A stretch of DNA of 37,479 nt from the IMG/VR virus record IMGVR_UViG_3300010370_000095, positions 1 to 37,479 of that record; one strand, 5' to 3'. Positions 1 through 37,479 of this stretch are shown here, piece after piece. Made by a program: the position numbers and the translations under genes. Below the pieces are notes generated by a model. It was not told the origin of the DNA. It saw only the letters and a program-made list of their open reading frames with translations, and did not search any database. The stretch's first letter is position 1; every line of letters starts with the position of its first letter. This DNA is from a virus.

Positions 1-46
1 CCTCTGATGAGGGCACTCCCAACGCTTTGTCTATGCCTTCAAACAT
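1..46 (-). CDS. 16: Probable terminase small subunit gp16 (N-terminal fragment)
   Basis: Only the first 15 codons are inside the window (MFEGIDKALGVPSSE), so the assignment rests mainly on position. In T4 and its relatives gene 16 directly follows gene 15, and the small terminase subunit, which regulates DNA cutting and packaging by gp17, begins with a short acidic, hydrophobic stretch like this one. The start is well supported: an ATG lies five nt after a strong ribosome binding site (GGAGG at 52-56 on the minus strand), 12 nt downstream of the gp15 stop. Another small protein inserted after gp15 cannot be excluded. Confidence 0.5.
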   Translation of the reverse strand, partial: MFEGIDKALGVPSSE

Positions 47-58
47 ACCTACCTCCAA

Positions 59-925
59 TCAAATATCCCAGTCCACAGTCACTCCACCAGATCCCATACC
101 TGCATCATAGGTAGACCCACCTTGAGCAAGGTTTTCGTACACCTTGTAGTACGGCTGATAGGTGGTGATGCCCGCACTTGGACCAGAGATTCCCAAAGAC
201 ACCTTGCCGTAGGTTGCGTAGTCTGTGGTGTTTCCTGCGGTGAACGTGACTCCACCAACAGAAGTGTTGTCCCATATGTCCTTGTTCCACAGGTGGGAGT
301 CCATGACACGAATTTCTTTGTACGTCTTCTTCGGTCCAAACAGATACGTCTTCATACTGAAGTTCAGTGTGAATACAATGTTTCTTCGGGTTTGGAAGTC
401 TCCTTCGTAGTCTTCTTCAGAAGAGAAGCCCACCAACGACACAGGAATGTCCATCTTCTTGTGCAGATCATCAAAGTTCACAGTCATAACAAACTCGGGC
501 GCGAAATACGGCAGGATCTGCTCCACGATCTGCAAACCGTCTTCCATGTTGCGCACGTACACATACAGAGAAAAGTCAATGTTGTACGGCACTTCCGCGT
601 AACTGTACTCCGTATTGGTGGACCCCGTGGATCCTACTGGCGGACGGTACAGCACCTTGGACACACTGTTTCGCTTGCGCAGTGCGTCGTATGCGTAACC
701 AGTGATCTCGAAAGCCATGCGCGGCAACACAATTTGGTTGGGGTTTTGCAGGTTGGGATCGCCTGCCAACCGCACCTTGTACTTTTCTTTGGGAGCGTAC
801 GACAGCGGAACCAGTAGCCGCTTTGTGCCACTGCTTTCCACCTTGTCAATGTAGATTTCATTGAACAGTGATCCGAACGCCACAACCATTCTTCGGATGG
901 AGCCGTTGTAGAACTTTGTGAACAT
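59..925 (-). CDS. 15: Tail sheath stabiliser / tail completion protein gp15
   Basis: The 288-aa protein resembles T4 gp15 (272 aa), the hexameric protein that caps the finished tail tube and sheath and joins the tail to the neck. Features seen are the N-terminal FYNGSIRRMVVAFGSLFNEI block (residues 5-24), a following PLSYAPKEKY segment, and the mid-protein MEDGLQIVEQILPYFAPEF stretch that matches the QIVEQILPYF core of T4 gp15. The C-terminal region after about residue 215 is glycine and threonine rich and lacks the proline-rich tail of T4. Its ATG shares one base with the gp14 stop (UGAUG), so translation is probably coupled. Order 13-14-15 is the T4 order. Assignment is firm. Confidence 0.92.
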   Translation of the reverse strand: MFTKFYNGSIRRMVVAFGSLFNEIYIDKVESSGTKRLLVPLSYAPKEKYKVRLAGDPNLQNPNQIVLPRMAFEITGYAYDALRKRNSVSKVLYRPPVGSTGSTNTEYSYAEVPYNIDFSLYVYVRNMEDGLQIVEQILPYFAPEFVMTVNFDDLHKKMDIPVSLVGFSSEEDYEGDFQTRRNIVFTLNFSMKTYLFGPKKTYKEIRVMDSHLWNKDIWDNTSVGGVTFTAGNTTDYATYGKVSLGISGPSAGITTYQPYYKVYENLAQGGSTYDAGMGSGGVTVDWDI

Positions 926-1797
926 CAGTACAGCCCCTCACTGAAAGGATCCCGGTCAGTGAAATCAAAGATGTCGTCCTGTGTTTGCTCCAACTGGATC
1001 TGCTCGTTGTCTTGTTCGTCTTGGTGAGCAGCACGAGTTGTGCTTTCAGACACACTGGACACCGTGCGAACCGTGCTGCTGGTGAGTCCAGTTATAGTTT
1101 CTCCTGCCAAGAACTCACCCTCCTGCATATTCACCAACACGGTACTAGTAGCCGCAGTCCAACTCACAACCCGACCGTATGCACGCTTCGCAGTGGAAGT
1201 ACCCGCGTACACTTCTTCGCCTTCAATAAAGTTTCCACTGCCCGTAACAACCACTGTTGCCAAGTACGAAGAGTGGATGTTCATTGTCGCGTCTAGTTCG
1301 CTTTCGCCAGTGTCGATCACCTCGTTGGACGACTTGAACGCTTCGCAACTCAGTTTAAAGCAGTACCGATCCCCTGCCTGGTAGAAGGGGTTGTCGTGTT
1401 TAACGAATTTGATTTCAAACATTCCGTAGGGGTAGTCGAAGTACACGATATCGCCTTCTCGTGGGCGACCAATCTTGCGTATTTCAGGGTGGTGTCCCAT
1501 CACCTCTAGGAATCGTTTGCGAGACACCACGAAGGTGGCAGACTCTTTCACATCCAGTCCGAACCGACTCATCTCTTGGTCGCCTTCAAGCCCTTCAGAG
1601 TTCTCCATGTACATTTCAATACGGTTTGCGTCTTTGAACTGCGACACCTCTTCACCGAAAATAGTGTCCTCGGTTATCTTCTCTCGCGGAATGTACACCA
1701 TGTCGTGACCGTAGATTTTGATGGCTTCGGTGGTCAACGATTCGAGCAGTTCTTGCTCGTTCTTGATGGTACGGCGAAAGTACGGGTTTACTGCCAT
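925..1797 (-). CDS. 14: Neck protein gp14
   Basis: The 290-aa protein matches the gp14 family of T4-like phages, a neck component connecting the portal vertex of the packaged head to the tail. Diagnostic stretches are the N-terminal MAVNPYFRRTIKNEQELLES followed by YGHDMVYIPRE (about residues 29-39), and the KESATFVVSRKRF segment near residue 87. Residues about 173-250 form a glycine, valine and threonine rich beta module (GNFIEGEEVYAG, GEFLAGETITG). T4 gp14 (256 aa) does not have this in the same form, but marine relatives do, as far as I recall. The C-terminus is strongly acidic and glutamine rich. It starts 2 nt after the gp13 stop and ends on the gp15 start. Confidence 0.9.
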   Translation of the reverse strand: MAVNPYFRRTIKNEQELLESLTTEAIKIYGHDMVYIPREKITEDTIFGEEVSQFKDANRIEMYMENSEGLEGDQEMSRFGLDVKESATFVVSRKRFLEVMGHHPEIRKIGRPREGDIVYFDYPYGMFEIKFVKHDNPFYQAGDRYCFKLSCEAFKSSNEVIDTGESELDATMNIHSSYLATVVVTGSGNFIEGEEVYAGTSTAKRAYGRVVSWTAATSTVLVNMQEGEFLAGETITGLTSSTVRTVSSVSESTTRAAHQDEQDNEQIQLEQTQDDIFDFTDRDPFSEGLY

Positions 1798-1799
1798 GT

Positions 1800-2564
1800 T
1801 CAGCCTGTGCAGAAGTCAGGTGGTTCTTCGTACTTCGTCATGTAGTCTTCCATGATCTTTTCCAGTTCTTCTTGGGCTTCACTGTAGATGCGCTGCCCGT
1901 TGAATGTAAGGTTTCCTGGAAGATTGATGCCGTCGTACTTGGACAGGTTTGCGCCCCACTGCCGCTTTACCAGTGCAATGGTGTGCCGTTTAAGCATGGT
2001 GTCGTTCCACACTTCCGTGTACAGATCAGGATCAGTGGAGCGATACGCTTCGATCAACAGGAACTGCCCTGCCACAAAGTCTTTCCAGTTCATGTGGAGC
2101 GTGAGACGGTTTGCGTAACGGCTGAACGTGATCTGCTTTTCAGGATCCAGCAACTGCTGCAACATCTCAATGTACTGCATGGTGGTCACAAAGTAGTTCA
2201 GATTCATCTGACCTGTGCGCAGCCCGTAGAAATCGTTCAGTGCCATTTGGTAGCGCACATTGAAGATGTTGTTGATTTGCAGGTTGAACCCGATTTGGAA
2301 CACACGGGTAACGCTCAGTATTCGTGACCCGTCGCTGCCAAGGGAGTTTGTGTTCAAGTACCCGTTGTCTATGTCTTGTTGGGTGATTTGGTACTTGTAG
2401 TACGTCTTCTCGTGACCGTACATATGCCAGTCAAAGAAGTGCCGAAGGGCTTCATCAATACGATCCTCCACTTGAGAATCGTCCACATTGATCTCAATCA
2501 CGGGATGCCCAAGCGCACGGAGTGCGTACTCTTTTAGTTCTTGTCGTGTGGTTGGGTTAGCCAT
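1800..2564 (-). CDS. 13: Neck protein gp13
   Basis: The 254-aa protein is a gp13-type neck (head-completion) protein that works with gp14 to close filled heads and receive tails. The N-terminal MANPTTRQELKEYALRALG and VIEINVDDSQVEDRIDEAL (residues 1-19, 22-40) are characteristic of gp13 in marine T4-like phages, followed by an HFFDWHMYGHEKTYYKYQIT stretch. It is shorter than T4 gp13 (309 aa). The start ATG follows an AAGGAG ribosome binding site with about 9 nt spacing. A TAAATA motif 23-28 nt upstream could be a late promoter, which would make 13-14-15-16 a transcription unit. Confidence 0.92.
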   Translation of the reverse strand: MANPTTRQELKEYALRALGHPVIEINVDDSQVEDRIDEALRHFFDWHMYGHEKTYYKYQITQQDIDNGYLNTNSLGSDGSRILSVTRVFQIGFNLQINNIFNVRYQMALNDFYGLRTGQMNLNYFVTTMQYIEMLQQLLDPEKQITFSRYANRLTLHMNWKDFVAGQFLLIEAYRSTDPDLYTEVWNDTMLKRHTIALVKRQWGANLSKYDGINLPGNLTFNGQRIYSEAQEELEKIMEDYMTKYEEPPDFCTG

Positions 2565-2585
2565 CCAGGAAGTCTCCTTTGAGAT

Positions 2586-2593
2586 TATTTAGG
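2586..2593 (-). promoter_or_regulatory. Candidate T4-type late promoter ahead of gp13
   Basis: The minus strand reads CCTAAATA, matching the T4 late-promoter element TATAAATA at the last six of eight bases. It lies just upstream of the gp13 ribosome binding site, so a transcript starting a few bases after it would carry a short leader containing AAGGAG. It overlaps the stop codon of the 90-aa gene. Placement is good, but the match is short and unproven. Confidence 0.3.
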
Positions 2594-2861
2594 AGACTTG
2601 CCGCTCTGATTCCAAAAAAGCCACCAGTCGTGCCAGTTCTCCCTCACGATTGCAGATTCGGTTTCCGTCTTCCCACACCAACGGCAAGCGTAAACTGTTT
2701 ACTCCGTCAGAAATCCAGTGTTCTTGACCACAACGATACACTCGCGTCTTCCACCCATACGGCACACTGTACAACGGCTCTATTTTGAGAAAATCTTCCC
2801 ACGAGTACCGTCTACCGTTTAGTTCAATCCACTCGTCTCCATAGTGTACAAGTGAAACCAC
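2589..2861 (-). CDS. Hypothetical 90-aa protein
   Basis: I do not recognise this protein. It is small, rich in tryptophan and charged residues (5 Trp), with WIELNGRRYSWEDFLKIEPL near the N-terminus and a charged helical C-terminus. The start is GTG, preceded by GAGGGTAAT as ribosome binding site; an ATG two bases upstream is out of frame. It lies 7 nt after the LamG protein gene and 24 nt before gp13, on the same strand, filling what would otherwise be a 300-nt gap in a very compact operon. That position and the normal composition make it likely real. It has no visible signal peptide or membrane helix. Confidence 0.6.
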   Translation of the reverse strand: MVSLVHYGDEWIELNGRRYSWEDFLKIEPLYSVPYGWKTRVYRCGQEHWISDGVNSLRLPLVWEDGNRICNREGELARLVAFLESERQVS

Positions 2862-2868
2862 ATTACCC

Positions 2869-4713
2869 TCACGAAGGAGATTCTAGTTCGTCTATCATCA
2901 CAAAAAGTGTGCCTGACTTGGTGTTTTTCTTTTCAGGAATAGTGGTGTTCTTCGTGATCTTTGCCTTGGGTGAGAACAGCAAACCACTACCCGATTTCAG
3001 AACTGTCGGAGCAATCTTTACTGCTGCCTCTGTGGTGAAGCCTTGAATGCCATTCAGCGCAGTGTGGGTTGTTGCTCCCGAAACAGCCGACCGAACAGCG
3101 TAGCGCAAAACATTTCCAGTTGCTTTATACACAATCACGTCTTGGTACAGTCGTGCAACGTCTCCGGTTCGGAAATTGTACTGTGTACCGTAGTAGTCCT
3201 CGATTACGGTGTTTCCAGTGTGACCGGCTACCACGATGTTGTCGTATGCGTTTCTCAACCACTCCACATTGCTTTGAATAGGCAGGAACGAGTACGTGTT
3301 GCCACCCGTCCAACCACTGAACAGTAACGGGAAGTCTCCAGAGTTTCCACTGAAGCCCTGCATCACGGTGACACCAAACAAGAAGTACGTGGTGTAGTCT
3401 GCCGCGTTTTGGCGCACCGTTCGCGCAGCAGTGATGCCCATTGTTTGGGTCACACCGCTAACAATCATGCACGCACCGCTATCGTAACCAAACACGTATC
3501 CACCACTACCACCCGAAGTAGTGAATCCCCCACACACCCCGTCGAACAGTGTGAGTCCGGTGACATCAGAGTCCTCACGGATCACCATAGACGCTCCAAC
3601 TACCCCGTTGGGGGTGTCTGTGTACGAAACCGATGCAACCACACGGCACAGGTTGTCAACAGGGAACAGGGACTCTCCCAGTGGACCAGTCATTGTCAGG
3701 TGGTACACGGTGTAGTCCCCTGCGTAGTCTTGTTCCCACAGATGGGGAGCAGTGCTGCCCAGTCTGCTGTAGTCTGCAAGTGCAAGAGACACGCCACCCA
3801 TGCGGATGTGCACGTCGTCCAGCCACCCCTTGAACGGATAGTCTCCTGATGCACCACTGCCAACCATGAGAGGCGCAGTGCTGTTGCGAATCGCTCCGCA
3901 TAAACCCGCAGCAGAGTACAGTGAAGTGCCGTTCCAGTACGTCTTTATCGACGCAGAGCCGCCACTGGATGCCCATGCCACCGCAAAGTGATTCCACTGG
4001 TTTACCGTGACACCAGCAGGAGACACGTTCACGATTCCCTGATAGCCTGCACTGGCGTATGCCGTATCAGAGTAGTGGAACTGCACCTGATTGGACGTGG
4101 TGTCGTACTCCAATCGGAAAGAGTCATTGGTGCTGTTGTTTATGCCGTCTGCACTACGGGTCACGATGATGGGGTCGTAGTTTGAACTGGGCGTGGTTTC
4201 CAGGTACATCCACCCTTCCAACAGGAAGTACGGAGTGGCAGAAGCCGATGTACCGAACGCGGGCAAACGGATACCTGCTGCTTTCTGTGCAGCAAGATCC
4301 AGTAGAGTGCCCTTGAACTGTCCTGCGCGAACACCAATCTCCCCCGACACCCCCACCGTGCCGATGGTGGGCACAAAATCAGGCGCAGTCACGCCGCCCG
4401 AAGCGTAGTTGTTTACGATCACCGGAGTAATGGTGGACTGAAACACGCTTTCGTTCAGTGTAAAACTGCCGTACACCGTTCCCCTCAACAACTGCTCGGT
4501 GAACGGATTGATTTTTACTGGAAAAGTAAAAGTTCCTGAATTTTGATTAACTGTTGTAGTTTGAGCGAAAATTTCAGGCAAATCAACATCAACCAAAATA
4601 GGTGTGGTTGTGTTGCTGGCAAAGTCAGCAACAGAATAATTTTCGGAGTTGTACGGTAGTGGTGATCCGAATACCACTCCAGAAGAATCTAGGTTTATGA
4701 GATATTTACTCAT
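2869..4713 (-). CDS. LamG-domain virion/adhesion protein
   Basis: The 614-aa protein contains one LamG/concanavalin A-like fold at roughly residues 135-310: the strand YFLLEGWMYLETTP, later NQWNHFAVAWASSGGSASIK, an NGTSLY turn, and GWLDDVHIRMG closing the sheet. Such modules bind glycans in viral adhesins, so a receptor-binding or capsid/tail decoration role is inferred. The first about 70 codons (4500-4713) are AT rich, about 30-43 percent GC in sampled blocks, and abut the AT-rich 3' part of the 1060-aa gene; the rest is about 58 percent GC, so the N-terminus may have been acquired by recombination. The C-terminus is lysine rich (KAKITKNTTIPEKKNTKSG). The ATG has an AGGA ribosome binding site 7 nt upstream. 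It sits between the fibre genes and the neck genes. No enzymatic motif is visible. Confidence 0.65.
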   Translation of the reverse strand: MSKYLINLDSSGVVFGSPLPYNSENYSVADFASNTTTPILVDVDLPEIFAQTTTVNQNSGTFTFPVKINPFTEQLLRGTVYGSFTLNESVFQSTITPVIVNNYASGGVTAPDFVPTIGTVGVSGEIGVRAGQFKGTLLDLAAQKAAGIRLPAFGTSASATPYFLLEGWMYLETTPSSNYDPIIVTRSADGINNSTNDSFRLEYDTTSNQVQFHYSDTAYASAGYQGIVNVSPAGVTVNQWNHFAVAWASSGGSASIKTYWNGTSLYSAAGLCGAIRNSTAPLMVGSGASGDYPFKGWLDDVHIRMGGVSLALADYSRLGSTAPHLWEQDYAGDYTVYHLTMTGPLGESLFPVDNLCRVVASVSYTDTPNGVVGASMVIREDSDVTGLTLFDGVCGGFTTSGGSGGYVFGYDSGACMIVSGVTQTMGITAARTVRQNAADYTTYFLFGVTVMQGFSGNSGDFPLLFSGWTGGNTYSFLPIQSNVEWLRNAYDNIVVAGHTGNTVIEDYYGTQYNFRTGDVARLYQDVIVYKATGNVLRYAVRSAVSGATTHTALNGIQGFTTEAAVKIAPTVLKSGSGLLFSPKAKITKNTTIPEKKNTKSGTLFVMIDELESPS

Positions 4714-4735
4714 CTATGTTTCCTGTTGTTTACGG

Positions 4736-7700
4736 TCAAGACTTACTAATGTAAACCGCTCCCATAGAGTCGTAACGATTGCAATAAATCGTACCTGCCG
4801 CAGCATTGTGCGCCGATTGGAACACATACTGTACCATGCCGCAAGGCAAAGCAGTATACGTAGCACCAGATGCAACTGGAACAGGTAGTCTCCAAGCGCG
4901 AACCCCAGAACTAGGAATAGTGTTGTAGAACGTGTTGTTGACACCACCACTGCGAGTAGCAATTTTCCTATCACCAGTATTGCGAGGATCGTCTGCCCGA
5001 CGATAGTTCATCGTGCCTGTAATTGATCCAACACTTGTTGTTGCATCGAGTGCTAGGTTTACGTCTAGTTGTATCCGTCCACCATTAGTCGCAGCGAAAA
5101 ACAGCGCATTTTCTGAAGTGGAAGTCATGTATGGGGATCCACTGTCAAACATGAAAATGAACTGATTTCCACCTGCACCTTCGGGTACCAAGAACATAGT
5201 GGAGGTTTTTGTGGCGTAGAACGTGGCGGACAGTGCTCCTTCGCTTTTACCATTGCTAAAGAACGGCACAACCCCATATTTTGTTCCTGTGCGAGAAGCC
5301 CACTGTCCCGCCCCGGCGCCGGCAGACTGCTCTAGGACAGAAGTTAATGCAGGGTGCAGTAGAAGCCAGGCACCTCTACAGACAAAAGACGAGTTCACTT
5401 GCGCATACGCGATCTGTGGAACGAAGTTTCCGTTTCGATTCGAGTTTTGAACAGCACCAGCAATGGAGGGGTGTTTTGCAAAAATTCCACCAACACGGAA
5501 ACTACTGTTGTCCGCAACATGAACTGCGTTGCTTCTCCATCCATTAATACACAATACTCCAGTGGAGTAATTCCATCCAGATCCACCACCCACTGGCGTA
5601 ATTCCTCCCGCAGGCGGAGAGTCTGCGTAAGGTTGATCCAACACGTATCCGTCTCCAATATGGAGCACTGAAGTATTGTAAACCTTTACAGGTATTCTGC
5701 CTCCATTTGTTATCCACAACACCTTTTCTATACCTACGTTGGATCGGTCACCAATCAAGACACTATGAGTACTTACACCGTAAGTGTCATCAGCATATCC
5801 TCCCCATGTGGTGTCCGTTCCCGTGGACAAAAAGTTTTGCAGGAAACCTGCTCCTGAAGTTCCTGCAATGCTTTGCACTCCCAAAGTATAACCGTTAGCA
5901 CCGCGAACAAGAACTTCTTTTTGTCCTATAGTGAGAGACGAAGCAAGACTTGTTCCAGCAACATCACGATAGAACAACATTTCTAAAGTCGAACCGCTGG
6001 TACTGTCTGTGTTTCCGTGTGTTATACCTCTGTGAAGGTCTGCCAAATTCATATACGATAGTCCAGCCGCTTGCCCACTAGTAGGAGTAACTTTTACTCC
6101 GTAGAAATTAAAACTAGTATAAGACACTGGAGTAATACCGCCCACATAAGACGAACCGCTCGTCGCACCGCCAATACCTACAGCGGAACTAGTAGAAGAA
6201 CTCCACGAATTCACATAACCTATAGTCAGACCAGCAATCTTTAGTGTAACCAAAGGATACTGATGCCAATTCGCTGTGCTTGTGTTTTGGTTTGTGTACG
6301 CGTTGAACGCAACAGTTGCTCCAGATGTGGCTGTGGTTCCAGGAAAAACAGGAACGTGTGCGACCATACTAAACGTAGGGATGTCTATTGCTGTTTGACA
6401 TACCACAGAAGTAGCAGAGAATTCTGTATTGTATAAACTCAAATTCGACCGTTTGCAATCCAAGTAAACACTACCGTCCCTGTAGTCTGTTCCGTGTTCG
6501 GGACACAATGCACTGCCGTCTGTAAAATCAATAGTAGAACTCTTACCAATTATTCCACGCCCACATTGTGTGGTACATATGACTGGAGCGTTGTCTAAAC
6601 TGTTCATAACTGCGAACTTCTCGGTTTGAGAAATGGCACCAAAACTAGTTTGAGTGTCCAGTGTGTTTTCCGAGTACTTACTAATTTTCGATCCATAAGC
6701 AGAAATTGCAGTTCCAATGCCCAAGAAACCTAAGTGACGAATGCCAACAGTAGAATTTTCCAGTGCTAGTGCAGTTCCGTTTCGTGTGTGTGACCATCCA
6801 TTTTCTGTCACAGAAGTTATTGCCTGAGTCCAGTTTAGGGTGGCTCCTGTTGCTCCGTTGTGTAAAGTGTACGGAGATTGATTGCTTGCAAAGAAAATGT
6901 TTCGCAGTCCACGCAGAGTTCCATTTTTTAGATATAAAGTCCCGTCGTTGTTTGTGTAATTTGCTCGCAATACAACAGGATACGTGGACAGTATGTACGG
7001 GTCCGTAGTAATATGGCGATCACCCCCCACCCTTGATGGATACACGACTGTTCCGTTTTCACTTTTCCACTGATCCCAACCGTAGTATCCATTGGGTTCA
7101 GAGTACTGTGTTTCAGGGTAATTACTAGCAACCGTACACCATGCTTGTCCGTTTGCCAATCCACCTTCTGTCATCCACGCAGGGCAACGACCATCGTAGT
7201 TCACATTGTTGAATTGAACAGACAGACTAGTTCCTGAAGTTGTGGCTCCAAGTATTCTTCCAATTCCCAAAACCGCGTTTCCTTCTTCATAGGAAAACCC
7301 TGCATTAAAAAATCTGTCTCCATAAAAATACGTGGTATACGAACTCATGCCGTATGGGAAACCAACATCGTAACTCGTAGTAACAGGACCGTGAATTCCC
7401 CCTGCGGCAGTTCCACCGCTGGCTCCGTTTGTTTTATAGTTGCTGCGCGCACCAATTGCGGCGTTCACTATGGTGAAATACATTCCCTGATCCACTGCCG
7501 TGAACCCGTGGAATGTTGTGCCTGCTGTGGTGCCGTCAAACACTCGAACCGTGCCTGTGTGTCCGCCACCAGCAAAGTTTGCCAAGTTCCACGTGTAAGA
7601 GTCTACTTTGTACAGAGTGCGCTGTCGGAACGCATCAGGATCGCCCTCAATCACCAAATTTGCGCCCTGTGGGTGGTACAGGTCAATGTTGCTGCTCAGT

Positions 7701-7918
7701 GTGTACTCACCGCGCAGTAGCCGAACAGTGAGAACTGCCGTGCCTGCAATGGTGTACTCACGAGCCACGCTCATTGCCTTGCCCAGAGACTGGTACGGGG
7801 CAGCAGTGGTGCCTACACCCGTGGAGTCGTTTCCGCTGGGGGACACGTAGATCACCGTGTCGCTGTCTATGCGACGCAGATTGGCAATGTTTGGAACTTG
7901 AATGGGTGTGTTTGGCAT
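4736..7918 (-). CDS. Beta-helix tail fibre/tailspike-like protein
   Basis: The 1060-aa protein opens like right-handed parallel beta-helix (pectate-lyase-fold) tailspikes: TVIYVSPSGNDSTGVGTTAA and PYQSLGKAMSVAREY (residues about 21-55), then VRLLRGEYTLSSNIDLYHPQ and NLVIEGDP. The remainder is a long series of short Gly/Ser/Thr/Asn-rich strands, as in beta-helix or beta-prism fibres. A host-contact role is inferred; whether it degrades a polysaccharide cannot be read. Base composition changes sharply near 7380: the first about 180 codons are about 55 percent GC, the rest about 38-43 percent, suggesting an exchanged C-terminal part. The start has only a weak, distant AAGG (about 15 nt upstream) overlapping the end of the relic ORF at 7937-7999, so its translation may depend on that short ORF. 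Confidence 0.7.
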   Translation of the reverse strand: MPNTPIQVPNIANLRRIDSDTVIYVSPSGNDSTGVGTTAAPYQSLGKAMSVAREYTIAGTAVLTVRLLRGEYTLSSNIDLYHPQGANLVIEGDPDAFRQRTLYKVDSYTWNLANFAGGGHTGTVRVFDGTTAGTTFHGFTAVDQGMYFTIVNAAIGARSNYKTNGASGGTAAGGIHGPVTTSYDVGFPYGMSSYTTYFYGDRFFNAGFSYEEGNAVLGIGRILGATTSGTSLSVQFNNVNYDGRCPAWMTEGGLANGQAWCTVASNYPETQYSEPNGYYGWDQWKSENGTVVYPSRVGGDRHITTDPYILSTYPVVLRANYTNNDGTLYLKNGTLRGLRNIFFASNQSPYTLHNGATGATLNWTQAITSVTENGWSHTRNGTALALENSTVGIRHLGFLGIGTAISAYGSKISKYSENTLDTQTSFGAISQTEKFAVMNSLDNAPVICTTQCGRGIIGKSSTIDFTDGSALCPEHGTDYRDGSVYLDCKRSNLSLYNTEFSATSVVCQTAIDIPTFSMVAHVPVFPGTTATSGATVAFNAYTNQNTSTANWHQYPLVTLKIAGLTIGYVNSWSSSTSSAVGIGGATSGSSYVGGITPVSYTSFNFYGVKVTPTSGQAAGLSYMNLADLHRGITHGNTDSTSGSTLEMLFYRDVAGTSLASSLTIGQKEVLVRGANGYTLGVQSIAGTSGAGFLQNFLSTGTDTTWGGYADDTYGVSTHSVLIGDRSNVGIEKVLWITNGGRIPVKVYNTSVLHIGDGYVLDQPYADSPPAGGITPVGGGSGWNYSTGVLCINGWRSNAVHVADNSSFRVGGIFAKHPSIAGAVQNSNRNGNFVPQIAYAQVNSSFVCRGAWLLLHPALTSVLEQSAGAGAGQWASRTGTKYGVVPFFSNGKSEGALSATFYATKTSTMFLVPEGAGGNQFIFMFDSGSPYMTSTSENALFFAATNGGRIQLDVNLALDATTSVGSITGTMNYRRADDPRNTGDRKIATRSGGVNNTFYNTIPSSGVRAWRLPVPVASGATYTALPCGMVQYVFQSAHNAAAGTIYCNRYDSMGAVYISKS

Positions 7919-7925
7919 ACTGGTG

Positions 7926-7933
7926 TATTTAGC
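7926..7933 (-). promoter_or_regulatory. TAAATA late-promoter-like motif before beta-helix fibre
   Basis: The minus strand reads GCTAAATA, six of eight bases of the T4 late element, 8 nt before the fibre start codon. Transcription from it would give an almost leaderless mRNA without a ribosome binding site, which weakens the case. Confidence 0.15.
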
Positions 7934-7936
7934 CTT

Positions 7937-7999
7937 TTACGCAATACGCATGGCGGTTTTTATTTCTGCACTGCCTGTGAGTACTAGTGATGAAGGCAT
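7937..7999 (-). pseudogene. 20-codon fibre-gene relic (start of one fibre joined to a fibre-like end)
   Basis: This short ORF encodes MPSSLVLTGSAEIKTAMRIA. Its first nine codons and its upstream ribosome binding region are identical to the start of the 686-aa fibre gene. Its last codons and stop resemble the end of the 1061-aa fibre gene: the stretch around CGCCAT.CG.AT.GCGTAAA agrees at about 16 of 19 bases. I infer a collapsed third fibre gene that lost its body by internal deletion. It keeps an AGGA ribosome binding site, so it may still be translated as a leader peptide for the 1060-aa fibre, which starts 18 nt after its stop. Confidence 0.55.
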
Positions 8000-8009
8000 T
8001 GTGTGTGTT
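7973..8009 (-). repeat. 37-nt perfect direct repeat, copy 1 (relic)
   Basis: These 37 nt are identical to 10063-10099 and in the same orientation, exactly 2090 bp away. They cover the start codon, the first nine codons and part of the leader of the 686-aa fibre gene. Recombination between the copies would remove the whole 686-aa gene. Confidence 0.9.
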
Positions 8010-8028
8010 CCTATTTTACAATATCGGG

Positions 8029-10089
8029 TCAACCAACAAATATGAGACTGCAAACATATGGATCGGTTGGATATGTGCTACTGGTGTGAGTGTTAAAGAT
8101 CAAAAATCTACAAGAATTGGGCTGTGCATCGCCATTAGTTCTAAACCCTATATGTGCGCCCAAATTCTCTATCGGAGTGTAACCACCTTCTGCTGACTGA
8201 TTGCCTGTAGTCTGTTCATTCGCTGCACCAGAAAAAGCGTAATTTGATGGAAGTGCAGTAGTAAAGGTTACGGTATAATCACCCTGACCGTTCCGCGTAA
8301 CACTACTAACATTTCCGCTTGCTGCAATTACAGGAGTACCATTGTGACCATTAGGCATAGTAAACCTAACCCAAGCACGAATTCCGTATAGAGGAGCGGT
8401 TCCACTCGGAGCAGCAAAAGTTGCACCACCTAAAACAATACCAGAGGATGCCTTTATCGTACCGTTCACGTCCAGTGTCACGGTGGGAGAGGTAGTGCCG
8501 ATGCCAACCCGACCTCCACTGGGTTGAAGCGAAAGGTCCGAACCTCCCACTCCTGGAACCCAACCTTCCATCCACGCAACACTAGCAGAATCGTTTACGC
8601 CAATTTGCAACTGTCTGGTGTTGCCACTATTGGACACCAAAACGGTTCCTCTGTTTGCATTACCGTGAACTGTGCTGGCTCCGTAAACATGAAGCGGTGT
8701 CAGTGGAGTAGCGGTTGCAATCCCCACATTCCCGCCCGTGGTGAGCCGCATCCGCTCCGTACCCAGTCCACTGTCACCCGCAGTGTTTGTGTGTAAAACA
8801 AGGTCACCGTTCGAGCCGCCCAAATTCCGCGAACGCAGGTCGCGCACCAACAGGCTGCTGTACGGAATATCAAGCCCGTCAACAATAGCGGCACGGGTGT
8901 ACGGCTTGGCTTTGATAATGTACTTCGTGGCAAGATACGGGGGCTTGAGCACAGCAGAACCGCTCGGAACCGACGGCTCTGCGCTGGTTGCGTTCCACGT
9001 TGCAACATTCACCAGTGAGCCAATGCTTTCAGATCCGCCTTCTTCACCAAGGGCAAACGCGCTAAGTGCAGAGTTGTACGTGGTGTCGTTCTCGCTGGTT
9101 CCGTCCGCAACGGCTGCGGGATTCACGCCCACCGCAAACCGCCCACGCAGATCAGGGGTATTGAACGCAATCACTGCTATTCCTGACACCGTGGCAGTGA
9201 TGGTTGTTGTTATTGTTCCGGTCGAGTTCAAGAAACGGTAGTTTGCAGTGGCGTTTGCAGCGTTGCTCAAAGACCCCGCAGCAAACACCGTGTTGGGAAA
9301 CACAAACTTGCTGTTTGAGTAGTTGGGCAGCACCTGCACCAAGTAGTTACTGGAGCCTTCAGAAGTAATCACCACAGCCGTAATGTCTGCGTTGGAACCG
9401 TACAGAAGATTTGTTGACCACGCTGCACCACTGGTCTTGAACTGGATGTACCCACCAACAGTAATGTTGGCTGTAGTTGCAATGTTTAGTCGTGCCACGT
9501 ACCCGTAAATAGGCACGCGGTCGCCGGTGGTGTTGCGAATCTTGTCGTGGAGTTCGGCGTAGTCGCTCACGGAGTACGACGCGCCGTTGCACTCCAACCA
9601 CGTGTCAGGAATAGTGCCCCCTGCATACGGCGCAATGGTGCCCACAGGCTGAATCTCGTCTATCGCAACAGTGGACGACCCGCCGATTTGGGTGCCCAAA
9701 TAATTCACCACAATATGCCCTGAACCGTTGGTGGAACGAGTCAGTACAGGCTTCACAACGGAGCCTATGAAACTGGGTGGGGTTGCACTGAGTTCTCCTG
9801 CGGTGCTTCCCGACAGGAACAGCACCGGATACGACGCGCCTGATACAGCAGGCACTTCAATGTACCCGCTGTACGTGAGTTGAAAGGAGTTTGCGTCTTC
9901 CAGCGCGTTCACCACACCAACAACTTCTGCGTTCACTGCGGTGTCGCCTTGGGCTTTTACGTAGGTGTTCGTGGCAGTGTTCCACCGCAGCACATCACCC
10001 ACCGTGAAACCGTGCCCTGTCTGTGAGATAGACTCCTTGAGGGTCTTGGTGGTTGCTGCTCCGCCTGTGAGTACTAGTGATGAAGGCAT
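8029..10089 (-). CDS. Tail fibre protein with collar domain and swappable tip
   Basis: The 686-aa fibre contains a phage tail collar domain: IQPVGTIAPYAGGTIPDTWL, ECNGASYSVSDYAELHDKI (about residues 145-187), closed by PDLRGRFAVGVNP (about 310-322); the about 120 residues between are an insertion relative to the usual compact domain. The N-terminal about 60 residues (NAEVVGVVNA) resemble modules repeated in the 1061-aa fibre. Residues about 461-543 are the cassette shared with that fibre (TPLHVYGASTVHG, RVGIGTTSPTVTLDVNG). The last about 140 residues, from an AT-rich segment, form a tip of the kind found on many phage fibres (IRAWVRF, NVSSVTRNGQGDYTVTFTTA). No S74 chaperone domain is present. 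The role is inferred as receptor binding. AGGA precedes the ATG by about 12 nt. Confidence 0.8.
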   Translation of the reverse strand: MPSSLVLTGGAATTKTLKESISQTGHGFTVGDVLRWNTATNTYVKAQGDTAVNAEVVGVVNALEDANSFQLTYSGYIEVPAVSGASYPVLFLSGSTAGELSATPPSFIGSVVKPVLTRSTNGSGHIVVNYLGTQIGGSSTVAIDEIQPVGTIAPYAGGTIPDTWLECNGASYSVSDYAELHDKIRNTTGDRVPIYGYVARLNIATTANITVGGYIQFKTSGAAWSTNLLYGSNADITAVVITSEGSSNYLVQVLPNYSNSKFVFPNTVFAAGSLSNAANATANYRFLNSTGTITTTITATVSGIAVIAFNTPDLRGRFAVGVNPAAVADGTSENDTTYNSALSAFALGEEGGSESIGSLVNVATWNATSAEPSVPSGSAVLKPPYLATKYIIKAKPYTRAAIVDGLDIPYSSLLVRDLRSRNLGGSNGDLVLHTNTAGDSGLGTERMRLTTGGNVGIATATPLTPLHVYGASTVHGNANRGTVLVSNSGNTRQLQIGVNDSASVAWMEGWVPGVGGSDLSLQPSGGRVGIGTTSPTVTLDVNGTIKASSGIVLGGATFAAPSGTAPLYGIRAWVRFTMPNGHNGTPVIAASGNVSSVTRNGQGDYTVTFTTALPSNYAFSGAANEQTTGNQSAEGGYTPIENLGAHIGFRTNGDAQPNSCRFLIFNTHTSSTYPTDPYVCSLIFVG
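8462..8706 (-). repeat. 245-nt fibre cassette, copy 1
   Basis: This segment aligns without gaps to 10788-11032 with about a dozen mismatches by eye (roughly 95 percent identity), same orientation and same reading frame. It encodes the VGIGTTSP-type beta-prism stretch directly before the fibre tip. It marks the border between backbone-like composition and the AT-rich tip. Confidence 0.9.
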
Positions 10090-10099
10090 TGTGTGTGTT
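10063..10099 (-). repeat. 37-nt perfect direct repeat, copy 2 (686-aa fibre start)
   Basis: This copy contains the start of the functional 686-aa fibre gene; it is identical to 7973-8009. Confidence 0.9.
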
Positions 10100-10124
10100 T
10101 CCTCTACTTATCGTGTCTGTGTGT

Positions 10125-10187
10125 TCAAATCATGTGATTTTTGCGGTAGTCGCGGGCTTTACGGATGTACTGGGAGAACGGGATCAT
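10125..10187 (-). CDS. Possible 20-aa small basic ORF
   Basis: In the 112-nt gap between two fibre genes an ATG opens a short ORF encoding MIPFSQYIRKARDYRKNHMI, ending 35 nt before the 686-aa fibre start. Codons in the middle are mostly C-ending and the composition is GC richer than the neighbouring fibre tip. There is no clear ribosome binding site. It may be a gene fragment, a leader peptide or chance; no function is proposed. Confidence 0.2.
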   Translation of the reverse strand: MIPFSQYIRKARDYRKNHMI

Positions 10188-10201
10188 TCTGATTTTATGC
10201 T

Positions 10202-13200
10202 TTACGCTATGCGGATGGCGTAGCCAGTAAGGTGTACTAGGCAGACCCATTTGTTATTGTATACGATACCTTGGGCAGCAGAATTCTCATCCGAGTTTTG
10301 TCCATCAAGACTAACAGCGTTACCAGCAGATACCGTATGTTCAGTCCAACCGTTGGCAGCATTCACATTTGCCCGTGTGACATCCGCTGTTCGTAAAGTT
10401 CCCAAAGAATCGTGAATTTTACTCCAAAAGCCACTGCGAGAATCAGTAGTAGCGATGTTGGAAAATGCGTTTCCATCTGTTGCAAAAGTCAGCCATTTTG
10501 AAGCAGGAACCGTCCACACCTTTGACATAACCATGCCTGGATTTTCACTTTCAGTGCCCGCACTGTCTACCGACCCAACAAGATACACAAACCAAGTTCC
10601 CTCTCCCAAAGGAGTTGTTTGTGTCATTAGTTCGTAATTAGATCCAAAAGTACTGCTCCATGTAAACAAAGGAACAACTCTTCCAATACCCGCAGTATTT
10701 GTAGCCTTTGCCATCACATTGGTAGAACCGCCAAAGTTGCCTACCGTCACGGTTCCACTCGCGGTGATGTTCGTGGCTTTAATGTCCCCGTTCACGTCCA
10801 GTGTCACGGTGGGAGAGGTAGTGCCGATGCCAACCCGACCTCCACTGGGTTGAAGCGAAAGGGTTAAGCCTCCCAATCCTGGAACCCAACCTTCTATCCA
10901 CGCAACACTAGCAGTATCGTTTACGCCAATTTGCAACTGTCTGGTGTTGCCACTATTGGACACCAAAACGGTTCCGCTGTTTGCACTACCGTGAACTGTG
11001 CTGGCTCCGTAAACATGGAGCGGTGTCAGTGGTGTCGCAGTTCCTGTGCCAATTCCCAAACGACTTCCAGCAGAAGTGCTCCCAAACAAACCGCTACCAC
11101 TAAAAAATGCAGTTGCGCCAGTGATACGGAACCGCTCGGTCATGGTTACAGCATTACCCAACGGCGCGTCCACGCCGTCGTTGGTCAGGAATCGCAGTTC
11201 ACCCGCACCAGAAGTTCTACCAACCACAAGACTGGATCGAACGGCTGATCCTGCGGGCAGCGAAGACGCGTACGTACGGGCACCTGGGCTGGGCATGACC
11301 CCGTAGTTGATTTGCAGGTTTCCAGTATCGTACTCCGTGCCGATCACGTTCAGAGACTGCGCAGTAAGCCCACTCATTTCGTCTCCACGGTATCTGCTTG
11401 CCATGAGCACTCGACCACCTGGAACCGAGGCATCTACAGTAACACCCATACGCACGTATCCGTACACGTCCAGTGGAGCAATGATGCGGTTTTGGGTATT
11501 GGTTCCTGAATTCCACGGGGACCACGTACTGGACGGTCCAATGCCAACGCAGCCAGTGATTCCACGGCTGCTGGCAAACACAGACCCTGCCGCAATGCGA
11601 ATGCTTTCACGACCACGAGACGAGCCGTCGTACACACCAATCTTCAGGTCACCAGAGAACCCACTACGAATGTCGTCAACAAGGAACTGCTCCACGTCTG
11701 CACTGGCACCAGTAATAGAAGTTTCTGATCGCACGTCTCCGCGATACGAGAACAAGTACCCACCCGAAGCACTGGTTGCCATGAACAGGGGCTTGCGCAC
11801 CTGCCCTGCAATATTGGGCACCGATGTACTGAACGGGGTTGTCCCGCTCTCAAACGCACCACTTGTGCCTGCACAGTTCACGGGCAAGTAGTACACATCG
11901 CCCGGAGTAAGGGCAGAGTAAGTGGTTCCACTAATATCAAAGAACCCGTCAATCATTACATCAAAATACGAGTAGATGGAGACGGTTGCACTAGGTCCAC
12001 CTGTAACACCGCCGCGACCCACAACCATTCCCGCAATTTCTGCTTCGTCGGGAGTGTTTGCCTGTGCTTTTACGTATATGCCCTGTGCGTAGTTTGCTTC
12101 AGCCGTTCCGCCTGCACCGTCGCTGTACGTAAGGGTGACTCCCCCTGAATACGCTTTAAAGCGCACCGAGTCACCCAAGTTAAACTTGTGCAACTGGTTG
12201 ATGCGTGTGGTGATGGACGTAGAGTTTGCAATGTTGATGGGATTTCCCAGTTCACCGCCGGTGAACGGCAACACCATTGCAGCACTTGCTCCGGTTGCAA
12301 TGAGAACCGCTTTGTGTACCTGTCCCGGAACAGTGGGTTGAATCTCTGTGATTTTTCCTGCACTGTACGGGCTAAGGTAGTACGTTCTGCCGACAACCAA
12401 ACTGGAACCGTTTTCAGTAACCGATCTGAAGTCACCGTGGATTTCTCCCAACATGGTGATTTCGTATCGGTTGGTGCTCATTGTGGTCGGTGTTGCGGAC
12501 ACAATTCCAATTACTTCAGCGTTGGTTCCACTGGAAGCCTGTGCCGCGGCGTAAGCGTTTGATACTGCATCCAGTCGAACAGGTGTACCAAACGGGAATC
12601 CTGGTGAGCCTCCATATGTGATCACCTTTCGATTTGCGCCCTCACGAATACGCACAAACGCTTCACTTCCGTATGTGCTGCCCGACAGCACGTCAATAAA
12701 CGCGGTGGATCCGCTGGGAGAGAACCGCGAGAAAGTAATGGAGCGGTCTGCGGTTCGTCCAGTTGCGCTTGAAAGGGAAATTTCCACTCCGTGGTCGGCA
12801 GTGTTTCCGCCTTGAACCCTGAATCCTGTGCCGTAAACCGGAAGCGTGGTGCCAGCGTACGGGTACAGTCCCCAAGTGATTCCGGAGAACCCAATATGGG
12901 AATTGCTGCGCCACTCGCCACTGCCGCCTTGCAAGTCAGTGGGCAACCACAACCACTCCGCACTTTTACCACCACCGCGAGTCAAAATAATACCACCACC
13001 GCCAGCAGAGTTGATAAGGGCGTCAGTTCCACCAGCAGTTGCACCCAAAACAATGGCGTAGTCGTCAATGGTTACGTTGTTGGCGTTTACAGTGAATGTT
13101 TGTGCGTTGAACGTGACATCACCGTTAAAGGTAACACCCGCACCAAACACAATTGCCCCTTGGAAGGTGTGTCCGTTTGGAATATTGTCTGCAAGCACAT

Positions 13201-13387
13201 AGGTAAGAGTACCGCCAGCACTCACCGTAGCGGTTAGTTCGGAACTGCTTACACCGTCGTACACACGGATCTTGTTGACCTTGTACACCGAAGTGTTCGT
13301 GATGTCACGCCACGTGTTGAAGGTGTCACCCAGTTCAACTTCTGGAATTTGGTACGAGTTTGAGTCAGGTCCGGTGTTGGTTGCCAT
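10202..13387 (-). CDS. Long tail fibre-like virion protein
   Basis: The 1061-aa protein has an N-terminal module typical of fibre proteins in marine T4-like phages: VELGDTFNTWRDITNTSVYK and VNKIRVYDGVSSSELTATV (residues about 17-55), then a GVTFNGDVTFNAQTFTVNAN beta-repeat and GGGGIILTRGGGK. The middle carries two copies of a module with NAEVIGIVSATP and DEAEIAGMVVG, related to the N-terminus of the 686-aa fibre. Residues about 787-867 are the shared cassette (TPLTPLHVYGASTVHG, RVGIGTTSPTVTLDVNG). The last about 177 residues are AT rich and unrelated to the other fibre's tip, ending HLTGYAIRIA. It starts one base after the 62-aa gene's stop. It is probably a side fibre; equivalence to T4 gp34-37 or gp12 cannot be claimed. 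Confidence 0.75.
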   Translation of the reverse strand: MATNTGPDSNSYQIPEVELGDTFNTWRDITNTSVYKVNKIRVYDGVSSSELTATVSAGGTLTYVLADNIPNGHTFQGAIVFGAGVTFNGDVTFNAQTFTVNANNVTIDDYAIVLGATAGGTDALINSAGGGGIILTRGGGKSAEWLWLPTDLQGGSGEWRSNSHIGFSGITWGLYPYAGTTLPVYGTGFRVQGGNTADHGVEISLSSATGRTADRSITFSRFSPSGSTAFIDVLSGSTYGSEAFVRIREGANRKVITYGGSPGFPFGTPVRLDAVSNAYAAAQASSGTNAEVIGIVSATPTTMSTNRYEITMLGEIHGDFRSVTENGSSLVVGRTYYLSPYSAGKITEIQPTVPGQVHKAVLIATGASAAMVLPFTGGELGNPINIANSTSITTRINQLHKFNLGDSVRFKAYSGGVTLTYSDGAGGTAEANYAQGIYVKAQANTPDEAEIAGMVVGRGGVTGGPSATVSIYSYFDVMIDGFFDISGTTYSALTPGDVYYLPVNCAGTSGAFESGTTPFSTSVPNIAGQVRKPLFMATSASGGYLFSYRGDVRSETSITGASADVEQFLVDDIRSGFSGDLKIGVYDGSSRGRESIRIAAGSVFASSRGITGCVGIGPSSTWSPWNSGTNTQNRIIAPLDVYGYVRMGVTVDASVPGGRVLMASRYRGDEMSGLTAQSLNVIGTEYDTGNLQINYGVMPSPGARTYASSLPAGSAVRSSLVVGRTSGAGELRFLTNDGVDAPLGNAVTMTERFRITGATAFFSGSGLFGSTSAGSRLGIGTGTATPLTPLHVYGASTVHGSANSGTVLVSNSGNTRQLQIGVNDTASVAWIEGWVPGLGGLTLSLQPSGGRVGIGTTSPTVTLDVNGDIKATNITASGTVTVGNFGGSTNVMAKATNTAGIGRVVPLFTWSSTFGSNYELMTQTTPLGEGTWFVYLVGSVDSAGTESENPGMVMSKVWTVPASKWLTFATDGNAFSNIATTDSRSGFWSKIHDSLGTLRTADVTRANVNAANGWTEHTVSAGNAVSLDGQNSDENSAAQGIVYNNKWVCLVHLTGYAIRIA
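10788..11032 (-). repeat. 245-nt fibre cassette, copy 2
   Basis: This is the partner of 8462-8706, 2326 bp away in direct orientation. Recombination between copies would keep the reading frame and fuse the body of the 1061-aa fibre to the tip of the 686-aa fibre. Confidence 0.9.
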
Positions 13388-13388
13388 T

Positions 13389-13577
13389 TCAGTTGCTCTT
13401 TGGGGTTGTTGATGCCAGTAGTTGCTGTATCTGCAACTTCAGAGTATCTATCTCCGTTTTCATGGACTCCACGGCACTTGCTGTTTGGAGTGCGTGCCGA
13501 TGGGCTTCCAGTGCGTCGGTATCCGCAAGCACCAGTGCTCCAGTGGCAGGATCTCGGGTGTACCGTTTACGGTTCAC
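13389..13577 (-). CDS. Small coiled-coil protein
   Basis: The 62-aa product begins MNRKRYTRDPATGALVLADT and continues as one amphipathic helix with heptad-like spacing (residues about 22-55, ending TEIDTLKLQIQQLLAS). The start is GTG, preceded by AGGAG with 6 nt spacing; an overlapping ATG four bases upstream is out of frame. It sits between the DUF4815-type protein and the 1061-aa fibre with 12 nt and 1 nt gaps, so it belongs to the operon. Similar small charged proteins with an RDPxTGAL start occur near fibre genes of T4-like phages as I recall them; a trimerisation, chaperone or linker role is only a guess. Confidence 0.7.
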   Translation of the reverse strand: MNRKRYTRDPATGALVLADTDALEAHRHALQTASAVESMKTEIDTLKLQIQQLLASTTPKSN

Positions 13578-13589
13578 TCATTACTCCTG

Positions 13590-16500
13590 TTACACAAAAC
13601 TGACTACCCTGACACTACGAACAGCGGGGGTTCGGTAGTACGACGCACCACCCGAGTTAGTGAGCCGCACCTTTATTTGATACGACTTGAAAGGTGCCAA
13701 GGCAGTGGAAGTGCGGAAAGTGCTCTCACGGAAATCTATTTCCGACGTGCTTGTGAAAGCAGGAGACGTTTGTGGTATTTCCACCCACGTTCGGGTAAAG
13801 ATGTCGGCTTCACCAACGGCACTGGTACGGTAATACACCTTTACATCTGTTCCTGTGGGTATATTTTCGTTCACAAAAACTGCCAGTCCAGTTGACGCAA
13901 GACTCTGTGGTAGTTCCACCACACGAGTAAGATACTCTGACTGCGTGTTCATGTTTACAGATACTGCGTATCGAGCAGCGGTGTCAATGGCAGGAGAAAC
14001 TGCGTTGCTTACTCCCCGTGTAAGGGTGTACACTAGGGTGGGAGCAGCAGTGAACGGGGTCACAGGGTACACGGTTTCGTTGTTTGCGAACGAAAGTGCT
14101 CCTGCCGCGCGAGTAATGGTGCACGATTCAGGAATGACTTCTGGTGCAGACACCTTGAAAGCCTGTCGTGACGCAATGTTTGCCACATTCGCGTGAGTGG
14201 CAGTTCCCGTGGTTGCGGTAAACGCACACCGCTTGACCGCAAACATGAGATCCGTAGTGTTCTCTTGAACCGAGACACCCGAACCTTGTGGTGTGTACAG
14301 CGTTCCAACCAACTGGTTGTTGCCTGCGCGTCCTGCAATCGCGTCGCCGTTTGTAATGCTGTTTGCCGCAGTGTCCGCAGCGTACAGCGAGTACTCGCTG
14401 CTGTTGGTAGTGATGCAGATGGCGTACTCACCGGGAGGCAAGAATACGGGGCTGGTGAAAGCAAACTCCGTTGCAGTGGGAGTGGTGGCATTTGCGGTCA
14501 CATCACCAGGCAGTTTCACTACAGTGCTGAACGGAATCACAACCGAGGGCGACGGGTATCCGGATACGGTTGGACGAATATCAACGGCAACGGGCAGCAC
14601 CGTGTCTTTGGCAGAGAAGTACAGAGACAGGCTGTTCAAGAACACGCCTTCTGGATTCGCAACCTTGTCCACAATGAACGTCTGTGCAAGTGGATCAGTT
14701 CCAGCCGTGTTCTCCAGTGAATCCACACTCTTGTTGAACGGATCCTTGGAAATGGTTTCACTGTTCACTGTACGCCGACGCAATGTGGGTGGGCGAGTAG
14801 AGAACGACCCTGAATCTTGCTGAACAAGAGCACCCACGCAGTACAGCGTTTCTTCTGCGCTAGTGATCGCGTTTGCTACCACAGCACTGTCGCTGATTCG
14901 GACACTACGACTACCTGTGAGGTAAGTTCCCGCAGGAATAGTGAACGATCCACTACACGTTCCGTTTGAGTCGGTGGAAAGAGTACCGTTCAAAAGCACT
15001 GTGCCGTCAAAGTACAGTGACAGTCCTGTGGTGTTTGGCTTCATTCCGTATGCAGTAAACGTGACTGTTTGCGACGGAATGTATCCAACAACACTTCGGT
15101 CAACCACCCGAGAACCAATCTTCTCACGAATTCGGTTTCGTAAGTGGCGAGAACGGATAAAGTTGCTGTTCTTTTGGTTTACTGCTTCTACATTACGACG
15201 CGATCCTGCACGAACATTTCCCGATGAAACGGTGGGAACAGCAGAAATAGAGTCTACGCGGGGCAGTTCCAACAGGCTCTTTTGGATGTCGTCTTGCTCT
15301 TCTTCAACCACTTCAATTCCGGTCCACAGGCTTTCCCAATCGTTCCACTGTGTTCCGAATCCACGTGCGTTTCCAGCATTGGACGATCTCCAGTTGTCGT
15401 TCTCCATGAGAGAATTAGTGCGTACAACGGGACGATATCCAGTGTCTATAGTTGTGATTACTTGAGTGTTCAACTTCAAGAAACCCAACCAGTTCACCGT
15501 ATTGGAGGGATTCACCTGAATACTCTTGCTGTACTGTAGATTTGTGATGTAGTCAGCATCACTGTACGCAAGAGTAAGAATGCCGTCCGTAGACAAGACA
15601 GTGTTTGAAAGCGACGGTGACGGTGGAGAAATAGCGTTCGTGGAGAAGAACGGTCGCAATTCTCCACGCTCAAAGTCCACAGAGCAAATGTGTTCTTCCG
15701 AAGACACATCAGAAACCGAGTGACCGTAGAACTCGTCAGAGAAGATAGAGGTTTTCAGTGGTTCGGTGCTGGTTGCGGACGTTTTCAAGGAACGGGCTTC
15801 AATCTCTGCTTCGGAGATGGACAGTTTTGCGAACACTTCCACATCGTCTATGCGCTTCTCCAGTTTTCCAATATCACTCATGGTGTATCGCTGAGAATTC
15901 ACCGGAGTGAAGATCACGTCTTCTGTGTTGTGGGTGTACGCAGGCACAGTGAGTATTGCCAAAACCAGTCCGTCTTGTGGATCAGGAGGAGCAACTGGAG
16001 TGAGATCAGGTGTGCCTTGCACCAAGAAGAACAGTGCAGACCCGTCTTCGGGATCCGCTTTCACGCACAGTTTGTCTATACGAGGCAAGTAGTGGTTATA
16101 CGAAATAGTGCTGGACTCGCTTACTCCGAATTCGTAAGCCCCGTAAGGCTTGATCATGGGAGTTGCAGACGTGAGTCCGCTGTGTCGGAAATCAAGGCAG
16201 TTTGCAAGCGAAACAGTCTTGCCTGTTCGTGGATTCGTGAACAGTGGTATGCGTTCGTATGGTGTGCTTGGATACGAGTGTTTGCCGATAAACGGCGCGA
16301 ACGCAAGACCATCGTGACGGAAATAATCAAACGAAACGGTAATTGAACCCGCAGAAGCAGGAGTGACATACCGAGCAGTACTAACAACAGACGGCTTCAG
16401 GTACAGGCGAGCACGTTGATAGTACGTTTCTCGTTGACCGTCATCCAATTCAAAGTCTTCGCTGATGTTTGTTCCAGGTGTTCCAAATGTAACACTGGTG

Positions 16501-18512
16501 ATGCTGTACACATCGGACTGTGAAAGTTCAAAGTACTTTCTTCCTGTCTCGTCTGTTTTGATATCAGTAATAGACGCAAACGACTGCGTGGTTGAAACTG
16601 GTGTCTTGAAGCGATACGTGCTGGTGTTGCTTATGGTAGGCGTGTATCGAACAGGCAAGACCACACGAACATTGGCAGCGGTGAAACCTGCGGGAGCATT
16701 GTTCACCTCTAGTTTGACCTTGCCTCCAGTAGTGTCACCGTCATTAGACAGAACTATTCCAGTTCCCGAAGAGGGAATAAAAGCCCGACCAGCCGTTCCG
16801 CCCGCTGGTGTACCACTGGAGTCCAACGAAACAATGGCAATTTCAGACAAGTCTGATGCGTTGGTGGGATTTCCGGTTCCGTAGTTTATAAACGAAATGA
16901 CTCCACTACTGGTAGACGCAACAGTGTCTGTGAAGTTGGCTTTAGCCAACGAGTACGTTGTGGTGGCGGTTGTGTTGTTGTATGTGGGTGTTATGGCATT
17001 GCTTACCAGTTTGCCTTGGATGTAGAACCCGTTGCTTATGTCATTGATGGCGTAACCAGGTTGCAGAGGAAACACCAGTGACTGGTCATCACTACCAACA
17101 ATGTTGCCCCCGTTGGTGAAACGACCCAAAGTGTTTCCGGTAGTGTTGTCGTAGATGAAGCCCACCTGACCAGTGCTGCCACTCAATCCGTAAAGGTACA
17201 GTGTTGCCGTGAATCCAGTGGCTGCTCCCACTCCCTGCCCAGGAGCAGGCACGTATCCGTGAACAAACGCAGTTCCACGAGTGGTACTGGGAGAAATTAG
17301 TGTTCCGTCTCGTAGTACTACCCGTGCCGAACCCGACCCAATGGTGACCAGTGCGTTTGCGTGTTCCAGTGTGCCACCCATAGAAACAGTAAGGTAGTTT
17401 CCTGTGGAGAAAACAAACTGCTGGGTTTCTGATTGAGTGGTCTGTGCGCGGGGCAGAGTCACGGTTTGTGGATACCGATTCTCTACTTCATATCCCTGAA
17501 CATACGCCTTTCCGGACCCCATAGACAGTGAAAATTGTGTTGAACTATTGGGTTTGACGGTTGCGTCAAAGGGATACACCACGTACGAACCAGACTCGTC
17601 AAAAGTACGACGAGCAAGCACATTTTGAATCTCTCCGTACGTTACCCGTTCCACTTTCTTTGTGATGCGCCCGCCGTCAAATCGGAGTAGTTCCACAAAG
17701 TCTTCGGCACTTGCAGTTAGATCAATCTGTGCCATCTCAAACACAATCTTGTAACGGTCTGCACCAGGAGCGTTGTAGTTGTACGATCCGATAGCAGGAT
17801 CGCGCAGGGTGGAGTCTTCCTGTTCTGTCACCGAGTCACGAGTAAGCGAGAATCCAATCTTCTTTGACAGGGTTGCGTAGTCGCTTCCGAACGTGAGATC
17901 ACGATACGAAACGCTACCAACAGACGCAGTGCTGTACGGGGTAAACGTGAGACGGGGGTTGCGGGCAAAGAATCCGTCAATGTAAAAGATGCCTTCATCC
18001 ACAGTGATGACTTTGCAGGCACCACTAGACGGATACGCAGCAGAAACCGGAGACAGCCCCGAATACGTCGTTGTGCCGTTGGACCAAGTAAACGAAGACG
18101 GAACACTTCCACCCGAAATAAGGTCAACCACTAGCACAAGAGTGGAGTCTGTGAGTGGATCAGGATCAATGTAGTGCACCACTTTTGCCCTGAATCCGGT
18201 GGCAGTAAGATATCCTCCGACGAAATCAGAGTAGTCCGTGATGTCTGCAAGGGGGTTTCCGGTTCCCGTAACACTCAGACGAACATAGGTGGCATTGCGA
18301 ACAGTGATACCACCGCCCACAATACGGGAACCGTCCTTGAACAGGTGATCTCCAATTTGAGAAATCTGTCCTTGAAGAATGGTCTGCAACTGTGTGAGTT
18401 CACGAGCCTGTAGAGCGTATCCAGGCTTGAACAGCATCCTCAAGAACCCCTTTGTGGGGTCGTAGTCATCGTAGTACGGGTTTATGTTGAAGATGCTTGA
18501 GTCGTATGCCAT
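13590..18512 (-). CDS. DUF4815-type large virion structural protein
   Basis: The 1640-aa protein carries the signature of the large DUF4815 proteins of marine T4-like phages at residues about 8-66: FNINPYYDDYDPTKGFLRML, then PGYALQARELTQLQTILQGQ and GDHLFKDGSRIVGGG. A second conserved block lies near residue 1274 (DPLAQTFIVDKV, GVFLNSLSLYFSAKD, then PPGEYAICITTNSSEYSLY). Between them are many Gly/Ser/Thr-rich beta segments and a region about 1000-1120 rich in charged residues. It follows gp8 by 10 nt and precedes the fibres, where T4 has genes 9 and 10, so a peripheral baseplate or fibre-attachment role is likely. AAGGA lies 4 nt before the ATG. No enzymatic motif is seen. Confidence 0.8.
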   Translation of the reverse strand: MAYDSSIFNINPYYDDYDPTKGFLRMLFKPGYALQARELTQLQTILQGQISQIGDHLFKDGSRIVGGGITVRNATYVRLSVTGTGNPLADITDYSDFVGGYLTATGFRAKVVHYIDPDPLTDSTLVLVVDLISGGSVPSSFTWSNGTTTYSGLSPVSAAYPSSGACKVITVDEGIFYIDGFFARNPRLTFTPYSTASVGSVSYRDLTFGSDYATLSKKIGFSLTRDSVTEQEDSTLRDPAIGSYNYNAPGADRYKIVFEMAQIDLTASAEDFVELLRFDGGRITKKVERVTYGEIQNVLARRTFDESGSYVVYPFDATVKPNSSTQFSLSMGSGKAYVQGYEVENRYPQTVTLPRAQTTQSETQQFVFSTGNYLTVSMGGTLEHANALVTIGSGSARVVLRDGTLISPSTTRGTAFVHGYVPAPGQGVGAATGFTATLYLYGLSGSTGQVGFIYDNTTGNTLGRFTNGGNIVGSDDQSLVFPLQPGYAINDISNGFYIQGKLVSNAITPTYNNTTATTTYSLAKANFTDTVASTSSGVISFINYGTGNPTNASDLSEIAIVSLDSSGTPAGGTAGRAFIPSSGTGIVLSNDGDTTGGKVKLEVNNAPAGFTAANVRVVLPVRYTPTISNTSTYRFKTPVSTTQSFASITDIKTDETGRKYFELSQSDVYSITSVTFGTPGTNISEDFELDDGQRETYYQRARLYLKPSVVSTARYVTPASAGSITVSFDYFRHDGLAFAPFIGKHSYPSTPYERIPLFTNPRTGKTVSLANCLDFRHSGLTSATPMIKPYGAYEFGVSESSTISYNHYLPRIDKLCVKADPEDGSALFFLVQGTPDLTPVAPPDPQDGLVLAILTVPAYTHNTEDVIFTPVNSQRYTMSDIGKLEKRIDDVEVFAKLSISEAEIEARSLKTSATSTEPLKTSIFSDEFYGHSVSDVSSEEHICSVDFERGELRPFFSTNAISPPSPSLSNTVLSTDGILTLAYSDADYITNLQYSKSIQVNPSNTVNWLGFLKLNTQVITTIDTGYRPVVRTNSLMENDNWRSSNAGNARGFGTQWNDWESLWTGIEVVEEEQDDIQKSLLELPRVDSISAVPTVSSGNVRAGSRRNVEAVNQKNSNFIRSRHLRNRIREKIGSRVVDRSVVGYIPSQTVTFTAYGMKPNTTGLSLYFDGTVLLNGTLSTDSNGTCSGSFTIPAGTYLTGSRSVRISDSAVVANAITSAEETLYCVGALVQQDSGSFSTRPPTLRRRTVNSETISKDPFNKSVDSLENTAGTDPLAQTFIVDKVANPEGVFLNSLSLYFSAKDTVLPVAVDIRPTVSGYPSPSVVIPFSTVVKLPGDVTANATTPTATEFAFTSPVFLPPGEYAICITTNSSEYSLYAADTAANSITNGDAIAGRAGNNQLVGTLYTPQGSGVSVQENTTDLMFAVKRCAFTATTGTATHANVANIASRQAFKVSAPEVIPESCTITRAAGALSFANNETVYPVTPFTAAPTLVYTLTRGVSNAVSPAIDTAARYAVSVNMNTQSEYLTRVVELPQSLASTGLAVFVNENIPTGTDVKVYYRTSAVGEADIFTRTWVEIPQTSPAFTSTSEIDFRESTFRTSTALAPFKSYQIKVRLTNSGGASYYRTPAVRSVRVVSFV

Positions 18513-18522
18513 ACGGTCCTTT

Positions 18523-20835
18523 TTAGAACCCTAAACGGATTCGGAACTCCTCTTCTTGTGCAATTGTGCGCTGAATGGGTCTAACATTGTCTATGTATAA
18601 CACCTCTCCCGAGGTTGCAAGCACCTCTGGAGGGGCAACAGACGCGACAATATACGCTCCAAGAGTAGTGCCAGTGAGTCCGTCTGTGGCAACCCCCTTG
18701 AACTTACCCACCACGTTAGTAAGGTACAGTTTGCCGTAGGACGGATTTACAAAGTTCCAATGGTACACCGTGCCTGTTGCGTACGGAGTGTACGATCCAG
18801 TCACGCCTTGGGTAACTCCGTCCCCGTTGGAGAACGAGTTTACGGTAAGAGTGCTTGTTGTGGTGTCTGCCCCACCCACTTGTGTGTTGCCACTGGTAGC
18901 AATTTCTAAAACAGTCAGCCCGCTGTACGCAGGGGTGTTGTTGGTGTCGTAGTACGCAGGACCAACATCAATCACACGGAACAACTGCCCGTCTCCGTTC
19001 AGGTCGTACAGAGTGGGGGTTGAACTGCCTTTGAACACCCAAACGTACTCTCCGTATTCAGGAGAAACTGCTGCCACCGCTGCCGTGAATCCGCTTTCCC
19101 TGCCCACAAGAGTGTAATTACCAACAAATCCCCCACTGGTCTGTAGTTGCACTGACAGGGTTGCCCCTCCTTGCGACACCACAATTCCTTCTGCAAGATA
19201 ATCGTAGCCGTAAGACACTCCAGTGGCAACTTCAACACCAGCAGGAACAGTCTGCTGAACGCTTTCATTCACCAAGAATTGCCCGTCTTTGTCCAAAGAA
19301 ACACGATACCGGTCACGACGATCACTGTACGAAGTAAACCTGCCTGAACTGTTTTGCGTTTTGATCGTGATGGGAGCCTGTGCGGACTTTAGGTCTACAA
19401 CTTTGGCAGACGAAAATGTTTCAGTGCCTAGAATACAGTTGCTAGGACTACCATCAAAACCAGTTCCAATGTTGTCGGTGTTTACTGCTGCATCAGGTTG
19501 CAGTGTAATGTCTCTGTAGAACTGGTCATCCGATCCTGCCACTTTTCCGGTTCCGTCAGACAGCACCGGATTCTTTATTATTCCAAACTGACGGTACGAG
19601 CCTCCACCTATGAATTTTTCAGCGTCTGCCTCGGTGATTTCCACAATAATAATGATGTCCTTCACGTTCAACTCTTTGAGAATGTTGCTGCCGTGCCCGC
19701 CTTTGGGTGACAACACAGGCGTAAGAGTAGGGTGAACTGTGTCGGTGTTCTTCTTGCCAACCACTTCCGCTCGGGCTACAGAGTAGTCTTCTCCCCCGTC
19801 AACCAAATCCACGCGAACTATCTGCTTGGAAGAATTCATTACAGGTTTTGCGTAGGCTCGTTGTCCGTCACCGTTTATCAAGATGTGTGGTGTGATTTCA
19901 ACTGATACCACATTTGATCCCGAAGACGGCGATACGGTGAACGGAACCACGTCATCACGAACCACTATCGTGACTTGGTTTGGTGCTTTTGTTAGTGAAG
20001 TGATTATGCCGTAGTTGTTGATTTCCGCAGGGTTCACGCCACTAGAAACAACTCGAACAACATAGCCCACGTAGTCTGCTGCGGGTTGCGTTATCCGTGC
20101 AACAGAGGTGGGATCCGTGATCGTAATTGTTTTTGTTGCTGAATTGTATCCGTTCACGTACAGAGTGTAAGTGGTATTAAACAACACACTGGTCACAGCA
20201 GACGGATACACACCAACGGACGCACCAACGGTTGAATTTGTAGCCTCTATTCGGGTAAGTGCACCCGATACTGCTGTGGACTGCACATTGTATTGGTTCG
20301 TGGTTTCTGTGTCCGTGCTCAAACTTGCAAAGTCAATTGGCACATAGTCCGTGAGTTCGTAAGGAAGGTCTGTTTCCCGAACAGTGGCAAGGTATTTCCA
20401 ACGGTATCCATCGGAAAGGGAGAACTCGCCGTACAGAGTTTGGGTGGGCTTTTCAGTAGACGACGCACCACCGTTGTTGCTCATGCACTTGTAGATGTTG
20501 TTTTGATCCGTGACCACGAAGAACTGTTTTGGATCGTTATCATCAAACAAATCAGCAGTGTCGCTGTACTGGTCGTAAGTAGTTCCACTTGTCCACGTGT
20601 AGCGTGGCACTGCAAACAAGAGGTTCGACGGCGACAGTTTCTTGTACGCAATAATGTTGTTCATTACCTCGTACTCTGATGCCACACTATCAGTGTACGT
20701 GGGTGGGCTGTTGTCGTTTGTCCATGCCGTACTCTTTGCAATAAAGAAGAAGTACTGGCTGTCACCACGCTCAAGTTCCGTGAGGAAACTTTCTGCGTAG
20801 GAGCGTTCTAGTGATGCTTTGATGAAACTTGCCAT
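18523..20835 (-). CDS. 8: Baseplate wedge subunit gp8-like
   Basis: The 770-aa protein resembles gp8, the dimeric wedge protein around the T4 baseplate periphery. The N-terminus has the gp8 pattern: FLTELERGDSQYFFFIAKST then AWTNDNSPPTYTDS (residues 17-50), where T4 reads FITFGRSEPWSSN and PPYPTDS. Next come NNIIAYKKLSPSNLLFAVPR, and SLSDGYRWKYLATVRETD near 140-160, matching the GDGYVWEYLFEIP of T4. The C-terminus IAQEEEFRIRLGF fits the short strand ending gp8 proteins. It is more than twice the T4 length (334 aa); the extra is a chain of beta modules from about residue 190 to 740. Its place after gp7, separated by a LamG gene, keeps T4 order. The ATG has AGGA 4 nt upstream. Confidence 0.82.
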   Translation of the reverse strand: MASFIKASLERSYAESFLTELERGDSQYFFFIAKSTAWTNDNSPPTYTDSVASEYEVMNNIIAYKKLSPSNLLFAVPRYTWTSGTTYDQYSDTADLFDDNDPKQFFVVTDQNNIYKCMSNNGGASSTEKPTQTLYGEFSLSDGYRWKYLATVRETDLPYELTDYVPIDFASLSTDTETTNQYNVQSTAVSGALTRIEATNSTVGASVGVYPSAVTSVLFNTTYTLYVNGYNSATKTITITDPTSVARITQPAADYVGYVVRVVSSGVNPAEINNYGIITSLTKAPNQVTIVVRDDVVPFTVSPSSGSNVVSVEITPHILINGDGQRAYAKPVMNSSKQIVRVDLVDGGEDYSVARAEVVGKKNTDTVHPTLTPVLSPKGGHGSNILKELNVKDIIIIVEITEADAEKFIGGGSYRQFGIIKNPVLSDGTGKVAGSDDQFYRDITLQPDAAVNTDNIGTGFDGSPSNCILGTETFSSAKVVDLKSAQAPITIKTQNSSGRFTSYSDRRDRYRVSLDKDGQFLVNESVQQTVPAGVEVATGVSYGYDYLAEGIVVSQGGATLSVQLQTSGGFVGNYTLVGRESGFTAAVAAVSPEYGEYVWVFKGSSTPTLYDLNGDGQLFRVIDVGPAYYDTNNTPAYSGLTVLEIATSGNTQVGGADTTTSTLTVNSFSNGDGVTQGVTGSYTPYATGTVYHWNFVNPSYGKLYLTNVVGKFKGVATDGLTGTTLGAYIVASVAPPEVLATSGEVLYIDNVRPIQRTIAQEEEFRIRLGF

Positions 20836-20847
20836 GTGGTCCTCGCT

Positions 20848-21372
20848 TTACAGCCCTATGTTTGAGTATGTATCCCCTGAAGACAGTGGTCCAGAGGACT
20901 GATACAGGTAGTCAGGCAAAGAGAAGAACTCCTGAAGAGTAATGCCCGAGAACTCTGAACCAAAGGGAATAGTGGACAGATTCTTGTTGTTTGGGTGGTT
21001 CTCGATGTCCCAATACGTGACTCCGTATGGAGTGGTGGACGGGTGAGCAGCACGGAAGCCCGCAGGCAATCGTGATTCCAAAGTTTGACCGTACTTTTTC
21101 GACAGGTAGGTGTACACTCGGTTTCGTTCTGTTTCGTCTAGTTTACGATCAAAGGCTATGATTTCGTGAATCACACCAGCAAACGAGTACGATGGGGTGT
21201 TTGCAAGCACAGAGTTGATCCAAGCCTGTGATCCCGTGACACCGCTGCCAGTGGCACCTGCCGAAATGTTTGCTCCAATACGACCAATCACAATGTCTGA
21301 AGCACTGTACTGGTTTGGACCTGCGGCAAACAGAGTCTCTTGTTGAGGAAGAAATGTATCTTCTTGAGGCAT
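20848..21372 (-). CDS. Detached LamG-like half-module protein
   Basis: The 174-aa protein looks like the C-terminal half of a LamG/concanavalin module plus its tail. SFAGVIHEIIAFDRKLDETE then RNRVYTYLSKKYGQTLESRL (about residues 63-102) correspond to SFAGAFDGEIAEILAYQGAL and DRQKVEGYLAHKYN in the neighbouring gp7-like protein. The N-terminal strands of a full LamG fold are missing or very short. The C-terminus (TYWDIENHPNNKNLSTIPFG) is not recognised. It has its own AAGGA ribosome binding site 7 nt before the ATG, lies 15 nt after gp7 and 12 nt before gp8. I infer that it arose by duplication or separation of a gp7 LamG module; it may bind glycans or pack against gp7. Confidence 0.7.
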   Translation of the reverse strand: MPQEDTFLPQQETLFAAGPNQYSASDIVIGRIGANISAGATGSGVTGSQAWINSVLANTPSYSFAGVIHEIIAFDRKLDETERNRVYTYLSKKYGQTLESRLPAGFRAAHPSTTPYGVTYWDIENHPNNKNLSTIPFGSEFSGITLQEFFSLPDYLYQSSGPLSSGDTYSNIGL

Positions 21373-21387
21373 AGTGTGTTCCTTGTA

Positions 21388-24300
21388 TTACATTCCGAAT
21401 CGACCACGAAGCGAGTTGTAGTTTTGCGCAATCTCTTGAGATACGAGGGCGCGACTATAGACGCGCACATTAGATATTCCGCCGCTCCATTTATAGTCAT
21501 TACCGTTGGTGTAGACATAGGAACCCTCTGTGGTGGTGTTTGCACCGCTTCTATCTCCAATGCCCACTACAGAACCAAAAATCTCTACTCCATCCAGCGT
21601 CTGCTCCCACACGGAAACTCCGTTGATGTACACTTTGAATTGTGTTTTTTGGGTAGATCCAGCAGTGGCAGGAATGTGATTGGCGGTGTACACAAACTGC
21701 GCCCACCGAGTGTCTATGGTATATGGAACGGTGTAAGCATATGCTTTCTGCACACCACTCAAACTGAAACTCCAGTAATACGCATTTCCTAGTGTTCCAA
21801 AATAAGGCAAGCCGCCCATTCCACCAAACATTTTCAATGCACTAGAAACATCAGAAGGTTTAACCCACGCTTCAAATGTATACGAGTTTCCTGTAAGGGA
21901 AGTTGCTCCAGATTCAATAACAGAAGACTTGCCGTCAAACACAAGATATCCGCCAACACTCGATATGTACTGCGGCTTTCCGAACACCTTGCCAGTAAAC
22001 CCGTTTGGTCCAGTGTCGTATACCGTTTGTGGCATATTTGATACTAGGTCTGTTACGTCTGGTTCGTTCCCGTCCACAACATCAATTCGTGGGCGATAAA
22101 ACAATACTTCGCTGCCTGGTATGCTACTGCCGTACAGGAACACACGCAATCCGGTGGGAACAATTCCAGACTGACTCCAAATAAAATCGTGGTAATTGTC
22201 GTCATTACCAGTAGATATTGGTGCGTATGTGCTTCCTCCACCACTTACTGTGTAGTATCCACTAGTAGACTCGTCTGCACCTGTTGCACTGCCGAAAGGA
22301 TGGATGTGTCCAACCGCAAGCACCCACGTGTTTTGCTTTCCTGTGTACGCATCACTGACACTATTCTTCACAGTAAAGTAAGGGTTGGTTTGAGAAAATC
22401 CGCTTTTTCGACTCAGGTAAGAACCATTGGATGGACCAAAATATACATCTCCATCCCCAAGCACTTTGCGATTAATCCACACAGAGTAACGATATTTTTT
22501 GCTAGTATCAACAGAAAACAACTGTGTGTTAAATCCAGCATTACTATTGAACGACGCACTAGTAGCAATCGTGGAGTGGTTTTCCCCTCTCCATATATTG
22601 TCGTAGTAACCCCACGGATTAACTTCTTTTTCGATTGAGTTTGCTTGTATTGATCCCGCCACAGCAGCCCAAGACGGATAGTTCACGCCTGTTCGGAAAG
22701 CGCGTCCGTCAATGTCTCCCCCGTTGTAAGGAAGAAGTTGCAGTCTTCCAAAATAGACTGTCTCGCCAGGCGTCAGTCCTGTAACTCCAACGGTTGTCAC
22801 TGTGGTGCTTACACTATCACTAACATACTTCTTCCTGCTGACTCTATACCATCCGCTTCCCATGTCCTCAATGGTGGCTGGAGCACTGTCATTAGTTCCA
22901 AGTCCGTAAATATACACGCCCAAGGCTGACGGAAGTGCGCTGCCATCAGCCTTTCGTATCCACATAGAGAATGTCCAGTGGGTGACACTAAATGTGGTGT
23001 TTCTCCACGAATTGGTTCCGTAACTGGGGTCGGTGTACAGGTTTCCGTTGGTGGAAATAACAGCCTTGTACACTTCATCGTTTCCAAGAGTTGGTTCTCC
23101 TGTTGCTTGGGTGACACGGGTAAATCCCACACCTTGACTGTTTGGATCCGAACGGAAGTTGTTTGGATCAAAACCCGACTTCAGCACATTGTACGGCGTA
23201 GGCGTGAAATGCAAATCACGCAAAAGATCGCTGCTGAATCCGCTAGCAAAAGAGCCAATACACAAAGTGTTGCCAGCATCAAATCCGTACACCAAATTCC
23301 TTGTAGTCACCCAATTTTCCGCTGACGGAGCCACAACAGAAACCACACGCCTACCCGTAGAGCGTGACGCGTTCAGTCCACGATCCCCGTTGAGGAACAC
23401 ATCAATCTTGTTGGACGAGTCACGAACCGCTTCTCCAACACATACACCAAAGCACACTCCTGACACATGAGGATCGTACACAATACTGTTCTGAAGCACT
23501 CCTGTCTGGTCGCCGCATGGACGGAATCCAAACACTCCTGTTGGCGGCAGGGACGCGCCAGGATACATGAGCGTTCCGTTTGGAAGCACCGAATAGTACG
23601 AACTGGTTTGTTGTGCGGCGGTTCGGTCTTGTTCGTTGTACGAGCGGCTGAACAGCACCGAGTCAAAGCGCACGGAAGGAGTAGCCGACAAGTCACAATT
23701 GGTGTTTCGTGATCCAAGCAGCCCGTATCCGAAACTCAGCCCTTCTCTGGTCGTACGATACACCACGAAAATGTCTGCGTCATCGGTGATCTTCAGTGGA
23801 CGCTTCAGATATAGGTGCTGTCCCGTGAGCATTGCAGCAGCACTGCTGCCAGTGCCTGTGGTGTATCCCAATCCAACCACGCCACCGAGGGTGACACCCG
23901 CGTACACCGAAGCAGGAGCAAACACGATTCCACCGTTGAACGAAACGCCTGTTGCGCCACCAAATCCTGCTGTTTGCAGGGTGGGACGCAGTTTGTCAAC
24001 GGTGACTCCTGCGTACACACGAGCATTCATATTTGCAGTAGACACAAAATTCGGGACAACAGGATTTCCGTTATACGAAAGGTCCAAAAGAGTAACTGAT
24101 GTTTTTGGATCACTAGACGAGGCTGCTCCATAAAATGAAGAGTCAAAGTAGAATGTGCGTCCATACCCTGCAAAAACGGTTCGCTTTACAACTCCATCAA
24201 CCCGATACACGATATTTGGTTCCGTGTACTCTACCTCACAAACAGTATTATCGTAGGCAAAATAGTTACTTGTCGCATTGGCTCCAGTAGTAATCGCACC

Positions 24301-27171
24301 GCGACTATTACCCGATTCATACACTAAATATTGCCTTGAAATGGTATACGCCGTTCCACTTGACCCATATGAGTACACAGCGTAGTCGATATTATCGTAG
24401 TAATTACTTGCAGCAGGATTGGTGGCAAGTCCCATCATAAACAGACGACCGTGTGTGAACCCCCCACACAATCCGTTTGCCACGAAAGCCAATTTAGTTA
24501 CTGGATTTGTGGAGCGAACGGATTCTGTAAAATATCCACTTGCGGCTGTTTGTGTAATATGTGCAATACCGTTCCACCGATCCCATGTCGGTGGCAGGGC
24601 GTGATTCGCAGACGGTGAAGCGTCTGTCCACACATCGGCACTTGCGCCGTTGGCAACCGAACCACACACCCCGATGTTCTCTGGCTTCAGCCACAGCACC
24701 AGTCCACGCATACCTTCAGGAGACGGTGAGTTCTCTTTGCTGTTGAACCACGCGTAGGTGCTGCCTAGGGGCGCACCAACCGGATTGTGTGCAGTCAACC
24801 CAAACTCGTCCACCACAGTGTACGTGTACCCCATTCCACTACCAAAGAACAGTGATCCTGCTGCGGCAGTGCTGCCGTCCGGTCCGGTTTCTGTGGTGGA
24901 ACCAATGTACGGATTGTAGCCCCGAGGGTAGAAGTCCCCCGTGGCTCCCGACCAACCACCCGCAGGCAGGGACGCACCCGGAGGAGTGGTTTTGTACGGG
25001 TGACCCTGCGGCAGGTTGCCGTCCAGGTTGTACTTGTGGGCAAGGTAGCCTTCAACCTTTTGGCGGTCGCCGTCTGATAGTGCGCCTTGGTACGCAAGAA
25101 TTTCAGCAATCTCTCCGTCGAATGCTCCAGCAAAACTGCTTGAAGCACGCATTCCAATCAGTGTGTTTGATACATTTAGTTGTGCAAGGTCCACAGCAGA
25201 CGATGACGCTGTTCCGTAGCACACTCCGTTCACAAACAACGACAGTGGACCAGAACTGCCTGCACCAATACTGTATGCGGTGGAAACCAATTTCCACGAT
25301 CCAGTTCCACCGATAGGAGCAGTAACGCCCGAGTATACACTACTTGCCGAACGATTAAATGTGGCAACGCAAACCGTTCCCCCTGTTACACCAAACCACA
25401 CACCGTGGCGTTCAACGGAATTAGACAAAACATATGCCTGTGCGCTTCCGTCCCAAGTGGTAGCAGTGCTAACTCTGCCTGGCTTCACAACAGTAAAGAA
25501 AGACCGATCCCTAGTGATACCCAGTGCACCCATTGTTGGACCACTGAATCCCAAACTAACCAGTGCGCTTCCGTAAGCAGGACCACTAAAGTTGTACTGC
25601 ACCGGACGCGTGCGAATGGTTGGATGGGTATTCAGTGACTCGCGTTGAAAATTGGGAGTAAGCCAAACATTAGAGTTTGGATACAAAGAAGGGTGAGAAA
25701 AGGTGTGTCCACCAACAGCACTCCTCCAGTGCTGCACGCCAAATATGTCTTCACGGTCAACACTTCTCCCACTAGGGTCAGAGCCGATGCTAAACGCGTC
25801 AGGCAACACTCCCCATCCTGCGGTGATTCCACTGCTGGTATTGCCTGCAATGTTGTACCCACTCAACCACACCTGAAGAGTCGCGCCCTTTACTTGGTTG
25901 GGCAAGAAATACCCGCCGCGCAGGTCATTGAATGTGCGAAGTGCATAGGGGGTGTACCGACCTATCACAGGAACTTCAAATGTGGTCTGTTGAGACGATG
26001 ACGACACTGTGTTGTCAATAGCCTGTTTGACCAACACCGATCCAAACATTCTCATTCCAGCAGGGTGAACAATACGCTTCAACACATCAAAGTACGTGTC
26101 CAGTGAAACAGCACTCTTCAACTCATACGAAAACTCCTGATAGTAGTTTCCGTCTTGAACAAACTTGTTGCTTGACACCTTGCCACGGTTGCCCGAGAAA
26201 TAGCCTGGGTAACGAGTGACTGCACTACGCTTCACGATAACTTTTGCCTGTGCGTTTCCGGTGTTGCTCACAATGGTGGCAATCACGTCCGCTTCGTAGT
26301 TGATTCCTGAATTGATAATGCCGATTTTCTTTACGCTACCGGCTAACCCAGTCTGTTCAATACGAGCAATGAATCCAACACCATTGGCAGCAACAACCGA
26401 AACGATGTCCCCTACCTGATACCCTTCTCCCTGCAACTCAACGAAAAACTCACCAAGCACGCTGTACGAGGTTTCTGTGTACGAAACGCTGTCTTTGGAC
26501 AGCACGGTTTCCCTGTTTGGCAGAAAATCGCCATTGATGTCCTTGATGAAGAATTCGGTGATGGGCAAGCCATTAAACGAGTACTGTACAACCGAGTCAA
26601 TGGTGGCACTGGCAATCAGATTTGCAGCGGAATCGTACTGCGCAATGGTTCCGTTTTTCACAGAGAACAGATTGGCAGCGTTCACACTTGTGGTTTTGAC
26701 GGAAACGGGTTCAATCCACTGCCCATCAGACGGTTTCAGTATGTCTGTTTTGGGATAGTAGATTTCCAAATCACTGTCGTACAGAACACGGAACAAGAAC
26801 TTGTAAGAGTTCTCGGTGCCTTTGTTTCCGTAGAAGTCACGGATCTTTTTCAGCAGGGTCTTTTTGTTGGGCTTGTTTCCCAATGAGTCTGTTGCAAGCA
26901 GTTCAGGAAACGACAGCAGATACGTGTTCTTGAAGTGGGAGAAAAACTCTTCCACGTTTCGGTCAACATCGGACACCGTGTCCAGTTTGCCCAACACATA
27001 CCCAGGCTGTCCTTGAGAATCCATCCACTCGTAGTACGCCTTGATGAACAGTACAAGTTTACGGTAATCCGTGCGGATGAAAGTAGGAAACTGCTCCTCA
27101 ATAAACGGAGCAATCATGTCCTCCAAGGCTTCTGCACTGGTGTTCAGAATGATGTTTTTGATGTCTGCCAT
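21388..27171 (-). CDS. 7: Baseplate wedge gp7-like protein fused to LamG-module array
   Basis: The 1927-aa protein starts with the gp7 core: FIEEQFPTFIRTDYRKLVLF (about residues 23-42), then RDFYGNKGTENSYKFLFRVL (about 111-130), corresponding to YDFYSTKGIEASYKFLFKVL of T4 gp7, and RIVHPAGMRMFG near 365, matching the RFVHPVGFGF of T4. T4 gp7 (1032 aa) is the central wedge protein holding gp8, gp10 and gp53. From about residue 430 onward, roughly 1500 residues are concanavalin/LamG-like modules: LQVWLSGYNI (~430), GEIAEILAYQ (~685), GLVLWLKPENIG (~820), THWTFSMWIRK (~1395), YRYSVWINRK (~1557), YTFEAWVKPS (~1760), ending NVRVYSRALVSQEIAQNYNS. The last about 500 codons are AT rich. GAGAGG precedes the ATG by 6-7 nt. 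The core assignment is firm; module borders are approximate. Confidence 0.82.
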   Translation of the reverse strand: MADIKNIILNTSAEALEDMIAPFIEEQFPTFIRTDYRKLVLFIKAYYEWMDSQGQPGYVLGKLDTVSDVDRNVEEFFSHFKNTYLLSFPELLATDSLGNKPNKKTLLKKIRDFYGNKGTENSYKFLFRVLYDSDLEIYYPKTDILKPSDGQWIEPVSVKTTSVNAANLFSVKNGTIAQYDSAANLIASATIDSVVQYSFNGLPITEFFIKDINGDFLPNRETVLSKDSVSYTETSYSVLGEFFVELQGEGYQVGDIVSVVAANGVGFIARIEQTGLAGSVKKIGIINSGINYEADVIATIVSNTGNAQAKVIVKRSAVTRYPGYFSGNRGKVSSNKFVQDGNYYQEFSYELKSAVSLDTYFDVLKRIVHPAGMRMFGSVLVKQAIDNTVSSSSQQTTFEVPVIGRYTPYALRTFNDLRGGYFLPNQVKGATLQVWLSGYNIAGNTSSGITAGWGVLPDAFSIGSDPSGRSVDREDIFGVQHWRSAVGGHTFSHPSLYPNSNVWLTPNFQRESLNTHPTIRTRPVQYNFSGPAYGSALVSLGFSGPTMGALGITRDRSFFTVVKPGRVSTATTWDGSAQAYVLSNSVERHGVWFGVTGGTVCVATFNRSASSVYSGVTAPIGGTGSWKLVSTAYSIGAGSSGPLSLFVNGVCYGTASSSAVDLAQLNVSNTLIGMRASSSFAGAFDGEIAEILAYQGALSDGDRQKVEGYLAHKYNLDGNLPQGHPYKTTPPGASLPAGGWSGATGDFYPRGYNPYIGSTTETGPDGSTAAAGSLFFGSGMGYTYTVVDEFGLTAHNPVGAPLGSTYAWFNSKENSPSPEGMRGLVLWLKPENIGVCGSVANGASADVWTDASPSANHALPPTWDRWNGIAHITQTAASGYFTESVRSTNPVTKLAFVANGLCGGFTHGRLFMMGLATNPAASNYYDNIDYAVYSYGSSGTAYTISRQYLVYESGNSRGAITTGANATSNYFAYDNTVCEVEYTEPNIVYRVDGVVKRTVFAGYGRTFYFDSSFYGAASSSDPKTSVTLLDLSYNGNPVVPNFVSTANMNARVYAGVTVDKLRPTLQTAGFGGATGVSFNGGIVFAPASVYAGVTLGGVVGLGYTTGTGSSAAAMLTGQHLYLKRPLKITDDADIFVVYRTTREGLSFGYGLLGSRNTNCDLSATPSVRFDSVLFSRSYNEQDRTAAQQTSSYYSVLPNGTLMYPGASLPPTGVFGFRPCGDQTGVLQNSIVYDPHVSGVCFGVCVGEAVRDSSNKIDVFLNGDRGLNASRSTGRRVVSVVAPSAENWVTTRNLVYGFDAGNTLCIGSFASGFSSDLLRDLHFTPTPYNVLKSGFDPNNFRSDPNSQGVGFTRVTQATGEPTLGNDEVYKAVISTNGNLYTDPSYGTNSWRNTTFSVTHWTFSMWIRKADGSALPSALGVYIYGLGTNDSAPATIEDMGSGWYRVSRKKYVSDSVSTTVTTVGVTGLTPGETVYFGRLQLLPYNGGDIDGRAFRTGVNYPSWAAVAGSIQANSIEKEVNPWGYYDNIWRGENHSTIATSASFNSNAGFNTQLFSVDTSKKYRYSVWINRKVLGDGDVYFGPSNGSYLSRKSGFSQTNPYFTVKNSVSDAYTGKQNTWVLAVGHIHPFGSATGADESTSGYYTVSGGGSTYAPISTGNDDNYHDFIWSQSGIVPTGLRVFLYGSSIPGSEVLFYRPRIDVVDGNEPDVTDLVSNMPQTVYDTGPNGFTGKVFGKPQYISSVGGYLVFDGKSSVIESGATSLTGNSYTFEAWVKPSDVSSALKMFGGMGGLPYFGTLGNAYYWSFSLSGVQKAYAYTVPYTIDTRWAQFVYTANHIPATAGSTQKTQFKVYINGVSVWEQTLDGVEIFGSVVGIGDRSGANTTTEGSYVYTNGNDYKWSGGISNVRVYSRALVSQEIAQNYNSLRGRFGM

Positions 27172-27172
27172 T

Positions 27173-28993
27173 TCACCCTCTCAAAGACTGCTTGCGGTCT
27201 GTCTGTGTAGTTAGGGAAACTGCCACAGAGTCCGCGTAGCCTCTGCTGATTCTCAATATCTTGTTCTCAAACACAAACAAGTCTGCGTTTTGCGGTTGAA
27301 CAGTCACAGTGAAGAAGACGTTGGTAGTGATGGGAGCGAAACGGGTATTGAACCCAATCTTGCCCTCGCTGTAATCAATGGTTCCGATGTTTGGATACAC
27401 CAAGCGTGTGCTGCCGTCTGTTTCTACCCGCACCAAATTGACCTTTCCGTTTCCGTCGTCCTGTGCCACCACACCAGTGTAGGTGACCCCATCGTACCCC
27501 ACATGAGAAAACGAAGCGGTGGTCATAACAGGTGAGTGACCGTCGTGTGGGTGGTAGAAAGGGTTCTTGAAATCCATCTCAAAGCCCTTGCTTGCAACCA
27601 GTTTACTCAAGTTCACACTCTTCCGCATCTTTACCGCCGTCTGGTTACCCAAGATAGAAGCATCCAATCCGTTGATGCCTTGAACAAGTTTAGACAGATA
27701 CAGATTGGAACCAAACCGCTCAAGAGACGTGGACGAATAATTGAAGATGTACGCAACAATCAGTGCCTTGATGGTTCCTGGTGTAGAAACAGTGGCTGAT
27801 GGGTTAAAGGTGACCAGTGAGTCCACGATCAAGTCAACGTAATCAGGGTCAACAATTTCAGGAAGAATGGTTACCACAGACGCACTCTGTCGTAGGGTTC
27901 GCACAAGACTGGTCTTTTCATCGGTGGTGAGCACATTGCCGCTACGAGGCTTCACAGCAATAAACACCCGACCGTATTGGGGAGGTGTCACTGTTTCTCC
28001 ACCGTACACCACCACCGAGTCAGTGTTGGGGTACTCCTTGATCACCTTTGCAGTGTAATCGTCTTCCGTTACTGCTCTGGACTGCGACTGGTAAAAGCGC
28101 GGTGCTAGAAACTTGATTCGACTAACCGTTTCTGGTTCAGAGCCGCCTGCGGAAGCAGACACTGTTGTAATAGTTCCCAACCCACTGATGCTAGTACTGA
28201 AAGTGCTGATACCGTTTCCAATCTCGCCGTTCGTTTCCAAGTATTCGATTGTTACGAGGCTTCCGTTTGCTGGTTTTGCTCCCAAGAAGTTGTCGCCAAA
28301 GAACAGTTCGTACACTCCAGGTTCTTTCTCTTGCAAGAAGAAAACCTTTGATGTGGTGGTAAGATCAATGTAATCGCTGCTGTACGACCACGTGTCTGTG
28401 GATCCAGTAGTGTCTGTTGGAGACGCTTGCACACGAACTTTAATGGTGTTGGTGTCTGCTTTGTTGTTCGGAATCAACAACAGTGTTCCGTTTTTGCGTG
28501 TGCTGTCGTAAATGTAACTCACACGTCGAAGAGTGCCTTCGTACACAGAAATTTCTTCAAATGATTGGCTGTCGCCGTTTGCGTACACCGTGTCCAAAAG
28601 AACGAATCGGTACTGTGATCCGTCTCCGTCAGTGCCAATGAACTCTGTACCCCGTGACAGGTAAGTGTTGCTGCTTGACGCAGGAGCAGGAATGGTGAGA
28701 ACTGCCTTCGCCGCTCTCACCGAAGACGGAACGTACCCTAGTGCCTTTGCGTGGGACACCACAGACTTGCGAAGAGTGGCACTGTCAAGAAACGACTCGT
28801 TTGCCACCATGTTTGCGTAGAACGCTTGGTAGTGAGTGTTGTACGCAAGTACATCCAATATGGTACTCAGTACCGAACCGTCAAAGTTGTAGTCCTTTAG
28901 TGTTGCCTGAGAAGACAGGAAACTCTTAAGAGACGCCTTTGCGTCTTCAAAGTCCAATCCCAACAGGTTGAAACTGTCTCCTCTGCTAGCCAT
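27173..28993 (-). CDS. 6: Baseplate wedge subunit gp6 (baseplate J-like)
   Basis: The 606-aa protein is gp6, the wedge protein whose dimers form the inner ring of the T4 baseplate; it contains the region shared with phage P2 protein J. Seen are FNLLGLDFEDAKASLKSFLS at the N-terminus and the hallmark FDGSVLSTILDVLAYNTHYQ (about residues 39-58) followed by AFYANMVANESFLDSATLRK and ALGYVPSSVRAAKA. RAVTEDDYTAKVIKEYPNTD lies about 310 and is typical of J-like proteins. Length is close to T4 gp6 (660 aa). It follows gp25 by 3 nt, and the gp7 start comes one base after its stop. gp25, gp6, gp53 and gp7 normally assemble together, and here all four are in one operon. Confidence 0.93.
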   Translation of the reverse strand: MASRGDSFNLLGLDFEDAKASLKSFLSSQATLKDYNFDGSVLSTILDVLAYNTHYQAFYANMVANESFLDSATLRKSVVSHAKALGYVPSSVRAAKAVLTIPAPASSSNTYLSRGTEFIGTDGDGSQYRFVLLDTVYANGDSQSFEEISVYEGTLRRVSYIYDSTRKNGTLLLIPNNKADTNTIKVRVQASPTDTTGSTDTWSYSSDYIDLTTTSKVFFLQEKEPGVYELFFGDNFLGAKPANGSLVTIEYLETNGEIGNGISTFSTSISGLGTITTVSASAGGSEPETVSRIKFLAPRFYQSQSRAVTEDDYTAKVIKEYPNTDSVVVYGGETVTPPQYGRVFIAVKPRSGNVLTTDEKTSLVRTLRQSASVVTILPEIVDPDYVDLIVDSLVTFNPSATVSTPGTIKALIVAYIFNYSSTSLERFGSNLYLSKLVQGINGLDASILGNQTAVKMRKSVNLSKLVASKGFEMDFKNPFYHPHDGHSPVMTTASFSHVGYDGVTYTGVVAQDDGNGKVNLVRVETDGSTRLVYPNIGTIDYSEGKIGFNTRFAPITTNVFFTVTVQPQNADLFVFENKILRISRGYADSVAVSLTTQTDRKQSLRG

Positions 28994-28996
28994 CTG

Positions 28997-29410
28997 TCAC
29001 CGTACCCTTTCAAGGATAATGGACACTGTTTGCCGTTCGTTTATTTCATTCATGCCGTACTCCACATTCACGGTGTACGAGTTACCGTCCGCATCAGAAC
29101 GAACGTCCACCAACAAGGTTCCGATTCGTGGCTCGTGCTTGCGAAGTGTTTCTATGATGCGGTCACGAATTTCAAGCACCGTTATTTCGTCCACTGGTTC
29201 AAACAGTAGATTGCGAAGCGACGCTCCTAGGCGGGGCTGAAACAACCGCTCGCCAAATGAAGTATTCAGCAAGTTGCGGATGGACTGGCGAACGCACGAT
29301 GAGTTCGTGGCAGTCAACACATCACCCGTCTTTGGGTTTCGTGCAAAGTTAATGTCCACATCGCTGTACGACGGAACTTTGCTGTCTGTGTTGATCAGAC
29401 GAACTGCCAT
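28997..29410 (-). CDS. 25: Baseplate wedge subunit gp25
   Basis: The 137-aa protein is gp25 (132 aa in T4), a small conserved wedge protein that begins sheath assembly at the baseplate and is shared with contractile injection systems. Seen are NTSFGERLFQPRLGASLRNL followed by LFEP (residues 49-72) and the family EPR motif at residues 93-95 within RKHEPRIGTLLVDV, the element that contacts other wedge proteins. The start has AGGAGA with about 8 nt spacing. In T4 gene 25 is in a different cluster from genes 6-8; its placement immediately before gene 6 is as in marine T4-like phages. Confidence 0.95.
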   Translation of the reverse strand: MAVRLINTDSKVPSYSDVDINFARNPKTGDVLTATNSSCVRQSIRNLLNTSFGERLFQPRLGASLRNLLFEPVDEITVLEIRDRIIETLRKHEPRIGTLLVDVRSDADGNSYTVNVEYGMNEINERQTVSIILERVR

Positions 29411-29413
29411 CTG

Positions 29414-30100
29414 TCATCTCTCCTGCTGCGCAGTAAGGTGCGCGTTTATGGTTCTGCTGTTGCTCTCTATGACCTGTTCCACCGAGTGTTCCGAAATGCC
29501 GTCCTTCTCAATTTCATCCAAACCTTCTCGGGAACACCAATGGCAGCACACGAATCCCAAAGGCGTGATCCCGTCCATGCACTTGAGCGGGCTAACCGTG
29601 AAGTACAGCACGTTATTTATCTCAAAACTGGAACGGAATGCGGACTCGGGCAGGGTGTCAACTGCAATAATTCTGTCGGGTGAGGTGTCCAGTATACGGA
29701 CAAGATCCATGTAACGGTTGAGCATGACATCCTGCGACTCAATCATCATGCTTTTCACTCCACCACTACACGACTCGTGAGTAACAGAAACCCGTTTAAT
29801 GGAACTGCCGTCCGCAAACTTTCCACCGTTGTGAAACTGAAACACCAAGCACCTAGACGCACGAACCGTTACACGCAGTTCTGTGAGGTGTTCGTGAACT
29901 CGGGTATGAACCATTACTTGGTGACTGTCTTGTATGACCTGCTTCTTCTCGTCTTCTTTTGCTTGTTTTTCCGTTTTCTTGCGTCTACGAATCACACCTG
30001 CTATTCCAATTCCAATCCCCATGATAAGCACACCCAAAAACTCACCCCCCATTAGAGCAAAGTCCGTCGCGGTTCGGAGTATTTGGGTGATGTCGCTCAT
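29414..30100 (-). CDS. Membrane-anchored GAF-like protein
   Basis: The 228-aa protein has one N-terminal hydrophobic, glycine-rich helix (residues about 17-37, GGEFLGVLIMGIGIGIAGVI), followed by a very basic RRRKK stretch, predicting a single-pass anchor with the bulk in the cytoplasm. After a short charged linker, residues about 64-205 look like a GAF-fold domain: HTRVHEHLTELRVTVRASRC, LVFQFHNGGKF, KRVSVTHES, and LGFVCCHWC. I recall QFHNGG-type proteins from other T4-like marine phages, without known function. It overlaps the 267-aa gene by 4 nt (AUGA) and precedes gp25 by 3 nt. A virion, membrane-contact or signalling role is possible; nothing in sequence decides. Cysteines 111, 192, 193 and 196 are noteworthy. 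Confidence 0.7.
   Translation of the reverse strand: MSDITQILRTATDFALMGGEFLGVLIMGIGIGIAGVIRRRKKTEKQAKEDEKKQVIQDSHQVMVHTRVHEHLTELRVTVRASRCLVFQFHNGGKFADGSSIKRVSVTHESCSGGVKSMMIESQDVMLNRYMDLVRILDTSPDRIIAVDTLPESAFRSSFEINNVLYFTVSPLKCMDGITPLGFVCCHWCSREGLDEIEKDGISEHSVEQVIESNSRTINAHLTAQQER
29614..29621 (-). promoter_or_regulatory. Candidate late promoter upstream of gp25 (inside GAF-like gene)
   Basis: The minus strand reads GATAAATA, seven of eight bases of the T4 late consensus, 203 nt before the gp25 start. It could serve the gp25-gp6-gp7 unit. It lies in coding sequence (ATA AAT codons), so chance is plausible. Confidence 0.25.
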
Positions 30101-30900
30101 CTGAAACTGGTGGCTCCTGTGCTGGTGAGTGCGCTACGAACGGTATTTGTAAATTGCGGATCTACCACATTAACTGTTGCGTCCACGCTCAATTGGTTGC
30201 ATGGATCATCGCTTTCAGAAATGATGTTGCTCATTAGATTTATAGAGGTTACCTTGTCAATAAACGAAAGAGCCTCCGCTAATTTTGCAGTTGCTGCGTC
30301 CACTGCGCCGTTCACCGCGCCGTTGGCAGCGTCTATTTTTTCAAACACGCCCGCGACCCCCGATTGAAAGGAGTTTATGGCGTTTTCTAGGTTTCCTGCC
30401 AAAGCGGTTCCTGATCCAGAATCTATTTGATTCAGCAGTGCTTCCAAGTCCACTTGAGCCGCGATCATGGCGTTTATGGACTGCTTTCCGTCCTGTTGAA
30501 TCATGTTCAACCCCACACCAATGTCCAAGCCCTCAATGCCCAAAGCGCACTGAAACTGCCCGTACAGGTTCAGACTGCTGATCATTCGCGCCAACTGCTT
30601 GGGGTCTTTGTACTTTGCGCACTCCGCATCAAACTTCGACAGTGCTGATTGAGTAGCCGTAAATCTAGCCTGTGCTGATTGCAGTGAAGGCAGAAGACTG
30701 TACAGTGCGCCTTGTGCTCCCTGACTGTTTATCCCTGTTATGAGTCCAGCAACTCTGCCAGAATTTGAACCCAAGACTTTTCCTGCTGCTGCAATAGCAG
30801 TCTCGTTGGGTTTGGTCAACAGGTTTTGGAAATCGTTCAGTCCAAAGGTAAGGATGCTCTTTTCGCCGTCTGTTAGTTTTTGCTTGCACGGACACGTCAT
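30097..30900 (-). CDS. Conserved helical structural protein, unknown role
   Basis: The 267-aa protein starts with a cysteine pair (MTCPCKQKLTDGEK) and is mostly helical, rich in Ala, Gln, Ser and Asn. Notable stretches are FGLNDFQNLLTKPNETAIAA near residue 19, a long alanine-rich helix at about 190-215 (NGAVNGAVDAATAKLAEALS), and a C-terminal segment with SDDPCNQLSVDATVNVVDPQ. Similar proteins with this cysteine-rich start and the LLTxPNExAIAA motif sit beside gp25 in marine T4-like phages, to my recollection, without assigned function. It begins 3 nt after the PAAR gene and overlaps the GAF-like gene by 4 nt, so a baseplate role is the best guess. There is no signal peptide or convincing membrane helix. 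Confidence 0.65.
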   Translation of the reverse strand: MTCPCKQKLTDGEKSILTFGLNDFQNLLTKPNETAIAAAGKVLGSNSGRVAGLITGINSQGAQGALYSLLPSLQSAQARFTATQSALSKFDAECAKYKDPKQLARMISSLNLYGQFQCALGIEGLDIGVGLNMIQQDGKQSINAMIAAQVDLEALLNQIDSGSGTALAGNLENAINSFQSGVAGVFEKIDAANGAVNGAVDAATAKLAEALSFIDKVTSINLMSNIISESDDPCNQLSVDATVNVVDPQFTNTVRSALTSTGATSFR

Positions 30901-30903
30901 GGT

Positions 30904-31170
30904 TTACCCCACAAATAGAGTTGAAGAAGTGCTGGGTGTGTGACCGCAACTGGCTTGACTGGCACCAGTACACACAGGAATACCGCCTATTACAAAACTA
31001 GGATTGCCTTGAATCATAACTGCACTGTCGTGTTCGTTGTTGCCGTGGTCTTCCACGGGGTTGCCTTCTACAGACACAGGGAACCCGTCAAGAAACACCG
31101 TTGCGTTTCCGACCAAGATCAGCCCACCTGCCACGTCAATGTTTGCTCGACATACTCCGAAACCTGGCAT
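30904..31170 (-). CDS. 5.4: PAAR-repeat spike tip protein (gp5.4-like)
   Basis: The 88-aa protein is a PAAR protein, the small cone that sharpens the central spike of contractile tails; T4 gp5.4 (97 aa) is the equivalent. It has the usual short glycine-rich hairpins (GLILVGNATVFLDGFPVSVE, then AVMIQGNPSFVIGGIPVCTG) and candidate metal ligands His42, His47, Cys67, Cys75 and His77. PAAR tips bind one metal ion with His/Cys side chains. It overlaps the preceding 76-aa gene at UAAUG and has GGAGGA upstream. The neighbouring gp5 supplies the needle it would cap. Confidence 0.9.
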   Translation of the reverse strand: MPGFGVCRANIDVAGGLILVGNATVFLDGFPVSVEGNPVEDHGNNEHDSAVMIQGNPSFVIGGIPVCTGASQASCGHTPSTSSTLFVG

Positions 31171-31400
31171 TAGTACGATCCTCCGTTGATGATATCGTTG
31201 GGAGACGGATCCACGGTCAAAGACATGAGTGTGAATCCAGACCCTATGTCTTCAGGAATATACCCGCTTGTGGTTTCAGTGTCACACACATAGAACTTCG
31301 TGTCACGCTTCACAACGTCTCCGTAGTGATACACCACATACTCCGAAGAGCCTTCGGCGTACTTGCGATGCAGTCCTCTGTAAACCATTCCGCCTGTCAT
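31170..31400 (-). CDS. Small protein between spike and PAAR tip
   Basis: The 76-aa protein is not firmly recognised. The segment YVVYHYGDVVKRDTKFYVC (residues 21-39) resembles the three-stranded YxxGDVVxxxGxxYxC unit of small carbohydrate-binding modules (CBM5/12-like) that occur in phage structural proteins. It starts 3 nt after the gp5 stop, with GAGG overlapping the gp5 end, and its stop overlaps the PAAR start, so it is translated between spike and tip. A role in the spike complex or as a small glycan-contact protein is inferred. T4 has small genes 5.1-5.3 in this position, but homology to them is not claimed. Confidence 0.65.
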   Translation of the reverse strand: MTGGMVYRGLHRKYAEGSSEYVVYHYGDVVKRDTKFYVCDTETTSGYIPEDIGSGFTLMSLTVDPSPNDIINGGSY

Positions 31401-31403
31401 GGG

Positions 31404-32501
31404 TTACCTCAAATCCACCCGCTTGGGTTTCACGACAGGCTCACCTGAGTTTACTTCAATACGCTTGCCCTGCTGCATCACCATGACCGCAGAGTCTGTC
31501 ATAAAGGAAATGGTTCGTCCAGAGAAGCCAATGTCTCCGTCTGTGTAGAACTCCATTGTCTTTGCAGAAGCCTTGAACTCGCCTTCAACTTGTAAGTTTA
31601 CATTGGCGTTTGCAAGAATGTCTGCATTCCCGTTCACCTGGAGATTCACTGCGCCTGATACTGTGATATTAATTCCACCCGCGATCACCAAGTCCACGCC
31701 TTGACTGCCCGCAATGTAGATTTTCTTGTTGCCGTGTACAATCTCGTAGTCGTCCCCCACGATTCGTTGCACACGAGTTCCGTTTGGGTTGTCTTGCCAC
31801 CCGTTACCCACTTCAGTGAATGTTCCTGACTGGTGGTAATCGTGAAGTCGCTCTGCCCCAGGAGTGTCGTCCACTTCACGAACGTGACCGCTCTGACTGA
31901 AACTCACGTGATTGCGGGGGTACTGTGCTGCATACGGAGTCACTGGTTCAGACCAAGTACTCTTTGCCTTCATGTCGGGGTTGTTCTGTATATTCTGTTT
32001 CACGGTGGAAGCCTTTGCTCCAACCACGGTCTGCTGTGTCTGTGCAGGATCGGTGTTTCTTGCCAAGCGGTTGGTGTCCGTTTCTCCTACTACCGAAACA
32101 CCTATCGGATACTGGTTTGCTTGAACGCCAGCAGAAGTAGCAGGATACAAACCAGTAGGATCGTTGAATCCGTCGCTGGTAACTGCTTGTGTTTGTGGTA
32201 TGCCTCCGAAACTACCAATCATAACTGGATCCTGTGCCTCTTCTCCGTCTCTAAAAAATCCAAACACATGGGATCCCACAACCAGTCCTGTTGGAGACTG
32301 ACCTATTCCCGACACTGCCGCGGATGTAATTGGTTGCATGGGGAACGCCCACGGCAAATCAGCAGTAGGCAATTCCACCTTGTCTTTCAGGTGAAAACCA
32401 AATATACGAACGCGGCAGCGTCCAAGGAACAACGGATCAGCCGTGTCCTCCACCACGCCGTGCCACCACACGAAGCCTTCTTTGCCTAGAAACCCTTTCA
32501 T
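31404..32501 (-). CDS. 5: Central spike protein gp5-like, without lysozyme domain
   Basis: The 365-aa protein has the gp5 OB-fold at residues about 12-101: WWHGVVEDTADPLFLGRCRV, RIFGFHLKD, PWAFPMQP, and GSHVFGFFRDGEEAQDPVMI. The C-terminal part (about 246-345) alternates short strands of valine, isoleucine and asparagine (KIYIAGSQGVDLVIAGGINI, VNLQVNGNADILANANVNLQ), the triple-stranded beta-helix needle. T4 gp5 (575 aa) has a lysozyme domain between these parts; here only a linker of about 140 residues with no lysozyme motif is present. The spike would puncture the outer membrane mechanically. Its ATG overlaps the hub stop (UAAUG). PAAR follows 76 codons later. Confidence 0.9.
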   Translation of the reverse strand: MKGFLGKEGFVWWHGVVEDTADPLFLGRCRVRIFGFHLKDKVELPTADLPWAFPMQPITSAAVSGIGQSPTGLVVGSHVFGFFRDGEEAQDPVMIGSFGGIPQTQAVTSDGFNDPTGLYPATSAGVQANQYPIGVSVVGETDTNRLARNTDPAQTQQTVVGAKASTVKQNIQNNPDMKAKSTWSEPVTPYAAQYPRNHVSFSQSGHVREVDDTPGAERLHDYHQSGTFTEVGNGWQDNPNGTRVQRIVGDDYEIVHGNKKIYIAGSQGVDLVIAGGINITVSGAVNLQVNGNADILANANVNLQVEGEFKASAKTMEFYTDGDIGFSGRTISFMTDSAVMVMQQGKRIEVNSGEPVVKPKRVDLR

Positions 32502-33832
32502 TACACCCCCATACAGGTCTTGGTCAACTCGTATTTACACATATACGACTTGTTGAATTCGTGCTTTACTGATGTAATCATGTACTCGCCCCCGAGATTT
32601 TTGTCCGACACGCTGGGATCCAAGAAACTGTCAGACTGCACCCGTGAAATATCAAGAGTCACCACGTCTCCTACCCTCCGACGAGAATCGCCAAACACCA
32701 TCACTGCCACTTTGTGCGACAACACAGATCCAACGTGGTGCTTGTGCTTGAGGAAGATGGACTCGTTTTGAAAGTTGTCCGCAATAGGATACAGATCGCG
32801 GTATACCGTAAACGGCGTTGACGGCAAGTAGTAGAACGCTGCACCAGTATCAAGAACTCCGTTTGCGTCTCCGCGTTCGGCTTTGAACAAAGGCTCTGTT
32901 CCAGTCTTGGGCTTGTCAGAGAACACATCAGCCTCAAAAAACTGACTATACCTCTGCTCCTTACGCACAATGTCGTGTACCAAAAGCCGCGAAGAAATTG
33001 TTCCCGTTTGAATGTTCGATGCTTTGTCGAATCGTCCCAAGTCATCCAGTTTCAACACCTTGTGGTATCGGGGAGGAAGACTTGTGGGGAATGGAATTCG
33101 GTCTACTTGGTCTTCAGCCAGTCCCATATTTGGCGGCATATACACGTACCGCTGACTTGAGGCTCTTCCGTCTTCAATTATTTTGCTCAGGCTTTTATAG
33201 CAGTACCCGTCCAGTGTTTCGTAGAAGAAATACGGTGTGTACGCGTTTCCTTTTTCAGAGTACGCTTTGCCTGCCAACCAACTGATTGCTTTGAACGGCG
33301 TATACGAACCCGACAGCACAAACGAGTAATTCTCTGTGCTTGGCTCTATGAACAGACGATCCTTCCACACGCTTTCAGGAAAGTGTTTTTCAAATATGGT
33401 TTGAACCATGTTTGATGTGGTGCCCTTCACAGAGTATCCACAGAATTGTGAGTAGTTGAGGAACCCTCCTGTGCTCATCAAGTGGAGCGTATACGACTGT
33501 GACTTTGCGTTGTCGCCCAGTTTATGTCCGTCCAGTTTGTACACACGGAACACCAGTTCCACGGGTTTGATGGCATCCAAGTCAGGCTTGAACTTGATAC
33601 GAACTGTTTCTTGACCCGTGATGGGCAACCGCTCAGGAAAATTGAACGAGTCCACCACGTACAGTTTAGCCGTGAGATACGGAGAGAAAAAGTCTTCGTA
33701 TATCTCAAAGTTGGTGATGAGTCCCCGAAGATCAACCGTTTTGCCTGTGACTTCAGAACGAATCTCCATCACCTCAAGGGTGTAGTCCCCTGCCTTTAGA
33801 AGCCCTGATCCATTCTCTAGTGGACTAGACAT
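32501..33832 (-). CDS. Baseplate hub protein, gp27-like
   Basis: The 443-aa protein is a hub candidate: it lies directly before gp5, with which gp27 forms the T4 hub-spike complex, and its length is close to gp27 (391 aa). Seen are GDYTLEVMEIRSEVTGKTVD, LRGLITNFEIYEDFFSPYLT and AKLYVVDSFNFPERLPITGQ in the first about 75 residues, a pattern of the tube-like first domain of hub proteins. Later are YCYKSLSKI, KVLKLDDLGRFDKASNIQTG and a C-terminal GGEYMITSVKHEFNKSYMCK typical of the second tube-like domain. Sequence similarity to T4 gp27 itself is not obvious, so no symbol is given. The start has AGGA 7 nt upstream, and gp53 ends just before it. Confidence 0.7.
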   Translation of the reverse strand: MSSPLENGSGLLKAGDYTLEVMEIRSEVTGKTVDLRGLITNFEIYEDFFSPYLTAKLYVVDSFNFPERLPITGQETVRIKFKPDLDAIKPVELVFRVYKLDGHKLGDNAKSQSYTLHLMSTGGFLNYSQFCGYSVKGTTSNMVQTIFEKHFPESVWKDRLFIEPSTENYSFVLSGSYTPFKAISWLAGKAYSEKGNAYTPYFFYETLDGYCYKSLSKIIEDGRASSQRYVYMPPNMGLAEDQVDRIPFPTSLPPRYHKVLKLDDLGRFDKASNIQTGTISSRLLVHDIVRKEQRYSQFFEADVFSDKPKTGTEPLFKAERGDANGVLDTGAAFYYLPSTPFTVYRDLYPIADNFQNESIFLKHKHHVGSVLSHKVAVMVFGDSRRRVGDVVTLDISRVQSDSFLDPSVSDKNLGGEYMITSVKHEFNKSYMCKYELTKTCMGV

Positions 33833-33833
33833 A

Positions 33834-34754
33834 TCAGGTTCCTAGAAGAGCCTCTAGTTCTTGTACTGCTTGGCGACGATACCGTGGGTGCAGTATTTTG
33901 ATGGTGCGCTTGGACTCGTTTTCCTCTATCTCATGCACGGTATTAGAAACACTGTATTGGGTAACAGCAGAACCGCTTATACCCATGTACTTGCCGATGT
34001 AAGTTTCCCACAAATCAACAGTTCCGTTTGAACTAATGTTGTAGTCGTAACCTGAAGAATTCACTATGGGATACAGGTTTTCTTTGCTGCTAATGTATCC
34101 GCCCATGAAATTGTAACTGGATGTCTGTTGCGACAACGGATCCACCGTGACTTTTTCTACGGCTCCACAACTACCAACAGGTCGATCCACTCTGAAATGA
34201 TGAACTCCCAAATCGTTTCGTTCTACTTTGTGAACATACACATCGTAGAGATCACCACTACTTCCTCTGATGGTTGCGTTTCCCGACGATACAGATCCTT
34301 CAACCACAACTCGGCAGAATTCAGGATGGTATTCCGTGACTGCTTGGGTGATCGAACCCTGTATAAGACTGCTGCCTTCACCGACTTTGGTGTTGTAAAA
34401 CCAACCAGCGGTGGACGAAACAGTTCGGTTTGTAAAGTAAACAGAGTAGCCCCCGTACTTACGATTGATGTAGTCCTGAAGAATATCACCAGACTTGCAC
34501 CATCCGTGATACGGATCTACGATGTTGTTTGTCAGCATCACCAACCAATGGTATCCAACGTCTCCGTAGACACGCTCTGCGATGTTTTCTGGTCGCTCAC
34601 CGTCCTTGATATCGTACTCGTAAAACACAGAACGACCAGCCTTGAGTTCTTCCGACAGACCGACTCGACGCAACAAGTTCCGCACAAACACGGTTTTGAA
34701 CTCGTCGCCATTGGGAAGAGTATACTCCACATAAGGAAACTTGGAGAAGTACAC
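33834..34754 (-). CDS. 53: Baseplate wedge protein gp53, enlarged
   Basis: The 306-aa protein is gp53, which links neighbouring wedges around the hub. The core is FYEYDIKDGERPENIAERVY (residues 44-63) followed by GYHWLVMLTNNIVDPYHGW (67-85), the LysM-like segment conserved in the family, and the C-terminal IKILHPRYRRQAVQELEALL. Compared with T4 gp53 (196 aa) it is about 110 residues longer; the extra is between about 105 and 240, a serine/glycine/valine-rich beta segment. The start is GTG, with AAAGGA about 10 nt upstream and 3 nt after the gp48 stop. Confidence 0.88.
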   Translation of the reverse strand: MYFSKFPYVEYTLPNGDEFKTVFVRNLLRRVGLSEELKAGRSVFYEYDIKDGERPENIAERVYGDVGYHWLVMLTNNIVDPYHGWCKSGDILQDYINRKYGGYSVYFTNRTVSSTAGWFYNTKVGEGSSLIQGSITQAVTEYHPEFCRVVVEGSVSSGNATIRGSSGDLYDVYVHKVERNDLGVHHFRVDRPVGSCGAVEKVTVDPLSQQTSSYNFMGGYISSKENLYPIVNSSGYDYNISSNGTVDLWETYIGKYMGISGSAVTQYSVSNTVHEIEENESKRTIKILHPRYRRQAVQELEALLGT

Positions 34755-34757
34755 TGG

Positions 34758-36188
34758 TTAGAATCCTTTCTCTATGATCTCTCGCGTCTGTGTTGTGATT
34801 TCACTCATTTGAATCGTGAGAGTCACAGCAGTTGGAGAGTCGTTCTTGAAAGACGAGTACACCGAGTTTGCCGTAAAGTCCGCAGATATAGAAGTGATTG
34901 CGCACCGAGCAATCTTTGGGATATACGGATTCTCTTGGAAATTGCTCTCTCCGTTTCTTGTGTTGTACGACATGAACTTCACAGCGAATTCAGCAGGAAC
35001 CCGCAGGTTCACTTGGGTGTTGGACGGTTCGTTTCCAATCACTTCCTCTGTCTTTGCAGGAGACGCGTGGTAACGGAATGTGTACACCAACTCACGAATT
35101 GCCTTTACTTCGTCTTCGTTCCGAGGATACAGTTCCCACGAAAAGGTGAATGTACGCATATCCTTTTGCTTGAACAGTTTTTCCAAGCGAGGATTCACTA
35201 TCAAACCACGACCAAGAGCAATTGCCGTTCCCAACCCGCCAGCCTGAATGTTCTGTGCGCCCGCTTCCAGTCCCTGCGACGCTGCGTCTAGGGCACTACC
35301 AAATCCTTGTGACGCATCAAGCAGACCACGAATTACACCCGTACCGCTAGTGTCTTCGTATACGAACGAGTCTTCGTTGTTTATCTTCGTACAGAACGGA
35401 AGATAGATTGAAACCATTTGGTCGTAAACCGGCTCATTTTGCGCTACTTTTGCAGTGGCAAGAGCAGCAGCAGAAGTTGCCGCTCCTGCCAAAGCAGCAA
35501 TCCCTCCAGTCTTCAACGCTGCTTTACCGCCGCCGCCAGTCAACCAACTTGCGCCGCCAGCGACAAGACCACTAGCAATACCTGATGTAACTGCCGATTC
35601 TCCTATAGACGCGTTTTGTATCGCATTGTTTATTCGGTCTTGTGCTTGAAGTGTTTCATCGGTGTCGCTAGTCACCTTACCGATTCGGTTCAATTCTTCC
35701 AATTGGGTCTGTTCGCTTTTGATGCGCTCTTCCAATTGCTGCCGAGCAACTTTGGTGTCTGTTGATAACTGCTCATACGGAACGTCGGGACCACCAAGTG
35801 CTGCCCGTGAAGCAATGCTAGCAGGAACCTCACCTGCATCCAATCGTTCACGCAGAGACTCTAGTTTGCTGATTTCTTCTTCACGGTCTTTGACTGCTGC
35901 ATTCCTTTCGTCCTGCAAGTCTTTCCGTTCCCATCTCCAGTATATTTTGAACTGCATGACATGAGGGTACTGACCACTACTCACGTCCAGTGGAAACTTG
36001 ATTATCTTTGGATTGGAATACGAACCCTTTAGTCCACTGTTTGATCCCTCTAAAGCAGAAACCACCGGATCCCCGTTGCCCGTTTCTGGATTGGAACCCA
36101 ATGAGATTTCATCAGGAACACGGTTGCTTGACGAAACCGCAGTGGGTTTGGGTGATGTTTGTATCTCGTTTGGAGGGGTAGTTGCCAT
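34758..36188 (-). CDS. 48: Baseplate tail tube cap gp48-like
   Basis: The 476-aa protein is assigned to gp48, which with gp54 caps the hub and starts the tail tube. The main evidence is the C-terminal domain: DMRTFTFSWELYPRNEDEVK (about residues 343-362) followed by AIRELVYTFRYHASP, and NPYIPKIARCAITSISADFT, both typical of the tube-fold proteins gp48/gp54/gp19. The N-terminal 60 residues are proline and serine rich; KIIKFPLDVSSGQYPHVMQF (61-80) is the first tube strand. Between the halves are two coiled-coil stretches (about 87-120, 141-172) and a glycine/alanine-rich hydrophobic segment (199-250). Length exceeds T4 gp48 (364 aa). AGGA lies 7 nt before the ATG. It is the first gene of the leftward cluster. 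Confidence 0.82.
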   Translation of the reverse strand: MATTPPNEIQTSPKPTAVSSSNRVPDEISLGSNPETGNGDPVVSALEGSNSGLKGSYSNPKIIKFPLDVSSGQYPHVMQFKIYWRWERKDLQDERNAAVKDREEEISKLESLRERLDAGEVPASIASRAALGGPDVPYEQLSTDTKVARQQLEERIKSEQTQLEELNRIGKVTSDTDETLQAQDRINNAIQNASIGESAVTSGIASGLVAGGASWLTGGGGKAALKTGGIAALAGAATSAAALATAKVAQNEPVYDQMVSIYLPFCTKINNEDSFVYEDTSGTGVIRGLLDASQGFGSALDAASQGLEAGAQNIQAGGLGTAIALGRGLIVNPRLEKLFKQKDMRTFTFSWELYPRNEDEVKAIRELVYTFRYHASPAKTEEVIGNEPSNTQVNLRVPAEFAVKFMSYNTRNGESNFQENPYIPKIARCAITSISADFTANSVYSSFKNDSPTAVTLTIQMSEITTQTREIIEKGF

Positions 36189-36217
36189 TTTTGGTTCCTG
36201 AATACATAAGTATCTAT
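36189..36217. promoter_or_regulatory. Divergent gp48/gp4 intergenic region
   Basis: Only 29 nt separate the two divergent starts. They contain an AT-rich near-palindrome (ATACATAAGTAT, 36202-36213) that could supply -10-like or late-promoter-like elements in both directions, and the gp48 ribosome binding site on the minus strand. No clear full promoter is visible; promoters may lie inside the opposite genes. Confidence 0.3.
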
Positions 36218-36658
36218 ATGGCGTATCGCGGTATTTTCAAACCCACCAATCCCTCCAAGTACATGGGCAACCCCATGAAGATTTGCTATCGGAGTATGTG
36301 GGAACGCAAGTTTATGAAGTACTGCGACACCACCGAAAGTGTGATTCGTTGGGGATCAGAGGAGGTGGTGATCCCGTACTGGAGTCCAGTAGACAAGCAA
36401 CGCCACCGCTACTTTGTTGACTTCATCATGGAGGTACGCACACCCGACGGTGTGAGAACGCTTCTTGTGGAAATCAAACCAAAGAAGCAGTGCTGCGAAC
36501 CAAAGAAGCGGAGCAAGGTTACTAGGGGCTACATCACCGAGGTAAAGACGTGGTTGGTGAACAAGGCTAAATGGGAAGCCGCATCGGAAGCAGCGAAAAC
36601 CAAAGGCTGGGAGTTCAAGATTCTCACCGAAGACGATCTGTTCAAGAAATCCAAATGA
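36218..36658 (+). CDS. 4: Head completion protein gp4 (nuclease fold)
   Basis: The 146-aa protein matches T4 gp4 (150 aa), needed to finish filled heads, with a PD-(D/E)XK-type nuclease fold. Seen are MAYRGIFKPTNPSKYMGNPM, CYRSMWERKFMKYCD (residues 23-37), GSEEVVIPYWSP (46-57), and the catalytic-type residues Glu48/49, Asp68 (YFVDFIMEV) and Glu85-Ile-Lys87 in LLVEIKPKKQ. The C-terminus KGWEFKILTEDDLF fits the family. I start it at the ATG at 36218 because homologues begin there, although no good ribosome binding site precedes it. A TTG at 36182 is in frame with GGAGG 5 nt upstream and would add 12 residues, overlapping the gp48 start by 7 nt. Its stop overlaps the next gene (AUGA). Confidence 0.9.
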   Translation: MAYRGIFKPTNPSKYMGNPMKICYRSMWERKFMKYCDTTESVIRWGSEEVVIPYWSPVDKQRHRYFVDFIMEVRTPDGVRTLLVEIKPKKQCCEPKKRSKVTRGYITEVKTWLVNKAKWEAASEAAKTKGWEFKILTEDDLFKKSK

Positions 36659-37254
36659 ACGAAGAACTAGAAGAAATCTTGAACGACACCACCAGTGAAA
36701 TGGGAGGGACGGACTCCGCGTACGCCGCTCTGCTACGGCTGTTTCAAAAGAACAGAATGCTACTCGTTCCACCAAGACTGCTACCAGGACAGGTGGTGTT
36801 CTTTACCTACAAACCCGTGAGTGAAGCGTTTCTCAATCGCAGAGGTCACTACGACAAGTATCCGCTAGTGGTTGTCACAAAAGTACACAAGCGTGGGTTT
36901 GAGGGGGTGAACTTGCACTACCTGTCTCCCAAATGGAGATCCCAACTGTTTGAAGTGATGATGAAACAGGTACCGCTGCTTCCGCCCGAAGAAGCAGAAG
37001 ACTGGAGATCACGGTTCCTGATCAAAGAGAACACCCTGCCGTCATCGGCTCGGTTCAGACTGTACAAGCCGTGCTTTCGCAGATATCTAAACGAAGGCAT
37101 AAAGCGGAAACCAGTAGTGATTCCCTTTGACTTTTGGAGTGAATTGGTGCAAGCAAATCTTGCAGCCTTCAAAACAACTGGAACTTCTGCCAGAAGAGTA
37201 CAACCGCAAACAGTGTACACCAAGACATACAAACGATTCATAAGGGGAGACTAA
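36655..37254 (+). CDS. Conserved T4-like myovirus protein, unknown function
   Basis: The 199-aa protein begins at the ATG overlapping the gp4 stop. After an acidic N-terminus, residues about 44-92 (PGQVVFFTYKPVSEAFLNRR, then HYDKYPLVVVTKVHKRGFEG and VNLHYLSPKWR) look like a small beta-barrel unit; the pattern PGQ...F.Y...YD.YPLV....GF.G.NLHYL is widely conserved in T4-like phages, as I recall it, without an established role. The second half has RLYKPCFRRYLNEGIKRKPV then VIPFDFWSELVQANLAAF, also part of that family, and a basic C-terminus. Its place between gp4 and a tube-fold protein suggests a morphogenesis function. Coupled translation with gp4 is likely because no strong ribosome binding site is seen. 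Confidence 0.75.
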   Translation: MNEELEEILNDTTSEMGGTDSAYAALLRLFQKNRMLLVPPRLLPGQVVFFTYKPVSEAFLNRRGHYDKYPLVVVTKVHKRGFEGVNLHYLSPKWRSQLFEVMMKQVPLLPPEEAEDWRSRFLIKENTLPSSARFRLYKPCFRRYLNEGIKRKPVVIPFDFWSELVQANLAAFKTTGTSARRVQPQTVYTKTYKRFIRGD

Positions 37255-37255
37255 C

Positions 37256-37479
37256 ATGGCACTAATACCAGCAAACATAAGCGGAATGATGGACTCCATC
37301 ATAAGAAACGGTGTCGCACACGGCAACCGATACGAGGTGGTAATACTTCCACCGCGAGAACTGCAAGTGCAAACAGACTTTCTAAACCAATTGACTGTGC
37401 GATGCAGTTCTGTGTCTCTGCCTAGCAAAACACTGCAAACACAGTCCAATCGCCTTTACGGTCCAGCACGAAACTTTCC
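37256..37479 (+). CDS. Tail-tube-fold protein, gp54/gp19-like (N-terminal part)
   Basis: The first 74 codons are in the window and the gene runs off the right edge. The fragment contains NRYEVVILPPRELQVQTDFL and VRCSSVSLPSKTLQTQSNRL followed by YGPARNF, the C..v.LPg.tl.T...r.YGP pattern of the tube-fold family that includes tail tube gp19 and the tube initiator gp54. Since gp48 is next door and gp48/gp54 act together, gp54 is favoured, but gp19 cannot be excluded from this fragment. GGGGAG precedes the ATG by 7 nt, and the previous gene's TAA ends one base before the start. Confidence 0.75.
   Translation, partial: MALIPANISGMMDSIIRNGVAHGNRYEVVILPPRELQVQTDFLNQLTVRCSSVSLPSKTLQTQSNRLYGPARNF

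Follow-up and report, generated by a model that had tools for sequence, protein, structure and literature searches.

In an uncultured T4-like virus, two neighbouring tail fibre genes share a nearly identical in-frame cassette of 245 nt, and in each gene the cassette lies directly before a C-terminal tip unrelated to that of the other, which raises the question of whether the locus switches tips within one genome, as an earlier note on this DNA had proposed, or records exchanges between genomes. The window (herein W) is the whole stretch of 37,479 nt that was analysed; f1, f2 and f3 are its consecutive fibre or fibre-like genes, slots 1 and 2 are the f1 and f2 positions, and names such as L050 denote relatives. 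The long f1 and the collar-domain f2 encode two tail fibres. Among 50,697 records of isolate phages there was no DNA match to the window and no protein match to the N-terminal part of f2, and a 1640-aa baseplate-region protein adjoining the fibre genes reaches <60% against all of them. The features on which the argument rests are as follows.

10202..13387 (-): f1 fibre gene, 1061 aa
11096-13387 (-): f1 body, at 94-97% nucleotide identity in L049 and L050, most sequence beyond it being replaced
11006..11059 (-): f1 proximal linker LGIGTGTATPLTPLHVYG, the 5' border of the cassette
10788..11032 (-): cassette, f1 copy
10787..10834 (-): f1 distal linker VGIGTTSPTVTLDVNG, the putative crossover point ahead of the tip, resembling the MAT capping loop (PMC10769870)
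10202..10787 (-): tip of family A on f1, about 194 aa (VGNFGG.TNVM.K ... YAIRIA, stop)
8029..10089 (-): f2 fibre gene, 686 aa, with a Phage Tail Collar domain (PF07484) at aa 150-186
8680..8727 (-): f2 proximal linker VGIATATPLTPLHVYG, the 5' border of the cassette
8462..8706 (-): cassette, f2 copy, with a counterpart in L050 f2 at 91%
8461..8508 (-): f2 distal linker VGIGTTSPTVTLDVNG, where homology between W and L050 stops and unrelated tips start
8029..8461 (-): tip of family B on f2, about 143 aa (VLGGATFAAPSGTAP..G.RAW ... IFVG, stop)
4736..7918 (-): f3, the neighbouring fibre-like gene, 1060 aa; its start is conserved and marks the downstream limit of the exchange region

A shaft cassette shared by two fibre genes

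The two cassette copies align without gaps and differ at 11 of 245 positions (95.5% identity), close to the dozen or so that the earlier note had counted by eye, and they are direct and in the same codon phase, both on the minus strand, in f2 (g686) and f1 (g1061). Their longest alignment covers 255 nt with 14 mismatches (BLASTN E 1e-112), six of which fall inside 14 nt, and their longest exact run is 75 nt; just beyond the cassette, identity drops to 5-12 of 30 positions, the chance level. Nine codons differ between the copies, seven of them non-synonymously. The sequence after the cassette is indeed unrelated, with zero BLASTP similarity between the f2 and f1 tips. The description of the tips as much more AT rich holds (G+C 44%/46% in the tips versus 55%/53% in the bodies), the size of the difference being 7-11 points.

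The cassette is one unit of the fibre shaft and has linkers of the form VGIGTxxPxxxLxVxG at both ends. Shaft units bearing this linker are widespread in fibres, and the common motif VGIGTTSP swamped our first search with the cassette, which was redone without it. The 95.5% identity of the two W copies, as against 91% to the L050 copy, was suggestive of recent gene conversion within the genome; however, the excess sits at the two ends of the cassette. Its core (nt 8-227) is star-like, with 6, 5 and 5 two-against-one sites among the W f1, W f2 and L050 copies, such that the W copies are about as distant from the L050 copy as from each other, and recent copying within the W genome is therefore not claimed. 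The star-like core, the preponderance of non-synonymous changes and the wide distribution of linker-bearing shaft units would all agree with the cassette having been copied or independently imported as a structural spacer, with no role in exchange and with tips that differ for other reasons. We consider this unlikely, given that pairs of close relatives repeatedly lose homology at the linker just ahead of different tips and that tips cross slots together with their downstream flank, as described below.

Tips exchanged among relatives and across slots

Tip exchange at the end of the cassette is real, for close relatives share body and cassette and differ in their tips. The search of relatives for the cassette beside a different tip, which the earlier note had suggested, yielded f2 of L050, whose body and cassette are 95.7% identical to those of W up to the cassette end, after which the tips are unrelated. 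Near-identical bodies are likewise joined to unrelated C-terminal tips in f1 of W, L049 and L050 (94-97% identical, all diverging at one same point) and in f2 of L057 and L059, which are 97.8% identical over 17.6 kb, differ over 1.3 kb in which the f2 tip is replaced, and then return to 98.6%. Sequence comparison shows that a given body and cassette can carry different tips. Conversely, L092 and L094 have bodies that are 90-95% identical and B tips that are 40% identical and sit in different slots, whereas L092 and L115 have B tips at 84% and bodies at 58-67%; by these pairwise identities, body and tip histories appear to disagree. L069 has the same arrangement built on a different cassette (103 nt, 94%), which ends at about LDVNGTLKV ahead of a tip A and a tip B. 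Across the relatives, 14 of 76 3' homology ends lie near a linker where 6.6 would be expected (8/2000), a nominally significant excess counted over non-independent pairs; many homology junctions in these genes are located away from linkers.

The tips are probably receptor-binding. Tip B is matched by phrog_11355 ('tail fiber protein'); structure models of the two tips were weak (pLDDT 68 and 62), and a fold search with these low-confidence models gave no significant structural match. Family A is found in both f1 and f2 of L049, in f2 of L115 and L091, and in L069 and L089; family B in f1 of L115, L091 and L094 and in f2 of L092 and L093; and a third tip, C, in f2 of L050 and f1 of L062. Tips A, B, C and others are shown in both slots, and the distant relatives L115 and L091 are the mirror of W, with tip B on f1 and tip A on f2.

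More informative than the cassette is a further direct repeat, 47 nt long (10053-10099 and 7963-8009), which the earlier note does not mention. Two features belong to it.

10053..10099 (-): the true f2 start, one copy of the 47-nt repeat
7937..7999 (-): a relic of 20 codons, MPSSLVLTGSAEIKTAMRIA and stop, in which an f2 start runs into the last codons of a tip-A gene; a scar of tip replacement

Positions 7973-8009 repeat the W f2 start without a mismatch (37/37), and 7924-7955 agree with the 3' end of the L089 tip-A gene at 31 of 32, matches that show a remnant of an overwritten tip A in W. An f2 start is the neighbour expected only behind a tip sitting on fibre 1; in W and L092, however, the f2-start relic lies 28-29 bp beyond a tip B in the f2 slot. 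Tip B, stop, spacer and f2 start of L115 f1 align contiguously with tip B, stop, spacer and relic of L092 f2 (83%, 467 nt). The relic is found behind both f2-slot B tips (W, L092) and behind none of the 18 other distinct f2 genes examined, an association that rests on two independent cases and has a chance of 1/190, or 3/190 if the distant tip of L074 is counted as B. Tip B in the f2 slot is shown to trail a piece of the f2 start, as expected of a tip that had come from the f1 slot, and because of this relic it most likely went from slot 1 to slot 2.

The flanks also bear on a possible assembly artefact: the contig is metagenomic and its 245-nt repeat includes 75 consecutive identical nt, so that a misjoin there could have swapped the two tips. 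In W, tip A on f1 is followed by the 112-bp f1-f2 spacer, as it is behind tip A in L049, and the kind of relic junction seen behind tip B recurs in L092 and L093, two contigs of samples other than that of W. Such spacer and relic flanks cannot arise from misjoining at the cassette, and we give an artefact hardly any credence.

We thus favour, with a probability of roughly 80%, modular fibres in which the linkers are crossover points for exchanging tips, both among co-infecting phages and from one slot to the other. Each fibre would consist of a conserved body, one or more linker-bounded shaft units and a C-terminal tip, the shared cassette being one shaft unit that moved between fibre genes, and tips could be exchanged with or without the preceding shaft unit. 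The upstream crossover would occur by homologous recombination in linkers or cassettes and the downstream junction would be illegitimate; the tips would fold independently and bind receptors, and selection on host range may drive their exchange.

A proposed built-in switch and other mechanisms

The earlier note had envisaged a built-in switch based on a 2326-bp deletion. In such a switch, frequent recombination between the two cassettes, by this deletion or a reciprocal duplication in concatemers, would let one genome produce virions with alternative tips. The copies are suitably direct, in-frame and identical over 75 nt; the predicted deletion would leave an open chimeric gene of 1010 aa; L115, L091 and L094 have an f1 gene that ends in tip B; and tip B and the relic in W could stem from an ancestral unequal-crossover duplication followed by internal deletion. 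However, the event is one-way, removing the f2 body, and the nearer relatives retain f2, only the distant L060 and L061 seeming to be without it. None of the contigs of relatives that were compared carries the 2326-bp deletion chimera, and no recombinase-type signature was found in the W fragment. At the cassette position there is no f1/f2 DNA repeat in L049, L050 or L115; because L049 and L050, 95% identical over 10 kb, are without it, the arrangement is not kept. The proposal is thus not borne out, and such a switch is very unlikely.

Invertible fibre-tip switches of the Mu/P1 type have inverted repeats around alternative tips and a dedicated invertase. Only short, scattered and imperfect inverted repeats were found here, none flanking the tips, and no invertase was detected in the Pfam-scanned subset of proteins of this 37-kb fragment. 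Diversity-generating retroelements have a nearby reverse transcriptase and repeat differences at adenines of one copy; the cassette mismatches affect every type of base in either copy and show no adenine pattern, and the W record, a fragment, has no RVT_1 match. Clustering of contig ends in fibre genes, considered as a sign of mixed tips, was judged by eye and unconvincing. It is improbable that f1 and f2 form a two-slot exchange pair, with tips regularly hopping between the slots of one or sister genomes through shared linker cassettes, both pairings kept in each population and relics arising as a by-product. What can be demonstrated is exchange between phages over evolutionary time, often across slots, and the locus is a hot spot of such exchange rather than a programmed switch.

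Comparison with known systems

Tip swapping in phage fibres is known, and its path is usually erased. The T-even gp37/gp38 locus has a gp38-type adhesin with glycine-rich motifs; the W fibre proteins gave no match to the gp38 family in PHROGs or Pfam. According to 1998 work as cited in PMC6466182, T4-type phages exchange receptor-binding ends by recombination at short conserved motifs. The W locus is alike in principle, whereas its motif is the VGIGTxxPxxxLxVxG shaft linker and the tips of its group cross between neighbouring fibre genes, leaving start and end relics. A protein-profile survey of phage receptor-binding proteins describes ongoing domain shuffling, in which fibre proteins that are otherwise unrelated share fragments of high identity (PMC10684548); the recent mosaicism is shared, and the DNA of the W locus additionally yields crossover points, slot crossing and relics. 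In phage 0305phi8-36, intragenomic transfer was proposed for a domain common to two virion proteins, an ancient pair at 41% identity (PMC2147016), whereas the corresponding W copies are 95.5% identical in DNA. We regard the W locus as a variant of the modular exchange of tips already known from phage fibres. With two tip families in both pairings, and with the relics, the direction in which host range evolved can be read using only the sequence, and the f2-start relic is a simple scar that can be searched for in other phages.

Bdellovibrio MAT fibres swap tips on one shaft, as in Bd2133 and Bd1334, and carry the capping-loop motif V-G-G/N-pi-xx-P-xxx-L; their superfamily has a conserved N-terminal beta domain of ~130 aa, of unsolved structure, after a signal peptide (PMC10769870). 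With the whole of f2 as query, aa 436-565 match the Bd2133 shaft (PDB 8OND; phmmer E 7.3e-12), and the cassette plus tip match it at E 9.5e-5. Shaft similarity across the cassette, a capping-loop-like motif and exchanged C-terminal tips are thus common to both, whereas the N-terminal half of f2 holds a phage collar domain, the Bd2133 match being limited to the shaft, and W has two adjacent phage genes with DNA-level scars that give the direction of exchange. The resemblance of the shaft linkers to a solved Bdellovibrio fibre suggests a shared reason why exchange is tolerated, namely that the tips fold on their own and stand behind a trimeric shaft that is capped.

The fibre genes and their common cassette

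The window, an IMG/VR virus record of 37,479 bp that is probably a fragment, has its main genes on the minus strand. It includes neck, sheath-stabiliser and baseplate genes of T4 type (PF11649, PF16724, PF21379, PF04965 and PF06714). The fibre genes and the cassette copies that two of them hold are as follows.

10202-13387: fibre gene 1 (f1), 1061 aa, adjoining f2
8029-10089: fibre gene 2 (f2), 686 aa, containing a Phage Tail Collar domain
4736-7918: third fibre-like gene (f3), after f1 and f2
10788-11032: cassette copy in f1
8462-8706: cassette copy in f2

The earlier description of an alignable, in-frame cassette directly before unrelated, AT-richer tips holds: the copies differ at 11 of 245 nt (94.5% identity when extended to 255 nt) in the same codon phase, and directly beyond them f1/f2 identity is at background level. 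Six of the mismatches cluster within 14 nt, and of the nine codons that differ, seven change the amino acid. The window's tips are indeed unrelated and lie 7-11 G+C points below their bodies, with AT-richer tips in all 12 genes measured in the window and its relatives. The cassette encodes one shaft unit flanked by the linkers (V/L)GI(A/G)...P..PLHVYG and VGIGTTSPTVTLDVNG. A search of solved structures with f2 gave a sole match, the mosaic adhesive trimer fibre Bd2133 of Bdellovibrio (8OND; PMC10769870), over the shaft with the cassette included (E 7e-12; E 9.5e-5 for cassette plus tip alone).

The f1-f2 spacer also holds a 20-codon ORF (MIPFSQYIRKARDYRKNHMI and a stop; 10125-10187, minus strand), which stays in frame with a 3-nt insertion in the related contig L049 and is partly deleted in L050; it may be a further relic or else a small gene. 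Elsewhere, a concanavalin-like Laminin_G_3 domain occurs in a 614-aa protein (2869-4713) and at the C-terminus of a 1927-aa baseplate-type protein (21388-27171), a second case in the window of a binding domain common to two genes, with a weak DNA repeat between them (3584-3630 and 26441-26487, 72%).

Different tips on the same bodies

Contigs L049 and L050 are each about 95% identical to the window over 10 kb of baseplate genes and f1 body. The three f1 bodies lose their match at one common point (window 11096), past which each is different, although L049 matches the window again for 160 nt (around the linker and first part of the tip) before diverging anew. Between the window and L050, f2 identity is 95.7% up to and including the cassette, after which the tips are unrelated; the break falls at the linker that also marks the parting of f1 and f2 in the window. 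The cassette thus does lie beside other tips in related genomes, the outcome that the earlier note proposed to look for. Contigs L057 and L059 give another clean tip replacement: they align for 17.6 kb at 97.8%, differ by a replaced 1.3 kb (f2 tip and next ORFs) and resume at 98.6%. Separately, a 257-nt middle module of f1 is 89.5% identical between L050 (13725-13981) and L115 (6883-7139) within bodies of about 64% DNA identity, indicating that shaft modules travel between distant phages too.

To the earlier note the two cassettes looked like a built-in switch, a reading that is not supported. Cassette identity is higher within the window (95.5%) than to L050 (91%), but the excess lies in the cassette ends; in the core (nt 8-227) all three copies differ from one another to about the same extent, so a recent copy inside this genome is not demonstrated. 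Moreover, recombination between direct repeats would be a one-way deletion that loses the f2 body, and the f1/f2 repeat is absent from close relatives. We found no f1/f2 chimera among the contigs, no inverted repeats flanking the tips and no reverse transcriptase in the window fragment.

Tip families in both slots and the scars behind tip B

The same tip families occupy both slots, the tip positions on f1 and f2. The window pairs tip A on f1 with tip B on f2, and the mirror image, tip B on f1 and tip A on f2, occurs in L115 and L091, which have bodies at 58-69% identity to those of the window. Tip B is also found on f1 of L094 and f2 of L092 and L093; tip C on f2 in L050 and f1 in L062; an S74-like end on f1 in L053 and f2 in L057, L076 and L087; and a family E tip on f1 in L082 and f2 in L070. 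L092 and L094 have bodies 90-95% identical and B tips only 40% identical, in different slots, whereas the B tips of L092 and L115 are 84% identical on bodies of 58-67%; by these comparisons, tip and body histories disagree. Common bodies and cassettes with different tips, together with families in both slots, support the proposed tip exchange.

Tip B in slot 2 appears to carry a record of its origin. The f2 start (10053-10099) recurs as a second direct repeat at 7963-8009, in a 20-codon relic (MPSSLVLTGSAEIKTAMRIA and a stop) beginning 29 bp past the f2 stop, with 37 nt (7973-8009) identical to the f2 start. L092 and L093, which are 99.8% identical to each other and counted as one case, have a like relic (MGSSLVLTGRTKNTHK and a stop) 28 bp past the stop of their slot-2 tip B. 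Where tip B sits on f1 (L115 and L094), the tip lies 32-40 bp ahead of the genuine f2 start. L115 and L092 align uninterrupted from tip B across its stop and the spacer to nt 27 of f2 (83%, 467 nt), a block placed at the far end of f2 in L092. This is explained most simply if tip B, with its downstream flank, was transferred from slot 1 to slot 2. Window 7924-7955 (32 nt) has one mismatch to a stretch of L089 in which a tip-A gene ends and the spacer begins, and most simply the incoming tip B overwrote a tip A whose last codons survive. Such f2-start relics were found in none of 18 other distinct f2 genes examined and in both cases of slot-2 tip B (chance 1/190, or 3/190 if the distant L074 tip is B). 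An assembly misjoin at the cassette is very unlikely because of the flanks behind both window tips.

In L069, a tip-B gene is followed by MTEFIRIA and a stop, and a separate f2-start relic lies behind a tip-A gene, as related debris. Its two tip genes have a common 103-nt segment (94%), unlike the window's cassette, ending at about LDVNGTLKV just before tips A and B, so the window-type arrangement arose independently with another cassette. Several short fibre-like ORFs before f2 in L069 (1-4914), three starting MST[IL]K, have 50-190-nt repeats in common and resemble additional carriers of tips or a reserve of them. A relic in the f1-f2 spacer of L091 (6433-6660) starts like these extra fibres (MSTLKANTISPIGS...) and ends tip-like (...SFIVVG and a stop), seemingly what is left of a fibre gene after loss of its central part. 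In two contigs obtained solely via the cassette search, adjacent fibre genes also have common segments: L010 (1-5019 with 5037-11609; 151 nt, 81%, ending at a VGIGT linker) and L024 (1402-5037 with 5389-9165; 361 nt, 89%).

A probable route for tip exchange

The best-supported mechanism places an upstream crossover in shaft linkers or cassettes, presumably by homologous recombination, and a downstream junction that is inexact, probably illegitimate, and would leave relics. Exchange would occur mainly between co-infecting phages, and intragenomic exchange is also possible. The exchange history is read from the sequences themselves; the chemistry of recombination, the binding of receptors and the part played by selection are inferred. 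Modular tip exchange is known, and this case stands out by its mirror-image pairings and by scars that give exchange a direction.
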